NCBI GenBank assembly: GCA_001464695.1
Contig: LNDQ01000108.1
Location: forward strand, 62,001 to 126,000
Origin: Betaproteobacteria bacterium Ga0077523
GTDB lineage: Bacteria; Pseudomonadota; Gammaproteobacteria; Burkholderiales; Ga0077523
Length of the DNA: 64,000 bases
Direction of reading: 5' to 3'
Positions within the stretch are counted from its first letter, which is position 1, and the number at the start of each line of letters is the position of its first letter. Positions 1 through 64,000 of the stretch are shown in pieces. Below the pieces are notes generated by a model. The model saw only the letters and a list, made by a program, of their open reading frames with translations. It was not told the DNA's origin and made no database searches. The position numbers were made by a program, and so were the translations under genes.

Positions 1-1
1 T

Positions 2-1108
2 CTCAACCTGGTCGGCAAATACCTGAGTTACGCCTTCGTGGCGGTCGGCCTGGTCATGCTGTGGGGCTACGGCGGCATCCTGAGCCTGGGTCAGGGTGTG
101 TTCTTCGGATTGGGCGGTTACGCGATGGCGATGTTCCTGAAGCTCGAGGCCTCCGATCCCGAGAGCACCAAGATCCAGTCGACACCGGGCATTCCGGACT
201 TCATGGACTGGAACCAGCTCACCCAGCTGCCCATCTGGTGGGAGCCGTTCCGCCATCTGCCGGTGGCGCTGATCGCGATGCTCGTGGTGCCGGCGATCCT
301 CGCGTTCATCGTCGGCTTCGCGATGTTCAAGCGGCGCGTGGGCGGCGTGTACTTCGCGATCATCACGCAGGCGGTGGCGCTGGTGCTCACCGTCCTGATC
401 ATCGGTCAGCAAGGCTATACAGGTGGCGTCAACGGCATCACCGATCTCAAGACGATGCTGGGTTGGGACATCCGGAACGACAGCGCCAAGTACATCCTGT
501 ACTTCGCGACCTGCGCGCTGTTGATCGGCGCCATCTTCCTGTGCCGCTGGGTGCAGAAGACCAAGCTCGGGACGCTGCTGCTCGCGATGCGCGACAAGGA
601 GGATCGCGTGCGCTTCTCCGGCTACGACGTGGCGAACTTCAAGGTCTTCGTCTTCTGCCTCGCGGCCATGCTCTGCGGTCTTGGCGGTGCCCTGTTCGTG
701 CTGCAGGTCGGCTTCATGTCCGCGTCCTTCGTCGGCATCGTCCCGTCGATCGAGATGGTGATCTACGCGGCCGTCGGCGGGCGCATGTCGCTCGTCGGAG
801 CGGTGTATGGCGCGCTGCTGGTCAACTTCGGCAAGACGTTCTTCTCCGAGAGCTTCCCGCAGCTCTGGCTGTTCCTGATGGCAGCACTTTTCATCGGCGT
901 GGTGATGGCCTTCCCGAACGGGCTCGCGGGTCTCTACAACGACTACGTGAAGCCGCGGTTGCTGCGCAAGCGTGAACCGCATTCCAAGCCCCCTGAGGAA
1001 CAGAAGCCGCTGCCGGCCGCATCGGCGCACCCGCCGCCAGTGGGCTGGAACCCCAGCGTGCCGCGCCCCCGCACCGATGCCAAGGGCGTCGGGCCCGCAG
1101 CGGCCTGA
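2..1108 (+). CDS. urtC: Urea/short-chain amide ABC transporter permease UrtC (5' truncated)
   Basis: Inner-membrane permease of the Urt importer, family LivM/UrtC. The reading frame is open from base 2, so the true start lies before the window; the first visible residues are LNLVGKYLSYAFVAVGLVM. The WGYGGILSLGQGVFFGLGGYAMAM segment typical of the family follows, then several hydrophobic helices and the cytoplasmic EAA-like loop around RDKEDRVRFSGYDVANFK. The last 50 or so residues form a Pro-rich hydrophilic tail beyond the usual end. It is followed after 15 bases by urtD and then urtE, the standard operon order. The urtA and urtB genes are expected upstream. Family assignment is firm; the exact substrate (urea or short amides) is inferred partly from the fmdA neighbour. 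Confidence 0.93.
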   Translation, partial: LNLVGKYLSYAFVAVGLVMLWGYGGILSLGQGVFFGLGGYAMAMFLKLEASDPESTKIQSTPGIPDFMDWNQLTQLPIWWEPFRHLPVALIAMLVVPAILAFIVGFAMFKRRVGGVYFAIITQAVALVLTVLIIGQQGYTGGVNGITDLKTMLGWDIRNDSAKYILYFATCALLIGAIFLCRWVQKTKLGTLLLAMRDKEDRVRFSGYDVANFKVFVFCLAAMLCGLGGALFVLQVGFMSASFVGIVPSIEMVIYAAVGGRMSLVGAVYGALLVNFGKTFFSESFPQLWLFLMAALFIGVVMAFPNGLAGLYNDYVKPRLLRKREPHSKPPEEQKPLPAASAHPPPVGWNPSVPRPRTDAKGVGPAAA

Positions 1109-1123
1109 CCGGAGACCTCGACC

Positions 1124-1867
1124 ATGAGCAACACCGACTTCGTACTGGCCATCGAGGACCTCACCGTGTCCTTCGACGGGTTCAAGGCCATCGACAACCT
1201 GAACCTGTACGTGGACAAGGGTGAACTGCGCGTGATCATCGGCCCGAACGGCGCCGGGAAGACCACGCTGCTCGACCTGATCTGCGGCAAGACGCGCGCT
1301 TCGAAGGGTTCGATCAAGTTCAAGAATCAGGAGATGACCAGCCTTGCCGAGCACCGCATCGTGCGCTCCGGCATCGGACGGAAGTTCCAGACACCGTCCA
1401 TCTACGAGAACCTGTCCGTCTTCAAGAATCTCGAGGTCTCGTTTCCGCGTGGTCGTGGCGTGTTCGGTGCGCTCAAGTTCAAGTGCACCCCCGAAGTGAA
1501 GGAGCGCATCGAATCGGTCGCCGGCGAGATCGGCCTCGCAGACCAACTCGAGACCGAAGCGGGCCTGCTGTCCCACGGCCAGAAGCAATGGCTCGAGATC
1601 GGCATGCTGCTGATGCAGGAACCGGAACTGCTCATGCTGGATGAGCCCATCGCCGGCATGAGCGTGCGCGAGCGCGAACTGACCGCCGAACTGCTGGAGC
1701 GCATCTGCCGCAACCGTTCGATGATCGTGATCGAGCACGACATGGAGTTCGTGAAGAAGATCGCGCACAAGGTGACCGTGATGCACCAGGGCAAGATCCT
1801 CGCGGAAGGTCCGATGGAGAAGGTGCAAGCCGATCCCAGGGTCATCGACGTCTACCTCGGCCACTGA
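1124..1867 (+). CDS. urtD: Urea ABC transporter ATP-binding protein UrtD
   Basis: ATPase of the urea importer, 247 aa, LivG-like. Walker A is GPNGAGKTT at residues 40-48. The signature is the variant SHGQKQ at about 150-155, characteristic of UrtD rather than the canonical LSGGQ. Walker B with LMLDEP is at about 170-175 and the H-loop His is near 205 (IVIEHD). The start ATG has GGAGA upstream (ACCGGAGACCTCGACC). It lies between urtC (15 bases upstream) and urtE (13 bases downstream) and is surely co-transcribed with them. It pairs with UrtE to power the UrtB/UrtC channel. Confidence 0.95.
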   Translation: MSNTDFVLAIEDLTVSFDGFKAIDNLNLYVDKGELRVIIGPNGAGKTTLLDLICGKTRASKGSIKFKNQEMTSLAEHRIVRSGIGRKFQTPSIYENLSVFKNLEVSFPRGRGVFGALKFKCTPEVKERIESVAGEIGLADQLETEAGLLSHGQKQWLEIGMLLMQEPELLMLDEPIAGMSVRERELTAELLERICRNRSMIVIEHDMEFVKKIAHKVTVMHQGKILAEGPMEKVQADPRVIDVYLGH

Positions 1868-1880
1868 TTGGAGAGCTGCC

Positions 1881-2570
1881 ATGCTGCAAGTCGATGACCT
1901 TTTCGTGAGCTACGGCCAGAGTCAGGCCATCCACGGCATCTCGTTCTCGGCCAACGAGAACGAAACCGTGGCCGTGATGGGCCGCAACGGCATGGGCAAG
2001 ACCACGCTGTTCAAGTCGTTGATCGGCATCCTGCCGGCGAAAAAGGGCAAGGTCACCTTGGACGGCACCGATCTCACGCAGGAGGAATCTTTCCGCCGCG
2101 TAGCGAAGGGTATCGGCTACGTGCCGCAGGGCCGGATGATCTTCCCGACGCTGACGGTCGAAGAGAACCTCGAAACCGGACTCGAGAACGCCAAGGACCG
2201 CACCATCCCTGAAGACATCTACGCTCTCTTCCCGGTGCTCTGGGACATGCGCCGCCGCAAGGGCGGCAATCTCTCCGGCGGTCAGCAGCAGCAACTCGCC
2301 ATCGGCCGCGCGCTGGTGACCAATCCGAAGGTGCTGCTGCTCGACGAGCCCACCGAAGGCATCCAGCCCTCGATCATCAAGGACATCGCCAAGGCGCTCA
2401 ACGAGATCCGCAAGCTGCGCAAGATCACCATCGTCGTCTCGGAGCAGGTGCTGTCGTTCGCGCTCGATGTTGCCGACCGCCTGTTCGTGATCGAAGGCGG
2501 GCGGCTGGTGCACGAGGCCCCGCGCGATGCGATCGACGCCAACCGCATCAAGCAGTACCTGTCCGTGTGA
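1881..2570 (+). CDS. urtE: Urea ABC transporter ATP-binding protein UrtE
   Basis: Second ATPase of the Urt importer, 229 aa, LivF-like and of normal family length. Walker A GRNGMGKTT is at residues 34-42, a canonical LSGGQ signature at 131-135, Walker B VLLLDEP at 151-157, and the PTEGIQPS segment typical of LivF/UrtE follows. Start context GGAGAGCTGCC-ATG gives a good ribosome binding site. It is the last gene of the transporter operon; a hairpin with a T-run follows before fmdA, so fmdA may be partly uncoupled. Confidence 0.95.
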   Translation: MLQVDDLFVSYGQSQAIHGISFSANENETVAVMGRNGMGKTTLFKSLIGILPAKKGKVTLDGTDLTQEESFRRVAKGIGYVPQGRMIFPTLTVEENLETGLENAKDRTIPEDIYALFPVLWDMRRRKGGNLSGGQQQQLAIGRALVTNPKVLLLDEPTEGIQPSIIKDIAKALNEIRKLRKITIVVSEQVLSFALDVADRLFVIEGGRLVHEAPRDAIDANRIKQYLSV

Positions 2571-2597
2571 ACGGATAGCTGCAACAGAGCAGTACGG

Positions 2598-2637
2598 GGC
2601 GTCCGGCGGTATCCCCTTGTCGTCGGACGCCTCTTTT
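2598..2637 (+). terminator. Putative rho-independent terminator after urtE
   Basis: An 8-bp perfect stem, GGCGTCCG at 2598-2605 and CGGACGCC at 2624-2631, is followed at once by TCTTTTC. The loop is 18 bases, longer than ideal, so it could also be an attenuator or partial stop between urtE and fmdA. Seen by eye only. Confidence 0.45.
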
Positions 2638-2665
2638 CGAAGACCCCACCTGCGAAGAGGAAGAC

Positions 2666-3895
2666 ATGCCGGACACCCTGGTCAAAATCGATCTCAAGGC
2701 CTCGCCCTACGACAATCCGATGATCCACAACCGCTGGCATCCGGACATTCCGATGGCAGCGTGGGTCAAACCCGGTGACGACTTCGTCCTCGAGACGTAC
2801 GACTGGACCGGCGGTTACATCCAGAACAACGATTCGGCCGACGACGTGCGCGACGTGGATCTCACCACCGTGCACTTCCTGTCCGGCCCGATCGGCGTGG
2901 AGGGTGCCGAGCCTGGCGACCTGCTGGTGGTCGACCTGCTCGACATCGGCGCCCTGCCCGAGAGCCTGTGGGGCTTCAACGGTTTCTTCTCGAAGAAGAA
3001 CGGCGGCGGTTTCTTGACCGACCACTTTCCGCTCGCGCAGAAGTCGATCTGGGATATCAGCGGCGTGTACACGCATTCGCGCCACGTGCCCAACGTCAAG
3101 TTCGCCGGCCTCATTCACCCGGGTCTGATCGGCTGCCTGCCGGACCAGAAGATGCTGGACATCTGGAACAAGCGCGAGGTGGATTTCATCGCGACCAATC
3201 CCACGCGCGTGCCGCCGCTCGCCAATGCGCCGTTCGCCAAGACATCCCATGCCGGCAAGGCCACCGGTGCCGCCAAGGCGAAAGTCGATGCCGAAGGCGC
3301 GCGCACCGTGCCACCGAGAGAGCACGGCGGCAACTGCGACATCAAGGACCTGTCGCGCGGCTCCAAGATCTACTTCCCCGTCTACGTGAAGGGGGCGGGA
3401 CTGTCGATGGGCGACCTGCATTTCAGCCAGGGCGACGGCGAGATCACCTTCTGCGGCGCCATCGAGATGGCGGGCTGGACCCACCTCAAGGTGGATCTCA
3501 TCAAGGGCGGCATGGCGAAGTACGGCATCAAGAATCCGATCTTCCGCCCGAGCCCGATCACGCCCACCTACAACGACTACCTCATCTTCGAAGGCATCTC
3601 GGTGGACGAGTGGGGCAAGCAGCATTACCTCGACGTGCACGTGGCCTATCGCCAGGCCTGCCTGAACGCCATCGAGTACATGACCAAGTTCGGCTACTCC
3701 AAGGCCCAGGCCCACTCGATCCTCGGTACCGCGCCGGTGCAAGGCCACATCAGCGGCGTGGTGGATATCCCGAATGCCTGCGCGACGTTGTGGCTGCCCA
3801 CCCAGATCTTCGACTTCGACATCCGCCCGAATGCCAACGGTCCGATGAAGATGGTGACGCCCGGCATCGACATGCCGATCTCGCCGGACAAGTAG
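2666..3895 (+). CDS. fmdA: Formamidase (acetamidase/formamidase family)
   Basis: Cytoplasmic amidase that hydrolyses formamide (and perhaps other short amides) to the acid and ammonia; 409 aa, the usual length of FmdA. The sequence runs through the family blocks: the WTGGYIQNND segment, the GPIGVEGAEPGDLLVVDLLDIG beta-rich block, KFAGLIHPGLIGCLP near residue 155, and the HGGNCDIKDL block around residue 225 followed by VYVKGAGLSMGDLHFSQGDGE. Start ATG follows AAGAGGAAGAC. It sits between the urea/amide importer and fmdB. This is a known arrangement linking amide uptake to nitrogen release, so the importer may carry formamide or urea. Substrate choice is by family only. Confidence 0.93.
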   Translation: MPDTLVKIDLKASPYDNPMIHNRWHPDIPMAAWVKPGDDFVLETYDWTGGYIQNNDSADDVRDVDLTTVHFLSGPIGVEGAEPGDLLVVDLLDIGALPESLWGFNGFFSKKNGGGFLTDHFPLAQKSIWDISGVYTHSRHVPNVKFAGLIHPGLIGCLPDQKMLDIWNKREVDFIATNPTRVPPLANAPFAKTSHAGKATGAAKAKVDAEGARTVPPREHGGNCDIKDLSRGSKIYFPVYVKGAGLSMGDLHFSQGDGEITFCGAIEMAGWTHLKVDLIKGGMAKYGIKNPIFRPSPITPTYNDYLIFEGISVDEWGKQHYLDVHVAYRQACLNAIEYMTKFGYSKAQAHSILGTAPVQGHISGVVDIPNACATLWLPTQIFDFDIRPNANGPMKMVTPGIDMPISPDK

Positions 3896-3906
3896 GGAGA
3901 CCCGCC

Positions 3907-4254
3907 ATGCCGCTCTACGAGTACTGGTGCGAGGAGTGCGGCGACTTCACCGCGATGCGGCGGCTCGCCGAGTTTGCCGAACCCCATCCTTGTCCGGACT
4001 GCGGCTCGCCCGCCCCGCGCGCGCTGATCACCGCGCCGCGGGTGTCGGGCATGGCATCGGAACGCAAGACGGCGTTCGCGATCAATGAGCGCAGTGCCCA
4101 TGAGCCGCAGTCGAAGGAGGCTTATCTGGAGCGCAAGAAGCATGGGGCGGGATGTTCATGCTGCGCGCCGGGGCTGCCGAAGCGGGCGACGGTGAAGGGA
4201 ACTGACGGCAGCAAGGCGTTTCCCACGGCACGGCCGTGGATGATCAGTCACTGA
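3907..4254 (+). CDS. fmdB: FmdB-family zinc-ribbon protein
   Basis: Small 115-aa protein. Residues 1-45 are a FmdB/CxxC zinc ribbon: MPLYEYWCEECG with Cys8 and Cys11, then Cys29 and Cys32 (PCPDCGSP). The C-terminal half is basic and ends with a Cys-rich GCSCCAPG patch near residue 85. It follows fmdA by 11 bases with GGAGACCCGCC before the ATG. The family accompanies formamidase/amidase genes and has been proposed as regulatory, but its biochemical role is not settled. The 3' end overlaps the 3' end of the convergent FGE-like gene by 7 bases. Confidence 0.88.
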   Translation: MPLYEYWCEECGDFTAMRRLAEFAEPHPCPDCGSPAPRALITAPRVSGMASERKTAFAINERSAHEPQSKEAYLERKKHGAGCSCCAPGLPKRATVKGTDGSKAFPTARPWMISH

Positions 4255-5144
4255 AGGGTAGAGCCCCCATCCCAACCTTCCCCCACCGTAGGTGGGGGAA
4301 GGAGTAGTACATCCCCTCCCCCAGCTTTGCTGGGGGAGGGTTTCCGCAACTGCGGCTCGAGTCCATAGCGATAGGACGCGCGGACCCACACAGGAAACAC
4401 ATTCCAGCTGCCGCCGCGACTCAGTCGCTTCTTGCAATCGTCCATGACGACCGCGCTGCCGTCGCGCGGCGCAGCGTCGTACGACCGATAGCAGTCCGCC
4501 ACCCATTCCCACACGTTGCCCAGCATGTCGTGGAGACCAAAGGCATTCGCCGGAAAGCTCCCGACCGGCGCGGTCTCCACTGCCTGATCGTCGCAACGGA
4601 ACGGTTGCCAGCCGAACCGATACTTCGCGTGGGACGATTCATCGTACACATTGGCGAAGCCGCAGATCTTCGCGGCATCCGCTCCCCAGAACCACGGCTC
4701 GACGGATCCCGCTCGCGCCGCGTACTCCCACTCCGCTTCGCTCGGCAACCGGTACACCTTGCCGGTCTCTGCCGACAGCCATTTCACATAGCCCGCTGCC
4801 TGCTCGAAGTTGACGTGCAGCACGGGCCGCCGGCCGCGTCCCCAGCCTTCGTCCGCGGTGCGCTCGCAAGCCTTGTCCGCCACGCACGCTTCCCACTCGT
4901 CGAAGGTGACTTCGAACTTGCCTAGCGCGAAGGGCTTCAAGATCGTCACGGCATGGGGCGGCCCCTCGTCGTCGTCGGCACCGTGGTCGCCAGGCTTGGC
5001 GCCCATGGTGAACTGGCCTGCCGGAATGACCACGAGTTCCGGGCACTGATCGCAATCCTTGAGCGCCGGGTCGGCAGCCACCACTGCGCCAGCCACGAAG
5101 GACGACAGGAAGACTAGACCACACCGACGGCGCAGACCGGACAT
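4248..5144 (-). CDS. Formylglycine-generating enzyme (FGE/sulfatase-modifying factor) family protein
   Basis: 298 aa with an N-terminal signal-like segment (MSGLRRRCGLVFLSSFVAGAV). The FGE-sulfatase fold follows: IPAGQFTMGAKPGD near residue 40, EGPPHAVTILKPFALGKFEVT, the LPSEAEWEYAARAG motif near residue 145, LHDMLGNVWEWVADCY near 215 and LSRGGSWN near 250. In this family such proteins either oxidise a target Cys or serve as non-catalytic binding domains; two closely spaced catalytic Cys near the C terminus are not evident, so catalysis is doubtful. The usual GFRVAR-type ending is absent. From about residue 268 the frame enters a dispersed repeat. Start at 5144 chosen for the signal sequence; the frame is open further upstream. 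Confidence 0.82.
   Translation of the reverse strand: MSGLRRRCGLVFLSSFVAGAVVAADPALKDCDQCPELVVIPAGQFTMGAKPGDHGADDDEGPPHAVTILKPFALGKFEVTFDEWEACVADKACERTADEGWGRGRRPVLHVNFEQAAGYVKWLSAETGKVYRLPSEAEWEYAARAGSVEPWFWGADAAKICGFANVYDESSHAKYRFGWQPFRCDDQAVETAPVGSFPANAFGLHDMLGNVWEWVADCYRSYDAAPRDGSAVVMDDCKKRLSRGGSWNVFPVWVRASYRYGLEPQLRKPSPSKAGGGDVLLLPPPTVGEGWDGGSTLQ
4262..4340. repeat. Type A dispersed GC-rich palindromic element (copy 1)
   Basis: Begins CCCCCATCCCAACCTTCCCC and contains two nested hairpins, CCCCCACC/GGTGGGGG and CCCTCCCCCAGC/GCTGGGGGAGGG. Close relatives occur at 7574, 11324, 17350, 23553, 41171, 44832 and 47819. This copy lies inside the 3' end of the FGE-like gene and encodes that protein's last 30 or so residues. 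Confidence 0.85.
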
Positions 5145-5272
5145 GCGAGGGCTCCTTGAGTCGCAGGGTTTAGGAAAGCCGCAACATAGCCCGAATCCAT
5201 GGCGGTCGTCGCGCAATGCGACGATGTCCGCGGTATCGTTGGTCACTTCTTCGTCCGTGGGAGTACCGTGCC

Positions 5273-5659
5273 ATGTCGATTCGCATCGTCCGACTGGGCT
5301 CTCCCAGGCTTGCCGATGAGGGCCTGCGCATCGGCACGGTGCGCCGCCCACCGCGCGGTGTGCCGAAGAGCGAATACGCGTCCCGGAACTGGTACGACGT
5401 CTGGTTTCCGAACCTCGCGCCGAGCACGGAGACAGTCAAGCTCGCGCTGGAAGCGCTGACCGACGCGCAGTGGAAAACGTTCGTGCGCCGCTACCGCGCC
5501 GAGATGAGCACGCCGGACAACACTCGTACGCTCGACCTGCTGGCCGCACTGTCCAGGACGACGGATTTCTCGGTCGGGTGCTACTGCACCGACGAAACCC
5601 GCTGTCATCGTTCGATACTGCGCCTCCTCCTGCAGGAGCGGGGCGCCCATCTCGCTTAG
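5273..5659 (+). CDS. DUF488 family protein
   Basis: 128 aa. The pattern IRIVRLGSPR at the N terminus, RLRRG-like VRRPPRGVPK, WYDVWFPNLAPS and the C-terminal CYCTDETRCHRSILRLLL match DUF488 (YeaO-like) proteins. The conserved Cys/His cluster near residue 105 is typical. The start at 5273 is an ATG with GTGGGAG about 8 bases upstream; the frame is open earlier but has no better site. Function of the family is unknown. It stands alone, divergent from the FGE-like gene. Confidence 0.85.
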   Translation: MSIRIVRLGSPRLADEGLRIGTVRRPPRGVPKSEYASRNWYDVWFPNLAPSTETVKLALEALTDAQWKTFVRRYRAEMSTPDNTRTLDLLAALSRTTDFSVGCYCTDETRCHRSILRLLLQERGAHLA

Positions 5660-5709
5660 AGCGCTGGTGCAAGGCCGAGCCCACCGCTGGCATCGCGACG
5701 ACAGTCCGC

Positions 5710-6522
5710 TCAGAAACTCCAGACGACCTCGAGGGATTGCCCGACCCTCAGCGTGGCACCGACACCTCGCACCACCACTGCGTTCTGACCGAACGCGACA
5801 CCACCGAGCTGCGGGTGCATGCGATAGGCGGCGAGCGTGCGCAACGGTTCCTCGCCCACCACCGCCGTTGCCTGATCGGTCGTCGTCACCTGGCACCGCG
5901 TGCAGGCTTTCACGAGACGCAGTTCCATGCCGGAGCTGGTGAGCGCTTCCATATGATCCTCGTCGAACGCATCGACATCGGCGATGACCACGTTCGGCCG
6001 GAACCGGTTCATCGGTAGCGGCACCTCCAGCCGCCCGTTGAGATCTGCAAGAGATGCCTCGGAGATCACGAGGATCGCGAAGCCGTCCGAGAACTCGCTG
6101 AATGCGGGAAGCTCACCGGCATACTCCGGATCGCTAGGCCGCGGCCTGGCGGCATCGAACCGCGCAAGACGCATCGGTCGTCCGAGATGTCGACTTAAGA
6201 ATGTGGCGGCCGCGTCGCCTGCATCGATGCCGAGGCACCGATCGCCCCAGACCTGTACGTCCATGGGCGCGCCATCGAGCGTATCCCGCACCTCGACCGA
6301 CGCGACACCTGGAGCCGACAGCGTCAACGAACCGTCATGCAATGCAGTATCGACCAATGCGAGCTGCGGAAACTCCCGCTGCGTGACGAAGCGTCCGTCC
6401 GGGTGCACGACCATCCAGCGCCGGTCGAATGCCAGTCCGGTGGAGGTGAGTCGGGTCGCATCGAGTGCGATCCCACGACAGCCCTTGACCGGATAGATGT
6501 GAAGGCTGCTGATGCGCGCCAT
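5710..6522 (-). CDS. MOSC domain-containing protein (YcbX-like)
   Basis: 270 aa. The N-terminal MOSC_N beta-barrel opens with ISSLHIYPVKGCRGIAL and FDRRWMVVHPDGRFVTQRE. The C-terminal MOSC domain contains MNRFRPNVVI and the conserved KACTRCQVTTTDQ with the Cys pair expected to bind molybdenum cofactor. Proteins of this group (YcbX, mARC-like) reduce N-hydroxylated compounds with Moco and an electron-donating partner. No ferredoxin domain is attached here, so a separate donor is needed. Single gene, convergent with the DUF488 gene. Confidence 0.9.
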   Translation of the reverse strand: MARISSLHIYPVKGCRGIALDATRLTSTGLAFDRRWMVVHPDGRFVTQREFPQLALVDTALHDGSLTLSAPGVASVEVRDTLDGAPMDVQVWGDRCLGIDAGDAAATFLSRHLGRPMRLARFDAARPRPSDPEYAGELPAFSEFSDGFAILVISEASLADLNGRLEVPLPMNRFRPNVVIADVDAFDEDHMEALTSSGMELRLVKACTRCQVTTTDQATAVVGEEPLRTLAAYRMHPQLGGVAFGQNAVVVRGVGATLRVGQSLEVVWSF

Positions 6523-6683
6523 GTCCGCATGCCTGCGAAGAAGAATGACGGCCGACTATAGCGGCCTCGCCAGGGTTGCGGAACCGGGGTTGACAGACGC
6601 GGCCGGCGGCGTAGCCTTCGGGGCGACGATGCGGACGACCCATCCGGCCCGGCATTCCGGATGGCACAAGAATCGGGGGCCGT

Positions 6684-7493
6684 ATGACAGAGCGTTCCAC
6701 GCCCGGCCGGGCGGCAGCCAAACCCACGCCTGCGGGCGCACCGGGGCAGGTCAAGGGTGAAAGCGACCTCGGTCGCGGCTTCCGGACGAGATTCGAGGTC
6801 GTCCCGGCCGTCACCGACGAGCTGAAGGATCAGACGTACCGCTTGCGGCACAACGTGTACGTCGAAGACCTGCGCTTCGAAGCACCCCGCGCCGACCAGC
6901 GCGAAACCGATGCGTACGACGTGCACGCCAAGGCCATCCTGCTGCGCCACATCGGCACCTGGGAGTTCATCGCCTGCGCCCGCCTGATCCGCACCGCTGC
7001 GGACGATCCTGCGGCACTGCTGCCGTTCGAACGGGTCTGCGCCGGAACGCTCGACCGCGATCTGCTCGCGGCGGGCGACATCCCGCGCAGCGCGATCGCC
7101 GAAGCCTCGCGCCTGGCCGTCATCTCGAAGTTCCGCCGCCGTGAGGGCGAGGCGCCGGTGCCGGCGCCGCTCGACGACCGCGATTTCGGCGACCTGCATT
7201 TCCCGCGCTTCCCCTACATGATCATCGGCCTGTACCTCGGCGTCATCGCGCTCGCCCGCCTCGACGACGTCAAGCGCCTCTACCTCCTCACTGAACCGCG
7301 TCTCGCCGAGCACCTGTCGCGGCTCGGCGTGCACGTGGTGACGGTTGGCGGCCCGGTGGAGTTTCGCGGTACGCGCATCCCGTCGATGATCGACGTGGAC
7401 AGCGTGGTCGCCGGCCTCAACCGCTACGTGCAACCGATGTACGACGAGATCGTCAAGCAGCTCGGCAAACCGTGGGGGGCCCCGCAGGCTTGA
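6684..7493 (+). CDS. PEP-CTERM/exosortase system-associated acyltransferase
   Basis: 269 aa, related to autoinducer-synthase-type N-acyltransferases and to the acyltransferase that accompanies exosortase loci. Diagnostic features are YRLRHNVYVEDLRFE near residue 55, ETDAYDVHAKAILLRH, the EASRLAVISKFRRR block near 155 and PYMIIGLYLGVIALARL near 180. A poorly conserved hydrophilic 35-residue N-terminal leader precedes the domain. Known family context is exopolysaccharide/PEP-CTERM surface protein sorting, but no exosortase, PEP-CTERM protein or EPS gene is present in this window, so it is an orphan here. Product unknown; signal or lipid acylation is conjecture. Confidence 0.85.
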   Translation: MTERSTPGRAAAKPTPAGAPGQVKGESDLGRGFRTRFEVVPAVTDELKDQTYRLRHNVYVEDLRFEAPRADQRETDAYDVHAKAILLRHIGTWEFIACARLIRTAADDPAALLPFERVCAGTLDRDLLAAGDIPRSAIAEASRLAVISKFRRREGEAPVPAPLDDRDFGDLHFPRFPYMIIGLYLGVIALARLDDVKRLYLLTEPRLAEHLSRLGVHVVTVGGPVEFRGTRIPSMIDVDSVVAGLNRYVQPMYDEIVKQLGKPWGAPQA

Positions 7494-7573
7494 CCACGCG
7501 TGCGGTCGGCACCAGCCGACCGGCTGAGCCCGAGGGAGCCAGGCAAGGGCACGGAGTCATTCGTGCCGCGTGT

Positions 7574-7622
7574 CCCCTCCCCCATCTCCGATGGGGGAGG
7601 GTCAGGGTGGCGTGGGGGAAGG
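7574..7622. repeat. Type A dispersed palindromic element (short copy 2)
   Basis: CCCCTCCCCCATC/GATGGGGGAGGGG-type hairpin followed by the TCAGGGTGGCGTGGGGGAAGG arm. Lies between the acyltransferase and the convergent SDR gene, where it could also act as a transcription stop. Confidence 0.75.
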
Positions 7623-7686
7623 AGACCGAACTTTTCACCATGCATCCCGGTGCTGAGCGCACGTCCGTTCTACCGGAGCCGCAGGA

Positions 7687-8472
7687 CTACCCGAGATCGA
7701 TCGGCCAGTTGATGCCCGCCGAGATACCACCGTCCACCCGCAGCACCTGACCGGTCACGAACGCGCTCGCCTCCGACCCGAGGAAGATCGCCGTGCCCAC
7801 CAGCTCCTTCACGTCGCCCAAGCGCTGCAGCGGTGTCACGGTCTTGCCCCAGGCCTGCATCTTGGGCTCCGCCCACAGCTTCTTCGATAGATCCGTGGGG
7901 AAGAAACCCGGCGCAATCGCGTTCACCCGTACGCCGCGCGGACCCCACTCGAGCGCCATGCCGCGAGTCATCATCGTGACACCACCCTTGCTCATGGCAT
8001 AGGGCGTGACGCCGGTGAGCGGCGCGTAGGTGTTCAGGGAATCGATGTTGATGATCGAACCGCGACCGCGCGCGAGCATGTGGCGACCCACTGCCTGCGC
8101 CACCAGGAAGTGGCCACGCAGGTTGATGTCGAGGATGCGGTCATATTCTTCCGGCGTATAGGTCTCGACGCGCTTGCGCGTATTGACTCCCGCCACGTTG
8201 AGCAGCGTATCGATGCGGCCGTGCTTGGCGATGACGGCATCCACCAGTTTCGTCACGTCCTCCGCCTTGGCGACGTCGCAGTTCATCGCCTCGGCCGGAA
8301 TGTCGTGCGAGATCTCCTTGCGGGTCTCATCCAGCACGGCCACGTCACGCCCGGCGATGATCACCGTCGCACCACGCTCGGAAAAGCCGCCCGCGAGCGC
8401 CTTGCCGATGCCGCGCGTCGCCCCGACGGCAAGCACAACCTGCCCCTTCACCGAAAACAACGCGTCTTCCAT
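7687..8472 (-). CDS. SDR family NAD(P)-dependent oxidoreductase
   Basis: 261-aa classical short-chain dehydrogenase. The cofactor loop reads VGATRGIG at residues 16-23 in place of the usual TGxxxGIG. NVAG is at 92-95, and the catalytic residues are Ser145, Tyr158 and Lys162 (YAMSK). The C-terminal VTGQVLRVDGG is standard. Overall resemblance is to the gluconate 5-dehydrogenase/2-deoxygluconate dehydrogenase group, but substrate cannot be read from sequence. It lies 16 bases after the LEA-type lipoprotein gene on the same strand, so the two may be co-transcribed. Confidence 0.9.
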   Translation of the reverse strand: MEDALFSVKGQVVLAVGATRGIGKALAGGFSERGATVIIAGRDVAVLDETRKEISHDIPAEAMNCDVAKAEDVTKLVDAVIAKHGRIDTLLNVAGVNTRKRVETYTPEEYDRILDINLRGHFLVAQAVGRHMLARGRGSIINIDSLNTYAPLTGVTPYAMSKGGVTMMTRGMALEWGPRGVRVNAIAPGFFPTDLSKKLWAEPKMQAWGKTVTPLQRLGDVKELVGTAIFLGSEASAFVTGQVLRVDGGISAGINWPIDLG

Positions 8473-8488
8473 CGACTGCTTCCCTCCC

Positions 8489-8968
8489 CTATTTGGACGG
8501 CGCCGGTGCGCCCCCGAGGCTCAGATCGCCTCGTTCGTCGAACGGCAGCGAACCCGCATTGCGCGTGGCAAGCTTGCCCTTGATGCGGTAGCGGAACTTT
8601 TCCATGCCAGCGTCCGAAGTCATGGTCCCGGCCTGGCGCAGGATGTTGCCGAGACTGCTCACGGCCTCGATCTCGACGAACTCGGAACCGAAACGAGGTA
8701 CCGTGACCGACTGCGCACTCACGCCCTTGGCAAAGGGCTGGTCGTTCAATTCGAGCTCGAAGCTCGAACCCTTGATCTGCAGATCGTTGTCGTTCGGATT
8801 CTGGATGCGCAGCTTCACGAAGAACTGCTGCTCGAAGACGCCCGCCGTACCCATCCGCACGTCAGACACCGTGACCGAGGGCGGCTCGACGCGAGCCGGC
8901 ATACCGGTGCACGCCGCCACGGCAAGGGGGACGAAGACAAGGAGCGCTTGCAGCGCGGATGTTCTCAT
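8489..8968 (-). CDS. LEA type 2 (water stress/hypersensitive response domain) lipoprotein
   Basis: 159 aa. An N-terminal lipoprotein signal (MRTSALQALLVFVPLAVAAC with lipobox VAAC, lipid Cys at about residue 20) precedes a LEA_2/WHy domain. That domain contains VTVSDVRMGTAGVFEQQFFVKLRIQNPND, ending FRYRIKGKLA. Such domains occur in membrane-anchored stress or lipid-interaction proteins. The start at 8968 is chosen because GGAGAGAG precedes it and it begins the signal peptide; the frame continues upstream without support. Confidence 0.85.
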   Translation of the reverse strand: MRTSALQALLVFVPLAVAACTGMPARVEPPSVTVSDVRMGTAGVFEQQFFVKLRIQNPNDNDLQIKGSSFELELNDQPFAKGVSAQSVTVPRFGSEFVEIEAVSSLGNILRQAGTMTSDAGMEKFRYRIKGKLATRNAGSLPFDERGDLSLGGAPAPSK

Positions 8969-9043
8969 CTCTCTCCTCCAGGTCGTTCGTTGCAGGGATC
9001 GAGAGGATAGCATCCCGGTCCGCTGCTACACTCGCGCCGCACC

Positions 9044-9730
9044 ATGCATCGCCCCACTTTCACCATCGCCGAACCGGTCCGCGCACTGGGTGTCCGCGGT
9101 GCATTCGCCCGCCTCACGGGCCTCGACAATGCCGACGTCGATGCGACGGCCCTGAGCGGCTGGCGCGAATCATTGGTGGAGCAACTCCGGGACGACCTTC
9201 AGCCTGCGATGCTGGAACACGATCCCATCCTGGCGGGCTTTCGCAATCTGCACGATGCCGTGGGGCGATCGAACAAGCGCTTCCCTTCGTCAGCGGAAGC
9301 CCTGGTGGGATTGTTCCTGCGCAAAGGTCTCGTACCGGCGATCAACCCTCTGGTGGATATCTACAACGGCGTGTCGCTCACGACCCGGCTGTCGCTCGGG
9401 GCGCACGATCTGGCGCGCGTTGAGGGCGACATCGAGCTGCGGTTCACCACCGGCACCGAGCGCTTCATTCCCCTCGGCGCCACGACGCCTGAGCCCATCT
9501 CGCCCGGTGAGTACTGCTATCTCGACGGATCCGGCGAAGTGCTCTGCCGGCTGGAGCATCGGCAATGCGAACGGACCAAGGTGACCTCCGCCACCACGGA
9601 CTGCTTCTATATTCTGCAGGGCAATGCGGCGACGTCGCGCGAACTGATCGAAAGGACACTCGAGCAGCTGGTGGACGTCACGCGGCGCTTCTGCGGCGGC
9701 CGGCTGGAAACCGCCTGGATCGTCGCATGA
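9044..9730 (+). CDS. B3/B4 (PheRS beta tRNA-editing-like) domain protein
   Basis: 228 aa. Contains a stand-alone B3/B4 domain like the editing domain of phenylalanyl-tRNA synthetase beta: the RNLHDAVGRSNKRFPSSAEAL block near 67, LVPAINPLVDIYNGVSL near 97 and a C-terminal CFYILQGNAATS segment. Stand-alone members are thought to hydrolyse mis-charged aminoacyl-tRNA or bind related ligands, unproven here. Starts at the ATG at 9044, divergent from the lipoprotein gene; it ends 25 bases before the amine oxidase gene, so co-transcription is likely. Confidence 0.87.
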   Translation: MHRPTFTIAEPVRALGVRGAFARLTGLDNADVDATALSGWRESLVEQLRDDLQPAMLEHDPILAGFRNLHDAVGRSNKRFPSSAEALVGLFLRKGLVPAINPLVDIYNGVSLTTRLSLGAHDLARVEGDIELRFTTGTERFIPLGATTPEPISPGEYCYLDGSGEVLCRLEHRQCERTKVTSATTDCFYILQGNAATSRELIERTLEQLVDVTRRFCGGRLETAWIVA

Positions 9731-9755
9731 TCCCCACCTCCGGAGGGTATCCGTC

Positions 9756-11312
9756 ATGACCCGATCGTCCCTGCTGCGCACGGTGCAACGCATGGCTACC
9801 GCCATAGCTGCGTCGGGTTCCAACCCGGCGATCCCGCGCGTGTCGCGCCGGCACTTCCTCGCCGCCAGCGGTGCGCTGCCCCTGGGCCTCGTGACCGGGC
9901 GCGCAAATACCGCTTCCCGGCGCCGGCAACCTGGGGTAGCGATCGTCGGTGCCGGTCTGGCCGGTCTCGCCGCCGCACACACGCTGCGCAAGGCCGGTCT
10001 CCACGCCACCGTGATCGAAGGCAACACGCGCATCGGCGGCCGCTGCTGGTCCGAGCGCGAGGCGTTCGCCGAGGCGCAAGTGGCAGAGCGTGGCGGCGAG
10101 TTCATCGACACGGCACACGAGACACTGATCGGCCTCGTGCGCGAACTGCAGCTCGAACTGGACGACGTACTCGAAGCCACACCGGCCAGCACCGACGCGT
10201 ACACCATCCTCGATGGCACCCGGTACACCGTCGCCGAAGCAACGCGCGACTACGAGTCGCTCTATCCCGTCGTGCAGAAGCAGGCCAGAGCGCTAGGCGA
10301 TGCCTATGGTTATGCCGGCTCCAACAGGGTGGCTCGTTCGCTCGACGCAATCAGCATGGCGCAATGGATCGACAAGTACGTGCCCGGCGGTCGGACCTCG
10401 CGCTTCGGCCGCTTGCTCGCCAACGCCTTCACCGAAGAGTTCGCGGTGGAGGTGAGCCAGCTATCCGCGGTCAGCATCGTGCTGACCCTCGCGCCGTCAC
10501 CGCGCGATGCGTTCGCGGCCTACGCCGGATCCGATCAGCGCTATCACGTGCGCGGCGGCAATGACCAGGTCGCGCACCGCATGGCCGGACTGCTGCAGGC
10601 GCCGCTCGACACGGGCAAGACCCTGGTCTCGGCACAGCGGCTCTCCGACGGACGCTGCAAGCTGATCCTGCAGCGCGATCTCGCGATCGAGGAAGCGATC
10701 TTCGATCGCGTGATCATCGCAATCCCGTTCGCCACGTTGGGGCAGGTGGATCTCGCCAAGTCCGGGTTCCGGCCATTGAAACGCAAGGCGATTCATGCCC
10801 TGCCCATGGGCGCCAGCACGAAGTTGCAGTTGCAGTTCGACCGGCGGCACTGGAACGCTCTCGGCCACAACGGCGAGGTGCGGCTGGAGGGCAGCTTTCA
10901 CAGCACCTGGGACGTCACTCGCGGACAGCCCGGGACGCCGGGCATCCTCAACTGCTGGTCTGGCGGACGAGTCGCCGTGGCCGCCGGCGAGCGTTCGAAG
11001 GAGGACCAGGCAGAGTTGGCACTCAATGACCTGGAACCAGCATGGCCCGGCATTCGCGAATTGTGGAACGGGCGCGTCATCCGCAACGCCTGGCACACCA
11101 ACGTCTGGTCGGGCGGTTCCTACGTCTACTACCCGCCCGGCTACATGACGACACTGCTCGGCATCGAGGCCGAACGCGAAGGCAACTACTTCTTCGCCGG
11201 CGAGCACACCTCGCGCGACTGGCAGGGGTTTCTCAACGGGGCGGTCGAAAGCGGGATGCGCGCGGCGCGCGAAGTGATGGTGTCGATGGGGATGCGGGCA
11301 CCGCGCGCGTAG
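9756..11312 (+). CDS. Flavin monoamine oxidase family protein, Tat-exported
   Basis: 518 aa. A twin-arginine signal (SRRHFLAASGALPLGL, residues 30-45) precedes an FAD-binding Rossmann motif VAIVGAGLAGLAAA at 61-74. IGGRCWSE follows near 92 and the C-terminal FAD segment FAGEHTSRDWQGFLNGAVESG near 480, diagnostic for the amine oxidase/polyamine oxidase family. Expected reaction is oxidative deamination of an amine with release of peroxide in the periplasm. About 27 residues precede the Arg pair, longer than most Tat signals; an internal ATG at 9792 gives a more usual signal. Substrate unknown. Confidence 0.9.
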   Translation: MTRSSLLRTVQRMATAIAASGSNPAIPRVSRRHFLAASGALPLGLVTGRANTASRRRQPGVAIVGAGLAGLAAAHTLRKAGLHATVIEGNTRIGGRCWSEREAFAEAQVAERGGEFIDTAHETLIGLVRELQLELDDVLEATPASTDAYTILDGTRYTVAEATRDYESLYPVVQKQARALGDAYGYAGSNRVARSLDAISMAQWIDKYVPGGRTSRFGRLLANAFTEEFAVEVSQLSAVSIVLTLAPSPRDAFAAYAGSDQRYHVRGGNDQVAHRMAGLLQAPLDTGKTLVSAQRLSDGRCKLILQRDLAIEEAIFDRVIIAIPFATLGQVDLAKSGFRPLKRKAIHALPMGASTKLQLQFDRRHWNALGHNGEVRLEGSFHSTWDVTRGQPGTPGILNCWSGGRVAVAAGERSKEDQAELALNDLEPAWPGIRELWNGRVIRNAWHTNVWSGGSYVYYPPGYMTTLLGIEAEREGNYFFAGEHTSRDWQGFLNGAVESGMRAAREVMVSMGMRAPRA

Positions 11313-11323
11313 GTGCATGAGCC

Positions 11324-11383
11324 TTGCCCCCATCCCCCGCCTTCCCCCGTCGAAGATGGGGGAAGGCTGGGATGGGGGCAAGA
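11324..11383. repeat. Type A dispersed palindromic element (copy 3)
   Basis: Single-hairpin form: TTGCCCCCATCCC arm, inner CTTCCCCC/GGGGGAAG stem, and the returning GGGATGGGGGCAA arm. Placed between the amine oxidase and the convergent tonB 3' end. Confidence 0.85.
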
Positions 11384-11403
11384 ACGCAACAAGAAAACCC
11401 CCG

Positions 11404-12063
11404 CTACTTCTTGTCCTCGCCCTTCTGCTGCGACTGCGGCCCGTACCGATCGTCCTCGATCTTGAACACGATCACCTGGTCGATCTCGAATTCTTCATCA
11501 CCCGGCGGAAACACATACTGCTTGGTGGCCTTGATCACCGCGTAGTCGAACACGCCCGGCGGTTTCGACTCGACGATCTCCACGTTCAGCACCTTCCCGT
11601 TCGTGCCCACCTTGAGTCGCGCGCGCGCCTCGCCCTCGATCCCCTGCGACAACGCATCCTTGGGGTAGACGGCACGCACCTTCTTCACCGGCGGCAGCTT
11701 CTTGTCCGGCGGCGGATCGTCGGGCGGTGGCTCTTCCGGCTTCGGCGGCGGGGGCGGCGGCGGGGGCTCGGGTTCCGGCAACGGCAGGGGCTTCGGCTCC
11801 TCCGGCTTCGGTGGCTCCGGCTTCTGTTTCGGGGGCGGCGGCTTCTGTTTCGGGGGCGGCGGCTGGGGCGGTGGTGGCGGCGGCTCCGGCAACTTCACGA
11901 ACTCCACCTTCATGGGCGGCGGATCAGGCGGCGGAAACAGCTCGCTCCAGTTCACCACCAACCCAAGCACGGTCGCGACCTCGAGCAGGATCGCGATCAG
12001 CAACGCGCGCGAGAACGGCATGAGGCCGGCGCGCGACCTCACGCGCGACGCTGCTTCGCTCAT
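11404..12063 (-). CDS. tonB: TonB family energy-transducing protein
   Basis: 219 aa. One N-terminal transmembrane helix (FSRALLIAILLEVATVLGLVV, residues 17-37) anchors the protein. A very Pro-rich periplasm-spanning stretch from about 43 to 125 follows, with PPPPKQK units, and then a C-terminal TonB domain with VRAVYPKDALSQGIEGEARARLKV and FDYAVIKATKQYVFPPGDEE. It transmits ExbBD proton-motive energy to outer-membrane receptors. Its ATG overlaps the exbD stop by 4 bases, so it is translationally coupled. No TonB-dependent receptor gene is present in the window. Confidence 0.92.
   Translation of the reverse strand: MSEAASRVRSRAGLMPFSRALLIAILLEVATVLGLVVNWSELFPPPDPPPMKVEFVKLPEPPPPPPQPPPPKQKPPPPKQKPEPPKPEEPKPLPLPEPEPPPPPPPPKPEEPPPDDPPPDKKLPPVKKVRAVYPKDALSQGIEGEARARLKVGTNGKVLNVEIVESKPPGVFDYAVIKATKQYVFPPGDEEFEIDQVIVFKIEDDRYGPQSQQKGEDKK
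11821..11862. repeat. 21-bp tandem duplication in tonB
   Basis: Bases 11821-11841 and 11842-11862 are identical. They lie in frame in the Pro-rich spacer of tonB and encode two copies of a PPPPKQK heptapeptide. This points to length variation of the periplasmic spacer by slippage. Confidence 0.9.
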
Positions 12064-12497
12064 TTGCCCGGCTTCACGCCCGCCGCGCGTTTCGCGTCAC
12101 CGGCGGCGATACCGACGTTGGTGATGTCGTTCGCACGCACCACGTCCATCACGTCCAGCAGCTTCTGCAGCGGCACTTCCTTGTCGCCGGCGATCACCAC
12201 CTCGACCTTGCCCTTCTCCTTCTCGGCCTTGAACAGTTCGTCGAGCGCTTCGGGCGTGATCGCCTTGCCCTTCACGTACATCACGCCATCCTTCTGTACG
12301 CCGATGGTGATCTGGGTGTTCTTGAGCGGCTGCGGCGTCTTGGACGACGGGATGTCGAGCGCGATGCCGCTGCCGGCGATGGTGTCGATCGTGATCATGA
12401 TGAAGAACACCAGCAGGAACATCATGATGTCGATCATCGGGATCACCTCGATCCGCGCGCGGTCGGTCTCGAAGTAGCGGTCGGTGCGGGATCTCAT
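12060..12497 (-). CDS. exbD: Biopolymer transport protein ExbD
   Basis: 145 aa. The hydrophobic anchor IDIMMFLLVFFIMITIDTIAGSG (residues 22-44) contains the Asp needed for proton-driven force generation. A periplasmic domain follows, with ITIGVQKDGVMYVKGKAI and VEVVIAGDKEVPLQKLLDVMDVVR. Forms the ExbB-ExbD motor with the gene upstream. The C terminus (KRAAGVKPGK) overlaps tonB by ATGA. The 130-base gap from exbB contains a type B repeat, unusual inside an otherwise tight operon. Confidence 0.93.
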   Translation of the reverse strand: MRSRTDRYFETDRARIEVIPMIDIMMFLLVFFIMITIDTIAGSGIALDIPSSKTPQPLKNTQITIGVQKDGVMYVKGKAITPEALDELFKAEKEKGKVEVVIAGDKEVPLQKLLDVMDVVRANDITNVGIAAGDAKRAAGVKPGK

Positions 12498-12532
12498 GGG
12501 GTGAACCCCTCAGTTGGGCGCCGTGGCGATAC

Positions 12533-12612
12533 TCCCTCACCCTCGGTCCCTCTCCCGGAGGGAGAGGGATGCAAAGCCCCTCGCCCTCCGGGAGAGGGGT
12601 TGGGGTGAGGGA
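12533..12612. repeat. Type B dispersed palindromic element (copy 1)
   Basis: Eighty bases built of nested inverted repeats: CCCTCACCC outer arm returning as GGGTGAGGG, with inner CCCTCTCCCGG/CCGGGAGAGGG. A copy that appears identical lies at 22173-22252. This copy separates exbB from exbD, where its RNA hairpin may adjust the ratio of the two proteins. Confidence 0.9.
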
Positions 12613-12633
12613 AAACTCGCGTGGTCAGGCACC

Positions 12634-13203
12634 TCATGCGGTACCACCCCCATGAAGCCTGTTCACTACCGTGATCTTGATCAACTCCATCTGCTGCACG
12701 CCGAGGCGCACGCGCTTGTTGAAATGGTTGAGGAAGATCAGGCCGACGATGGCGATGAAGAGGCCCACGCCGGTGGCCACCAGCGCTTCCCCGATACCCC
12801 CGGTCACCGCGCCTGCACCGGCGCCCATGCCCTGGGCCCCGAGCACGTCGAAAGTCTTGATCATCCCGAAAATGGTGCCGAGCAGGCCGAGCAGCGGCCC
12901 GAGGGTCACGGCGGTGTCGAGCACCCACAGGTTGCGGTCCATGACCGGCACCACTTCGAGGATCGTCTCGTCGATATGGCGTTCGGCCGCCTCGGCACTT
13001 TCCGCCTGCGACGACAACGCCATGGTCACGAGCCCGGTCTGCAACGCACCGGGAAACTTCGTCACCACGCGGCGCAGTTCATCCACCGCGCGGTAGGCCA
13101 CCAGCTTCAGGTCGTGCTCCATCGCCGCACCCTGCGACAGCACGCGATGGAAGAAGTAGAGCCGCTCGATGATCACGGCGAGCGCCACGGTGAAGAGCAC
13201 CAA
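12634..13203 (-). CDS. exbB: MotA/TolQ/ExbB proton channel family protein (5' end uncertain)
   Basis: Visible frame is 189 aa from a TTG codon. It contains the first helix VLFTVALAVIIERLYFFHR, then a cytoplasmic loop. The two further helices are in DTAVTLGPLLGLLGTIFGMIKTF and the VATGVGLFIAIVGLIFLNHF segment, the MotA/ExbB signature. The TTG has only a weak ribosome site. Thirteen bases further upstream, in another frame, ATG at 13214-13216 has AAAGG eight bases before it. Losing one base of the A4 run at 13202-13205 would give MWNSLVLFTVALAV, a normal ExbB start. So either a short TTG-started protein or a frameshift (real or sequencing) is present. Lies between the solute-receptor gene and exbD. 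Confidence 0.85.
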   Translation of the reverse strand: MVLFTVALAVIIERLYFFHRVLSQGAAMEHDLKLVAYRAVDELRRVVTKFPGALQTGLVTMALSSQAESAEAAERHIDETILEVVPVMDRNLWVLDTAVTLGPLLGLLGTIFGMIKTFDVLGAQGMGAGAGAVTGGIGEALVATGVGLFIAIVGLIFLNHFNKRVRLGVQQMELIKITVVNRLHGGGTA

Positions 13204-13243
13204 AACTGTTCCACATGTTGCGACCCTTTGTTGTGATTGGCCT

Positions 13244-14275
13244 TCACTGACCTTCCGGGAACGGCGCGAAGAACGGCACGCCGTACTTCTCGACGATCTG
13301 CTTCATCTCGCCGCTCGCGAGCATCTGCGCGAAGGCCTCGTCGATCAATTGCTTGAAATCGGTCTCCTTCGCCTTCACCGCCCAGGCTCCGTTGAAACGC
13401 TGCCCCGGCACCGGCTGGAAGCCGGCGGACATGGCGAGCTCCACGTTCTTCTCGCGGTTGGCCACGGGAATCGACGGCCCCCATACCATGATCGCGTCCA
13501 CTTCCTTGCGCAGCAGACCGTCGATCACGCGGTTGTTCTGGAAGTAGGTCACGTAGGGGATGCCCAGCTTCTCGGCGTTGTCCTGCATCGGCGAATAGGC
13601 GGGCACGCCGACCTTGATGCCGGTGCCGCGCAGTTCTTCCAGAGTGCGCACCTTCGGCACCTTGCCGTTGCCCACCAGCACGAAGCCGATGCCGAGGTAC
13701 GGGCGCGTGAACGCCATGTCGTTCTTCAACATGTGATCGTCGTCACCGGTGATCACGAGCCCCATGAACACGTCGCAGAAACCGCGGTTCACCGTCTCCT
13801 TGAACGCCTTGTTGACGCCACCGCGATAGACGCCGGTGTTGGCCCACATCACCGAGAACTCCCAGCCGTTGCGCTGCGCGATGCGCGACAGGATCTCGAT
13901 GTCGATCCCGGGAGGTTCGGCCTTCGGAGCGGTATGCGAGAACGGGTAGTACCAAGCATCCGCACAGGCGAGGATGCGCTTCAGCATCTTGGTGCGGCCG
14001 ATCGCCGACAGGTACCGCGCTTCCTGCGGAATCTCCACCGGCGGACCACCGTACCGGAAGCCGCCCTGATACAGGCGGTCGGTGAACGGATCGAAGACCT
14101 CGGGCTCGACGTAGCCCACTTCGGCCACCTTGGGTCGCGGGTTCGCGATGACGTACTCGACGTCCAGGGCCGGTACGGCCGCGAGAACGGGCGCGGACAG
14201 CGCGGCGGCTACGGCAACGGCAGCAAAACGACAGATCGGGGCGCCCGGCAGGCGCCCGAAGTGAAAGATGGGCAT
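13244..14275 (-). CDS. Periplasmic solute-binding protein (family 3 type), first gene of exbBD-tonB operon
   Basis: 343 aa with signal peptide (FAAVAVAAALSAPVLAAVPA, about residues 15-35). The body resembles bacterial extracellular solute-binding family 3: PPGIDIEILSRIAQRNGWEF near 130, FCDVFMGLVITGDDDHMLKN near 175, FTRPYLGIGFVLV, IKVGVPAYSPM and a C-terminal IVEKYGVPFF. Similar receptors accompany quinoprotein dehydrogenases, but no such enzyme is nearby and I do not press that link. It lies directly upstream of exbB (28 bases to the upstream ATG), suggesting a joint role in uptake across the outer membrane. Start at 14275 chosen for the signal peptide; the frame extends upstream. Confidence 0.8.
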   Translation of the reverse strand: MPIFHFGRLPGAPICRFAAVAVAAALSAPVLAAVPALDVEYVIANPRPKVAEVGYVEPEVFDPFTDRLYQGGFRYGGPPVEIPQEARYLSAIGRTKMLKRILACADAWYYPFSHTAPKAEPPGIDIEILSRIAQRNGWEFSVMWANTGVYRGGVNKAFKETVNRGFCDVFMGLVITGDDDHMLKNDMAFTRPYLGIGFVLVGNGKVPKVRTLEELRGTGIKVGVPAYSPMQDNAEKLGIPYVTYFQNNRVIDGLLRKEVDAIMVWGPSIPVANREKNVELAMSAGFQPVPGQRFNGAWAVKAKETDFKQLIDEAFAQMLASGEMKQIVEKYGVPFFAPFPEGQ

Positions 14276-14602
14276 CGGAGCAACACGCTGCGCACGAATT
14301 TCGCAGTGTGATCCAACGCCGCGAGGTCGCGCTTGTACGAACAGGTCGCCGGCACCGGGATCCGGCTCGGTCGAGCGGCAGGAGTGTACTGCATCGGCCG
14401 CTACGCGCACTAAATTCATGCATGGCCACGGACGCCGACCCGTCCTGGTGCGGCTCGGCTCGGGCCAACCCGGGTCCCACGCGCAGCGGCATGAATGGGA
14501 TCAGGCACTTGCGCTGAAGCACCAGACTGCGAACGGCGGCAGGAGGCGCGGAACGCTTTCTGCCTCGGCTTCCCGACATCTTCCGCCACCAAAGTCGAAT
14601 CC
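14276..14602. other. Divergent intergenic region between solute receptor and histidine kinase
   Basis: 327 bases between divergent genes; promoters for both must lie here. Inspection shows no clear sigma-70 pair, no strong hairpin and no repeat element. The sequence is GC-rich and several weak ATG-started frames overlap it without coding support. Confidence 0.5.
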
Positions 14603-16687
14603 ATGGCCGTCAACGCCGGGACTCCGGGCCTCCCGATTCCGATGGAGTTGCCCGCAACGGTCCAGCCGCCCTGGCAGCGCTGGCTCGGCATCGCCCTGTT
14701 CGGCATCGTCTACGGCCTTACGGCCAAGCTCGGACTCGACCAGTCCACCGTCGCCAGCAACGTCACACTCATCTGGCCGCCCACCGGCATCAGCCTCTTC
14801 GTGGTGCTGCGCTGGGGCTGGCGCTGGTGGCCGGGCATCGTCATCGGCGATCTCATCGGCAACGCCGGCACCGGTGCGCCGCTCGCGTCGGTCCTCGGCA
14901 TCGCCGGCGGCAACATCCTCGAAACCCTGGTGTGCGCCTGGCTGCTGCGGCGCTATGCCGGATTCCAGGACGACCTCGCGCGCGTGCGCGACGTGATCGC
15001 GCTGCTCGTGCTCGGCAGCGCCTGCGCCGTGCTGTCCGCGTGGATCGGACCGGCCAGCCTCGCGCTGGGTGGGGTGTTCGAGTGGTCGCTCTACTGGTCC
15101 GTGTGGCTGCAATGGTGGATGGGCGATGCGACCGGTGTGATCGTGTTTGCCCCGTTGCTGCTCGCCTGGTGGCGCGGCATGGGCCCCGCCATGGCACCGG
15201 CGCAGGCCGCGGAAGCCGCGGTACTCGCAGCGCTGACCGCGGCCCTCGGCGAAGCGGTGTTCGGTGGCCTGGGCATGGTGCGCGAGGGCTACTACCCGGC
15301 GTCGCTCGCCCTCTTTCCACTCGCGGTCTGGGTCGCGCTGCGCTTTGGTCCGCGCGGCGCCACTGCATTCACGCTGGTGGTCTCGCTGTTTGCGATCTGG
15401 GGCACCGTGCAGGGGCGCGGTCCGTTCGTGGTGGAAGCCGGCGTCGACAGCCTGGTGCGCTGGTGGGTATTCGTGAACATCATCACCGTGACCAGCCTGG
15501 TGCTGGCGGCATCAAAGAGCGAGCGCGAGGCCGCCCAGCGCGCGCTCGAGCGCGAACGCGACTTCGTCGCCACGGTGCTCGACACCGAAGCCGCCATCGT
15601 CCTGGTGCTCGATCGCACCGGGCACATCGTCCGCGTCAACCGTGCGCTGGAGGCGCTGAGCGGTCATCGTCTGACGGACCTGGAGGGCCTGCCGTTCATC
15701 GACACGCTCATCGCACCGGATCATCGACCCAAGGCCGCCGCGCACGACGAGATCCTGCGTCTCAACCTTTCCAGTGCGGCACGCTTCGAGGCCGAGCTCG
15801 TCCGCCGCAACGGCGAACGCCTGCAGATCTCCTGGTCGAACGCGGCCTTGCGCGATTCCGATGGCGAGATCGAACACCGCATCGTCACCGGTATCGACAT
15901 CACCGAGCGCGCCCAGGCCACTGCCGAGCTGCGCAAGGCCCGGCGCGAGCTCGAAGCGCGCGTGCGCGACCGAACGAGGGAACTCGCGACCGCCAACGCG
16001 GTGCTCGAATCCGAGATCGCAGAGCGCCGGCGGCTCGAGCGCGAGATCATCGACGCTGCCGAGCACGAGCAGATGCGCATCGGCCAGGAGCTGCACGATG
16101 GTCTCGGGCAGCAGCTCACGGCGGTGGCGTTCCTGACCGAAGTGCTGGCCGGCCAGCTTGCCGAGCGGACACTGCCGGAGGCAGAGGGGGCGGCCCGTAT
16201 CGGCAAGCTGATGGAAGAGGCCGTGTCGCAAGCGCGTCAACTAGCCCGCGGGCTGGCCCCCGTGGACCTCGACGCCGACGGGCTGATGGCTGCACTCGAT
16301 CAGCTCGCGCTCAACGCTCGATCGCTGTTCGGGATCGCCTGCGAATTCCGTTGCGCTGCACCGGTCCTGGTGCACGACAAGAGTGTGGCCATCCACCTGT
16401 ATCGTATCGCCCAGGAAGCCGTGACCAACGCCGTCAAGCACAGCGGTGCACGTGGCGTCACGATCGCGCTGCGCAGCGACTGCGGCGGACTCGAGCTCAC
16501 CATCGCCGACGACGGCACCGGCCTGCCGGCGGATGCGCTCACCACGCGCGAGGGCATGGGGTTGCGCACCATGCGCTATCGGGCGAAGGCGATCGGCGCC
16601 CAACTCGATTTCGATTCCTCCGATGCATCCGGCCTGGTGGTCCGTGTCACCCTGCGCGACTCTTTCGAGGAGATTGCCCTTGCCTAG
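14603..16687 (+). CDS. MASE1-PAS sensor histidine kinase, NarL/DegS type
   Basis: 694 aa. Residues about 20-305 are a MASE1 membrane sensor, with about eight helices beginning WLGIALFGIVYGLTAKLGL and containing VTLIWPPTGISL. A PAS domain follows at about 335-450, ending VTGIDITERAQ, and then a coiled-coil rich in Arg/Glu. The HisKA_3 dimerisation helix has phospho-acceptor His498 in ELHDGLGQQLTAV, and the HATPase_c includes VTNAVKHSGA near 606 and DDGTGLP. It pairs with the response regulator that overlaps its stop. Start at 14603 (ATG); an in-frame ATG at 14642 is possible. Signal sensed is unknown. Confidence 0.92.
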   Translation: MAVNAGTPGLPIPMELPATVQPPWQRWLGIALFGIVYGLTAKLGLDQSTVASNVTLIWPPTGISLFVVLRWGWRWWPGIVIGDLIGNAGTGAPLASVLGIAGGNILETLVCAWLLRRYAGFQDDLARVRDVIALLVLGSACAVLSAWIGPASLALGGVFEWSLYWSVWLQWWMGDATGVIVFAPLLLAWWRGMGPAMAPAQAAEAAVLAALTAALGEAVFGGLGMVREGYYPASLALFPLAVWVALRFGPRGATAFTLVVSLFAIWGTVQGRGPFVVEAGVDSLVRWWVFVNIITVTSLVLAASKSEREAAQRALERERDFVATVLDTEAAIVLVLDRTGHIVRVNRALEALSGHRLTDLEGLPFIDTLIAPDHRPKAAAHDEILRLNLSSAARFEAELVRRNGERLQISWSNAALRDSDGEIEHRIVTGIDITERAQATAELRKARRELEARVRDRTRELATANAVLESEIAERRRLEREIIDAAEHEQMRIGQELHDGLGQQLTAVAFLTEVLAGQLAERTLPEAEGAARIGKLMEEAVSQARQLARGLAPVDLDADGLMAALDQLALNARSLFGIACEFRCAAPVLVHDKSVAIHLYRIAQEAVTNAVKHSGARGVTIALRSDCGGLELTIADDGTGLPADALTTREGMGLRTMRYRAKAIGAQLDFDSSDASGLVVRVTLRDSFEEIALA

Positions 16688-17339
16688 CGCTTCCGTTCTG
16701 GTCGTCGACGACCACCCCATCCTGCGCGAGGGCATCGCTCAGCTCGTGAACCGCGAGCCCGATCTGCGCACGGTGGCCGAAGCCGGCAGCGTGGACGAAG
16801 CGATCCGAGCGCTCGCACTGCAACCCGTGGATCTCGCCGTCGTCGATCTGTCCCTCCAGGGCCGCTCCGGCATTGAACTGCTGAAGAGCATGCGTACGCG
16901 CTTTCCCGCGACCCGGGCCGTCGTCGTGTCGATGCACGACGAGAACCTGTACGCCGAACGGGCACTGCGCGCCGGCGCCCGCGGATACGTCATGAAGCAG
17001 GAAGCGCCGCGCAAGATCGTCGCGGCGCTGCGCGAAGTGCGCGCCGGCAACCTCTACGTGAGTGATGGGCTGCGGGCTCGGCTGCTCGAACGAGCAGTCT
17101 CCGATGTCCCGGCGCCATCATCGTCGCCATTGTCGGCACTCACCGATCGCGAACTGGAGGTGCTGCGTCTGATCGGCAGCGGGTTAAAGAGCGGCGAGAT
17201 CGCGCGTACGCTGAATCGAAGCGTGAACACGGTCGAAGCGCATCGCGCCAACATCAAGCGCAAGCTCGGGCTGGCGTCGGCGACGGAGCTGGCGCGGTTC
17301 GCGTTTGCGGCGCTCGAAGCGGCGGCGGCCGCGGATTGA
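16680..17339 (+). CDS. NarL/FixJ-family response regulator
   Basis: 219 aa from a TTG start that overlaps the kinase stop by 8 bases; GAGGAG lies 8 bases upstream of the TTG, which decides the start. The receiver domain has the acidic pair at residues 10-11 (VVDDHP), phospho-acceptor Asp56 (VVDLSL), Ser84 and Lys106 (YVMKQE). The LuxR-type helix-turn-helix covers about 150-210 with LTDRELEVLRLIGSGLKSGEIARTL and VNTVEAHRANIKRKLG. Translational coupling to the kinase is evident. Targets cannot be inferred; the BMP importer operon lies 270 bases downstream on the same strand and is a candidate. Confidence 0.94.
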   Translation: MPSASVLVVDDHPILREGIAQLVNREPDLRTVAEAGSVDEAIRALALQPVDLAVVDLSLQGRSGIELLKSMRTRFPATRAVVVSMHDENLYAERALRAGARGYVMKQEAPRKIVAALREVRAGNLYVSDGLRARLLERAVSDVPAPSSSPLSALTDRELEVLRLIGSGLKSGEIARTLNRSVNTVEAHRANIKRKLGLASATELARFAFAALEAAAAAD

Positions 17340-17349
17340 TCTGCGTCGC

Positions 17350-17472
17350 TGCCCCCATCCCAACCTTCCCCCACGACTGTGTCGCGGGGGAAGGAGCGCA
17401 TGTGCTTCCGGCTGTGCCATTCACAGGCACTCCTTCCCCCAGCTTTGCTGGGGGAAGGTTGGGATGGGGGCA
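17350..17472. repeat. Type A dispersed palindromic element (long copy 4)
   Basis: About 123 bases. Outer arm TGCCCCCATCCCAACCTTCC returns as its complement at the far end. Inside are two hairpins (CCCCCACGAC/GTCGCGGGGG-like and CCCCCAGC/GCTGGGGG). A transcript would fold into one long cruciform-like stem, probably stopping transcription after the response regulator. Confidence 0.88.
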
Positions 17473-17503
17473 GACCACCCGGACCTCCCCTTCTAGCGTT
17501 TCC

Positions 17504-17558
17504 CGCTAGCCCGCACTAGCAATTCCCGCAGCCCCGGTATCGCGCCGCGCGCGATACC
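17504..17558 (+). promoter_or_regulatory. Two hairpins ahead of the BMP importer operon
   Basis: CTAGCG (17504-17509) pairs with CGCTAG (17515-17520), and GGTATCGCGC (17536-17545) pairs perfectly with GCGCGATACC (17549-17558) around a 3-base loop. No T-run follows. They could be an operator, an mRNA leader structure or a leftover of the adjacent repeat; function is unknown. Confidence 0.35.
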
Positions 17559-17612
17559 ACCGACCGGCTCCACTCCATAGCATGACTCGCATTCCGCTCA
17601 CCGGTTGCGTTC

Positions 17613-19127
17613 ATGCACGTCAGCCTCGCCGGCATCACCAAGCGCTACGGCGCGATTCTCGCGAACGACGACGTCGACCTCGACCTCGTCCCGGGTGAGG
17701 TCGTCGCCTTGCTGGGCGAGAACGGCGCCGGCAAGAGCACGTTGATGAAGATCCTGTTCGGCTTCCAGCAGGCCGATGCGGGAGAGATCCGCATCGACGG
17801 AAGGCCGGTCGTGATCGACTCGCCGCGCGCCGCAGCAGCGCTCGGGATCGGCATGGTCTTCCAGCAGTTCAGCCTCGTGCCCGCACTCACGGTGCGCGAG
17901 AACCTGGCGCTCGGCCATCGCTGCACACCTTGGTGGATCGGTCGCGGCGCGCGGTCCTTCGCCGCTCCGGTCGCGCACCTGCGTGACATCGCGCCGGAGA
18001 TCGAACCGGATCTGCCGGTGTCACGTCTCGCCGTGGGCGAGATGCAGCTGGTCGAGTTGGCGAAAGTGCTGAATCTCGACGCCGGCGTCGTCATCCTCGA
18101 CGAACCGACCTCGGTGTTGACGCCGGCGGAGTCGGAACGATTGTGGGAACAGGTCCGGCGCATCGCCGCCGGCGGTGCTGCCGTGGTCCTCATTACACAC
18201 AAGCTCGAAGACGTCTTCGCCTGCGCCCAGCGCGTCGCGGTGATGCGCCGCGGCCGCATGGTCGCAACGCTCGATACCAGTTCGGTGACACCGGATGCCT
18301 TGGTCCGCCTGATCGTCGGTGCTGAAACGGTCACGACCGCGCAGCCGGTGGAACGGACCGCGGACGCGCTCCCGCGCGCCTGGATCAAGAACCTGTCGGC
18401 CACCACCGCGGCCGGCGCAATCGCCGGTGTCGATCTGCGGATTGCCGCTGGCGAAATTCTCGGTATCGCCGGCGTGTCCGGCAACGGTCAGCAAACCCTC
18501 GCCGACGCGGTCGCCGGGCTCGCGATCCTGCTTGCGGGCGAGGTGATCGTCGACGGCGAGACGTTGCAAGCGCCGCGCGCCGAAATGCCGGCGCAGTCTG
18601 CGGTGGCCTATCTGCCCGAGCAACCGCTGCGCAATGCCGTGGCACCCGACCTGAGCGTCGCGGTCAATCTGATGCTGAAGCGCATCCGGGACCTGCCGTG
18701 GCGTTCGCACCCGTCGCAGTTCGACGCCGACGCTCGAGAGCGCATCACGGCCTTCGACATTCGCCCGACCGATCCGCGCGCGACCGCGGCATCGCTGTCC
18801 GGCGGCAATCTGCAGAAGCTCGTCGCCGCACGGGAATTGGCCGGCGCTCCGGCGCTGATCGTGGCCTGCTATCCCACCATGGGCCTTGACCTCGGCGCCG
18901 CCGCGGCGGTGTACGAAGCGCTGTTCGCCCACGCCCGGCGCGGCGCCGCGGTGTTGTGGATCTCCGAGGACCTCGACGACCTGCTGCGCTATGCGCACCG
19001 GATCGCGGTGCTGCATCGGGGCCGGATCGCCGGCATCGCCGACACCGCGCAGGCCACGCGCCGACAACTCGGTGCCTGGATGGTGGGACATTCGATCGAC
19101 GTGGCCGCGGAGCCGGCGCATGCGTGA
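17613..19127 (+). CDS. BMP-family ABC transporter, duplicated ATP-binding protein
   Basis: 504 aa with two fused ABC cassettes, as in sugar/nucleoside importers (YufO/NupA type). Cassette 1: Walker A GENGAGKST at 35-43, degenerate signature RLAVGEMQ and Walker B VVILDEPTSVLTP near 155. Cassette 2: the usual degenerate nucleotide loop GVSGNGQQTLADAVAG near 290, LSGGNLQKLVAAREL near 395. Known members import nucleosides, purines or related compounds using BMP lipoprotein or soluble receptors. First gene of an operon of six; its stop overlaps the next permease by 8 bases. Confidence 0.92.
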   Translation: MHVSLAGITKRYGAILANDDVDLDLVPGEVVALLGENGAGKSTLMKILFGFQQADAGEIRIDGRPVVIDSPRAAAALGIGMVFQQFSLVPALTVRENLALGHRCTPWWIGRGARSFAAPVAHLRDIAPEIEPDLPVSRLAVGEMQLVELAKVLNLDAGVVILDEPTSVLTPAESERLWEQVRRIAAGGAAVVLITHKLEDVFACAQRVAVMRRGRMVATLDTSSVTPDALVRLIVGAETVTTAQPVERTADALPRAWIKNLSATTAAGAIAGVDLRIAAGEILGIAGVSGNGQQTLADAVAGLAILLAGEVIVDGETLQAPRAEMPAQSAVAYLPEQPLRNAVAPDLSVAVNLMLKRIRDLPWRSHPSQFDADARERITAFDIRPTDPRATAASLSGGNLQKLVAARELAGAPALIVACYPTMGLDLGAAAAVYEALFAHARRGAAVLWISEDLDDLLRYAHRIAVLHRGRIAGIADTAQATRRQLGAWMVGHSIDVAAEPAHA

Positions 19128-20151
19128 CCTGATGCTGTCCGGGCCCGGCCGCGTCGTCGGCACCACGCTCGCCGTGCTGATGCTCACGGGCGCATTCTTC
19201 CTCGCCATCGGCCGCGACCCGGTGGAACTGATGGGCCTGATCGTGCGTTCAGCGGCCGGTGACGGCTACGCCATCACCGAGTCTCTGGTGCGAGCCACAC
19301 CGATCCTGCTCTGCGCGCTGGCCACTGCGCTGCCGGCGCGCCTCGGGCTCATCACCGTCGGCGCCGAAGGCCAGCTCTACTTCGGCGCGTTGCTGGGCAC
19401 CGGATTCGTGCTCGCCAATCTCGGGGCGACCAGCGCCGCCCCCTACATGGCGATGATCGTTGTCGCGATGCTCGCCGGGGCGGCGTGGGCATTGCTGCCC
19501 GCGGTGCTGCGCTCGCATCTGGGTGTGAACGAGACCATCTCGACGCTGCTGGTCAACTACGTTGCCGCGCTGCTGGTGACGTGGGTCGTCTACGGTCCGT
19601 GGAAGAGCGCGGCCAATCTCGGCTGGCCTGCCACGGCGGATTTTCCGGAGGCGTTCAAGCCGAGCACGTTCTTCGACAGCCGCGTGCATAGCGGACTCTG
19701 GATCGCGATCGGGCTGGCCGTGTTGCTGCACTGGACCTTCGTACGCACGCGCTGGGGGCTGACGCTCGACGTCCTGCGCAGCAATCCACGGGCGGGTATC
19801 GCTGCCGGCTTGAACTGGCGGCGCAACGTGCTCCTCACCATGGCATTGGGCGGCATGCTGGCCGGCCTCGCCGGTATTCTGGAGACCGCGTCGATCCAGG
19901 GACGGTTGCAGGCGAACCTGTCGGCGGGTGCGGGCTTGAGCGGCTTCCTGGTGGCATGGCTCGCGCGCAACCACTGCTTGCGCATCATCCCCATGAGCTT
20001 GCTGGTCGGTGCGCTGCTCGCTTCCGGCGACGGCTTGCAGATGTTCGCCAACGTGCCGTCGTCGATCGCGCTGGTGGTGCAGGGCCTCCTGTTCGTGGCG
20101 GTGCTGCTGGTGGGCGGCTACGCGAACCGCCTGCAGGTGCGCCGTGGATAG
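19120..20151 (+). CDS. BMP-family ABC transporter permease (YufP-like)
   Basis: 343 aa, about nine to ten hydrophobic helices. Contains the family block ALPARLGLITVGAEGQLYFGALLGT near residue 70 and HLGVNETISTLLVNYVAALLV near 140, typical of the larger permease of this importer class (sugar-type BPD_transp_2). The ATG at 19120 overlaps the ATPase stop by 8 bases, which fixes the start against a longer open frame. Forms the channel with the next gene. Confidence 0.92.
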   Translation: MRDLMLSGPGRVVGTTLAVLMLTGAFFLAIGRDPVELMGLIVRSAAGDGYAITESLVRATPILLCALATALPARLGLITVGAEGQLYFGALLGTGFVLANLGATSAAPYMAMIVVAMLAGAAWALLPAVLRSHLGVNETISTLLVNYVAALLVTWVVYGPWKSAANLGWPATADFPEAFKPSTFFDSRVHSGLWIAIGLAVLLHWTFVRTRWGLTLDVLRSNPRAGIAAGLNWRRNVLLTMALGGMLAGLAGILETASIQGRLQANLSAGAGLSGFLVAWLARNHCLRIIPMSLLVGALLASGDGLQMFANVPSSIALVVQGLLFVAVLLVGGYANRLQVRRG

Positions 20152-21064
20152 CCTCGACATCGTCTTCACCGGCTTTCTCATCTCGGCGCTGCGCAGCGCC
20201 ACGCCGCTGCTGTTGACGCTGCTCGGCGAATGTCTCGGGCAGCGCACCGGCGTCATCAACCTCGGGGCGGAAGGCCAGATGCTGGTGGGGGCCATGGCCG
20301 GCTACGGCGCCACGGCAGCGTTCGGCAATCCGTGGGTCGGGTTGCTCGCGGGCGCCGGCGCCGGCGTCGCGCTGTCCGCAGTGCATGCGCTTCTGGTGGT
20401 CGGTGCACAGGCGAACCAGTTCGCGAGCGGCCTGGCGGTCTGGATGCTCGGCTTCGGATTGTCGGCGTACTTCGGTGCGGCTCTCGTCGGCCAGCAGGTC
20501 ACGGCCTTCGATTCGATCGACGTCGGTGCCGCCGCGCAGTGGCCGGTGATCGGATCGGTGATCGCCGGCATGACGCCGACGGTACTGCTCGCGCTGTTGC
20601 TGGTGCCGGTGATCGGCCTCTGGTTCTACCGCACGCGCACCGGATTGCGTTGGCGCGCCGTCGGCGAGTCGCCTGCAGCCGCTCGTGCGGCCGGCGTATC
20701 ACCGGCCACGGTACAGATTCAGGCGGTCCTCGTGGGCGGACTGCTGTCGGGTCTGGGCGGGGCCGCGTTGTCGGTCGACTACACGCGCACCTGGGCCGAG
20801 GGCATGAGCGCCGGTCGCGGCCTCGTCGCGGTCGGGCTGGTCATCGTCGCGCGCTGGAATCCGTGGTGGACCTTGCCCGCGGCATTGCTGTTCGGCGGCG
20901 CCGAAGCGCTGTCGCTGCGCCTGCAGACGGCCGACACACCGATCTCTGCGCAACTGCTGCACATCCTGCCCTACCTCGTGAGCCTCGTCGTGCTCACGCT
21001 CACCTGCCTGCGCCGCAGCGACAGCGGCACGCCGGCTGGTCTCAAAGCGGTCATGGATCGATGA
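20144..21064 (+). CDS. BMP-family ABC transporter permease (YufQ-like)
   Basis: 306 aa, hydrophobic throughout. Contains LGECLGQRTGVINLGAEGQMLVGAMAGY near 28, the hallmark of the smaller permease, and the EAA-like FYRTRTGLRWRAVGESPAAARAAG loop near 165. Starts at GTG (20144) overlapping the preceding stop by 8 bases, the same overlap as the previous junction. Ends 35 bases before the receptor gene. Confidence 0.91.
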   Translation: MDSLDIVFTGFLISALRSATPLLLTLLGECLGQRTGVINLGAEGQMLVGAMAGYGATAAFGNPWVGLLAGAGAGVALSAVHALLVVGAQANQFASGLAVWMLGFGLSAYFGAALVGQQVTAFDSIDVGAAAQWPVIGSVIAGMTPTVLLALLLVPVIGLWFYRTRTGLRWRAVGESPAAARAAGVSPATVQIQAVLVGGLLSGLGGAALSVDYTRTWAEGMSAGRGLVAVGLVIVARWNPWWTLPAALLFGGAEALSLRLQTADTPISAQLLHILPYLVSLVVLTLTCLRRSDSGTPAGLKAVMDR

Positions 21065-21099
21065 AGCCCTCCCACCCACCTCACCTCGAAGGAGTTGTC

Positions 21100-22161
21100 A
21101 TGAAACTGCGTCACCTGCTGTGCGCTGCCGTTGCCACGTTCACTCTCGGCGCGGGCACCGCCATGGCCGACACCATCGGCTACATCTACGTCGGTCCCGA
21201 AAAGGACTACGGCTACAACACCTCCCACGACCTCGGTCGCCAGTACGTCGAGAAGTCCATCGCCGGCACCAAGACGCTCCACGTGGAGAACATCCCCGAG
21301 ACCGCGGAAGTGGAGAAGGTGATGGAACGCATGATCAAGTCGGGCGCCAATATCATCTTCGCCACCAGTTACGGCTACCTCGACTACGCGATCGCGCTCG
21401 GCAAGAAGTATCCGAAGGTCTCCTTCATGCACGCCGGGGGACTCAAGCTCGGCGACAACGTCGGCACCTACTGGGCCAACTCGGACGACGCGATCTACCT
21501 AGCGGGCATGGCGGCCGGCTCGGTCACGAAGAGCGGCAAGCTCGGATTCATTGCGGCGTTCCCGATCCCGCAGGTGGTGCGGTCGATCAATGCGTTCACC
21601 CTCGGCGCGCAGGCGATAAATCCGAAGGTCACCACCACCGTGGTGTGGACCGGCGGTTGGCTCAACCCGGCGAAGGAAGCGGAAGCGTCCAACTCGCTGA
21701 TCGACGCCGGTGTCGACGTCATCGGCGAACAGGTGGACAGCCCCATCACCATTGCGCAGACCGCAGAGAAGCGCGGCATCTACGTCGTCGGCAAGGATGT
21801 GGACGTCTCCAAATTCGCGCCGAAGGCCGTCCTGACCGGCGCGTCCTGGAATTGGGGTCCGACCATGGTCAAGGTAGTGAACGAGATGAAGGCCGGGACG
21901 TGGAAGCCGTCGCACATTCGCGGCGATCTGAAGGATGGCACCGTGGTACTGGATCCGTTCGGTCCGGCCGTGACCGAACCGGTGCGCAAGTCCATCCTCG
22001 CGAAGAAGGACGACATCCTCAAGGACAAGTTCGAAGTGTGGTCCGGTCCGCTCACGGGTCAGGACGGCAAGGAACTGCTCGCCGCCGGCAAGCCCATGCC
22101 CATGGAGACGCTGGAGAGCATGGATTTCTTCGTGAAGGGTGTGATCGGCAGCGTGAAGTAG
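21100..22161 (+). CDS. BMP family periplasmic receptor of ABC importer
   Basis: 353 aa. Cleavable signal peptide MKLRHLLCAAVATFTLGAGTAMA (no lipobox, so soluble). The BMP/PnrA-like domain follows: DTIGYIYVGPEKDYGYNTSHDLGRQYVE, NIIFATSYGYLDYAIALGKKYPKV near 85, FMHAGG, GFIAAFPIPQVVRSINAFTLGA near 150 and ASWNWGPTMVKVVNEM near 250. AAGGAG lies 5-10 bases ahead of the ATG. Supplies substrate to the preceding permeases. The following amidohydrolase suggests a ureido or heterocyclic ligand rather than a nucleoside, which is inference. Confidence 0.92.
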   Translation: MKLRHLLCAAVATFTLGAGTAMADTIGYIYVGPEKDYGYNTSHDLGRQYVEKSIAGTKTLHVENIPETAEVEKVMERMIKSGANIIFATSYGYLDYAIALGKKYPKVSFMHAGGLKLGDNVGTYWANSDDAIYLAGMAAGSVTKSGKLGFIAAFPIPQVVRSINAFTLGAQAINPKVTTTVVWTGGWLNPAKEAEASNSLIDAGVDVIGEQVDSPITIAQTAEKRGIYVVGKDVDVSKFAPKAVLTGASWNWGPTMVKVVNEMKAGTWKPSHIRGDLKDGTVVLDPFGPAVTEPVRKSILAKKDDILKDKFEVWSGPLTGQDGKELLAAGKPMPMETLESMDFFVKGVIGSVK

Positions 22162-22172
22162 CGTGCATCGAT

Positions 22173-22252
22173 CTCCCTCACCCTCGGTCCCTCTCCCGGA
22201 GGGAGAGGGATGCAAAGCCCCTCGCCCTCCGGGAGAGGGGTTGGGGTGAGGG
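22173..22252. repeat. Type B dispersed palindromic element (copy 2)
   Basis: Matches the element at 12533-12612 base for base as far as I can compare by eye. Sits between the receptor gene and the RutB-like gene, inside a probable operon, just as copy 1 sits between exbB and exbD. Confidence 0.9.
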
Positions 22253-22300
22253 AAACCGCGCACGACATGTCTTGATCGGATTCAACGAAGGAGCACCTCG

Positions 22301-23089
22301 ATGAGCACCCCGAAATCCCGCAAGAAAGCGATGGGCTCCGCGGCCGCCAACCAGTGGTTGGTGGCCAAAGGCTCTGTCGACATGAGCCGCAGCATCCCGC
22401 GCGTGGTGCGCAAGGTGAAGATCGCCGCGCAGCCGCAGAATGTCGTCGTGGACGCCAACAAGTCCGCACTGGTCATCGTCGACATGCAGAACGACTTCTG
22501 CGCTCAAGGCGGCTATCTCGACTATCGCGGTGTCGACTACAAGGCGGATCGCAAGCCGATCCGCCCGCTGGCGAAGCTGGTGCCGCTGCTGCGCAAGGCG
22601 CAGGTACCGATCATCTGGCTCAACTGGGGCGTGCGACCGGATCTGCTCAACACCTATCCCTCCCTGTTGCACGCCCACACCCACGATGGTAGCGGCGCGG
22701 GCCTCGGCGAGAAGATCCCCGGGGGCGCACCGATCCTGGTGAAAGGCAGTTGGGGTGCGGCGGTGGTAGACGAGATAAACCCCGGGACACGCGACATCCA
22801 TGTCACCAAGTACCGCTTCAGCGGGTTCTGGGACACCGAGCTCGACAGCATCCTGCGCAACCTCGGTTTGACGACACTGTTCTTCGCGGGCGTCAACGCG
22901 GACCAATGCGTGATGACGACCTTGCAGGACGCCTCGTTCCTCGGCTACGACGTGCTGATGCTGGAGGACTGCGTCGCCACCACCTCGCCGGACTACTGCA
23001 TGCAGGCGACGATCTACAACGTGAACCTGCTGTTCGGCTTTACCACCGATTCGAAGGCACTGGCTAGCGGCCTGGCGGCGGCGAAGTGA
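22301..23089 (+). CDS. RutB-like cysteine hydrolase (isochorismatase family)
   Basis: 262 aa. A 55-residue N-terminal extension precedes an isochorismatase-fold amidohydrolase. Putative triad: Asp61 (VIVDMQNDFC), Lys170 (VTKYRFSGF) and nucleophile Cys203 (GVNADQCVMTT). The 109- and 33-residue spacings equal those I recall for E. coli RutB (Asp24, Lys133, Cys166). QGGYLDYRG, WDTELDSILRNLG and the C-terminal FGFTTDS also recall RutB, which cleaves the ureido group of (peroxy)ureidoacrylate to CO2 and ammonia. Biuret hydrolases are relatives. It overlaps the RidA gene and follows the importer, so it probably acts on the imported compound. Confidence 0.88.
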   Translation: MSTPKSRKKAMGSAAANQWLVAKGSVDMSRSIPRVVRKVKIAAQPQNVVVDANKSALVIVDMQNDFCAQGGYLDYRGVDYKADRKPIRPLAKLVPLLRKAQVPIIWLNWGVRPDLLNTYPSLLHAHTHDGSGAGLGEKIPGGAPILVKGSWGAAVVDEINPGTRDIHVTKYRFSGFWDTELDSILRNLGLTTLFFAGVNADQCVMTTLQDASFLGYDVLMLEDCVATTSPDYCMQATIYNVNLLFGFTTDSKALASGLAAAK

Positions 23090-23550
23090 GCCGCATCGAG
23101 GCAAAGCTGGCGGAACTGGGGCTGGAACTCCCACGACCGCCCGTGCCTATTGCGAACTTCGTGCCGTTCACCGCAACCGGCAATCTGGTGTTTCTGGCGG
23201 GCCAGGTGAACGAATGGAACGGCACGGTGCCGTTCGTGGGCAAGCTGGGAGAAGTCTTTGACGTGGAAGCTGGTGTCAAGGCAGCGCGATTGTGTGCGCT
23301 CAACCTGCTCGCTTGCCTCAAGCTCGCATGCGACGGTGATCTCGATCGCGTGACGCGCTGCATCCGCCTGGGCGGGTTCGTGAACTGCGCGCCCGAGTTC
23401 GGCTTCGCGCCGGCCGTGGTGAATGGTGCCTCGGATCTGATCGTGGCCGTGCTCGGCGATGCCGGCCGTCATGCGCGCACGGCAGTGGGCGTGGCGTCCC
23501 TCCCGCGGAATGCGGCGGTGGAGGTGGATGGGATTTTCGAGGTGGGGTGA
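23086..23550 (+). CDS. RidA/YjgF/RutC family protein
   Basis: 154 aa, of the longer RidA subgroup (TIGR/YjgF with LVFLAGQVNEWNG near 38, FDVEAGVKAARLCALNLLACLK, CIRLGGFVNCAPEF). The C-terminal HARTAVGVASLPRNAAVEVDGIFEV retains the Arg that in RidA binds carboxylates of enamine/imine substrates. GTG start within the stop of the amidohydrolase (GTGA overlap), so strictly coupled. With a RutB-like partner it parallels RutB-RutC, suggesting deamination of an enamine or aminoacrylate product. Confidence 0.9.
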   Translation: MSRIEAKLAELGLELPRPPVPIANFVPFTATGNLVFLAGQVNEWNGTVPFVGKLGEVFDVEAGVKAARLCALNLLACLKLACDGDLDRVTRCIRLGGFVNCAPEFGFAPAVVNGASDLIVAVLGDAGRHARTAVGVASLPRNAAVEVDGIFEVG

Positions 23551-23552
23551 CG

Positions 23553-23688
23553 TTGCCCCCACCCTGGCCCTCCCCTGGCAAAGGTGGGCGCTGCGCTGCC
23601 CCCATCCCAACCTTCCCCCACCAAAGGTGGGGGAAGGGGTGTACGTCCCCTCCCCCGGCTTTGCCGGGGGAGGGTTAGGGTGGGGGCC
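23553..23688. repeat. Type A dispersed palindromic element (compound copy 5)
   Basis: About 136 bases holding a short CCCACCCTGGCCCTCCCC fragment followed by a full element with hairpins CCCCCACC/GGTGGGGG and CCCTCCCCCGGC/GCCGGGGGAGGG. Located between convergent genes. Confidence 0.85.
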
Positions 23689-23693
23689 CGCCG

Positions 23694-23990
23694 CTAAACC
23701 AACCGCTCCTTGTTGAAAAACGCCTTCCGCCACCTCGTCACCGTCACCTTCTGGAACAGCCCCGCCTTGGTGAACGGATCCTCGTTGATGAACTTCTCGG
23801 CTTCCGCGCGGCTGTCGGTGTCGACGATCAGCACGCCGCCATTGCCGCCCGTGCCGTCGTCATCGATCAAGGCCCCCGCTGCCAGCAGCAGGTTCTGATG
23901 CTTGGTGAGGTACTCGAGATGGGCGGGGCGCGCTTCGGCGCGCACCGCTGCGCTGTTCGGTTTGTCCTGCGTCTGGATCACGTACGGCAT
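23694..23990 (-). CDS. YciI family protein
   Basis: 98 aa. Pattern MPYVIQTQDKPNSAAVRAEARPAHLEYL, LLAAGALIDDDG, GGVLIVDTDSRAEAEKFINEDPFTKAGLF matches YciI-like (YCII) proteins, with the conserved His in RPAHLEYL and the Asp in NEDPF. Family members are small ferredoxin-fold proteins, some acting as dehalogenases or in stress responses; role here unknown. GGAGACCCC precedes the ATG on the minus strand. Confidence 0.9.
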   Translation of the reverse strand: MPYVIQTQDKPNSAAVRAEARPAHLEYLTKHQNLLLAAGALIDDDGTGGNGGVLIVDTDSRAEAEKFINEDPFTKAGLFQKVTVTRWRKAFFNKERLV

Positions 23991-24099
23991 GGGGTCTCCT
24001 CCCTCATGGATGAACGAAGCCCCGTATCGTAACCCGCACGCGGTCGCCCATGGACTCGAGTCCCGCTATGCTCGCGGGTCTTCCACCACCCGCGCCCGC

Positions 24100-24999
24100 A
24101 TGAACACCACCACCGCCACCCTCTACGTCGCCATGTGCCTCGTATGGGGCCTGTCGTGGATCGCGATCAAGACCGGCGTGGATGCGGTGCCGCCGCTCTT
24201 CTTCGCGGCATGCCGCTTCCTGGTGGCCGGCGCACTGCTGTTCGCGCTGGCCCATTGGCGCGGATCGCATCTGCCTGCGAAGGCACCCTGGGGCCGGATC
24301 GTCGTGGCCGCGCTGCTGATCAACACCGGATGCTATGCGACCCTCTTCTGGGGCATGCAGTACGTGCCCTCCGGTTTCGCCGGTGTGGTCAATCTGTCCC
24401 TGATTCCTATCACACTGTTCGCGTTCGGCATCTTCTTCGGATTCGAGCGCTTCACGCGCTCGCGCGCGCTGGCGCTGGCACTGGGCGTGGTCGGCCTGCT
24501 GATCCTGATGCGGGCACGGCTCTCGATCGAACCCTCGCCGCGCGCAGTCGCGGGGTCGCTTGCCGTCATCGCCGCCACGTTCTCCTACAGCCTGGGCTCG
24601 GTGCTGAGCCGCCCCCTGCTCGACCAGGTACCGTCCCTGGCGCTGGCCGCCGTCCACAACGTCATCGGCGGCGCCGGTCTGGCGATCCTGTCGGCTGCGT
24701 TCGAGCACGTGACCATCGAAGACGTGCGGCGGCTCGCCGACCCGCCGGTAGCCGCGAGTCTCGCCTTCCTCATTCTGTTCGCTTCACTCGTGGCATTCAC
24801 GGTGTTCCTGCGCCTGCTGCGCGATTGGGGACCTTATCGCGCCGGCACCTATGCCTTCGTCTCGCCGATCATCGCCGTCGGCGTGGGCATGGCGCTCGCC
24901 GGGGAGCGCTACACCCCACTCGAGTTCCTCGGTGCGGCGCTGATGCTGTTGGCAGTGGGCATGAGCTTGAGACCAGCCCGCCCGAAAATGCGACCATAG
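24100..24999 (+). CDS. EamA/DMT family exporter
   Basis: 299 aa with ten predicted membrane helices in two EamA repeats. Start of repeat 1: VAMCLVWGLSWIAIKTGVDAVPPLFFAACRF; of repeat 2: GSLAVIAATFSYSLGSVLSRPLL near 150, ending FVSPIIAVGVGMALAGE and LGAALMLLAVGMSL. Likely exports amino acids or other small metabolites; the substrate cannot be read from sequence. The start at 24100 begins the first helix. The next gene starts 5 bases after its stop, so both are co-transcribed. Confidence 0.9.
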   Translation: MNTTTATLYVAMCLVWGLSWIAIKTGVDAVPPLFFAACRFLVAGALLFALAHWRGSHLPAKAPWGRIVVAALLINTGCYATLFWGMQYVPSGFAGVVNLSLIPITLFAFGIFFGFERFTRSRALALALGVVGLLILMRARLSIEPSPRAVAGSLAVIAATFSYSLGSVLSRPLLDQVPSLALAAVHNVIGGAGLAILSAAFEHVTIEDVRRLADPPVAASLAFLILFASLVAFTVFLRLLRDWGPYRAGTYAFVSPIIAVGVGMALAGERYTPLEFLGAALMLLAVGMSLRPARPKMRP

Positions 25000-25004
25000 C
25001 CGCC

Positions 25005-25985
25005 ATGTCTCGCCTCGCCCGTGTCGGCGGCTGGTGCCTGGCTGCACTTCTGGTAGGTGCCGTCGTGTTCGCGCTCGGACCCAGGGCCGCCGGCGACATC
25101 CGCATCGAGCCGGTGGAACTGCCGGCCGACCTGGAACCGTGGCTCGTGCAGTCCGAGGCACGCTTCTCCGACCTGCGTCCCGATGCAAACAAGCGCATCG
25201 TCTGGGCCGACCCCGGTACGAGATCGCGCACGCCCTATGCGGTGGTTTACATCCACGGGTTCTCGTCGACCCGCATGGAGACCAGTCCGCTCGCCGAAAC
25301 GGTCGCAACGGCCCTCGGTGCGAACCTCTTCTACACCCGGCTGACCGGGCACGGTCGCAGCGAAGACGCCATGGGAGAGGCGACCCTGGGCGCATGGATC
25401 TATGACGCGCTCGAGGCCTACGCGATCGGCCAGCGTCTCGGCGACAGGATCGTCGTGATCGGCACCTCCACCGGTGGCGGTCTCGCCACCCTGCTCGCGG
25501 CGCGTCCGGAGGCCCGCGACATGCACACCCTGGTGCTCATTTCGCCCAACTACGGGGTACGCCAGTGGAACGCTCCCGTCATCCTCTGGCCCTGGGGCGA
25601 ACAGATCGCTCGGCTGATCGTCGGCGAGTACCGCACGTGGGAAGCTTCCAACCCGCGCCAGGCCCAGCACTGGACCATGCGCTACCCGGTGCGCGCCCTG
25701 GTGCCCATGATGCAGAGTGTCGCATTGCTGGACGATCTCGATTTCAAGACATTGCGCACGCCGACCCTCGTGTTTTATGCGAATGGCGACAAGCTCGTCG
25801 ATACCCGTGCCATCGAACGGCGCTTTGCGGAACTCGGCTCGATACACAAGCAACTCGAGCTGGTGGATTACGCGGACGATCCGGCTCAGCACGTGCTGGC
25901 GGGCGACATCCTGTCCCCGTCGGCGACCGACCGCATGGCCGCGATCACGACTACCTTCATCCGGACCACGGCAGCGCGGCCGTGA
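25005..25985 (+). CDS. Membrane-anchored alpha/beta hydrolase
   Basis: 326 aa. N-terminal hydrophobic anchor or signal (GGWCLAALLVGAVVFAL). The hydrolase core has oxyanion segment VYIHGFSST near 82, LTGHGRSED near 113, and nucleophile Ser155 in GTSTGGGL. The acid is in VFYANGDKLVD near 263 and the His in DPAQHVLAG near 298. Resembles carboxylesterase/lysophospholipase-like hydrolases facing the periplasm. Substrate unknown. Tightly linked behind the EamA exporter. Confidence 0.87.
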   Translation: MSRLARVGGWCLAALLVGAVVFALGPRAAGDIRIEPVELPADLEPWLVQSEARFSDLRPDANKRIVWADPGTRSRTPYAVVYIHGFSSTRMETSPLAETVATALGANLFYTRLTGHGRSEDAMGEATLGAWIYDALEAYAIGQRLGDRIVVIGTSTGGGLATLLAARPEARDMHTLVLISPNYGVRQWNAPVILWPWGEQIARLIVGEYRTWEASNPRQAQHWTMRYPVRALVPMMQSVALLDDLDFKTLRTPTLVFYANGDKLVDTRAIERRFAELGSIHKQLELVDYADDPAQHVLAGDILSPSATDRMAAITTTFIRTTAARP

Positions 25986-26066
25986 TGCTGTTCCGACATG
26001 CGATCATATGCACCCATTGAACTCGGGCACCACCGTGCTCGTGCCGACGACGCCACCGCTTGATCG

Positions 26067-28988
26067 ATGGACGAACCCGAGCCCCTCCGGCTGCGTTTCG
26101 ACACATTCGAACTGGATGAAGGCAACGCCCGCCTGACCCGCGGCGGACAGCCGATCGCGTTGCCGCCAAAGGCGTTCGGCGTCCTGTGCGCGCTTGCACG
26201 CCGTCCCGGCCAGCTCGTGACGAAAAACGCGCTGCTCGACGCCGTCTGGGGCCACCAGCACGTGAGCGAATCGGTGCTGAAGACCACCATCAGCGCACTG
26301 CGCGTGGCGCTCGCCGATGACGCGAAGCAACCGCGCATCATCGAGACCGCCGCGCGGCGTGGCTACCGCTTCATCGGCGCCAGTGCTTCGGTACGCCCCG
26401 GCGCCGAGCAGACTGCGCTCGTCGATCTGCCCACTGTGTTTCCGTCCGCTGGCCCACCGACCATCGGGCGCCGTCTCACCCGCGATCGCCTTGCAGACGC
26501 ATGGAAGAAGGCGTCCGGCGGCCAGCGACAGACCTTTCTCGTGGCGGGCGAGGCCGGAGTCGGCAAGACCACGTTGATCGACAGCTTCGTTGCGAGCCTG
26601 GATCCGATGGCATGCACGCGCGGCCAATGCGTCGAACAGTTCGGTGCCGGCGAACCCTACCTGCCGGTGCTCGAAGCACTGGGATCGTTGTGTCGCAGCG
26701 ATCCGGCACTGGTCGCATTGATGCGCAGCACGGCGCCGACGTGGCTCCTGCAGCTGCCGTGGCTGAGCGGCGCAACCGAACGCGAAGCCCTGCGTCTCGA
26801 CCTCGCCGGCGCTTCCCAGGACCGGATGCTGCGCGAGTTTGCGGAGCTGACGGCGCTCTACACCGCGCGTCGGCCTCTGGTGCTCGTGACCGAAGACCTG
26901 CATTGGAGCGATCACGCCACCGTGCGTCTCATCGATCACATGGCGAGGCGTCGAGATCCGGCCCGCTTGCTGTGGATCGCCAGCTTCCGGCTCGCGGAGA
27001 TCATCTCCGAGGACCATCCGCTCAAAACACTGCGTCACGAGCTGCGCTTGCACCGCCTGTGCGACGAAGTGGTGCTGGAGCCGTTCTCGGAAAGCGAGGT
27101 GGCGGAGTACATCGATGTCCGTGTGCCCGACAGCCACGCCTCCGAAACATTCGTACGCGCCCTGCATGCTCACACGGACGGCCTGCCGCTGTTTCTCGCA
27201 AGCGTCGTGGACGATCTGATCGGCCAGGGAACGCTCGTCTCCGGCACGACGCCCGCACAGGACAGCGCAGCCGTGGCCGCATTGCAGGTGCCGGAGAATC
27301 TCGTCGGCGTGATCGAGAAGCAGATGGCACGCCTGCCGGCGGACCTCAAGTCGGTACTGAACGCCGGCAGCGTCTGCGGCGTCGAATTCCGCCCGGTGAC
27401 GGTGGCGGACGTGCTGGAACAGGACGCGACCTGGGTCACCGAGCGGTGCGAGGCTCTCGTACGGCGGCATCCATGGTTGCGCGAACTCGCCGTGAGCCGC
27501 TTGCCCGACGGTTCGCTCGATGCGCGCTACGGCTTCCGGCATGCGCTCTATCAGCATGTGCTGCATCAGGGCATCGGTGCCGTCACCCGGGCGCAGTGGC
27601 ACCGCAGCGTGGCGCTATCGCTGGAACGCGACCGCTCGGCTGGCGTGCCGGTCGCGGCCGCGGAACTGGCATCGCACTTCGAGAGCGGACTCGACCCGAT
27701 GGCGGCGGCGCGCCACTATGCCGTCGCCGCCGTGAGCGCGTTCGACCATTTCGCACCGATGGAAGTGGTGACGCTCACCGCCCGCGGCCTGGAGCTGCTG
27801 CGGCTATGTCCGGATTCCACGGAACGCCACGCGTTGGAGCTCGCGCTGATCAGTCCGCGCAGCGCCGCCTGCGCGCAGTTGTTCGGGGTCAACTCGCCGG
27901 AAGCGAGCGCCGCGTTCGAACGCGCCCATGCGTTGCACGAACTGCTGCCGGCCATGCCCATGCGCGGCGTGGAGCTCGGCGGCCTGGGCTGGGTGTTCTG
28001 GGCCCGCGGCGAATTCGAGCAGGCGCGCGCGGTGGCGGATCGCCTCATGCAGCTCGGGGAAAGCTGCGACGACGACATGCTCCGCGTCGCCGCCTGCAAC
28101 CTCACGGGCTCATCGCTGACCCACCAGGGCAACGTCGTCGAGGGCACGCGCTGGCTGGAACGCGGATTGGAACTCAGCGCGAAGCTCGCCGCGTCGCCAC
28201 CGTTCGTGGCCGATCTCGCCGTCTCCATCCGCGTCCGGCTGGCGCTCAACCTGGCCCAGCTCGGCCGGCCCGAACAGGGTCGATCGCATTGGGTTCTCGC
28301 GATGGAGCGGGCCGATCGCATCGGCCAGCCGTTCACGCAAATGCTGGCCCTGACCTACGGCGCACTCATGGAAGCGAAGATCGGCGACACGGAGCGCCTG
28401 CTGGGTCATGCCGACGCCTTGCGGAGCAAGCTTGCGCGACACCCGCTCGGGCTGGCCGATGGCTATAGCCGGTGGTTGAAGGGCATCGCCACAGCGCGTC
28501 TGGGTGATCCCGAGACCGGCTACGAACTGATCCGCGCAGGAGTCGAGCACAGCGAGAAGCTCGGCACCATCGGCGGCAGCGCCGCCGGCATCGGGTACGG
28601 CGCCGAAGCACTGCTGCTGGCGGGTCGCCTGCAGGAGGCGCGCATCCAGATCGACGCCGCATTGCAGCGTGCACGGAGCATCCGTGAACCGGTCCACCTG
28701 CCCGACCTGCTGTTGATCGAAGCGCGCATCACCGAGGCCGAAGGCGATTCCGCCGCGGCGCGCCGCACGCTCATGGAAGCATTCGAGGAGGCGGCGCGTC
28801 AGGAATCGCTCTGGCTGGAGCTGTGGGCGTCGGTGGGTCTGTACGAACGCGCCGACGCGACACCGGCAGATCGCGATCGCCTCGAAATCACCTACGCGCG
28901 CCTGCAGGAGGGCTTCGACACGCCCGTCGCGCGCCGGGCCCAGGGGCTCCTGGCGCGTCCCCGATCCGCAAGCACGGCCGCCGGCTGA
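26067..28988 (+). CDS. Winged-helix (OmpR/CadC-type) regulator fused to AAA ATPase and TPR-like region
   Basis: 973 aa. Residues 1-105 are a Trans_reg_C winged helix (LRFDTFELDEGNARLTRGGQPIALPPKAFGVLCALARRPG, then SALRVALADDAKQPRIIETAARRGYRFIG). An AAA_16-type ATPase follows, with Walker A GEAGVGKTT near 160 and Walker B-like LVLVTEDLHWSD near 275. The C-terminal half (about 560-960) is helical and repeat-like, as in TPR signal-sensing regions. Such one-component regulators bind direct repeats through the winged helix. It lies immediately upstream of an efflux operon on the same strand whose promoter region carries three 11-bp direct repeats, so it probably controls that operon. Confidence 0.9.
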   Translation: MDEPEPLRLRFDTFELDEGNARLTRGGQPIALPPKAFGVLCALARRPGQLVTKNALLDAVWGHQHVSESVLKTTISALRVALADDAKQPRIIETAARRGYRFIGASASVRPGAEQTALVDLPTVFPSAGPPTIGRRLTRDRLADAWKKASGGQRQTFLVAGEAGVGKTTLIDSFVASLDPMACTRGQCVEQFGAGEPYLPVLEALGSLCRSDPALVALMRSTAPTWLLQLPWLSGATEREALRLDLAGASQDRMLREFAELTALYTARRPLVLVTEDLHWSDHATVRLIDHMARRRDPARLLWIASFRLAEIISEDHPLKTLRHELRLHRLCDEVVLEPFSESEVAEYIDVRVPDSHASETFVRALHAHTDGLPLFLASVVDDLIGQGTLVSGTTPAQDSAAVAALQVPENLVGVIEKQMARLPADLKSVLNAGSVCGVEFRPVTVADVLEQDATWVTERCEALVRRHPWLRELAVSRLPDGSLDARYGFRHALYQHVLHQGIGAVTRAQWHRSVALSLERDRSAGVPVAAAELASHFESGLDPMAAARHYAVAAVSAFDHFAPMEVVTLTARGLELLRLCPDSTERHALELALISPRSAACAQLFGVNSPEASAAFERAHALHELLPAMPMRGVELGGLGWVFWARGEFEQARAVADRLMQLGESCDDDMLRVAACNLTGSSLTHQGNVVEGTRWLERGLELSAKLAASPPFVADLAVSIRVRLALNLAQLGRPEQGRSHWVLAMERADRIGQPFTQMLALTYGALMEAKIGDTERLLGHADALRSKLARHPLGLADGYSRWLKGIATARLGDPETGYELIRAGVEHSEKLGTIGGSAAGIGYGAEALLLAGRLQEARIQIDAALQRARSIREPVHLPDLLLIEARITEAEGDSAAARRTLMEAFEEAARQESLWLELWASVGLYERADATPADRDRLEITYARLQEGFDTPVARRAQGLLARPRSASTAAG

Positions 28989-29030
28989 CCGGCGCCATTC
29001 TCCGCAAAGCGTAGCGAAATCAGGCCTCAG

Positions 29031-29072
29031 CCCTCGGGGGGAGGAGGGGCCGCAGGCCCATCGGGGAACGAA
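29031..29072. repeat. Type C GC-rich element (copy 1)
   Basis: Reads CCCTCGGGGGGAGGAGGGG, then GCCGCAGGCC and ATCGGGG. A related element is at 59640-59680, sharing GCCGCAGGCC followed by TCGGGG. Probably a palindromic intergenic repeat or terminator remnant after the regulator gene. Confidence 0.6.
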
Positions 29073-29114
29073 AATGTCAGCCCGCATTGCTCGGGCCTTC
29101 CGGCGCCAGGATCG

Positions 29115-29177
29115 ACCGGAAACCAGACCGAAACCTGACCGTTCCTGAACGACTCGGGGCGCGGCACTCCCTACTCT
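29115..29177 (+). promoter_or_regulatory. Candidate activator site: three 11-bp direct repeats before the efflux operon
   Basis: ACCGGAAACCAG (29115-29126), ACCGAAACCTG (29127-29137) and ACCGTTCCTGA (29138-29148) repeat head to tail at 11-12 bp spacing, the helical phasing expected for OmpR-type winged-helix proteins. The last unit forms CGTTC-CT-GAACG at 29140-29151. A possible -10, TACTCT at 29172-29177, has no good -35, as expected of an activator-dependent promoter. Confidence 0.5.
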
Positions 29178-29213
29178 GCCGGTCATCGACAACGACGACC
29201 CGTGGAGTTCGCC

Positions 29214-29426
29214 ATGACCCTAAGCCCCCTCACGCGCTATCCGGCCCAGCGCAGCTACGTGCTCAAGCTGGAACGCCATGCCACGCCCGAACGCGAACGC
29301 ATCGCGGGCCGGCTGGAGAACATGGCTTCCGGGCATCACTTCGACTTCGGCACCGCGGAGCAGCTCATCGCGTGCCTGGTGCAGGACCTCGATCTCATGA
29401 ACCAGGATCAGGAGGACCTGCGATGA
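29214..29426 (+). CDS. Hypothetical small protein preceding efflux operon
   Basis: 70 aa, hydrophilic, no signal or membrane segment. Contains RSYVLKLERHATPERERIAGRLENMASGHHFDFGTAEQLIACLVQDL, acidic at the C terminus. Start ATG at 29214 with TGGAG six bases upstream; a GTG four codons earlier is less likely. Its stop overlaps the start of the outer-membrane factor gene (ATGA). I do not recognise the family; similar small proteins with 'GHHFDFGTAEQLI'-like stretches could be expression or regulatory partners, but that is unproven. Confidence 0.75.
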   Translation: MTLSPLTRYPAQRSYVLKLERHATPERERIAGRLENMASGHHFDFGTAEQLIACLVQDLDLMNQDQEDLR

Positions 29427-30862
29427 CCCCGAATCTGCCCCGTCACGCCCGCACGGCAACGCTCGTTCTGTGCGCCTTGACCATGGCTGCCTGCGCACCG
29501 CTGTCGCCGCGCGCAGGTCATCCCGACATGAAAGCGGCAAGCTTGTATGCCACCGAGAAATCCTTCTCCGGGCCGACGGCACCATGGCCTGCGGAGACGT
29601 GGTGGACGGCATACGGCGATCGACAGCTCGACAGCCTGATCGACGAGGCGCTGCGGGGCGCGCCGAACCTGGCGGTCGCCGAAGCCCGGCTGCAGCGCGC
29701 CGTGGCCTACAGCCAGGTGGCACGCGGCGCGACCCGCCCGCAGGTGAGCGCGAACGGCTCGGCGTCGCAGCAGAAGCAGAGCTACAACTACATCACGCCG
29801 AGCGCGCTCACGCCGCAAGGCTGGAACGACTACGGCCGTGCGACTCTCGATCTCAACTGGGAGCTCGACTTCTGGGGCAAGAACCGCGCAGCGCTCGCCG
29901 CGGCCACTTCCGATGCCGAGGCTGCACGGGCCGACGTGGCCCAGGCGCGACTGGTCCTCGCCGCATCGATCGCTTCGACCTACGCCGAACTGGCGCGCGA
30001 ATTCGCCGCGCTCGACACTGCGAGGGCTGCACTGGAAGTCCGGACCAAGACCGCCGATCTGTTCCGCCGTCGATACGACAACGGCCTGGAAACGCTCGGC
30101 AGCGTGCGCGGCGTCGAAGCCCGCCGGGCCGCGGCCGAGGCGGAAGTGCTCGCCGTCGAGGAACGCATCGGTCTGCAGCGCAATCGCCTCGCCGCGCTGA
30201 TGGGTGCGGGGCCGGATCGCGGGCTGCAGATCGCCCGTCCGGTGATCGACCTCAGCCGACCCGTCGGATTGCCGCCGCAGGTCGCCGCCGATCTCATCGG
30301 TCGCCGCCCCGACGTGACCGCTGCCCGCCTGCGTGCCGAAGCCGCATCGAAGCGCATCCGCCAGGCCCAGGCCGCGTTCTATCCGAACGTGAACCTCATG
30401 GCCTTCGCCGGCGTGCAATCGCTCGGCCTCGACAACCTCGCGCGGAACGGGTCGTCCATCGGCAGCGTCGGCCCGGCGATTTCGCTGCCAATCTTCGACG
30501 GCGGTCGACTGCGCGGCCAACTGAATGGCGCCGAGGCCGAGTACGCCGAAGCCGTCGCCAACTATGACCGCGCGCTGGTGCAGGCACTGCAGGACGTCGC
30601 CGACGTCACCGTCAGCCGCAACGCGCTCGGTGGTCAGCTCACGAAGACCGGCGAGGCGGTCGATGCGGCGCGCGCGGCGTGGCGCATCCAGAACAGCCGC
30701 TACGAAGGCGGCCTCTCGACCTACCTCGACGTGCTGTCCGCGGAAGACAGCCTGCTCGAGAGCCTGCGGACTCTAACCGACCTTCAGTCGCGGACTTTCA
30801 CGCTCGACGTCGCGCTCAACCGGGCGCTCGGCGGCGGGTACTCGACCACCACCCAGCAATGA
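29423..30862 (+). CDS. Efflux system outer-membrane factor, NodT/OprM-type lipoprotein
   Basis: 479 aa. Lipoprotein signal with lipobox MAAC (Cys24). Two OEP repeats: FSGPTAPWPAETWWTAYGD near 46, LDSLIDEALRGAPNLAVAEARLQRA, DLNWELDFWGKNRAAL near 140, LLGRRPDV-like LIGRRPDVTAARLRAEAASKRI near 290 and YPNVNLMAFAG near 320, and the closing YEGGLSTYLDVLSAEDSLL. Forms the TolC-like exit duct for the EmrA/EmrB-type partners encoded next. Translationally coupled to the 70-aa gene upstream. Confidence 0.94.
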   Translation: MTPNLPRHARTATLVLCALTMAACAPLSPRAGHPDMKAASLYATEKSFSGPTAPWPAETWWTAYGDRQLDSLIDEALRGAPNLAVAEARLQRAVAYSQVARGATRPQVSANGSASQQKQSYNYITPSALTPQGWNDYGRATLDLNWELDFWGKNRAALAAATSDAEAARADVAQARLVLAASIASTYAELAREFAALDTARAALEVRTKTADLFRRRYDNGLETLGSVRGVEARRAAAEAEVLAVEERIGLQRNRLAALMGAGPDRGLQIARPVIDLSRPVGLPPQVAADLIGRRPDVTAARLRAEAASKRIRQAQAAFYPNVNLMAFAGVQSLGLDNLARNGSSIGSVGPAISLPIFDGGRLRGQLNGAEAEYAEAVANYDRALVQALQDVADVTVSRNALGGQLTKTGEAVDAARAAWRIQNSRYEGGLSTYLDVLSAEDSLLESLRTLTDLQSRTFTLDVALNRALGGGYSTTTQQ

Positions 30863-30882
30863 TCAACCAGGAGGAACCCAGC

Positions 30883-32034
30883 ATGTCCAGGATGGAAAAC
30901 GAAGTTCTCGAAGCAGCCACACAGAAGATCGACACCCGCAATCGCAAGCGCCGCAAGCGCCTGTTCATCGTGCTGGCCGGTGTCGTCCTCAAAGTGGGTG
31001 TCGGTTACGGCGCCTACGAATACCTGCATGCGTCCCGCTTCGTGTCCACCGACAACGCATATACGGCGGCGGAAACAGCGCAGGTGACACCGGCGATCAG
31101 CGGCATCGTCCGCGAAGTTCGGGTGTCCGACACGCAGGCAGTGAAGCAGGGCGACATCATCGTCGTGCTGGACGACACCGATGCCCGGTTGGCGCTCGAC
31201 CAGGCCGAGGCCGAACTCGGGCGTTCCATTCGGCGCGTGCGCGGCTACGTGGCCAACGACAGTTCGCTGGCGGCGCAGATTTCCGCTCGCGTGTCGGACG
31301 AGCAACGCGTCGCGGCGCAACTGACCGCCGCCCGCGCCGATCTCGAACGGGCCGAGGTGGATCTGAAACGCCGCAAGGCGCTCGCGAGTTCCGGCTCGGT
31401 GTCGGGTGATGAGATCACGAAGGCGGAGAACGCATACGAAACCGCACGGGCGAACCTGGCCGCCACCCAGGCATCCGCCGAGCAGGCCAAGGCGAACTAC
31501 AGCGCAGCCATCGGCTCGCGAGCCGCCAACGCGGTGCTGATTGCCGACTCCACCGAGGAGACCAATCCGGAAGTGACCCTGGCCCGCACCAGGCGCGACC
31601 AGGCGGCCGTCAATCTCGAGCGCACCGTGGTCCGCGCGCCGGTCGACGGGGTCGTGATCAAACGCTCGGTGCAGGTGGGCCAGCAGGTACAAGCCGGCTC
31701 GCCGCTGCTGTCGGTGGTACCGCTGTCAGACGTGCACGTCGATGCCAACTTCAAGGAGGTGCAGCTCGACAAGGTTCGCATCGGGCAGCCGGTGGAAGTG
31801 GTTTCCGACCTGTACGGCAAGAAGGTCACCTACCACGGCATCGTCGCCGGTCTGTCCGGCGGCACCGGCTCGGCCTTCGCCACCATCCCCGCGCAGAACG
31901 CCACCGGCAACTGGATCAAGGTGGTGCAACGCGTGCCGGTGCGGGTCCGGCTCGATGCGGAAGAGTTGAAAGCGCGGCCGCTGCAGGTGGGCCTGTCCAT
32001 GCACGCAACCATCGATACCCACGCCACCAACTAG
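30883..32034 (+). CDS. HlyD/EmrA-family membrane fusion protein
   Basis: 383 aa. A basic N terminus (NRKRRKRLFIVLAGVVLKVGVGYGAYEYL) gives a single membrane anchor. The lipoyl/barrel-sandwich halves are FVSTDNAYTAAETAQVTPAISGIVREVRVSDTQAVKQGD near 50 and VVRAPVDGVVIKRSVQVGQQVQAGSPLLSVVP near 250, separated by a long coiled-coil rich in Ala/Glu/Arg. AGGAGGAA lies upstream of the ATG. Periplasmic adaptor linking the MFS pump to the outer-membrane factor. Confidence 0.93.
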   Translation: MSRMENEVLEAATQKIDTRNRKRRKRLFIVLAGVVLKVGVGYGAYEYLHASRFVSTDNAYTAAETAQVTPAISGIVREVRVSDTQAVKQGDIIVVLDDTDARLALDQAEAELGRSIRRVRGYVANDSSLAAQISARVSDEQRVAAQLTAARADLERAEVDLKRRKALASSGSVSGDEITKAENAYETARANLAATQASAEQAKANYSAAIGSRAANAVLIADSTEETNPEVTLARTRRDQAAVNLERTVVRAPVDGVVIKRSVQVGQQVQAGSPLLSVVPLSDVHVDANFKEVQLDKVRIGQPVEVVSDLYGKKVTYHGIVAGLSGGTGSAFATIPAQNATGNWIKVVQRVPVRVRLDAEELKARPLQVGLSMHATIDTHATN

Positions 32035-32045
32035 AGACCACGACC

Positions 32046-33590
32046 GTGTCCACCTCGACCCAGAAACCCGTCACTGAAGCGCCGCTCGAAGGCAGCGCCC
32101 TGTGGCTCGCCGCCATCGTGCTCGCGACGGCGAACTTCATCGCCGTGCTCGACATGACGATCGCCAACGTGTCGGTGCCGAACATCTCGGGCAGCCTCGG
32201 CATCAGCAGCAGCCAGGGGACCTGGGTCATCACGTCGTACGCCGTGGCCGAGGCGATCATCGTGCCGCTGACCGGTTGGCTCGCCGGACGCTTCGGCGCG
32301 GTGCGTGTCTTCACCATCGGGATGGCGCTGTTCGGCGCGTGTTCAGCGCTGTGCGGACTCGCCGGCTCACTCTCGATGCTGGTGATCGCGCGCGTGCTGC
32401 AGGGTCTCTCCGGCGGCGTCATGATGCCGCTCTCCCAGACCCTGCTGCTGCGGATCTTCCCCAAGGAGAAAGCACCGGCGGCCATGGCGCTCTGGGCCAT
32501 GACCACGCTGGTCGCCCCGGTGCTCGGTCCGATCCTCGGCGGCTGGCTGTGCGACAGCTATGCCTGGCCGATCATCTTCTTCATCAACGTGCCGCTCGCG
32601 ATCGTCTGCGCCCCGATCGCCTGGCGCATGCTGAAGCGCTACGAGCAGTCGCTCATCCGTGCGCCGATCGACATGATCGGTCTGGTGCTGCTGATCCTCT
32701 TCGTCGGCGCATTGCAGCTCATGCTCGATCTGGGCAAGGAGCACGACTGGTTCGCCTCCACCGAGATCTGCATGCTCGCCGTGGTGGCAGCGATCGGCTT
32801 CGCCGCGTTCCTCATCTGGGAGCTGACCGAGCGCCACCCCATCGTCGATCTGAGGGTCTTCCGCCATCGCGGGTTCACGGCGGCCGTCGCGGCAATCAGC
32901 CTGGGATTCGGGGCGATGTTCGCGACCAACGTGCTGACGCCGCTGTGGCTGCAGAGCTACATGGGCTACACCGCCACGTGGGCCGGCCTCACCACCGCGT
33001 GGAGCGGCGTGCTCGCCGTCGCTGCCGCACCGGTGGCCGGCAACCTGATCGGAAAGGTCGATCCGCGCCAGCTGATCTTCGGCGGTCTGATGTGGCTCGC
33101 GATCGTCACCGGGATGCGCGCCATCTCGACCACCGACATGACGTACTGGCAGATAGCGCACCCGCTCATCCTGATGGGGCTGGGATTGCCGTTCTTCTTC
33201 GTGCCGCTCACCGCGCTGGCGCTGGGCAGCGTGGAGGAACACGAAACCGCTTCCGCGGCCGGGTTGCAGAACTTCCTGCGCACGCTGTCCGGGGCGGTGG
33301 CCACGTCGATCGTGAACACCGCCTGGGAGGATGACACCAGCGTGAAGCACGCGGAACTGGTCGGCCTGATCGATCCGGACGGCAGCACGAAGACTTCGCT
33401 CGTTGCATCAGGCATGACTCCGGACGCGGCGAACAGCACCATCGACAACCTGCTGCAGGGACAGAGCGTGATGCTGGCGACCAACCACCTGATGTCGATC
33501 GTGGTCGTGATCTTCGTGGCGGCGGCGTTGATCATCTGGCTGGCACCCCGACCGACCCGGGCCGTGGACATGACGCAGGCGGGACACTGA
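32046..33590 (+). CDS. DHA2-family MFS multidrug efflux pump, EmrB-like
   Basis: 514 aa with 14 predicted helices. Motif LDMTIANVSVPNISGSLGISSSQGTWVITSYAVAEAI near 35, the motif A region GWLAGRFGAVRVF near 78 and motif C-like ALWAMTTLVAPVLGPILGGWLCD near 145 are characteristic of the EmrB/QacA group. GTG start with AGAGACCACGACC upstream. Together with the two preceding genes it makes a complete tripartite drug or fatty-acid efflux system. Substrate spectrum is not predictable. Confidence 0.94.
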   Translation: MSTSTQKPVTEAPLEGSALWLAAIVLATANFIAVLDMTIANVSVPNISGSLGISSSQGTWVITSYAVAEAIIVPLTGWLAGRFGAVRVFTIGMALFGACSALCGLAGSLSMLVIARVLQGLSGGVMMPLSQTLLLRIFPKEKAPAAMALWAMTTLVAPVLGPILGGWLCDSYAWPIIFFINVPLAIVCAPIAWRMLKRYEQSLIRAPIDMIGLVLLILFVGALQLMLDLGKEHDWFASTEICMLAVVAAIGFAAFLIWELTERHPIVDLRVFRHRGFTAAVAAISLGFGAMFATNVLTPLWLQSYMGYTATWAGLTTAWSGVLAVAAAPVAGNLIGKVDPRQLIFGGLMWLAIVTGMRAISTTDMTYWQIAHPLILMGLGLPFFFVPLTALALGSVEEHETASAAGLQNFLRTLSGAVATSIVNTAWEDDTSVKHAELVGLIDPDGSTKTSLVASGMTPDAANSTIDNLLQGQSVMLATNHLMSIVVVIFVAAALIIWLAPRPTRAVDMTQAGH

Positions 33591-33594
33591 GGTA

Positions 33595-34185
33595 CTAGCG
33601 GGTCGGCGCCCGCGCGAGGGCGCCGACGGCTTTCTTCACCGCGATCGCCCGCTCCTCACCATTCCACCAGCGGGTCGCGAGCCCGACGATCTGCTGCCGG
33701 GATCCCGAGCCGAGCGCCTGCAGCACGTCCTTCTCGAAGGGTTTCTCGGCAGCCAGAGTCCGGCGCAATGCATCGAGCGCAGCTTGTGCTTCGCGCACAT
33801 CGGCTCGATCGCCGATACCCAACGCCCGGTAGACCGCATCGAACCCGCCCTGCACCTGCACGAGCTGCTGCGCCAAGGCCCGCGACGTTTCGTCCGCCAC
33901 GTAGGCGAACTGCGGATCGCCGACGATCCGGTCGATGACGCGGTCCACCTGCCGCTCGTATTCGCCCAGCGCCCTCTCAAGACCCGCTAGTTCTTCGATG
34001 GGTACTTGATCCGACGCGATGTCTGGCAACGATTCGAGCACCCGCAACTGGACGACCCACGGCTCCCGCAACTCGGACTCCGCGATTGCGGGATCCGACT
34101 GCGCCTGCACCGGTTCGCTGCCGCCGAATGCCAGGGCCATGCCTGCCATGAGCAGCGTGATCGTGCCGCGATTCGTGAAACCCAT
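33595..34185 (-). CDS. Hypothetical exported protein
   Basis: 196 aa. Signal peptide (MGFTNRGTITLLMAGMALAFGG, cleavage likely after VQA near 28). The mature part is helical and charged: ELREPWVVQLRVLESLPDIA, LERALGEYERQVDRVIDRIVGDPQFAYVADETSRALAQQLVQ, ending AVKKAVGALARAPTR. I do not recognise a family. Strong ribosome site GAGGAGGG before the ATG at 34185. Convergent with the efflux operon and divergent from the His-rich gene. Confidence 0.8.
   Translation of the reverse strand: MGFTNRGTITLLMAGMALAFGGSEPVQAQSDPAIAESELREPWVVQLRVLESLPDIASDQVPIEELAGLERALGEYERQVDRVIDRIVGDPQFAYVADETSRALAQQLVQVQGGFDAVYRALGIGDRADVREAQAALDALRRTLAAEKPFEKDVLQALGSGSRQQIVGLATRWWNGEERAIAVKKAVGALARAPTR
33602..33627. terminator. 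Candidate bidirectional terminator between convergent genes
   Basis: Perfect 10-bp stem GTCGGCGCCC (33602-33611) / GGGCGCCGAC (33618-33627) with 6-base loop, then GGCTTTCTTC on the plus strand. It lies 12 bases after the MFS stop and inside the last codons of the convergent gene. Confidence 0.5.
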
Positions 34186-34353
34186 GAACCCTCCTCGTCG
34201 ATCCGAAGCGATGGCAGCGTACACGCGCGCGCAGCACATCGGTGTTCGGCACGACGCCTCATTGATGCACGTCAATGCTGCGCCAGTCCGCGGGTCTACC
34301 GTTGCGATGTCGCCGCTCGACCTGGACGGCGGCAGGAAAACGAGGAGATCGCC

Positions 34354-34836
34354 ATGAGAACCATCCTCTGGCCGTTGGTCGTCGCGGCCGTTTTCGCACT
34401 GGTACCGAACATCGCCTGGTCCGCCGAAGAGGAGGACCACTCGGCCCACCATCCAGCGCCGGCGGAAACCGCGGCACCCGCCGAGCACGACCACGGAGCA
34501 TCGGATGCGACCGGGGCGGAGGCTGGCATGCGTCGCATCGAAACCCTGATGCAGCAGATTCGCGACGCAGACGACCCGGCAAGCAAGCGCGCCCTGCTCG
34601 CGGAGCATCTGCAGGCCATGCGCGATCAACTCACGTTGATCCGCCAGAGGGCAGAGACCGGCAAGACCGCCATGAAGGCGACCGACCGCAAGGATGGCAC
34701 CAAGGGCGGCATGATGCAGGGCGGCGGCATGATGAAGAAGCACAAGCAGGTGGAGGATCGGCTCGACATGCTCGAGCGGTTGCTGCAGCAGACCCTGGAA
34801 CGTGAGGCCGTCGAGGGCACGCTGGACGAGCGCTGA
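34354..34836 (+). CDS. Hypothetical exported His/Met-rich protein
   Basis: 160 aa with a signal peptide ([24 protein letters not shown]). The mature N terminus is His/Glu rich ([22 protein letters not shown]). A helical middle follows ([35 protein letters not shown]) and then a Met/Gly patch, [12 protein letters not shown]. The composition suggests periplasmic metal binding. It lies 46 bases before the cobalt-type nitrile hydratase operon, so it may be part of metal supply; this is inference. GAGGAGATCGCC precedes the ATG. Confidence 0.78.
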
Positions 34837-34882
34837 AGGCCTATCATGGCGGCCTCCAGCCCACCGGGAGAGGACCGGGACC

Positions 34883-35527
34883 GTGAGCGACCATGACCAT
34901 GACCACGACCACGATGGGCACGACCACGCCGACGGTTCGCGCTTCTCCGACGTGGAGTTGCGCGTCAAGGCGCTCGAGACGCTGCTGACGCGCAAGGGGC
35001 TGGTGGATCCGGCCACCATCGACCGGCTGGTGGAAACCTACGAGACCCGCATCGGACCGCGCAACGGTGCCCGGGTGGTAGCACGAGCCTGGGCCGATCC
35101 CGCCTACAAGGTGCGCCTGCTGCAGGACGCCACCGCCGCCATCGCCGAGCTGGGCTACACCGGGCTGCAGGGCGAACACATGGTGGCTGTCGAAAACACG
35201 CCGCAGATCCACAACCTCGTGGTCTGCACGCTGTGCTCGTGCTACCCCTGGCCCGTGCTCGGACTGCCGCCGGTCTGGTACAAGTCCTATGCCTATCGAT
35301 CGAAGGCGGTGATCGATCCGCGCGGTGTGCTCGCCGAGTTCGGGCTCACGCTGGGTCCCGACGTCGAAGTGCGTGTCTGGGACAGCACCGCCGAGATCCG
35401 CTACCTCGTGTTGCCCGAGCGACCGGCCGGGTCCGCAGGTCTCGATGAAGACGCGCTCGCCGAGCTGGTGTCACGCGATTCGATGATCGGCGTCACCCGC
35501 GCCCGCAACCCGGGAGCCCGGTCATGA
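34883..35527 (+). CDS. nthA: Nitrile hydratase subunit alpha, cobalt type
   Basis: 214 aa. The metal-binding motif VCTLCSC is at residues 114-120 (Cys115, Cys118, Ser119, Cys120) followed by [15 protein letters not shown]. Thr116 between the first two Cys marks the cobalt type; iron enzymes have Ser there. The enzyme hydrates nitriles to amides in the cytoplasm. The GTG-started N terminus carries an unusual His/Asp run ([17 protein letters not shown]) not needed for the fold. The stop overlaps the beta-subunit ATG by 4 bases. Confidence in the family is very high; the start is set by the GGGAGAGGACC site. Confidence 0.96.
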
Positions 35528-36183
35528 ACGGCGTCCACGACATGGGCGGCATGCACGGTTTCGGTCCCATCGGTCCCGAGCACGATGAACCGGTGTTCCA
35601 CCACCGCTGGGAAGGTCGAGTCTTCGCGCTACGTCTTGCCGCCAGCATGCTGGGCCAATGGAACATCGATATCGGCCGCCACGCGGTCGAACGGATGGAT
35701 CCTGCTGGCTACCTGGCATCCACCTATTACGAGCGCTGGCTGGCCAGCCTGGAAACGCTGCTGATCGAAGCGGGGCTCGCGACACGGGACGAGATCGATT
35801 CCGGAGTACCTGCCGGACCGCCACCTGCGGGGTTGCGCGTGCCTGCTCCGTCGGACGTGGACAGGATTACGGCGAAGGGACGCAACTTCCGCGTCGATGT
35901 CGACCTTGCAGCGCGTTTCCAAGTGGGCGACACGGTCGTGACCCGGAATGATCACCCGCTCGGGCACACCCGCCTGCCCCGGTACGCGCGGGCGCGCCAC
36001 GGCGTCATCGATCGAGTCCACGGCGTCTTCATCTTCGCCGATGCGAGCGGCTCGAAGCGCGGCGACCAGCCGCAACATCTGTACTCGGTGCGATTCGCCG
36101 CGCGCGAGCTGTTCGGCCCGCAAGCACCGGCGGCGGATACCGTGCTGATCGATCTCTGGAACGCGCACCTCGAACCGGCATGA
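35524..36183 (+). CDS. nthB: Nitrile hydratase subunit beta
   Basis: 219 aa. [36 protein letters not shown] is the standard N terminus. [25 protein letters not shown] follows near 57, and the SH3-like C-terminal part has [29 protein letters not shown] near 138 and [16 protein letters not shown]. Binds the alpha subunit at the active site. Overlaps alpha (ATGA) and the accessory gene (ATGA), so the three are tightly coupled. Confidence 0.96.
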
Positions 36184-36554
36184 ACCCACCCGACCTGCAG
36201 CGTTCACCCGGCCTGCACATCGACGAGGGTGGCCCGGTCTTTCGGGCGCCTTGGGAAGCCCACGCCTTCGGCCTGGCGCTGGCACTCTACGAACGCGGCG
36301 CGTTCACCTGGCAGGAGTGGGCCGCGACCCTCGGCGCCGAGATTGCAGCAGCGACCGAGGTGACATCCGACGGTCGGGACGACGGCAGCCGTTACTACGA
36401 GCACTGGCTCGCCGCACTCGAGCGACTGGTCACCGACAAGCGATTGGCTACTGCGCGCGAGCTGCTCGCGTACCGGCAAGCGTGGGACCATGCGGCACGC
36501 TCGACTCCCCACGGCAAGCCGATCGTCCTGGCAGAGGATCGGCGCGACGACTGA
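36180..36554 (+). CDS. Nitrile hydratase accessory protein (activator, beta-like)
   Basis: 124 aa, resembling the N-terminal half of the beta subunit: VFRAPWEAHAFGLALALYERGAFTWQEWAATLGAEI and SRYYEHWLAALERLVTDKRLAT. In cobalt nitrile hydratases a small beta-like activator (P14K/NhlE type) carries the alpha subunit during cobalt insertion. The position directly after nthB supports that role. No cobalt importer gene is visible next to the operon. Confidence 0.9.
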   Translation: MNPPDLQRSPGLHIDEGGPVFRAPWEAHAFGLALALYERGAFTWQEWAATLGAEIAAATEVTSDGRDDGSRYYEHWLAALERLVTDKRLATARELLAYRQAWDHAARSTPHGKPIVLAEDRRDD

Positions 36555-36571
36555 ACCGCCCGGGAGCGCCC

Positions 36572-37210
36572 TCAGAACCAGGGGCGTGCGAGACCCTCGG
36601 CTTCAAACGCAGCGGCGATCGCCGGCAGTTGTGTCAGGCGCTCCAGATAGGGGCCGAGCCGAGGTACCGCACGCGCCGGCCGCTGCATGTCGAGCGCCCA
36701 ATACGCCAGCATCAGCAGGAACGGATCGGCTACGCTCAGGTCCTTGCCGCACAGGTAGGGTCCACCTTGGACGAGATGCGCCGCGAGATGATCGAACATG
36801 CCGGCGATCCGCGTTTCCGCATGCGCCTTCACGCCGGCAACGGCCGCTGCGTCGTCGGCATGGCGATCCGGATAGAACCAGCAGAACATCTCGGCCTGCA
36901 ACGTGTTGCTGAGGTAGAAGAGCCAGCGATAGACGTCCGCGCGCTGGGCACTGCCGATCGGCGGTACGAGGCCGGCACCCGGATGCTTGTCGGCGAGATG
37001 CAGGCAGATCGCCGCAGCCTCGGTGAGTGCCAGCGTTCCATCCTGGAGCACCGGAATGCGTCCCAGGGGATTGAGGGCGAGGAACGACGCGCCCTGGTGT
37101 TCGCCGCGCGCAAGGTCCACGGGGACGCATTCGAACGGGCAGCCGATCAGTCGCAGCACCATGTGGGGTGCCATGCTGCTGTAGCCGGGGGCGTAGTACA
37201 GGCTATACAA
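36572..37210 (-). CDS. Glutathione S-transferase family protein
   Basis: 212 aa. N-terminal thioredoxin-like GST domain (MYSLYYAPGYSSMAPHMVLRLIG, FECVPVDLARGEHQ, NPLGRIPVLQDGTLALTEAAAICLHLADKHP) and C-terminal all-alpha domain (GPYLCGKDLSVADPFLLMLAYWALD). A Tyr/Ser near position 10-12 is available for glutathione activation. Lies last on the minus strand after the acyl-CoA dehydrogenase with a 127-base gap, so membership in that operon is uncertain. Confidence 0.9.
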   Translation of the reverse strand: MYSLYYAPGYSSMAPHMVLRLIGCPFECVPVDLARGEHQGASFLALNPLGRIPVLQDGTLALTEAAAICLHLADKHPGAGLVPPIGSAQRADVYRWLFYLSNTLQAEMFCWFYPDRHADDAAAVAGVKAHAETRIAGMFDHLAAHLVQGGPYLCGKDLSVADPFLLMLAYWALDMQRPARAVPRLGPYLERLTQLPAIAAAFEAEGLARPWF

Positions 37211-37337
37211 GGGGCAGCTCCGGAGATGGGATGACGTGTCTCACCCAGGATCGTGCCAGCGCGCTCGCCGCCCTGTCCACCGCCGCACCTCGATGGTGCG
37301 CGTGCCCCGTCGAACCGGGCGTTGACGCGATCGACGC

Positions 37338-38510
37338 TCAGTAGGAACGCGGCAGTCCGAGCACCTTCTCGGCGATAAAGCAAAGGATGAGATGCGGGCT
37401 CACCGGGGCCAGCCGGGGCACCATCGCTTCGCGCAGATAACGCTCCACGTGATACTCCTTCGCGTAGCCCATGCCGCCGAGTGTCAGCATCGCCTGCTCG
37501 CACGCACGGTAACAGGCTTCAGCGGCAAGGTACTTGGCCGCATTGGCTTCCGCCCCGCAGGGCTCACCCGCGTCGTACAACGCAGCGGCCTTGAACACCA
37601 TCAGGTTCGCCGCTTCCAGTTCCATCCAGCATGCCGCGAGCGGATGCTGGATCGCCTGATTCTGACCGATGGGCCGATCGAACACGATGCGCTCGTTGGC
37701 GTAGTCGACCGCACGCCGCAACGCGACGCGGCCGAGCCCGACAGCCTCGGCAGCAATGAGGATGCGCTCGGGGTTCATGCCGTGGAGGATGTACTCGAAT
37801 CCTCGACCCTCTTCACCGATACGATCCGAAACCGGGATCGCGAGGTCCTCGATGAACAACATGTTCGAGTCCACGGCGCTGCGCCCCATCTTCTCGATCT
37901 CCCGGACTTCGACACGGTCGCGGTCGAGACGGGTGTAGAACAGCGACAGGCCTTCGGTCGGTTTGCGGCACTCGGCGAGCGGCGTGGTACGCGCGAGGAC
38001 AAGCATGCGCTCGGCCACCTGGGCGGTCGAGATCCAGATCTTGCGTCCATTCAGCACATAGTGATCGCCCGCGCGCCGTGCGGTCGTCTCGATGCGCGTG
38101 GTGTTGAGTCCCACGTTGGGCTCGGTCACGGCAAAGCAGGCTTTCTCTACCCCGCGGATGAGCGGCGGCAGCCAGCGCGCCTTCTGCTCTTCGGACCCGA
38201 ATACCACCACGGGGTTGAGACCGAAGATGTTCATGTGGATCGCCGAGGCACCGGAGAATCCCGCGCCCGACTCACTCACCGTCTGCATCATGATTGCAGC
38301 TTCGGTGATGCCGAGCCCGGCGCCACCGTAGTGCTCCGGCATCGCGATGCCGAGCCAGCCGTCGCGTGCGATGGCACCGTGAAAATCGTCGGGAAAGCCG
38401 CCTCTGCTATCGCGCTCCAGCCAATAGCGGGCGTCGAAGGGTTCGCAGACGCGCTGGATCGCGTCGCGAATGGAGCGTTGTTCGGAGGTGAACGAGAAGT
38501 CCACCGACAA
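37338..38510 (-). CDS. Acyl-CoA dehydrogenase family protein
   Basis: 390 aa, FAD flavoprotein of normal family length. Blocks: FTSEQRSIRDAIQRVCEPFDARYW, GWLGIAMPEHYGGAGLGITEAAIMMQ near 50, CFAVTEPNVGLNTTRIETTARRAGDHYVLNGRKIWIS near 130, and GRVALRRAVDYANERIVFDRPIGQNQAIQHPLA near 240. The closing AMLTLGGMGYAKEYHVERYLREAM is at about 345. Immediately follows the CoA-transferase gene without a spacer base, so the pair likely activates an organic acid to a CoA thioester and then oxidises it. Confidence 0.93.
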   Translation of the reverse strand: MSVDFSFTSEQRSIRDAIQRVCEPFDARYWLERDSRGGFPDDFHGAIARDGWLGIAMPEHYGGAGLGITEAAIMMQTVSESGAGFSGASAIHMNIFGLNPVVVFGSEEQKARWLPPLIRGVEKACFAVTEPNVGLNTTRIETTARRAGDHYVLNGRKIWISTAQVAERMLVLARTTPLAECRKPTEGLSLFYTRLDRDRVEVREIEKMGRSAVDSNMLFIEDLAIPVSDRIGEEGRGFEYILHGMNPERILIAAEAVGLGRVALRRAVDYANERIVFDRPIGQNQAIQHPLAACWMELEAANLMVFKAAALYDAGEPCGAEANAAKYLAAEACYRACEQAMLTLGGMGYAKEYHVERYLREAMVPRLAPVSPHLILCFIAEKVLGLPRSY

Positions 38511-39707
38511 TCACCGGTTCATGAGTTGCGTCACCTGCTTTTGCGCGAGGCCGGCAATCTCGGCATCGGAATACCCCGCCTCACGGAGAATCTCGGCGGA
38601 GTGCTCGCCCAGCCGCGGGGCCGGTTGGCGCGGCTCGGGCTGCGACTTCGACCAGTTCGTGGGCGTGCGCAGCGCCAGCGTCGCGCCTTCGGTCGGGTGA
38701 TTCTCTTGCACGAAGAAGCCACTCTCGACGAGATGGGGATCGGTCACCAGGTCGGCAACCGTGCGCATGGGTGCCACGGGGACATCGATGCTCTCCAGCA
38801 GGGCCGTCCATTCCGCGTTGGTGCGGGTCTTGAAGAGATCGGCGAGGAACGCGTAGATCGCGGCAATGTTCGCCGCGCGCTTGCCCTGCGAGGCGAAGCG
38901 TTCGTCCTGAAGCAGATCGTCGCGGCCGACGGCCGGCAGGAATCGGCGCCATTGCTTGTCGTTGTACACCAGCACGCAGAGCCAGCCGTCCTTGGTCGCG
39001 TAGGGCCTGCGCTCCTGCAGCCGCGCATACCCGGTGCCACCGATGGGCGGCACGTAGGAAAGGCCGGCCAGATGGTCGCCCAGCACGAACTGCGCGACGC
39101 TTTCGTACATGGGCACTTCGACCGCCTGACCTTCACCGGTACGCTCGCGATGAAACAGTGCGGCGTTCACGGCGTAGGTGACATGCAGCCCCGTCACGCG
39201 ATCTGCCAGGTTGACGGGTGCATAGTGCGGCGCAATCGTGCCGTTGCGTGAAGCAAGCCACGGCAGGCCGGTACCGCCCTGGATGAGATCGTCGTAGGCG
39301 GCCCTGCCGGCATTCGGTCCGCGCTCGGAGTACCCGTAAGCGCCGACGTAGATGATGCGCGGATTGACGGCCCGGACGTCGTCGTAAGAAAGGCCCAGGC
39401 GCTGCATGGCCGCGGGCCGCACGTTGTAGATGAGGACGTCGGCCCTCTTCGCGAGCCGGAGCAGCGCTGCGCGCCCCTCGGGTTGCTTCAAGTCCAGCAC
39501 GAGGTCGCGCTTGCCGCGATTCAGGTGCAGGTGCAGATGCCCCATGCCTTCGGACTTCATGGGACCGGCGTGGCGCATGTTGTCACCCTCGCGCGGCTCG
39601 ACCTTGATCACGTCGGCGCCCAGCTCCGCGAGGATCTGGGTTGCGAACGGCCCCATCACCACGGTGGTGAGATCGAGAATTCGTACCCCTTCGAGCGGGC
39701 CTGCCAT
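38511..39707 (-). CDS. CaiB/BaiF CoA-transferase family protein
   Basis: 398 aa family III CoA transferase. LEGVRILDLTTVVMGPFATQILAELGADVIKVEP at the N terminus, GKRDLVLDLKQPEGRAALLRLAKRADVLIYNVRP near 68, and PVNLADRVTGLHVTYAVNAALFHRERTGEGQ near 172 with the likely catalytic Asp. Transfers CoA between organic acids. Its stop abuts the acyl-CoA dehydrogenase start. Preceded 8 bases upstream by the Bug receptor gene, so uptake and activation of one carboxylate are likely linked. Confidence 0.93.
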   Translation of the reverse strand: MAGPLEGVRILDLTTVVMGPFATQILAELGADVIKVEPREGDNMRHAGPMKSEGMGHLHLHLNRGKRDLVLDLKQPEGRAALLRLAKRADVLIYNVRPAAMQRLGLSYDDVRAVNPRIIYVGAYGYSERGPNAGRAAYDDLIQGGTGLPWLASRNGTIAPHYAPVNLADRVTGLHVTYAVNAALFHRERTGEGQAVEVPMYESVAQFVLGDHLAGLSYVPPIGGTGYARLQERRPYATKDGWLCVLVYNDKQWRRFLPAVGRDDLLQDERFASQGKRAANIAAIYAFLADLFKTRTNAEWTALLESIDVPVAPMRTVADLVTDPHLVESGFFVQENHPTEGATLALRTPTNWSKSQPEPRQPAPRLGEHSAEILREAGYSDAEIAGLAQKQVTQLMNR

Positions 39708-39714
39708 GGGTTTC

Positions 39715-40680
39715 CTATTCGGGTTTGATGCCGGCGTCGCGGATCAGCTTGCCCCAGTAGTCGAGCTGTGCGCGCAGGTACTTCGAGAAATCTTCCGCAC
39801 CGAGCGGCGCCACTTCGAAACCGATGAGCGCGAGCTTGTCGACCACTTCCTTGCTGGACAGAACGGCGAGCGTCTCCTGCGCGAGTCGAGCGACGACGGC
39901 CTTCGGCGTGCCCGCAGGGACGAATATCCCGTTCCACGATGTGACGTCGAAGCCTTTCACGGTCTCCGCGATGGGCGGTGCATCCGGCACGAGCACGGAG
40001 CGCCGCGCGGTGGTGACACCGAGCATTCTCACGCGCCCGCTCGCGACGTGCGGCATCGCCGTGGCGAAGTCCGCCACCATCACCGGCACCTCGCCGGACA
40101 CCACGTCGAGCATCGCCTGCGGACTCGCCTTGTACAGAACGCCGGTCATGCCCATACCCGCCTGGGTGTTGAGACTTTCCGCGGCCACCAGCGAGGTGCT
40201 GCTCGCCGAGGCATAGGTGAGCGCACCGCGGTGGCTGCGCGCATGCGCAATGAACTCTGCGGTACTCCGAACCGGCAGCGACGGATGCACCACGAGCATG
40301 AACGGCAGCGTGGCCGTACGCACCACCGGCTCGAAATCCCTTACCGGGTCGTAGGGCAGAGACTTGTACAGATGTGGATTCGCCGAGTGGGTCGTATTGG
40401 TCGTGACGAAGATCGTGTAGCCGTCCGGCTTGCTCTTGGCGACGAACACGGCAGCGATCTGACCGAAGGCGCCGGGCCGATCGTCCACCACGACGTTCTG
40501 GCCAAGCCGCTGGCTCAATTCCTGGGCGAGGACCCGTGCCATGCTGTCGGTGGCACTGCCCGAAGCGAACGGGACCACCATGCGGATCGGGCGGGTCGGG
40601 TAGGACACCGGGTCGGCGGCACCGCAGGAGATCGCGAAAAGCGCACCGACCGTCGCGGCAAGACCACGCAACGCATGCAT
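39715..40680 (-). CDS. Bug/TctC-family tripartite tricarboxylate transporter receptor
   Basis: 321 aa. Signal peptide MHALRGLAATVGALFAISCGAA. The Bug fold follows: YPTRPIRMVVPFASGSATDSMARVLAQELSQRLGQNVVVDDRPGAFG, GYTIFVTTNTTHSANPHLYKSLPYDPVRDFEPV near 90, and closing VAPLGAEDFSKYLRAQLDYWGKLIRDAGIKPE. These receptors bind carboxylates or related small molecules; the TctA/B membrane parts are not nearby, which is common in betaproteobacteria. Start at 40680 fits the signal peptide; the frame continues upstream. Confidence 0.92.
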   Translation of the reverse strand: MHALRGLAATVGALFAISCGAADPVSYPTRPIRMVVPFASGSATDSMARVLAQELSQRLGQNVVVDDRPGAFGQIAAVFVAKSKPDGYTIFVTTNTTHSANPHLYKSLPYDPVRDFEPVVRTATLPFMLVVHPSLPVRSTAEFIAHARSHRGALTYASASSTSLVAAESLNTQAGMGMTGVLYKASPQAMLDVVSGEVPVMVADFATAMPHVASGRVRMLGVTTARRSVLVPDAPPIAETVKGFDVTSWNGIFVPAGTPKAVVARLAQETLAVLSSKEVVDKLALIGFEVAPLGAEDFSKYLRAQLDYWGKLIRDAGIKPE

Positions 40681-40696
40681 CGGCAACCAGAAGTTC

Positions 40697-41089
40697 TCAG
40701 TCCCTGACCACACGTTCCGGATGCTCTTCATAGGGTGGTGCATAGATGACGAGCAGTTTCGCCGGCCCGTCGCTCAGCACGATCACGCTGTGCGGAACAT
40801 CCGGCGGGAAGAAACAGCAATCGCCCGGTTGCAGGTCGCAGATTTCGCCACCGACCTCAGCGCGGATCGCACCTTCGAGCAGATAGCAGACCTGCTCGAT
40901 GCCGGGATGCGCGTGCGGCAGTGCGCCCCTGCCCTTCTCGATGACACCAAGAATGACTTCCACCTGCTTCGCACCCACGGTTTCAGCGCCGATCAGGCGG
41001 CGGTTGGTGGTGCCGGTGTGATTGGCGGGATGGTAGCCGGGGACTGCTCCTGCCTTGACGAAGTAGCTGCGTCGTTGCTGGCCGGCCAA
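40697..41089 (-). CDS. Cupin domain protein (start uncertain)
   Basis: About 130 aa. Cupin motif 1 is HAHPGIEQVCYLLEGAIRAEVGG and motif 2 is LQPGDCCFFPPDVPHSVIVLSDGPAKLLVIYAPP, with metal-binding His residues. No ATG precedes the conserved part (RRSYFVKAGAVPGYHPANHTG). The nearest usable codon is TTG at 41089; an ATG at 41194 in the same frame lies in the adjoining type A repeat and would add about 35 unlike residues. Likely cytoplasmic enzyme or sensor attached to the downstream carboxylate cluster, 16 bases from the Bug gene. Confidence 0.72.
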   Translation of the reverse strand: MAGQQRRSYFVKAGAVPGYHPANHTGTTNRRLIGAETVGAKQVEVILGVIEKGRGALPHAHPGIEQVCYLLEGAIRAEVGGEICDLQPGDCCFFPPDVPHSVIVLSDGPAKLLVIYAPPYEEHPERVVRD

Positions 41090-41170
41090 AGGCGTCTTTC
41101 GAGATCGTCGGAGTGGAGAGTGGTCGTGTCGCGGACTACGCCGCGCCGTCAATACGTCGTGCGGACGCCA

Positions 41171-41271
41171 GCCCCCATCCCGACCTTTTCCCACCGAAGG
41201 TGGGGAAAGGAGGCGTACGTCCCCTCCCCCGGCTTTGCCGGGGGAGTGGGGGAAGGTCGGGATGGGGGAAA
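41171..41271. repeat. Type A dispersed palindromic element (copy 6)
   Basis: Arms CCCCCATCCCGACCTTTTCC and its return GGTCGGGATGGGGG, with two inner hairpins CCCACC/GGTGGG and CCCTCCCCCGGC/GCCGGGGGAG. Lies between the LarA-like gene and the cupin gene and may have displaced the latter's start. Confidence 0.85.
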
Positions 41272-41275
41272 AACC

Positions 41276-42595
41276 TCACGCCGCCGCCTCGATATGCCCC
41301 GTCAACGGCCCCAGATTGCCCTGCCCGTCGAAGCTCCACGGATGCACCGGCGAGACGATCTCGAACCGCTCCGGCTGCACCTTCACTTCCGCCAGCATCG
41401 AGGCCGATACTTCGATCTCGGACAGATGCAAGGTGTTGCGGATACGCACCACGCGGCAATCCTCCGGCTTCACCCGTACCACCGTCTTCACCGCCAGCGC
41501 GATGGCTTCGTGGTCGTTGTTCATCACGATGGGAATGGCAGCACCGTCGAGGTTGCCCGCGGTGATCACGTTGGCGTAGGTCGACGACACGTCGAGATCA
41601 CGGAACAACCGCATGGTGACGACGTCGGCGCCACCGATGCCGGTGGCGTTGCCATGCGAGACGCGCGTCAGGCCGAGCACGACGATCTTCTTCACCATCG
41701 GCTTGTTGGACCACTGCACGTTGCGACGATTGCGGCCGGTGATATTGGGGTCGAAGCCCGCACCCGAGATGTTCTTGCCCATCTCCTCGATGATCAGCAC
41801 GTCGATTTCGTCGAAGAAGAGCCGCGGCATCAGGTCCTTGGCCATGGTCTGCAGCACCGGTTCGCGCGTGGCGAGTTGCTCGGACAGGACGAGTTCGACA
41901 TGGGCGGTCTCGTCGTAGGCGTTCTCGACGATGCCGACACCGAACAGCACGTTGCGGTTCGCGAGATGCACGTCTCGGATCTTCGGCAGGAGCTCGGGAA
42001 AGCGATCCATGCCGTGCCGGTGGTAGGTCGCCGCACCCACGATCTTGCCGATGCCGATGGACAGCATCTTGGTGAGACCGCTCTCGGTGGCACCGCGAAA
42101 GCCCGTGTGCGGCTTGATGCGGTTGATGACGACGATGCCGTCAGCCTCGGCCGCGTTGCGATCCATGTGCACCGGAGTCCCATCCTCGAGATGGCCGGTG
42201 ATCACGGTGTCCATGCTCGCGCGGATCGGCACGCCGGTGGCTTCCTCCGTGATGCCGTAGGTCTCGAGCACCTTGCGCTGACCTTCCGCGGTCGCGGCGC
42301 CGTGGCTGCCCATGCACGGAAAGATGAAGGGCTTCGCGCCCAGGGCGCGCAGTTCCTCGATCACCGTACGTGCGATCAACCCGATGTTGGCCACGCCTCG
42401 GCTGCCGCAACCCACCGCGATGGATTGCCCGGACTTCACTTTCGCCCGCATTTCGGGCCGCAGGAACTCGCGCCGCACGGCACCGGCTATGTCGTCCAGC
42501 CGTGCCGGATCGAACTTCTGGCGCACCCTTGCCATGGGCGGCAACGGAAAATCGAGTCCGCCCGCGATGCTCACTTCGATACGATCAGGAATCAC
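41276..42595 (-). CDS. LarA-like (DUF2088, lactate racemase N-terminal domain) protein
   Basis: 439 aa from a GTG start. Characteristic blocks: SIAVGCGSRGVANIGLIARTVIEELRALGAKPFIFPCMGSHGAATAEGQ near 60-105, VINRIKPHTGFRGATESGLTKMLSIGIGK near 155, and a C-terminal domain with NNDHEAIALAVKTVVRVKPEDCRVVRI. DUF2088 enzymes related to the nickel-pincer lactate racemase catalyse racemisation or epimerisation of hydroxy acids. No larB, larC or larE cofactor genes are visible here. Substrate unknown. The 3' end abuts the type A repeat. Confidence 0.87.
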   Translation of the reverse strand: MIPDRIEVSIAGGLDFPLPPMARVRQKFDPARLDDIAGAVRREFLRPEMRAKVKSGQSIAVGCGSRGVANIGLIARTVIEELRALGAKPFIFPCMGSHGAATAEGQRKVLETYGITEEATGVPIRASMDTVITGHLEDGTPVHMDRNAAEADGIVVINRIKPHTGFRGATESGLTKMLSIGIGKIVGAATYHRHGMDRFPELLPKIRDVHLANRNVLFGVGIVENAYDETAHVELVLSEQLATREPVLQTMAKDLMPRLFFDEIDVLIIEEMGKNISGAGFDPNITGRNRRNVQWSNKPMVKKIVVLGLTRVSHGNATGIGGADVVTMRLFRDLDVSSTYANVITAGNLDGAAIPIVMNNDHEAIALAVKTVVRVKPEDCRVVRIRNTLHLSEIEVSASMLAEVKVQPERFEIVSPVHPWSFDGQGNLGPLTGHIEAAA

Positions 42596-42766
42596 GCGCC
42601 ACCTCCGGCATGGGGCTTCTCGGGGGCCCCGTATCGTCTACGAACCCGCATCCTAACGCGAGGGGCGATCCGTGGCGAACGGCACCTGCAACGCCGGGCG
42701 GTTCGGCGTATGGTCACGACTCGCCGCATCGCCGCGGCCGACCAACGACAACCAGGGGAGAAGATC

Positions 42767-43180
42767 ATGCATCGCGCCGTTTCGCTCGCCATTGCCGGCA
42801 CCACCATCGCCGCCGCTGCCTTCGGCATCGGTGTCGCCGTGGGCCAACAGACCCCGCCCACCGCAAACCAGGGCGTCAGCGTGAGCGCTCCGACCTATCT
42901 CGACCTCTCGAAAGAGGTCGACAGCGTCGACGGCCGGCAATTGCGCCTGCGCATCGTCACCATCGAGCCCGGTGGCGTCGTGGCGAACCACAGCCATGAC
43001 GGCCGCCCGACCGTAGCCCATCTCGTGAGCGGCGTGCTGACCGAGCGCCGCGACGGCGACTGGGTGAAGGTGCATCAGCCCGGCGACAGCTGGACCGAGG
43101 GCAAGGGAGTGGTCCACTGGGCGGAGAACAAGGGCACGACCCCGACGGTGATCGTGGCGGTGGACGTGTTCAAGCCCTGA
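42767..43180 (+). CDS. Exported cupin domain protein
   Basis: 137 aa. Signal peptide MHRAVSLAIAGTTIAAAAFGIGVAVG with cleavage near 26. The cupin core has IVTIEPGGVVANHSHDGRPTVAHLVSGVLTERRDG near 63 and HQPGDSWTEGKGVVHWAENKGTTPTVIVAVDVF, with His residues placed for metal. GGGGAGAAGATC precedes the ATG. Small periplasmic cupins of this type are common and uncharacterised. Divergent from the LarA-like gene. Confidence 0.87.
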   Translation: MHRAVSLAIAGTTIAAAAFGIGVAVGQQTPPTANQGVSVSAPTYLDLSKEVDSVDGRQLRLRIVTIEPGGVVANHSHDGRPTVAHLVSGVLTERRDGDWVKVHQPGDSWTEGKGVVHWAENKGTTPTVIVAVDVFKP

Positions 43181-43244
43181 GAACGAATGCAGGTCGCGCG
43201 CTGTCGCATGCGCGTTCCGCAACCCCATTCAACGAGGAGACTTC

Positions 43245-43754
43245 ATGATTACCATTCGAACCTGGCAGGCGCTGGCCTTCGCCGCATGTGTACCGCTGTC
43301 CACGACTACCTGGGCTGATGAGGCCACCAGCACGCTCGACAGTTGCATCGCGAAAGCACAGGCTGCACGCGAGGGCGTGGTGACGGGCTGGCAGGAGCTC
43401 ACCGACAAGCCCGAAGACGGCTACTACGTGCGTATCGTCGGCAAGGACGGCAGCGTCGGGTTGACGCAGTGCCGCCCGGCGGAGACAGCACCGCTTGACT
43501 TCGAGAAGAAGACCGGACTCGTGCGCTACGAGATGTACCAGCGCGTGAAGGTGGCCGAACCGGCGGCCCGAGCGGTCGCACCGGTGGTCTTCGTGCCGCC
43601 GACACGGGTGACTCGCATGGAACTCACGATCAGCATGCGCGGCTCACCCTACTACACTTACACGGTGGCGCTCCCGGAGAACAAGAAGGCGACGGTGGAA
43701 GTGGATGCGGTCTCCGGAAAACCGATCAAGGCCAGCGTCGAGTATCCGAAGTAG
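43245..43754 (+). CDS. Hypothetical exported protein with PepSY-like C terminus
   Basis: 169 aa. Signal peptide ending at TTTWA (about residue 24). The middle contains LDSCIAKAQAAREGVVTGWQELTDKPEDGYYVRIVGKDGS and the end has YYTYTVALPENKKATVEVDAVSGKPIKASVEYPK. The ending resembles the strand pattern of PepSY domains but is too short to be certain. Probable operon with the cupin 64 bases upstream. GAGGAGACTTC precedes the ATG. Confidence 0.75.
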   Translation: MITIRTWQALAFAACVPLSTTTWADEATSTLDSCIAKAQAAREGVVTGWQELTDKPEDGYYVRIVGKDGSVGLTQCRPAETAPLDFEKKTGLVRYEMYQRVKVAEPAARAVAPVVFVPPTRVTRMELTISMRGSPYYTYTVALPENKKATVEVDAVSGKPIKASVEYPK

Positions 43755-43782
43755 CGTCCGGTCACAACGGTGTCCCGCTGGA

Positions 43783-44790
43783 TCAGCGTGGCACCTTGCC
43801 GACGAAAGCGTTGGTCCACGACTCTTCGAGCTTGATGGCGGCACCGGCGTCGCGTACCGCGGCATCGCTCGCCGCCGTCGTGCGATAGGAACGTTCCACG
43901 CCTTCGGCCGTGAACGTTCCGTCGGGCGAGTAGACGTTGCGCAGGCGCTCGAGGACGGCGGCATACACTGCGCGGTCGCCGAAAGTGTATTCGGGCGGGA
44001 TCACCTTGATCACGTCGTCCGCCGAGGCCTTGCGCAGCCAGCGCAGCGCCTTGACCATGGCGTTGGTCAGGGCCTGCACCGTGTTCGGATTGCCCTGGAT
44101 GAACGACTGCTTCGCGTACAGGCACGCGGAGGGCACCGGCCCGCCGTAGACCGCGCGGGTACCGGGCTCACTGAAGGTTTCGTGCACGACCCTGAGGTCG
44201 CCGGACTTCTCGAGCATGGCGACCGCCGGCTCCACGTTGGCGATGGCGTCGAGTTGACCGCTGCGACCCGCCGCGACCGCGGTGGCGCCGGTTCCGACGC
44301 CGATCACCGAGACGTCCTCGGGTCTCAGTTTCGCGGATGCAAGCAGGTGGTTGAGGAACGTGTGCGTGCTCGACCCTGGTGCAGTGACCCCGATCTTGCG
44401 CCCTTTGAGGTCCTGCGGTCCCGCATAGGTCGCGAACTTGCCTTTCGCGAGACCGAGGGCCAGCGCGGCATTGCCTTGCAGGACGAACGCCTGGACCTTC
44501 TGTCCTTTTGCCTGCATCTGGAGCGTGTGCTCGAAACCGCCGGAAACGATGTCGGCGCTGCCGCCGATCAACGCCTGCAGTGCCTTCGCGCCGCCGGGAA
44601 AGTCGAGTACCTCCACTTCGAGGCCTTCGTCCCGGAAGTAACCGAGACGTTCGGCGAGAGTGAGCGGCAGATAGTAGAGCGTGGCCTTGCCGCCGACGGC
44701 GATGGTGAGATTGGGCTTCTCAGGCGGGGCGGCGCGAGCGGATGCGACGATTGCGATCAGGGACAGCAGCAGGGCTGAGAGCAGCTTCAT
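43783..44790 (-). CDS. NMT1/THI5-like ABC transporter substrate-binding protein
   Basis: 335 aa. Signal peptide MKLLSALLLSLIAIVASARA. The fold of SsuA/TauA/NMT1-like receptors follows: KPNLTIAVGGKATLYYLPLTLAERLGYFRDEGLEVEVLDFPGGAKALQALIGGSADIVSGGFEHTLQMQAKG, then GRKIGVTAPGSSTHTFLNHLLA near 130. These receptors bind sulfonates, nitrate-like anions, pyrimidine precursors or aromatics. No matching permease or ATPase is adjacent. The C terminus lies next to the convergent exported protein gene. Confidence 0.9.
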   Translation of the reverse strand: MKLLSALLLSLIAIVASARAAPPEKPNLTIAVGGKATLYYLPLTLAERLGYFRDEGLEVEVLDFPGGAKALQALIGGSADIVSGGFEHTLQMQAKGQKVQAFVLQGNAALALGLAKGKFATYAGPQDLKGRKIGVTAPGSSTHTFLNHLLASAKLRPEDVSVIGVGTGATAVAAGRSGQLDAIANVEPAVAMLEKSGDLRVVHETFSEPGTRAVYGGPVPSACLYAKQSFIQGNPNTVQALTNAMVKALRWLRKASADDVIKVIPPEYTFGDRAVYAAVLERLRNVYSPDGTFTAEGVERSYRTTAASDAAVRDAGAAIKLEESWTNAFVGKVPR

Positions 44791-44831
44791 CGTCGGGGAC
44801 CTTCGGGAACGTTGTTCCAGGAAAACTGCTT

Positions 44832-44905
44832 AGCAAAGCTGGGGGAAGGTCGGGATGGGGGCAGCGCAGCGCCGGCTTCGCCGGGGGAGGGTCAGGGTGG
44901 GGGCA
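44832..44905. repeat. Type A dispersed palindromic element (partial copy 7)
   Basis: Only the right-hand arms are present: AGCAAAGCTGGGGGAAGGTC, GGGATGGGGGCAG, then GCCGGCTTCGCCGGGGGAGGG and TCAGGGTGGGGGCAGG. Lies between parC and the NMT1-type receptor gene. Confidence 0.8.
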
Positions 44906-44920
44906 GGTGCGGGTACATCG

Positions 44921-47365
44921 TCACCCATTCAATTCGAGCTTCGGCACCACCTTGAACCCGGTGGGCTTCACTTTCTCCGGTAGCACTCGTCCTTTGTGCG
45001 CGCGCGTGCTGGCGAAGTGCCCGAGCTCCCGCTTGCCGAGCGCGACTTCCTTTTCCTTGCCGCCGCGCCCCACGCCGACCACCGTCAGCGTCGGCAGGTC
45101 GGACACCAGCACCGCGACCAGCTTCTCATCCTTGTCGAGACCCATCAGGATCAGGCCGCGCCCCTTCGGCTGATACTTGAGTTCGGAGAGTTGCACGAGC
45201 AGCAGCTTGCCACCCTCGGACACGGAAGCGACATAGCTTCCCGGCGTTTCCGTGAACGTCACCGGCGGCACGGGTGTCTCGGTCGCTTCGAGCGACATGA
45301 ACTCGCGGCCCGCCCGACGATTCGAAACCATGTCGGCGAGCCTGGTGTGGAACGCATACCCGCCGGTCGACGCCACCAGTATCTGCGTCTCGGCCTTGCC
45401 GGCGAGGCAGTAAAGGATCTTGGCGCCATCCTGCACTTCCACCAGCGACGAGGCCGGTACGCCATCGCCACGACCGGACGGCAGGGCGGTCGCCTCGACC
45501 GAATAGGCGCGGCCCTTGGAATCGAGGAACACCACCGGGTCGACGGTGCGGCACTGGATCAGCGTCTGCAGCCCATCGCCTTCCTTGAAGGACAAGGCCG
45601 AGGCGTCCACCTCCCAGCCTTGCCGCCCGCGGATCCAGCCGATGCGCGAGAAGATCACGGTGATCGGCTCGTCGATGATCGGCGTGGCCATCACCGCTTT
45701 CTCGGAGACCTGGATGACCGTCCGGCGCGCGTCGCCGAAGGTCTTCATGTCGGCTTCGATCTCCTTCACCACCAGGTTCTCGAGGGCCTTGCGCGATCCG
45801 AGGATCTTCTCGAGGTCCTTCTGCTCCTTGCGCCTGGCGTCGAGCTCCTGCTCGACCTTGATGTGTTCCAGCTTCGCCAGTTGCCGCAGGCGCATTTCGA
45901 GGATGTCTTCGGCTTGCCGTTCGGTCAGCGCAAACGCCGCCATCAGCTCCGCCCTCGGCTCGTCGGCATTGCGGATCACCTTGATGACCTTGTCCACGTT
46001 GAGCAGGACGATCATCCGGCCTTCGAGCACGTGGATGCGGTCGAGCACCTGGTCGAGGCGGAACTGCGTTCGGCGCGTCACCGTCGCGAGCCGGAACTCG
46101 GTCCACTCGAGCAGCATCTCGCGCATCGACTTGCCCGTAGGCCGGCCGTCGAGGCCCACCATCACCAGATTGATCGACGCATTGCCTTCCAGGCTGGTCT
46201 TGGCGAGCAGCAGGTTGACGAACTCGGTCTCGTCCACCTTCGAGGTCTTCGGCTCGAGCACCAGGCGCACCGGGTGGGTACGATCCGATTCGTCGCGCGC
46301 CTTGTCGAGCATCGACAGCATCAATCCCTTCTCGCGCTGTTGCTCCGGCGTCAGGGACTTCTTGCCGGGCTTCGGCAACGGATTGGTCAGCGCCTCGATC
46401 TCCTCCAGCACCTTGCGCGTCGACGTTCCGGGCGGCAGCTCGGTCACGACCATCTGCCATTGACCGCGCGCGAGCCGCTCGATGGTCCAGCGCGCCCGCA
46501 CACGCACCGAACCGCGCCCGCTTTCATACGCTGCGATGAGCTCGTCACGCGGCGTGATGATCTGTGCCCCACCGGGGAAATCCGGCCCCTGGATGTGCTG
46601 GACGATGTCGGACGTCTTCAGCTTCGGGTTGCGGATCATCGCGATGGCCGCGTTGCCCACTTCCACCAGGTTGTGGCTGGGAATCTCCGTCGCCATGCCC
46701 ACCGCGATGCCCGAGGCCCCGTTCAGCAGGAGCACGGGCAGCCGCGCGGGCAGCACCGAAGGTTCTTCCGTGGAACCGTCGTAGTTCGGCACGAAGTCGA
46801 CGGTGCCCTGATCGAGTTCCGCCAGCAGCACTTCGGAGAACTTCGTGAGGCGCGCTTCCGTGTAACGCATGGCGGCGGGTTCGTCGCCGTCGCGCGAACC
46901 GAAGTTGCCCTCGCCGTCGATCAGCGGATAGCGCAGGGTGAAGTCCTGCGCAAGCCGCACCAGAGCGTCGTAGACGGACTGATCGCCGTGCGGGTGAAAC
47001 TTGCCGAGCACGTCACCCACCACGCGAGCCGACTTCTTGCGCGGCGTGCCCGCGCGCCCGTTCATGTCCCACATCGCGTACAGGATGCGTGACTGCACCG
47101 GCTTCTGTCCGTCGCCCACCCGCGGCAGCGCGCGATCCTTCACCGTGGCGATCGCGTACTGCAGGTACTGCAGCGAGGCGTAGCGCCCGATCGGCAGCGC
47201 ATCGCCGAACTCGCCTTCCATCGGCGCGAAGTGCGGCGGCAGTTTGCCGTCGCCGCCGCCACCACCCGCGGGCGCGCGCGGCGCCTTCGGTATCTCGTTC
47301 TTCGGCGGTGGCGCCACAGCGGTGTCGCCGCCCGTCTCGTCGAACAGATCTCTTTGATCTTCCAT
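44921..47365 (-). CDS. parC: DNA topoisomerase IV subunit A
   Basis: 814 aa. The breakage-reunion domain has [39 protein letters not shown] and [22 protein letters not shown]. The catalytic Tyr is in [18 protein letters not shown] near 165, with a [17 protein letters not shown] segment near 230. The C-terminal beta-pinwheel carries [17 protein letters not shown]. No GyrA box is seen, so ParC not GyrA. Start at 47365 is chosen because TAAGGA, overlapping the stop of the gene before, lies 8 bases upstream; two earlier in-frame ATGs lack a site. Works with ParE to unlink chromosomes. Confidence 0.95.
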
Positions 47366-47375
47366 GCTTCGATCC

Positions 47376-47912
47376 TTATTTTCCATCGGCGACGACATCG
47401 AAGTCCTGGACCACGATGTCGCGCACGCCGTCGGTCACGACGAAGCGCCATTTGCCGGGGACGAGCTGCCAGTCGTTGCGCAGTTCATGGCCACCGCACC
47501 AGCGGCCACGACCGTTCGTCACCGCGACCATGTGCGGGGCGTTCCAGCCGTTGGTTTCGACACCGTTCGGCTGTGTCAGCACCGGATGCCGCACGAATTC
47601 CGAAAGCATCGTCTTGCCGCCGCTGTCGTTGAGGCCCGCGAGGTCGGCACAGAAACCGAAGCGCACACCCTTGCGGGCAGGCACTTTGTGGGTCTGCTTC
47701 TCGAGGGCAGGCTTGCCGTTGACGATGGTGTAGAGGCCGTACTCGGTGATCTCGCCGGTGGGAACGCCTTGGGCGGAGACGAACGCGGGCGCACCGACGG
47801 TGGCCAGCGCAAGAATCGCCCCCACCCTGGCCCTCCCCCGGCAAAGCCGGGGGAGGGGACCTACACCCCTTCCCCCGACTTCGTCGGGGGAAGGTTGGGA
47901 TGGGGGCAACAT
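47376..47912 (-). CDS. DUF3859-like exported protein with repeat-derived N terminus
   Basis: 178 aa from ATG at 47912. The conserved part starts after a signal-like [20 protein letters not shown] and runs [76 protein letters not shown] to the end; this resembles DUF3859. The first 30 residues are encoded by a type A repeat and give an Arg-rich n-region. Other starts are an ATG at 47999 that overlaps the parE stop (ATGA) and a GTG at 47825. It sits between parE and parC on the same strand, probably in their operon. Function unknown. Confidence 0.68.
47819..47908. repeat. Type A dispersed palindromic element (copy 8)
   Basis: Left part CCCACCCTGGCCCTCCCCC with hairpin GCAAAGCC/GGGGG, right part CTTCCCCCGAC/GTCGGGGGAAG and GTTGGGATGGGGGCAAC. 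It lies within the open reading frame at the start of the DUF3859-like gene. Confidence 0.85.
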
Positions 47913-47995
47913 CACGTCCGTTTCGACGGCAATGCCATTGACCGGCCGCCATTCGCGCGCTTCGTTGTTCAAGCTCTGCCTTTCGACGCCAAACA

Positions 47996-50542
47996 TCATG
48001 AGATATCCGCATCCACGAGATTGCCGTACGTCTCCATCCACTCCCGTCGCTGCGAAGCGTTCTCTTTCGCCATCATCATGTTGAAGATGTCGTTCGAGAT
48101 CTCGAGTTGCCCGTCCTCCACCAGCACCGGCAGCATGCGCCGCGTATCGGGATTGAGCGTGGTTTCCCACAACTGCTCCGGACTCATCTCGCCCAGTCCC
48201 TTGAAGCGACTCACCGTCCACGCGCCCTCCTTCACGCCCTCGTCCTCGAGCTTCTCTTCGAGGCTCGCGAGCTCCTGCTTGTCGAGCGCATAGAGCTTGC
48301 GCGCGGGCTTGTTCTTGCCGTGGGCGGGTACGTCGATGCGAAAGAGCGGCGGCTGCGCCACGTACACATGCCCCTTCTCGATCAGCTTCGGAAAATGCCG
48401 GAAGAACAGCGTGAGCAGCAGCACCTGAATGTGCGAACCGTCCACGTCGGCATCGGCCAGGATGATGACCTTGCGGTAGCGCAGGCCCGAAAGATCCGGG
48501 TTGTCGCCGGGCTTGTGATGGTCGACGCCTACCGCCAGAGCGATCGCTTCGATCTCCTTGTTGGCGTAGAGAGTGTCAGGGGAATCCTGCCAGGTGTTCT
48601 TCGGCTTGCCCTTCAAGGGCAGTACGGCCTGGAATTCCTTGTCGCGCGCCTGCTTGGCCGACCCGCCCGCGCTGTCGCCTTCGACGATGAAGAGCTCATT
48701 GCGATCCGGGTCGTCCGACGCGCAATCAGTGAGCTTGCCGGGCAGCACGGCCACGCCCGAGCTCTTGCGCCGCTCGACCTTCTGCGCCGCACGCGTGCGC
48801 GCCATCGCCTGGCGTAGCACCAGGTCGGCGATGCGCTTGCCTTCGTCCACATGCTGGTTCAACCAGAGCTCGAACGGGTCACGCACCATTTGCGCGGTCA
48901 GCTTCACCGCATCGCGCGAGATGAGCTCGTTCTTGACCTGGCCCTTGAACTGCGGGTCGAGCATCTTCACGGCCAGCACGTAGTTGGCGCGGGACCACAC
49001 GTCTTCCGGCACGACCTTGAGGCCGCGCTGCCCCATGGCGTGCAGGTCGATGAAGTTGCGGATGGCGTTGTAGACCCCTTCGCGCAGCCCCGACACATGG
49101 GTGCCGCCGTGCCGCGTCGGGATCATGTTCACGTAGCTCTCGTTCACCAGGTCGCCATCGGCCGACCACGCGATCGCCCACAACGCGCCCTCGCCTTCTG
49201 CGAAGCTGTCGGACTCGGACTGCGCACTGATGTAGCGCTCGCCGAGGAAGCTCGACGCGACCGGTTCCGCACCCACCATGGCGTTCGCGAAGTAGCCGCG
49301 GATGCCTTCGGGGAAATGCCATTGCGTCGTCTCGAACTTGCCGTTCTTCTCGACGTTCAACGCGAACTTGACACCCGGCAGCAGCATCGCCTTGGCACGC
49401 AGCAGCGCGGCGATGTCGGTCGGCACGATCTTCGGCGAATCGAAGTACTTCGCATCGGGCCAGAAGCGCACGCGCGTACCGGTTTCGCGCGGACCGGCAT
49501 TGCCGGTCTTCTTGAGTGGCTCCTTCAACTGGCCGTTGGGACCGAACACGATGCGCCAGGCTGCGCCATCGCGCTTCACATCCACTTCGAGCTTCGTCGA
49601 CAGCGCATTGCTGACGCAAACGCCCACGCCATGCAGACCGCCCGCGATGCGATAGACGGCGTCCTTGTCGGTCTTCCGGAACTTGCCGCCCGAGTGCAGC
49701 GTCGTGAAGATTACCTGCACTGCCGGCACCTTCTTCTTCGGGTGTATGTCCACGGGGATGCCGCGGCCATCGTCCACGGCTTCCGCCGAGCCGTCCTCGT
49801 ACAACGTCACGACGACATTCTTCGCGAAACCTGCCAGCCCTTCGTCAGCCGCGTTGTCGATGATCTCGACCAGCGCGTGGTTCGGGTTGACCGGGTCGGT
49901 GTACATCCCCGGCCGATGCAGGATCGGCGAGAGATCCTCGAGGATCTCAATGTCTTCCGCGGTGTACGCGCTGTCTTTCTTTGCCATCTTTGTGGCGGCG
50001 TGGGGAATCTTGGGAACGGCACCCGAGCGGTCGGTGCCCAGGCGCTTGCGCAGTTCGCGGATCGCGATGGCGCGCACCGCTTCCGGCCCGCTGCGGATCG
50101 CGTCGACCAGGGCGAACAATTCGTGCAGCACCGGATCACGGATCGCCGCGACCGGCACCGACTTGTACAGCGGCTCCAGCGCGACACCGCGGACCTCGCC
50201 CGCCGGGTCGGGCCATACGGCGGGCGGCTCGTCGGTCGGCGGCAGCAGATCCAGCAGCGGCGCCGCCGACTCGGCGGTCGGCAGCCCCAGGGTCAGCCCA
50301 CCCCGCTCCGCTGCCCAGACGTAGCGCACACCGTAGATCAGCAGTTCGTCCAGCCCCTTGGCATCCGGCACGCCCCAGCCTTCGTTCAGCCGGAGCAGCC
50401 CGGCCTCACCGCAGCGCTTGACCGCCGCATGGACCTCCGAGGCCGACATGCCGAGCTCCCAGGCGAGCTGCGTATAGCTCCAGGGCTCGGGGCCTCGCGC
50501 CACGATCTTGAGCAGCAGGCAGACGTCCTGAGGCTTGAGCAT
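47996..50542 (-). CDS. parE: Winged-helix regulator fused in frame to DNA topoisomerase IV subunit B (ParE)
   Basis: 848 aa in one uninterrupted frame. Residues 1-168 are a MarR-like winged-helix protein: PWSYTQLAWELGMSASEVHAAVKRCGEAGLL near 20-50, ERGGLTLGLPTAESAAPLL, then VWPDPAGEVRGVALEPLYKSVP and a C-terminal LHELFALVDAIRSGPEAVRAIAIRELRKRL. A 17-residue linker joins Met186 (MAKKDSAYTAED), the normal ParE start. ParE itself is complete, about 663 aa: EIIDNAADEG near 226, GGLHGVGVCVSNALS near 300, the Toprim motifs EGDSAGGSAKQARD near 619 and DADVDGSHIQVL near 693, and an intact C terminus. The ATG at 49987 has only a weak ribosome site, so ParE may be made mainly as a fusion. An operator-like palindrome lies just upstream of the start. 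Confidence 0.93.
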   Translation of the reverse strand: MLKPQDVCLLLKIVARGPEPWSYTQLAWELGMSASEVHAAVKRCGEAGLLRLNEGWGVPDAKGLDELLIYGVRYVWAAERGGLTLGLPTAESAAPLLDLLPPTDEPPAVWPDPAGEVRGVALEPLYKSVPVAAIRDPVLHELFALVDAIRSGPEAVRAIAIRELRKRLGTDRSGAVPKIPHAATKMAKKDSAYTAEDIEILEDLSPILHRPGMYTDPVNPNHALVEIIDNAADEGLAGFAKNVVVTLYEDGSAEAVDDGRGIPVDIHPKKKVPAVQVIFTTLHSGGKFRKTDKDAVYRIAGGLHGVGVCVSNALSTKLEVDVKRDGAAWRIVFGPNGQLKEPLKKTGNAGPRETGTRVRFWPDAKYFDSPKIVPTDIAALLRAKAMLLPGVKFALNVEKNGKFETTQWHFPEGIRGYFANAMVGAEPVASSFLGERYISAQSESDSFAEGEGALWAIAWSADGDLVNESYVNMIPTRHGGTHVSGLREGVYNAIRNFIDLHAMGQRGLKVVPEDVWSRANYVLAVKMLDPQFKGQVKNELISRDAVKLTAQMVRDPFELWLNQHVDEGKRIADLVLRQAMARTRAAQKVERRKSSGVAVLPGKLTDCASDDPDRNELFIVEGDSAGGSAKQARDKEFQAVLPLKGKPKNTWQDSPDTLYANKEIEAIALAVGVDHHKPGDNPDLSGLRYRKVIILADADVDGSHIQVLLLTLFFRHFPKLIEKGHVYVAQPPLFRIDVPAHGKNKPARKLYALDKQELASLEEKLEDEGVKEGAWTVSRFKGLGEMSPEQLWETTLNPDTRRMLPVLVEDGQLEISNDIFNMMMAKENASQRREWMETYGNLVDADIS

Positions 50543-50551
50543 GGCCGCATT

Positions 50552-50593
50552 CTATTCGCGAATCGCGAATAGCGAAAAGGGCATACCCCTCAA
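50552..50593 (-). promoter_or_regulatory. Promoter with perfect palindromic operator ahead of the regulator-parE gene
   Basis: CTATTCGCGA (50552-50561), one base, and its exact complement TCGCGAATAG (50563-50572) form a 10+1+10 palindrome only 9 bases from the start codon. On the minus strand a possible -35 TTGAGG (50588-50593) and -10 TATTCG (50566-50571) with 16-bp spacing place the -10 inside the palindrome. This suits repression by the winged-helix domain encoded just downstream. Confidence 0.65.
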
Positions 50594-50636
50594 GGGACGT
50601 CGCTTGGCGGCGACGTCGCGGCCACACGTCGGGGGG

Positions 50637-51308
50637 TCAGATCCGCCCGTAACGCTTCAGGATGACGTCCAGCGGCGCCCCGCTGTCGATGTCCATCCGG
50701 ATGCTCTTTTCCCGCTCGGTGATCTTTTCGGCCTCGGCGAGCACCGTCTCGATGTGCGCCGCCGGAATGACGACCACACCGTCCGCGTCGCCCAGCATGA
50801 AATCGCCGGGCGCCACTTCCACGCGCCGACTGGTGGCGCCGGGCATCACGATCGGAACCTGGCAGCCGGTGACCTTCAACCGCCCGATGGACTGCACCGG
50901 CGAACGGTATCTCGCGTAGACCGGCATCCCGTGCTTCGCGATCCACGCGCTGTCGCGCACGCCGCCGTTCACCACGATGCCAACACACCCGCGCACCTTC
51001 ATGCCAAGAGCGAGCAGTTCGCCGAACGAAGCCATGCCCTCGGCATCGCCCGCCCACACCGACACGACACCGGGCATCATGCCGTTGATCGCCTGCATCT
51101 TGTCCGGATCGCCCGGACCTTCGTAGGGCTGCAGGTGCATGCGCACCGTGTACGCGAAGCCCGCGAGCTTCTCCTGATTCGCCGCGATGGGAACCAACGC
51201 GGTGGAGAGCGCCTGGTCGAATCGACCGACGCCTTCCAGCACGTCGGAAACCGTCGTCGTATCGACGGCGAGAAAGCGGCTGCGGATGGATTCCTGTTCG
51301 GGAGTCAT
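50637..51308 (-). CDS. RraA family protein (aldolase/demethylmenaquinone methyltransferase-like)
   Basis: 223 aa. Pattern DTTTVSDVLEGVGRFDQALS, GPGDPDKMQAINGMMPGVVSVWAGDAEGMASFGELLALGMKVRGCVGIVVNGGVRDSAWI near 75-125, and FMLGDADGVVVIPAAHIETVLAEAEKITEREK near 175 is typical of RraA/HMG aldolase-like proteins. The DxxxxR-type metal site (GGVRD) suggests a class II pyruvate aldolase or decarboxylase on a hydroxy acid rather than an RNase E inhibitor. Follows the SMP-30 gene by 19 bases. Confidence 0.9.
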   Translation of the reverse strand: MTPEQESIRSRFLAVDTTTVSDVLEGVGRFDQALSTALVPIAANQEKLAGFAYTVRMHLQPYEGPGDPDKMQAINGMMPGVVSVWAGDAEGMASFGELLALGMKVRGCVGIVVNGGVRDSAWIAKHGMPVYARYRSPVQSIGRLKVTGCQVPIVMPGATSRRVEVAPGDFMLGDADGVVVIPAAHIETVLAEAEKITEREKSIRMDIDSGAPLDVILKRYGRI

Positions 51309-51327
51309 GGTGTCGTTCCTCGATCGA

Positions 51328-52278
51328 TCAACGTTTCGCCAGCACCTGGCCGTGCAACTGCAATCCGGAGCGCGGCCAATCCACTTCCAGCAGCGTGCCG
51401 AAGCCCGAGAGGGTCACGTACACCTTGCGCAAATCCGCTCCACCGAATGCGAGGTTGGTGGTGTAGACCTCCGGCGCCTTGTGAAACTCCAGCACCTCAC
51501 CCTGGGGCGAGATGACGCTGATGCCGCCGGTGATCAGCGTCGCCACGCAGATGTTGCCGCCGGCCTCCACCTTGAGCGAGTCGAAGCGCTGGTACCCGGG
51601 CAATCCCGCCACGAGGGTACCGCCATGGGGCGACGGAAACGGCAGCTTGTCGAGCTGTCCTTCGCCGACGATCCGGAACTGCCACAGACGCGAGGTCTCG
51701 GTCTCGGCGACGTAGAGCGTACGGCCGTCCGGGGACAGCCCGATGCCGTTCGGCGTCACGATCGGATGTACGACTTCCCGGATCAGGCTGCCATCCATGC
51801 GTGCGTAGTACACGGCACCTCGATCCATCTTGCGATCGTAGATCTTGCCGAGGTCGGTGAACCAGAATCCGCCCTTGCCATCCATCACGATGTCGTTCGG
51901 GCCCTTCAGCGTCACGCCATCGCATTCGGTGTAGAGCACTTCGACCTTGCCGTTGTCGAGATCGACACGCTCGATCCGGCCGCCGCTGTAGTCGTCGGCG
52001 CGGCGCATGGGGCGAAACAGACCATCGGCCTCGTGGCCGAACTCGAAGCCGCCGTTGTTGCAGACGTAGCATTTGCCGTCCGGCCCGACGGCAGCGCCGT
52101 TGGGCCCGCCGCCCAGTTCGGCGATCACGGTCTTGCGCCCGTCCGGATGCACGCGCGTAATCGTTCGGCGCGCAATTTCCACCAGCACCACCGAGCCGTC
52201 TGGCATGGCCACCGGTCCTTCGGGAAACTGCAGACCCGACGTCATCTCGCGCCCGCGCAGTTCCAGCATCTTGGTCAT
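51328..52278 (-). CDS. SMP-30/gluconolactonase family protein
   Basis: 316 aa six-bladed propeller lactonase. GLQFPEGPVAMPDGSVVLVEIARRTITRVHPDG near 15 contains the metal Glu. GPNGAAVGPDGKCYVCNNGG, GPNDIVMDGKGGFWFTDLG and TPNGIGLSPDGRTLYVAETETSRLW provide the Asn/Asp ligands. Hydrolyses sugar or related lactones. Start at 52278 (ATG MTKMLEL) after GGGAGGACGACG. With RraA downstream it suggests a sugar-acid breakdown step. Confidence 0.92.
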   Translation of the reverse strand: MTKMLELRGREMTSGLQFPEGPVAMPDGSVVLVEIARRTITRVHPDGRKTVIAELGGGPNGAAVGPDGKCYVCNNGGFEFGHEADGLFRPMRRADDYSGGRIERVDLDNGKVEVLYTECDGVTLKGPNDIVMDGKGGFWFTDLGKIYDRKMDRGAVYYARMDGSLIREVVHPIVTPNGIGLSPDGRTLYVAETETSRLWQFRIVGEGQLDKLPFPSPHGGTLVAGLPGYQRFDSLKVEAGGNICVATLITGGISVISPQGEVLEFHKAPEVYTTNLAFGGADLRKVYVTLSGFGTLLEVDWPRSGLQLHGQVLAKR

Positions 52279-52378
52279 CGTCGTCCTCCCCCGCTTATCG
52301 TTGTCAGGGATCGCTCCAGCGCGCCCATCGGCCGACGATACCCGATGCGCCGGGTCGCCGTCACGGACCTCGGCCTGC

Positions 52379-53938
52379 CTATGAGCTGCAGGACAGCATG
52401 GAGCACCCGGCACGGGTACGTGCCCAGTCGGGCCGCTTCGCGGCAAAGCGCTCGCGGCCGGGCTGATCCTCGTAGGGACGGCGCATCACGTCGAGCAGTT
52501 CGTCGATGCGGCCGAAGTCACCCTGCTCTGCGAGGTCGATGGCTTCCTGGGCGAGGTAGTTGCGCAGGACATAGCGCGGGTTGACCGCGTTCATGCGTGC
52601 TCGCCGCTCGATGTCAGGGATCGCGTTCGATCGGATGCGTTGAGCGTAGCGCTCGAGCCACGTCGTGACCTGCGGTCGCGTCGCAACGCGCTTGGCCTCG
52701 TCGTAAAAGGCCGGCGCCAGCACGTCGGACTCCGGACGATCGAGATCCACGCCTGCGAGCAGACGGAAGGCGAGTGTCATGTCCACCTCCGCCTCGTGCA
52801 GCAGCAAGTAGAAGTCGGAGCCGATCTCGCCGTCGCGATCGCGCCAGGTGTCGAAACCGAACTTGGCTGCCGTCATGCGCTGCTGCTCCGCTTCGAACAC
52901 TGCAGCAAATCGATCGAGGCCCGCCTCCAGCGGCGCGGTGGAAGGAAACACCGGCACCAGCGCATTCGCGAGCTGCGCGAGATTCCAGTGCGCGATCTGC
53001 GCCTGCTGCCCGAAACGATAGCGACGTCCGGCAGCATCCGTGGTGTTCGGTGTCCAGCCGGGATCGAAATCCTCCAGCCACCCGTAGGGGCCATAGTCGA
53101 TGGTGAGCCCGAGGATCGACATGTTGTCGGTGTTCATCACGCCGTGGACGAACCCCACCCGCAGCCAGTGAGCGACCATCGTCGCCGTGCGCTCGCAGAC
53201 AGCGTGGAACCACCGCGTGCGGCGTTCGACCGGATCGCCTGCTATCTCGGGGAAGTCACGCCGGATGGTGAACTCCACCAGACGCTCGAGGGTCGCAAAA
53301 TCCGAGCGGGATGTGAAGATCTCGAAGTTGCCGAAGCGGATGAACGAGGGTGCCACGCGGCACACGATCGCTCCTTGCTCTGCCTGCGGCCGGCCGTCGT
53401 AGAACATGTCCCGCACCACTTCTTCGCCGGTACCCACCAGGCACAGGGCCCGCGTCGTGGGTACGCCGAGGTGATGCATCGCTTCGCTGCATAGAAACTC
53501 GCGGATCGACGAACGCAGTACCGCCCGGCCGTCGGCCGTGCGTGAGTACGGGGTGGGTCCAGCGCCCTTGAGCTGCAGTTCCCAACGTTCGCCTCGCCGG
53601 TTGACGACTTCGCCCAGCGTGATCGCGCGACCGTCGCCCAGTTGCCCCGCCCATTGGCCGAACTGGTGACCGCCGTAGACCGCAGCGTAGGGCTGCATCC
53701 CGGGTAACGTCCGGTTGCCGCCGAACACTTCCGCAAAGTCGGGCGTTTGCACGTCGGCCGCCGTCAGGTCGAGCAATGCGGCACACTCGGGCGACCACGA
53801 AATGAGCCTTGGCGCAGCCACCTTCGTGGGGTCCACCCGCGAGTAGCATGCACCATGCACCTGTCGCCGCCGCGGACCGGTATCGGCATCGGCGGGCAGA
53901 TCGCGGACGAAGCTGTTGTCGAATACGATGGAGTTCAT
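52379..53938 (-). CDS. selO: SelO/YdiU family protein adenylyltransferase
   Basis: 519 aa pseudokinase-fold AMPylase. Blocks: MQPYAAVYGGHQFGQWAGQLGDGRAITLGEV near 80-110, RWELQLKGAGPTPYSRTADGRAVLRSSIREFLCSEAMHHLGVPTTRALCLV near 118, GVMNTDNMSILGLTIDYGPYGWLEDFDPGWTPNTTD near 245. The closing Cys-rich CSMLSCSS at the C terminus is where eukaryotic forms carry selenocysteine. Known role: AMP transfer to redox proteins under oxidative stress. Stand-alone gene. Confidence 0.95.
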   Translation of the reverse strand: MNSIVFDNSFVRDLPADADTGPRRRQVHGACYSRVDPTKVAAPRLISWSPECAALLDLTAADVQTPDFAEVFGGNRTLPGMQPYAAVYGGHQFGQWAGQLGDGRAITLGEVVNRRGERWELQLKGAGPTPYSRTADGRAVLRSSIREFLCSEAMHHLGVPTTRALCLVGTGEEVVRDMFYDGRPQAEQGAIVCRVAPSFIRFGNFEIFTSRSDFATLERLVEFTIRRDFPEIAGDPVERRTRWFHAVCERTATMVAHWLRVGFVHGVMNTDNMSILGLTIDYGPYGWLEDFDPGWTPNTTDAAGRRYRFGQQAQIAHWNLAQLANALVPVFPSTAPLEAGLDRFAAVFEAEQQRMTAAKFGFDTWRDRDGEIGSDFYLLLHEAEVDMTLAFRLLAGVDLDRPESDVLAPAFYDEAKRVATRPQVTTWLERYAQRIRSNAIPDIERRARMNAVNPRYVLRNYLAQEAIDLAEQGDFGRIDELLDVMRRPYEDQPGRERFAAKRPDWARTRAGCSMLSCSS

Positions 53939-53971
53939 GGACGCGCGCCGCGTGTGGGCACTTGCCGGCGA

Positions 53972-54268
53972 CTATTCGTCAAGATAGCCCGCTTCCCGGG
54001 CGTGACGGATGGCCAACACGAGCACCCGCTCGGAAGCCGGATACCAACGGTACTTCGCCACATACGTCGCCGCCCCATGACCGGCAACCAGTTCGCGCAA
54101 GCCATCCTCGACTCGACGACCGATGCGCGGATGCCGGGCGAGAATTCCGATCGCGTCACGCAGATCATTCACGACGACCGCCGCGCGTCCCGGATCTTCC
54201 TGGGCAATGAACTCGAAGATGCGTTCCAGATCGGCGAATGCGCGTGCCGAGAGCGCTAAGGTCGCCAC
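53972..54268 (-). CDS. RelE/ParE-type toxin of a toxin-antitoxin pair
   Basis: 98 aa from GTG at 54268. Fold pattern LSARAFADLERIFEFIAQEDPGRAAVVVNDLRDAIGILARHPRIGRRVEDGLRELVAGHGAATYVAKYRWYPASERVLVLAIRHAREAGY matches the RelE/ParE superfamily, with conserved RHAREAGY at the end. Overlaps the upstream antitoxin by 13 bases. ParE-like toxins inhibit gyrase, RelE-like ones cut mRNA; which applies is undecided. Confidence 0.88.
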   Translation of the reverse strand: MATLALSARAFADLERIFEFIAQEDPGRAAVVVNDLRDAIGILARHPRIGRRVEDGLRELVAGHGAATYVAKYRWYPASERVLVLAIRHAREAGYLDE

Positions 54269-54540
54269 GCCTTGGCACGGGGTCGCGCGACCCGCTTGCC
54301 CCGAGCCTTGGCGGCGAGATAGCCGAACACCTCTTCGGGGTCGTACGCCCTGCCCGACTGCAGAGTCTCGGACTCCGCTTCCAGGGCCTCGGCCCCGAAG
54401 CGCCGCCGCAACGTCACGCGGTTCGCGGCCTGCTCGATTGCCTCGACCATGAAGGCGTGCGCCGACTGCCCCGTACCTTCTACGAGTTCGGTGATCTGCT
54501 GCTTCAGTGAATCCGGCAGCTTGAGACTGGTAGCGGCCAT
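54256..54540 (-). CDS. Ribbon-helix-helix antitoxin
   Basis: 94 aa. N-terminal ribbon-helix-helix: ATSLKLPDSLKQQITELVEGTGQSAHAFMVEAIEQAANRV; the rest is charged and ends with a basic RGKRVARPRAKAWRP tail. Start ATG at 54540; upstream in-frame codons have no support. AACCA and a near-palindrome of TAGTAAC/GTTACTAC type (54564-54582) sit in the leader, a possible operator. Neutralises and represses with the overlapping toxin gene. Confidence 0.86.
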   Translation of the reverse strand: MAATSLKLPDSLKQQITELVEGTGQSAHAFMVEAIEQAANRVTLRRRFGAEALEAESETLQSGRAYDPEEVFGYLAAKARGKRVARPRAKAWRP

Positions 54541-54595
54541 TGGTTCCTCATGGCTCCATGGAGTAGTAACAAAGTAATACCTGTGCGCCTGGCCG

Positions 54596-55567
54596 TCAAG
54601 CCAAACCACTGGTCGACAACGGCTTCCGCGCTGCCACCACCTCCGCCAGCAGGCACAGGATCTCGTACATGATCGTCGCCCCCACCAGCGCGGTATTGCC
54701 CGACGGATCGAAGGGCGGGCAGACCTCCACCACGTCGCCACCGATCAGGTTGAGATGGCGCAGCCCGCGCAGGAACTGCTGCGCCTCGCGCGTGGTGAGT
54801 CCACCGATCTCCGGCGTGCCGGTACCTGGCGCGTACACCGGGTCGAGCCCGTCCACGTCGAAGGTGATGTAGGTCGGTCCGTCGCCCACGACGCGACGCG
54901 CTTCGGCGATCACCTTCTCGACACCCAACTCGACGAATTCGTCGATGAACACCACGCGCATGCCCGAGTCGGCGGAATAGCGCCACCCGTCGTCGACGGC
55001 CTGGCCGCCGCGAATGCCGATCTGGATGGTGCGCTTCGGATCGAGCAGCCCTTCTTCGACCGCATAGCGAAACGGCGAGCCGTGATGGAACCGGCTGCCG
55101 CCCCATTCAGCCCAGGTGTCGGTATGGGCATCGATGTGGATCATGCCGATCGGACGATGCCGCGCGATGCCGCGGAAGATCGGGTACGTGATGGAATGGT
55201 CGCCGCCGGCCGTCAGGGGCAGCGCACCGGATTCGAAGATGCCGCGATAGAAGCCCTCGATATCGGCCAGCACGGCGACGCGATCGAATATCTTCGAGAA
55301 CCCGACGTCACCGACGTCCGCCACGTTGCAGATCTCGAACGGGTTGATGCGCGAAACATGATGGATGCCCCGGCACATCGAGGACTGGTTGCGAATCTCG
55401 CGCGGTCCGTGGCGCGCACCGGCCCGACAGGTCACGCCACCGTCGTAGGGCACGCCGATCATGGCCACATCGAGACCTGCCGGATCGCGCCGCAGCGGCG
55501 TGCGCATGAAGGTCGGAATCTCCATGTACCGCGGGGAGTTCTGAGGGTTGAAGGCAGGGGCTTCCAT
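54596..55567 (-). CDS. Ureohydrolase (agmatinase/guanidinobutyrase family)
   Basis: 323 aa, arginase-fold dimanganese hydrolase. Metal motifs GGDHSITYP near 125, IHIDAHTDTWAEWGG near 148 and TFDVDGLDPVYAPGTGTPEIGGLT near 235 are complete. SRFHHGSPFRYAVEEGLL lies between. Releases urea from agmatine, guanidinobutyrate or a similar guanidino compound; the first two are the usual substrates of this branch. The start at 55567 (MEAPAFNPQNSPRY) matches family length. The urea produced could be handled by urease elsewhere; none is in the window. Confidence 0.93.
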   Translation of the reverse strand: MEAPAFNPQNSPRYMEIPTFMRTPLRRDPAGLDVAMIGVPYDGGVTCRAGARHGPREIRNQSSMCRGIHHVSRINPFEICNVADVGDVGFSKIFDRVAVLADIEGFYRGIFESGALPLTAGGDHSITYPIFRGIARHRPIGMIHIDAHTDTWAEWGGSRFHHGSPFRYAVEEGLLDPKRTIQIGIRGGQAVDDGWRYSADSGMRVVFIDEFVELGVEKVIAEARRVVGDGPTYITFDVDGLDPVYAPGTGTPEIGGLTTREAQQFLRGLRHLNLIGGDVVEVCPPFDPSGNTALVGATIMYEILCLLAEVVAARKPLSTSGLA

Positions 55568-55950
55568 CGGATACCTCGACACGCATGAAGCCGGGAGTTT
55601 ACGAGAAGCCGTCGCCAAACGGCGTCACTTCGTCGACCAATGGTCTGGCCGACACCCCCAACTCGTCCGAAACGCCAGTTTCCCCATCGCGGCTGCGAAA
55701 ACCATTGATCGCCGTCAACGACGGCCGTCCGAAAAAGCGAGTACAAGGACGTTTTTGGCGCAAGGAAATCGGGAACCTGCCGTTAACGGCAGTCGTGCAT
55801 GTCGAATCCCGACCCGAGACGGGGTCCGGGGTGCACGACTGACGTACCTGGATTTCCTTCAACCCTGACGTTGTCGACGGGTGGCCGCGTGGCGGACCGA
55901 GTTGTCGCCGCCGCGCCTTCAGTTGCGCCGGCAAGAACGAGGAAAGCACC
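55568..55950. other. Intergenic region with palindromes
   Basis: 383 bases without a supportable gene. Bases 55777-55792 are a perfect 16-bp palindrome, CTGCCGTTAACGGCAG. Immediately after it AGTCGTGCA (55791-55799) pairs with TGCACGACT (55832-55840), giving a second, longer-looped stem. Together they may be an operator plus hairpin leader of the gene at 55951 or of the divergent ureohydrolase. Confidence 0.5.
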
Positions 55951-56280
55951 ATGGTCACACACGCGAGGGTCGTGTTCGTCAACAGTCACAACCACCTCAC
56001 CGACACCGCCGGCCACGATTGCCGGTATCGCACGGCGAACGGTCATCCGTTGCTGCCGGGATACTGGTACCTCGTGCAGTGGCCGGACGACGTGGAGGAG
56101 CCGCTGTTCGACATGCACGCGCATTACTCGGGGCCTTTCGATTCGGAGCGCGCCGCCCGCAACGAACTGGGCGCGCTGGGCGTCCCGGTGTCGACGCTGG
56201 TCGATGCACCGCCGTCGAGCGGTGCTGCGACCGCGAGAAATCCCGACGCCGCGTTCTTTTCCGACTGGCACTGCGACTGA
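55951..56280 (+). CDS. Hypothetical protein
   Basis: 109 aa, acidic and aromatic, no signal or membrane segment. Contains VTHARVVFVNSHNHLTDTAGHDCRYRTANGHPLLPGYWYLVQWPDDVEEPLFDMHAHYSGPF and ends FFSDWHCD. His-rich stretches (NSHNHL, DMHAHY) could bind metal. AACGAGGAAAGCACC precedes the ATG. I do not recognise a family. Divergent from the ureohydrolase and followed 65 bases later by a membrane-anchored gene on the same strand. Confidence 0.7.
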   Translation: MVTHARVVFVNSHNHLTDTAGHDCRYRTANGHPLLPGYWYLVQWPDDVEEPLFDMHAHYSGPFDSERAARNELGALGVPVSTLVDAPPSSGAATARNPDAAFFSDWHCD

Positions 56281-56345
56281 TCCGACGGCGCAACGCCGGA
56301 CCGTGCCGCGTCGGATACGCGGCCCGCTGACTCGAGGAATCGTTC

Positions 56346-57191
56346 CTGCGCGTTCTCCTGGTTCTTTGCCTGCTGGCGGCCGCGGCTGCCGCTGTCCTGT
56401 GGCACGCGCACTGGCGCTGGCGCGAGGCGACGGATTCGATCCGGGCGGCGATGCTCCTGGAAGCCACTCCGCCGGCGGTTGCGGCGTACTCCGAAAGCGA
56501 TCTCGCGGATCTCCCGACGCCGGTCGCACGCTATTTTCGCAGGGTGCTCACCGACGGACAGCCCATCGTGCGACATGCGCGCGTGCGGTGGTCAGGCACA
56601 TTCAACATGGGCAAGCCCGGCCGTGATCAATGGGTGGCTTTCAGCGCCGTGCAGGACTTCGTGCCGGCTACGCATGCATTCGTCTGGGATGCCCGCATGC
56701 GTATGCTGCCGGGCGTCCCCGTCATGGTGCGCGACGAATTGGTCGGCGGGCAGGGCTCGATGCTTGGCGCGATCATGGGCCTGATCACCGTGGTCGATGT
56801 CGGCGGAACCACGAACATCGCGACGAACGCGCTGTTGCGCTTCCTGGGTGAAGCCGTCTGGTTGCCCACCGCACTGCTGCCTGGCCAGGGCGTTCGCTGG
56901 ACGGCCATCGACGATGTCACGGCCCGTGCCGCCATCTCGAACGGAACCGCGACGGTGCATGCCGAGTTCCACTTCGGTTCCGACGGTCTCGTCGAGTCCA
57001 TGACATCCAGCGAACGCACCTTCGACGACGAGACGAACCCACCGGCCATCCAACCGTGGGGTGGAACGTATCGGCGCTACGAGCGCCGCGGAACGATGCT
57101 GGTGCCGCTGGAAAGCGAGGCGGCCTGGTCCCTTCCGGCGGGTCGGTTCGTCTACTGGCGCGGAACGCCCGAGGCGATCGAGTACCGATAG
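56346..57191 (+). CDS. DUF6544/DUF6920-like membrane-anchored protein, probable CTG start
   Basis: About 281 aa. The N terminus LRVLLVLCLLAAAAAVLWHAHWRW is a membrane anchor or uncleaved signal. The body has LPTPVARYFRRVLTDGQPIVRHARVRWSGTFNMG near 50, DARMRMLPGVPVMVRDELVGGQGSMLGAI and FGSDGLVESMTSSERT, resembling DUF6544. The frame opens after a TGA at 56328. No ATG, GTG or TTG precedes the anchor. GAGGAA at 56334-56339 is six bases from CTG at 56346, which I take as the start; the first ATG, at 56451, would remove the anchor. Function unknown. Confidence 0.65.
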   Translation: MRVLLVLCLLAAAAAAVLWHAHWRWREATDSIRAAMLLEATPPAVAAYSESDLADLPTPVARYFRRVLTDGQPIVRHARVRWSGTFNMGKPGRDQWVAFSAVQDFVPATHAFVWDARMRMLPGVPVMVRDELVGGQGSMLGAIMGLITVVDVGGTTNIATNALLRFLGEAVWLPTALLPGQGVRWTAIDDVTARAAISNGTATVHAEFHFGSDGLVESMTSSERTFDDETNPPAIQPWGGTYRRYERRGTMLVPLESEAAWSLPAGRFVYWRGTPEAIEYR

Positions 57192-57243
57192 GGCAGCTCC
57201 GCCCGGCGCGCATGCCGCTCCGAAGCCTGTTCGCGCTCGCGCG

Positions 57244-58842
57244 TCAGCGCACCCGCTTCAGAGGGCCGATGTATGTGGGACCGAAGGCAAGCCCCGCGAT
57301 CTCGTGCCACATCTCGCACCCGGGGACCCCGTTGCCTCCGTGCAGCGTCTGCGTGATCACCGCCATGATGTTCGCCGCCGCATGACCGCGATACTTCACC
57401 ACGGTGTTCTCGTAGACACGCACGCCGTCGACCCAGAGACGGAACACGCCGTCACTTCTGGCCACCTGACCGTCCAGGGAATTGAGCTTGATTTCGTACT
57501 CGACCGAATAGACCTGTCCGGGACGGTAGGCAACACGGAAGGGAATGGTATCGCCGCGGTCCGGGCTCGAGAACCTGTGCCCACCGAAGCTGTAGAAATA
57601 CCACAGGACCCCGAAGCTGTCGTTGGCCTTCGAGTACAACGTGTGGTTGAGGTTGAAGGCCCAGCCGAGATCCGCGTCGTACAGTTCGTCCGCCGGCCAG
57701 CCGATGCTGTTGACGTTCTGCCATGTCCCAGTGGTCCCCGGCGTCTTCTGGCCGAGGTTCGCACAGTCCTTCACCGTCTCGCCCACCTTGATGGCGTAGC
57801 GGGTGAACAAGTGCGTCGGCGCTTCATAGGCGGTCGGCACCTGATACGGCTTGCGTGGCCCGGCTCTCTTGACGAAGACCTTGCGCGCGTTGATCCCGGT
57901 GGCACCGAGGGGACCCGCCCGCGCACGAATCGCCTTCACACCGTACTCCGGCCAATCCACCATCACGGCCGGGTAGGACGCCGAACTCACCCACCCGTCG
58001 TCGTACCAGGCCTGAATCTCCGCCACCGTCGCGCGTGCAGGCATCTGGTCCCACGGCACGCCACCGCCGGATTCGACGCGGCCGGGATGTTGCGCGGCCG
58101 GACTGATCAGCAACTCCGGAACCGCAAGCTCGTAGATTGGCAGGTCGTACTCGCCGTAGTAGGACTCGAGCCAGATGGAAAGCGTCGCGCTCGCGATTTT
58201 GCCCTCGACCTTCGACAGATCGAACCGCAGCATGCCGTTGCCGTATTCGTCCTTGTCGCGCGGGTCCCCGACCGACCAGATCGGCTCCTGTGCGAGCGAC
58301 CGGTTGCTGGTCACGGATACCCAGGTATCCAGGAGCAACGGCACCTCGTGCACGCCCATGTTCGTCGTGATGATCAGCCTGGGCGCCCTGGATGGGTTCG
58401 ACTGCGACGCAAATTTCGGCCCCGCCCCCTTGATCTTCCTGGCACCGACCAGGAACCCGGTGTTGTCCGACAGCAGCTTTTTCACCAGCGTCGTCACGTC
58501 GGCCGAGACGTAGCCTGGCGTTCCCACACGCAGTTGAATGATCGCGTAAGGCGTCACGCCCTGTGCCACACCATCGGCATCGATCCAATCGCCACCCCGG
58601 TTCCTCCAGGGCAGGTACAGGGTCGGGCTTGCGTAGTCGTACGAGGGGGCCTCGGTTTCGATCATCCTGAGGCGCTCCACCGGGAGTCGGGGTGACGACG
58701 AACGCTCCGGGGTGACCGGGCCATCGCCGGAGCGTGCGCTGCGTCGGCCGTCGGCGACTGCATCGGCACTCCGTTGCTCGGCGTGGGCCCATGCGAAGGC
58801 AGCGACCAGCACGACCAGCGCCGCGATCGACCTCAGCGTCAT
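57244..58842 (-). CDS. Large exported protein with two beta-rich (carbohydrate-binding-like) domains
   Basis: 532 aa with signal peptide MTLRSIAALVVLVAAFAWAHA. Residues about 60-250 resemble DNRLRE/disaggregatase-type beta domains: the GFLVGARKIKGAGPKFASQSNPSRAPRLIITTN segment, then LDTWVSVTSNRSLAQEPIWSVGDP, then LRFDLSKVEGKIASATLSIWLES. The C-terminal 200 residues resemble a concanavalin/polysaccharide-lyase-like jelly roll, with VEYEIKLNSLDGQVARSDGVFRLWVDGVRVYEN and CEMWHEIAGLAFGPTYIG. A surface polysaccharide-binding or degrading role is inference; I do not recognise a full-length family. Confidence 0.78.
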   Translation of the reverse strand: MTLRSIAALVVLVAAFAWAHAEQRSADAVADGRRSARSGDGPVTPERSSSPRLPVERLRMIETEAPSYDYASPTLYLPWRNRGGDWIDADGVAQGVTPYAIIQLRVGTPGYVSADVTTLVKKLLSDNTGFLVGARKIKGAGPKFASQSNPSRAPRLIITTNMGVHEVPLLLDTWVSVTSNRSLAQEPIWSVGDPRDKDEYGNGMLRFDLSKVEGKIASATLSIWLESYYGEYDLPIYELAVPELLISPAAQHPGRVESGGGVPWDQMPARATVAEIQAWYDDGWVSSASYPAVMVDWPEYGVKAIRARAGPLGATGINARKVFVKRAGPRKPYQVPTAYEAPTHLFTRYAIKVGETVKDCANLGQKTPGTTGTWQNVNSIGWPADELYDADLGWAFNLNHTLYSKANDSFGVLWYFYSFGGHRFSSPDRGDTIPFRVAYRPGQVYSVEYEIKLNSLDGQVARSDGVFRLWVDGVRVYENTVVKYRGHAAANIMAVITQTLHGGNGVPGCEMWHEIAGLAFGPTYIGPLKRVR

Positions 58843-59137
58843 GTACGCGCAACCATCGTCAGCGCGGCCTTGCCCGCTACCGGCTTGCGCGACTTGTGGC
58901 CAGCCGACGCTGGGCAATCCATGGGTAAGCTCATGGACCGCAATGTAACCATACTGCCGCTGAGAATGGCCGCGATTCAGCGGGGAATCGCCCCCGGGCT
59001 TGCAGCGGCAGCGCCGGCGATCGTGATCCCGCGCAGGATCGTGCGACGGCGTTCGGAACGCACACACGCCTCGGTGCGATCCCTTCGGGACGGGTCGTGC
59101 CCGGGTTTACCATGGTGTCCTCAAGAAGGAGTGGTTC

Positions 59138-59599
59138 ATGCGCCTCGTCGTTTTCGCTCTTACGGCATTCCTGATGCCGTCCGGATGCACACTTGCTCAG
59201 GACGACGAGGACCCCGCGATCCGCCGCGCCAACGCCCCGGCGGTGCCGGCCATCGCCGTGACGGCCAGCGGCAAGACCGACCGTCTCGAGTTCGACTTCG
59301 GCCGCAACCGCGGCAAGGGCTGGGTGGCACGCAAGGGCGAGCTATACGTCGAGACGTGGGTGCAGCACAACGGCTTCCTGTGCGCAACGTACGAAGTCGG
59401 CATCCGCTTCGGACACGGCGATCCCGGATGCGCCAACGCCCAGTGGCTTGCTCCGGCGCGCTACGTGACCAGCCGTGTTCAGTGCAACAACGCGATCGTC
59501 CAGCACATCGGCGTCGACACCGAGTTCCAGTTGGGTGCCGACTTCGACCAGATCACGTGCGCGCAGCGCATGATCCGCTGCGCAAGCGGCAACTGCTGA
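59138..59599 (+). CDS. Hypothetical exported protein
   Basis: 153 aa. Signal sequence MRLVVFALTAFLMPSGCTLAQ with a possible lipobox (PSGC, Cys17). The mature part contains VTASGKTDRLEFDFGRNRGKGWVARKGELYVETWVQHNGFLCATYEVGIRFGHGDPGC and ends FDQITCAQRMIRCASGNC; five or six Cys suggest disulfides. AAGAAGGAG precedes the ATG. No family recognised. Divergent from the large beta-rich protein. Confidence 0.73.
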   Translation: MRLVVFALTAFLMPSGCTLAQDDEDPAIRRANAPAVPAIAVTASGKTDRLEFDFGRNRGKGWVARKGELYVETWVQHNGFLCATYEVGIRFGHGDPGCANAQWLAPARYVTSRVQCNNAIVQHIGVDTEFQLGADFDQITCAQRMIRCASGNC

Positions 59600-59639
59600 A
59601 GCAGCCGCCCGCGAGCCAGGCGACGAACCGCGCTGGACG

Positions 59640-59680
59640 CCCCCTGGGGGGAGAGGCCGCAGGCCTGTCGGGGGGAACCT
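59640..59680. repeat. Type C GC-rich element (copy 2)
   Basis: CCCCCTGGGGGGAGAGGCCG, then CAGGCC and TGTCGGGGGG. Shares GCCGCAGGCC and the following TCGGGG with the element at 29031. Lies between convergent gene ends. Confidence 0.6.
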
Positions 59681-59681
59681 C

Positions 59682-61733
59682 TCACTCCTCTTCGTGCCGA
59701 CGCATCGCCCGATAGTCGGTTGCAAGCTGTTGTTGCACGGTCGGTGGCGCTTGCTCGTAGTGGCTCAACTCCATGGAATACGAGCCCTGCCCGCCCGTGA
59801 ACGCCTTCAAGCGTGAGGCATAGCCGTTCAGTTCGGCCAGCGGCGCCAGCCCGCTCACCGTCAGGGTCGCAGCCTGCAGCGCCCGCGTGCCGGTGATCTG
59901 CCCGCGGCGTGAAGAAAGATCACCGGTGATGTCACCCATGTTCGACTCGGGACACAAAACCTCGACGTGCACGATGGGTTCCAGCACGATCGATCCGGCC
60001 TTGGCCAATGCATCGAGAAACGCCTTGCGCCCCGCAGCGACGAAGGCGACTTCCTTCGAGTCCACCGGGTGGTGCTTGCCGTCGAAGACGGTGACACGTA
60101 CGTCCTGCACCGGAAACCCGGCGAGCGGTCCGGCAGCGAGCACCTGTTCCACACCCTTCTGCACCGCCGGGATCAACTGCGACGGGATCACCCCGCCCTT
60201 CACGGCATCGACGAACTGGAAGCCCTCGCCGCGGGCCAGCGGTTCGACGCGCAGGAACACCTCGCCGAACTGGCCGGCACCGCCAGTCTGCTTCTTGTGG
60301 CGGTTGTGACCTTCGGCCGGCACGGTGATGGTTTCGCGGTAGGGCACGCGCGGCGGACGCGTATCCACGTCCACCTTGTACTGCTGCGCCATGCGCTCCA
60401 GCGTCGCGCGCAGGTGCAGTTCTCCCAGGCCGCGCAGCACCGTCTCGTTCATGTGGGGATCGTGTTCGACCTGCAGCGTCGGATCCTCGGCGATCAATTT
60501 GTGCAAGGCGTCAGCCAGCCGCTGTTCCTCGCCGCGACGCCTGGGCTGGATTGCGAGCCCGTGCATCGGCACCGGGAACTCCAGTGGTCGCATGTGGATG
60601 TGGTCCTCGTCGCGCGAATCGTGCAGCACGCAGTCGAACTCGATCTCGTCCACCTTGGCCACGGCAGCGATGTCGCCCGGCACGCAGGAGGCGACCTCGA
60701 CGTGCTCCTTGCCCTGGAGCATGAACAGGTGTCCCACCTTGAACGGCTTGCGGCCATCGCCGACGAAGAGCTGCGTGTCCTTGGTCACGGTCCCCTGGTG
60801 CACGCGAAACACACCGAGCTTGCCCACGAATGGATCGATCACGATCTTGAAGACGTGCGCCAGCACGTGCTTCGCCGGATCGGGTTCGGAATGGAACTCG
60901 ACGGCGTCCACACCTTCGCCCTTGTAGAACAGCGGCGGATTGCCTTCTGTCGGGTTCGGCAACAGCTTCGCGAACACGTCGAGCAGCTCCGCCACGCCGG
61001 CGCCATTGCGGGCCGAGACGAAGCACACCGGCACGAGATGCCCTTCGCGCAAGGCCTTCTCGAAGGGTGCGTGCAATTGTTCCGGCGCGATCTCGCCCTT
61101 CTCCAGGTAGAGCGCCATCAGCTCCTCGTCGACTTCCACCACCTGGTCGACCAACGCGCGGTGGGCTTCCGCGACGGACAGGAAATCCGCCTCGCCGCCG
61201 GGATTGAAGAAGCAATCGACAACTCGCGTTCCACCACCGGCTGGCAGGTTGATCGGCAGGCACTCCTTGCCGAACGCGGCCTGGATGGCTCGCAGCAAGC
61301 CGGGCAGGTCGATGTGCTCGGCGTCGATCTTGTTGACGATCACGAGCCGGCACAACTGCCGCTTCGCCGCCCACTGCATCATCCGCGACGTGATCATCTC
61401 GATACCCGACTGCGCACTCACCACCACGGCCGCCGTCTCCACTGCGTCGAGCGCACCGATGGACTGGCCGATGAAATCCGGGAATCCCGGCGTGTCGAGC
61501 AGGTGCACGCGCTTGCCCTGGGTCTCCAACCGCAGCACCGATGCCTGCAGCGAGTGCCGGTACTCCTTCTCGATCGCAAGATGATCGCTGACGGTCGATC
61601 CGCGCTCGACGGTGCCGGCGGACGCGATGGCCCCGGCGGTTTTCAGCAGCGACTCCGCGAGCGTGGTCTTGCCGGCCGCACCATGGCCCACCAGCGCCAC
61701 GGTGCGGATGTTCTCGGTAGCGATTGCCTTCAT
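59682..61733 (-). CDS. Elongation factor G-like GTPase (EF-G2/FusA2 type)
   Basis: 683 aa. G1 is GHGAAGKTT near residue 16, G3 is DTPGFPDFIG near 75 and G4 is VNKID near 132. The EF-G domains II-V follow, with PLEFPVPMHGLAIQPRR near 385, LRGLGELHLRATLERM near 430 and SRRGQITGTRAL near 600. GSTVSDHLAIEKEYRHSLQASV replaces the standard switch I of the main EF-G. This second EF-G type is shorter in domain IV conservation and probably acts in ribosome recycling or stress translation. Start at 61733 has GGAGGAG upstream. Confidence 0.92.
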   Translation of the reverse strand: MKAIATENIRTVALVGHGAAGKTTLAESLLKTAGAIASAGTVERGSTVSDHLAIEKEYRHSLQASVLRLETQGKRVHLLDTPGFPDFIGQSIGALDAVETAAVVVSAQSGIEMITSRMMQWAAKRQLCRLVIVNKIDAEHIDLPGLLRAIQAAFGKECLPINLPAGGGTRVVDCFFNPGGEADFLSVAEAHRALVDQVVEVDEELMALYLEKGEIAPEQLHAPFEKALREGHLVPVCFVSARNGAGVAELLDVFAKLLPNPTEGNPPLFYKGEGVDAVEFHSEPDPAKHVLAHVFKIVIDPFVGKLGVFRVHQGTVTKDTQLFVGDGRKPFKVGHLFMLQGKEHVEVASCVPGDIAAVAKVDEIEFDCVLHDSRDEDHIHMRPLEFPVPMHGLAIQPRRRGEEQRLADALHKLIAEDPTLQVEHDPHMNETVLRGLGELHLRATLERMAQQYKVDVDTRPPRVPYRETITVPAEGHNRHKKQTGGAGQFGEVFLRVEPLARGEGFQFVDAVKGGVIPSQLIPAVQKGVEQVLAAGPLAGFPVQDVRVTVFDGKHHPVDSKEVAFVAAGRKAFLDALAKAGSIVLEPIVHVEVLCPESNMGDITGDLSSRRGQITGTRALQAATLTVSGLAPLAELNGYASRLKAFTGGQGSYSMELSHYEQAPPTVQQQLATDYRAMRRHEEE

Positions 61734-61797
61734 GTCTCCTCCCCGATTGCGGTGATGTCTTTCCTGGCGCTCTCCCCTGTCTTGGTCCCGCTGCGAC

Positions 61798-63285
61798 TCA
61801 AACGCTCCAACCCTTGGCACGCCCGATCGCGGCGCGCCAACGTGATGTCATCGAGGCTACTCGATCCGGCGGCATTGCGCCCGTGAACGTGCGGTCGGAC
61901 TGCCACAGGCCGTTCATCTGATCGACATCCTTCCAGATGCCGACCGCAAGACCGGCGAGCATTGCGGCACCGAGTGCGGTGGACTCGGCATTGGCGGCGC
62001 GCACCACCGGGACACCCAGTAGATCGGCCTGGAACTGCATCAGGAGATCGTTGCGGGTGGCACCGCCATCGACGCGCAATTCGGCCAGGCCGACGCCGGC
62101 GTCGGCCTGCATGCATTGCAGGATGTCGGCGGTCTGGAAGGCGATGGCCTCGAGCGCCGCGCGTGCCAGGTGCGCTCGCGTCGTGCCGCGCGTGATGCCG
62201 CAGATCGTGCCGCGTGCGAGCGGATCCCAATGGGGCGCACCGAGGCCGGTGAAGGCCGGTACGAAGTACACGCCGTCCGTATCGGGTACCGATGCGGCGA
62301 GCGCCTCGATTTCGGCAGCGCTGCCGATCAAGCCGAGTCCGTCGCGCAGCCACTGGACCGCAGCGCCCGCGATGAACACGCTGCCTTCGAGTGCATAGTC
62401 GGTGCGGTCGCCGATCTGCCACGCAACGGTGGCGAGCAGGTGGTGCTGCGACTCCGGCACCCGTTCACCGGTATGCATCAGCATGAAACACCCGGTGCCA
62501 TAGGTGTTCTTCACCTTGCCCGGCGTCACGCAGCGCTGGCCGAACAACGCCGCCTGCTGGTCGCCCGCGATGCCGGCGACGGGAACCGGCGCGCCGAGAA
62601 TCTGTGCATCGGTTTGCGCCACCACTCCGCTCGACGCCACCACGACAGGCAGCATGGTCATGGGGATCCCCAACGCGGTGGCCAGGTCGGCGTCCCAGCG
62701 GCGCTCACGGATGTCGTAGAGCAACGTGCGCGCCGCGTTGCTCGCGTCCGTCGCATGAACCCGCCCGCCGGTGAGCTTCCAGATGAGCCACGCATCCACC
62801 GTGCCGAAGGCCAGTTCGCCGCGCTCGGCCCGCGCACGGGCACCGGGCACGTGATCGAGGATCCAGGCCACCTTGGTTCCGGAGAAGTAGGCGTCGAGCA
62901 CGAGGCCCGTGCGAGATTGGAAGAGCCCGGCGAGCCCGTCCGATCGCAGCCGGTCGCAGTGCCCGGCGGTCCGCCGATCCTGCCAGACGATAGCGTTGGC
63001 GATCGGGCGACCGCTCGCTCGTTCCCACACGACGGTGGTCTCGCGTTGATTGGTGATGCCGATGGCGGCAACGTCGGTGGCGCCGATGCCGGTCTGCGCG
63101 AGTGCCTCGCGTGCGGTCGCGATCTGGGTGGCCCAGATGGTCTCCGGGTCGTGTTCCACCCACCCTGGCTGCGGATAGATCTGCGGCAGCTCGCGCTGCG
63201 CCACGCCGAGAATGCGGCCGGTGGCATCGAACACCAGCGCGCGCGAACTCGTGGTGCCCTGGTCAAGGGCGAGTATGGCCTGCAT
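61798..63285 (-). CDS. glpK: Glycerol kinase
   Basis: 495 aa, FGGY kinase. [46 protein letters not shown] is the diagnostic N terminus. GVINQRETTV-like [32 protein letters not shown] follows near 75, [36 protein letters not shown] near 245 and [27 protein letters not shown] near 400. Phosphorylates glycerol for catabolism. No glycerol facilitator or GlpD is in the window. Lies 64 bases upstream of the EF-G-like gene on the same strand. Confidence 0.96.
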
Positions 63286-63398
63286 GGGTCTCCGAAGGAA
63301 CGCTGTGCTAGAGTCTTGCTCCGCTTTTTCCGGTCGCAGCGCGCCTTCCGAACCGACGAGAAGCGCGAACGACGACCCGATGTTACGCCGTCATCGCC

Positions 63399-64000
63399 GT
63401 GGAGGATCACACCGCCGTCTTTCGAGCCGCGCTCGAGCGCATGGGTCTGGCTGCGCCCGGGGAGACGCTCACGCTCGAACCGCTGGCGGGCGGCGTTTCA
63501 TCCGATATCTTCCGTGCCGACCTGCCGCGCGGTTCGGTGTGCATCAAGCGCGCCCTGCCGAAGCTCAAGGTGGAAGCCGACTGGCGCGCTCCGACGGAAC
63601 GCAACCGCTACGAGGTCGAATGGATGCGGGTTGCCGGGGCCATCGCACCCGAGGCGGTGCCGGCCATCCTGGGCGAGGATGTCGACTCGAACCTATTCGC
63701 GATGGCGTGGCTCGATCCGGCCGATCATCCGGTGTGGAAGCTCCAGTTGCGCGACGGCATCGTCGACGGCGCGACGGCACGCGAAGTGGGCCGACGGCTT
63801 GCCCTCATCCACACCAGCACGGCCGACCGGCACGAGCTGGCCGAGCGCTTCGCCACCGATCACATCTTCTTTCCGATCCGGCTCGAGCCTTATCTGCAAG
63901 CCACCGCGCGTGCCCACGCCGATTGCGCGCCGGCACTGGAGCGTCTCGTGGAGGTCACGGCCTCGAACAAGCGCGCCCTGGTCCACGGCGACGTGAGTCC
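63399..64000 (+). CDS. Aminoglycoside phosphotransferase (APH) family kinase, 3' truncated
   Basis: 200 codons visible, running off the window end. GTG start at 63399 (EDHTAVFRAALERMGLAAPG). The kinase-like N lobe has LAGGVSSDIFRADLPRGSVCIKRALPKLKVEADW with the Lys of VCIKR. Later come LFAMAWLDPADHPVWKLQLRDG and the catalytic loop ALVHGDVS, whose HGD motif is complete at the last residues. Such proteins phosphorylate small alcohols or sugars. An upstream ATG at 63380 is in another frame. Divergent from glpK. Confidence 0.85.
   Translation, partial: MEDHTAVFRAALERMGLAAPGETLTLEPLAGGVSSDIFRADLPRGSVCIKRALPKLKVEADWRAPTERNRYEVEWMRVAGAIAPEAVPAILGEDVDSNLFAMAWLDPADHPVWKLQLRDGIVDGATAREVGRRLALIHTSTADRHELAERFATDHIFFPIRLEPYLQATARAHADCAPALERLVEVTASNKRALVHGDVS

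Follow-up and report, generated by a model that had tools for sequence, protein, structure and literature searches.

The stretch of DNA analyzed here (the window, 64,000 nucleotides of one contig of Betaproteobacteria bacterium Ga0077523) raises the question of how a DNA-binding regulator came to share a reading frame with ParE, and whether the two are made as one protein. A single uninterrupted frame of 848 amino acids is present in the window's ORF list at 47996-50542 on the minus strand. It begins with MLKPQDV and passes through MAKKDSAYTAEDIEIL (Met186) into ParE without a stop codon. An earlier note on this DNA had described one stop-free frame made up of a regulator of about 168 residues, a 17-residue linker, and a complete ParE, and the ORF list, Pfam, and NCBIfam all bear this out. 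The features of the locus are given below.

50554 to 50570, no strand: 17-bp palindrome ATTCGCGAWTCGCGAAT, proposed operator, sole copy in the genome at one mismatch or fewer
50549 to 50554, minus strand: possible -10 box TAGAAT, found by eye, 6 nt before the regulator ATG
50039 to 50542, minus strand: regulator domain, residues 1-168, a winged helix followed by a C-terminal half specific to the family (PADLOC PDC-M21A, AlphaFold, and alignment)
49988 to 50038, minus strand: linker, residues 169-185, unconserved among relatives
49993 to 49994, no strand: site of a length difference, where genome G008 has 40 nt more and genome G009 37 nt more (blastn gap listing and junction alignment)
47996 to 49987, minus strand: ParE, topoisomerase IV subunit B, 663 amino acids from Met186 (Pfam and NCBIfam)

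The ParE domain and its surroundings

The NCBIfam model parE_Gneg matches residues 192-840 (profile positions 3-622 of 625, E 1.9e-204). Its score of 680.7 bits is below the curated cut-off of 723.35, although none of the other four topoisomerase models matched does better. The Pfam domains HATPase_c, DNA_gyraseB, Toprim, and gyraseB_C are found in that order on the ParE part. With all of its domains in order and at complete length, this part is a ParE. It is 84-99% identical to nine ParE proteins of the two lineages discussed below and 52-57% identical to five compared from other families. A second gyrase-B-type gene is located on contig C111 of the same genome and is presumably gyrB.

Downstream of parE there is an 825-aa ORF (44921-47398, minus strand). 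We take it to resemble ParC, so parE and parC would be near neighbors. Positions 47835-47890 contain two GC-rich palindromic units of the CCCCCGRCTTCGYCGGGGG type, a REP-like family. Genome-wide, this type is matched 55 times in forward and 69 times in reverse orientation at one mismatch or fewer, and the reversed control has no match.

A structure model of the whole fusion has a mean pLDDT of 53.8 and is poor over ParE. It was built from an alignment with only one other ParE row and is uninformative on domain contacts. The linker scores 42 (residues 171-180) and 33 (residues 181-190) in this poor model. Two alignments with more ParE rows, A2 and A4, misplaced the regulator rows and were excluded (A2 on sight, A4 as judged from its identities). 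The N-terminal arm of GyrB and ParE participates in the ATPase dimer. The extension of 185 residues might affect ParE activity.

Identity of the regulator domain

The upstream domain can be placed in PDC-M21A on a PADLOC profile match that covers most of the profile's length (E 3.6e-35, residues 18-168, profile positions 50-202 of 205; the tool gives no curated cut-off for its profiles). PDC denotes a phage-defence candidate, and a defence role for PDC-M21 is a PADLOC candidate label only. The name PDC-M21 was not found in the literature searched. AlphaFold predicts residues 1-174 with a mean pLDDT of 94.4, as a winged helix followed by the family-specific half.

The earlier note had called this domain MarR-like. 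The winged helix holds up and MarR family membership does not. Pfam MarR_2 scores 23.1 bits on the regulator alone, below its cut-off of 27. HTH_IclR reaches 24.3 bits on the regulator alone (cut-off 22) and 21.2 within the full protein. In a Foldseek search of the PDB, every match had an E above 0.001 and was confined to the winged-helix part. A profile search of PDB sequences returned weak matches only (best E 0.0051).

The N-terminal part is a genuine gene and not a chance open frame, because it has relatives at 97-31% identity, a dN/dS of 0.059 against G008 (the window's closest relative), and a predicted fold with a pLDDT of 94.4. In pairwise comparisons, dN/dS for regulator residues 1-172 is 0.059 (window-G008), 0.082 (window-G009), and 0.072 (G008-G009). 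For ParE residues 1-480, the corresponding values are 0.028, 0.029, and 0.026. Both domains are under purifying selection. Neither has a sign of decay, but a recent fusion would show none.

Gene order and reading frames in relatives

Of the 12 genus genomes, the window's included, 10 have the regulator, and in nine of these it stands directly before parE. In G004 its copy precedes a nucleotidyltransferase (NTase) gene instead of parE. In family f39 it is present in three of four genomes and precedes parE in all three. The parE-linked genomes therefore number 12 (the window's, eight others of the genus, and three of family f39). Wider sampling found the regulator in 48 of 399 genomes of the order and in 44 of 369 genomes of the class.

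Whether relatives share the fusion, a check that the earlier note had proposed, was answered in the negative. In all 11 relatives found to have the gene pair, among them one that is 97% identical, regulator and parE do not share a frame, and only the window has the fusion. A conserved fusion was also rejected on frame length. Among the match rows of both samples, a frame of at least 800 aa occurs in the window only, and the next longest is 465.

In the 11 relatives, the conserved VDAIR motif or a variant of it is separated from the parE ATG by 145, 142, 136, 136, 124, 142, 142, 112, 127, 100, and 127 nt. These spacers are always 1 mod 3 despite seven different lengths, and the window's is 105 nt, or 0 mod 3. 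It is the sole frame-breaking spacer change among the 12 parE-linked genomes. The same can be seen locus by locus, as the spacers of 100-145 nt in L004-L012, L048, and L049 vary by multiples of 3 only. It is as if the overlap or the regulator tail were under selection. The regulator frame ends 32-41 nt inside parE in 9 of the 11 relatives. In L009 (13 nt before) and L048, the regulator stop precedes parE.

Two further explanations were considered and set aside. The constant frame offset in all 11 relatives raised the possibility that they make the fusion by programmed frameshifting. This is unsupported, as L009 and L048 stop before parE and no slippery site was recognized by eye. A regulatory RNA hairpin in the 40 nt that the window lacks was rejected, since the junction RNAs of G008, G009, and G006 are not more stably folded than shuffled sequences (z 0.87, -1.17, and 0.96).

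The 40-nt difference

The window and G008 are 97% identical in the regulator, 98.8% in ParE, and 90.7% in DNA over 9.1 kb. According to the blastn gaps and the junction alignment, the window is without 40 nt that G008 has, six bases before the parE ATG. This difference puts regulator and parE in one frame. The fusion is known from only one assembled genome, which is 87% complete. The earlier note had held that an identical relative with separate genes would mark the fusion as an artefact or a recent decay. G008 comes near to being such a relative, which points to either a recent event or an artefact.

The absence of the 40 nt is either a lineage-specific deletion or an assembly error. If it is an error of assembly or consensus, the genes would be separate and overlapping as in the relatives, with the 40 nt missing from the contig only. 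The restriction of the fusion to 1 of 12 parE-linked genomes is in keeping with this. With the spacer 1 mod 3 in all 11 others, a lone frame-breaking change fits an error as well as a real event. The assembly consists of 156 contigs at 87% completeness, and the 40 nt of G008 hold a GC-rich inverted repeat (gcgcc-acgc-ggcgc, by eye). However, the junction sits mid-contig, at 112 kb of the 226 kb of contig C108. The other gaps relative to G008 in the frames at 44921-47398, 47996-50542, and 52379-53938 are multiples of 3 or are compensated within 6 nt, and so the 9.1-kb block is not rich in frame errors. In addition, the two genes come out in frame and free of stops, an outcome that a random error yields in about one third of cases. 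An error is considered unlikely. The deletion is probably real, a grade that is judged and not computed.

The start of ParE

The earlier note had also argued from a weak ribosome site at Met186 that translation as one polypeptide is favored. No Shine-Dalgarno-like pairing was found before Met186 in the window, and to that extent the observation stands. The pairing before parE is -2.2 kcal/mol in G008, -2.2 in G009, and -0.9 in G010. The argument is weakened by G002, which has a free-standing parE without the regulator and also has no such pairing at its start. The loss of the ribosome-site-like stretch favors the fusion product, and an internal ParE start at Met186 is possible.

It could then be that the deletion is real and ParE is still mainly started at Met186 without a Shine-Dalgarno sequence, with the fused product minor or incidental. 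The window has kept the A-rich start region of parE (acaaag ATG gcaaagaaa) and the ParE N terminus MAKKDSAY. Weak pairing in G008, G009, and G010, and none in regulator-free G002, would fit with such a start. Ribosomes coming from the regulator start, on the other hand, meet no stop before the Met186 site, and in the window the pairing before it is gone. The predicted RNA fold of the window also places the start region partly in a hairpin, a fold that is no better than shuffles. Main initiation at Met186 appears rather unlikely, and a product that is largely the fusion is preferred.

The palindrome and a possible promoter

The palindrome ATTCGCGAWTCGCGAAT is expected by chance 0.02 times in the window at two mismatches or fewer. 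In shuffles, the largest value was 14 of 17 bases. In every one of the 12 parE-linked genomes, a copy with 15-17 of the 17 bases is found no more than 300 nt upstream of the regulator. In 10 of the 12 it is found at this quality within 150 nt, and it is exact in G006 (about 270 nt) and G007 (about 174 nt). The search at one mismatch or fewer covered 14 other genomes. G003, G006, G007, G008, G009, G010, G049, and G134 have one site each, some 10-270 nt before the regulator. G011 has two sites, one upstream of the regulator and one on another contig. The single site of G093 is on a contig other than the regulator's. At this threshold it is absent from G005 and from G001, G002, and G004, the three genus members without a parE-linked regulator. 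Forms with 15 of 17 bases precede the regulators of G005 and G093 and the NTase-linked copy of G004.

Among the regulator copies that are not linked to parE, 8 of 23 have the palindrome at 15 of 17 bases or better within 150 nt, and the other 15 have a weaker one. The palindrome appears to belong to the regulator because it also precedes these eight copies. It tends to accompany the regulator, as would be expected of an autoregulatory site. An AbiEi-type autorepressor is a wHTH protein that binds inverted repeats at its own promoter. The locus has a winged helix and an upstream palindrome, and the regulator is a candidate for this type, with binding of the palindrome putative. The autoregulation suggested in the earlier note gains support as a link between regulator and site, with binding and repression as its putative part. 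The same note had suggested that ParE might be tethered to DNA by its new domain. Tethering to many sites is unlikely with one genomic palindrome at one mismatch or fewer, and a genome-wide regulon of the palindrome was rejected on the same count.

A consensus scan of 47900-50800 found no sigma-70 consensus promoter. The possible -10 box TAGAAT abuts the palindrome. It can be conjectured that a near-leaderless transcript starts from it, both in the window and in G008, with a similar situation in G009.

The regulator could instead be a hitchhiker that plays no part in the expression of parE. Three members of the genus (G001, G002, and G004) do have parE without an adjoining regulator. This reading is very unlikely given that the regulator has been kept beside parE in 9 of 12 genus members and in three of four genomes of family f39, that its dN/dS is low, that the palindrome is retained, and that the frame offset is constant.

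Nucleotidyltransferase partners and the probable origin of the regulator

The neighborhoods of 32 of the 48 order-sample genomes were read. In 12 parE is next to the regulator, and in 20 there is an NTase or an NTase fragment. All 20 have it within 1.5 kb, with only about 30 matched residues in L055 and L060. In the class sample, 29 loci other than the window were read (of 43 genomes with a match). There were 17 with an NTase or fragment, 12 with none, and none with parE. The pairing of regulator and NTase is not universal. The NTases of L024 and L031, both of those tested, match PDC-M21B. Of three partner NTases compared with Pfam AbiEii, one is above the cut-off, one just below, and one has no match. 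No NTase was detected at E 1e-4 near the regulators of the 12 parE-linked genomes, where the search took in about 1.5 kb to either side (a longer stretch in four genomes). Membership of the locus in a PDC-M21 system was rejected, as parE takes the place of the PDC-M21B NTase.

In L080 and L083, two of the 12 class loci with no NTase found next door, the regulator and a nucleotidyltransferase domain are joined in a single frame, and a HepT-like gene comes next. The earlier note knew this type of regulator only as a free protein, which no longer holds; fusion of the regulator has a precedent. L084 resembles these two, as judged by its ORFs only. The arrangement in L080 and L083 is that of a HEPN/MNT-type module that additionally contains a regulator domain.

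At E 1e-5, homologues of the regulator are present on 119 of 72,556 plasmid records, and the 50,697 phage records contain none. The NTase neighbors and the plasmid homologues suggest that the likely source was a mobile antitoxin-like/NTase pair. In a tree of 49 of the 64 loci, the 12 parE-linked regulators form one clade (support 96/93). The regulator was probably captured beside parE once, because these copies form a single clade.

The regulator is dispensable, because G001, G002, and G004 have parE without an adjoining copy. About 210 nt before its parE, G001 (L036) has a 22/22 match to the segment of G009 with half of the operator and the possible -10 box. It also has a 15-base match to the C-terminal region of the regulator, at E 0.004 only. 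This remnant is probably a scar of regulator loss. No trace of loss was seen before parE in G002 and G004. On the ParE tree, the linked-regulator label needs four changes, and one loss or several among these three genus members are not separated.

A model for the locus

The reading preferred here, with a probability of roughly 0.57, is as follows. The regulator would be a domesticated orphan of a mobile antitoxin-like/nucleotidyltransferase pair (PDC-M21A of PDC-M21A/B), captured a single time upstream of parE, together with its palindromic operator, in an ancestor of two Burkholderiales lineages. Regulator and parE would then form an autoregulated two-gene operon. The regulator may bind the operator at its own promoter and so limit transcription of both genes. 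The overlap of 32-41 nt in 9 of 11 relatives suggests translational coupling. In the window's lineage, one deletion of 40 nt would have joined the frames and removed the weak ribosome-site-like stretch of parE. ParE would most likely be made, at least largely, as a fusion of 848 residues that carries an operator-binding domain. The repressor and ParE would be the same polypeptide, and the level of topoisomerase IV would be set directly by the amount of fusion.

The winged helix of AbiEi, the wHTH antitoxin of AbiE, represses its own operon via inverted repeats (PMC3985639), and by analogy repression of the regulator-parE operon is the most likely role of the captured protein. A stronger form of the proposal is that ParE is here obligately fused to the domain that binds its own operator. 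This essential type II topoisomerase would be a specific repressor of its own operon, drawn to one chromosomal site, and would have arisen from a captured antitoxin-type regulator in one step. This form is put forward tentatively and as doubtful.

The regulatory link proposed in the earlier note is supported by the palindrome. Its in-frame fusion stands but is limited to one genome. The capture of a PDC-M21A-type regulator, together with its palindrome, beside parE in two lineages is better founded and of wider scope than the fusion. The genomes represent a natural series in which the two genes overlap, stand apart, are reduced to parE with a scar of the lost regulator, or are fused. An antitoxin-type regulator appears to have been recruited with its operator to an essential housekeeping gene, with fusion to the controlled enzyme as perhaps the next step. 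Supercoiling-sensitive transcription is one route of topoisomerase control, described for topoisomerase I (PMC4770202). A dedicated parE repressor with a single genomic operator would be another. A ParE with a fused or dedicated regulator was not recognized among the literature matches listed, and the matches of a further search were HEPN/MNT papers only.

Comparison with known systems

Compared with the ParE of Gram-negative bacteria, the window protein has all of the domains at full length and differs in its N-terminal addition of 185 residues. PDC-M21 consists of PDC-M21A and PDC-M21B. The regulator shares with it the PDC-M21A match, relatives elsewhere that often stand just before an NTase, and a similar upstream palindrome at 8 of 23 loci without a parE link. 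The window differs in having parE and no adjoining NTase.

The type IV toxin-antitoxin system AbiE pairs the autorepressor AbiEi with the NTase AbiEii. The window resembles it in a wHTH with a C-terminal half, encoded by the first gene and preceded by an inverted repeat. It differs in that the regulator has no AbiEi match in Pfam or PADLOC and in that there is no toxin at the locus. An antitoxin of the AbiEi type would neutralise a partner NTase, and the locus has no such partner. AbiEi recognizes a pair of 11-bp repeats that are 27 bp apart (PMC3985639), whereas the window has one 17-bp palindrome.

Fusions of a PDC-M21A-like domain to an MNT-type nucleotidyltransferase beside HepT are, at the two loci tested (L080 and L083), natural fusions with this regulator as the N-terminal part, as in the window's frame. 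The partner there is a small NTase, and here it is a topoisomerase.
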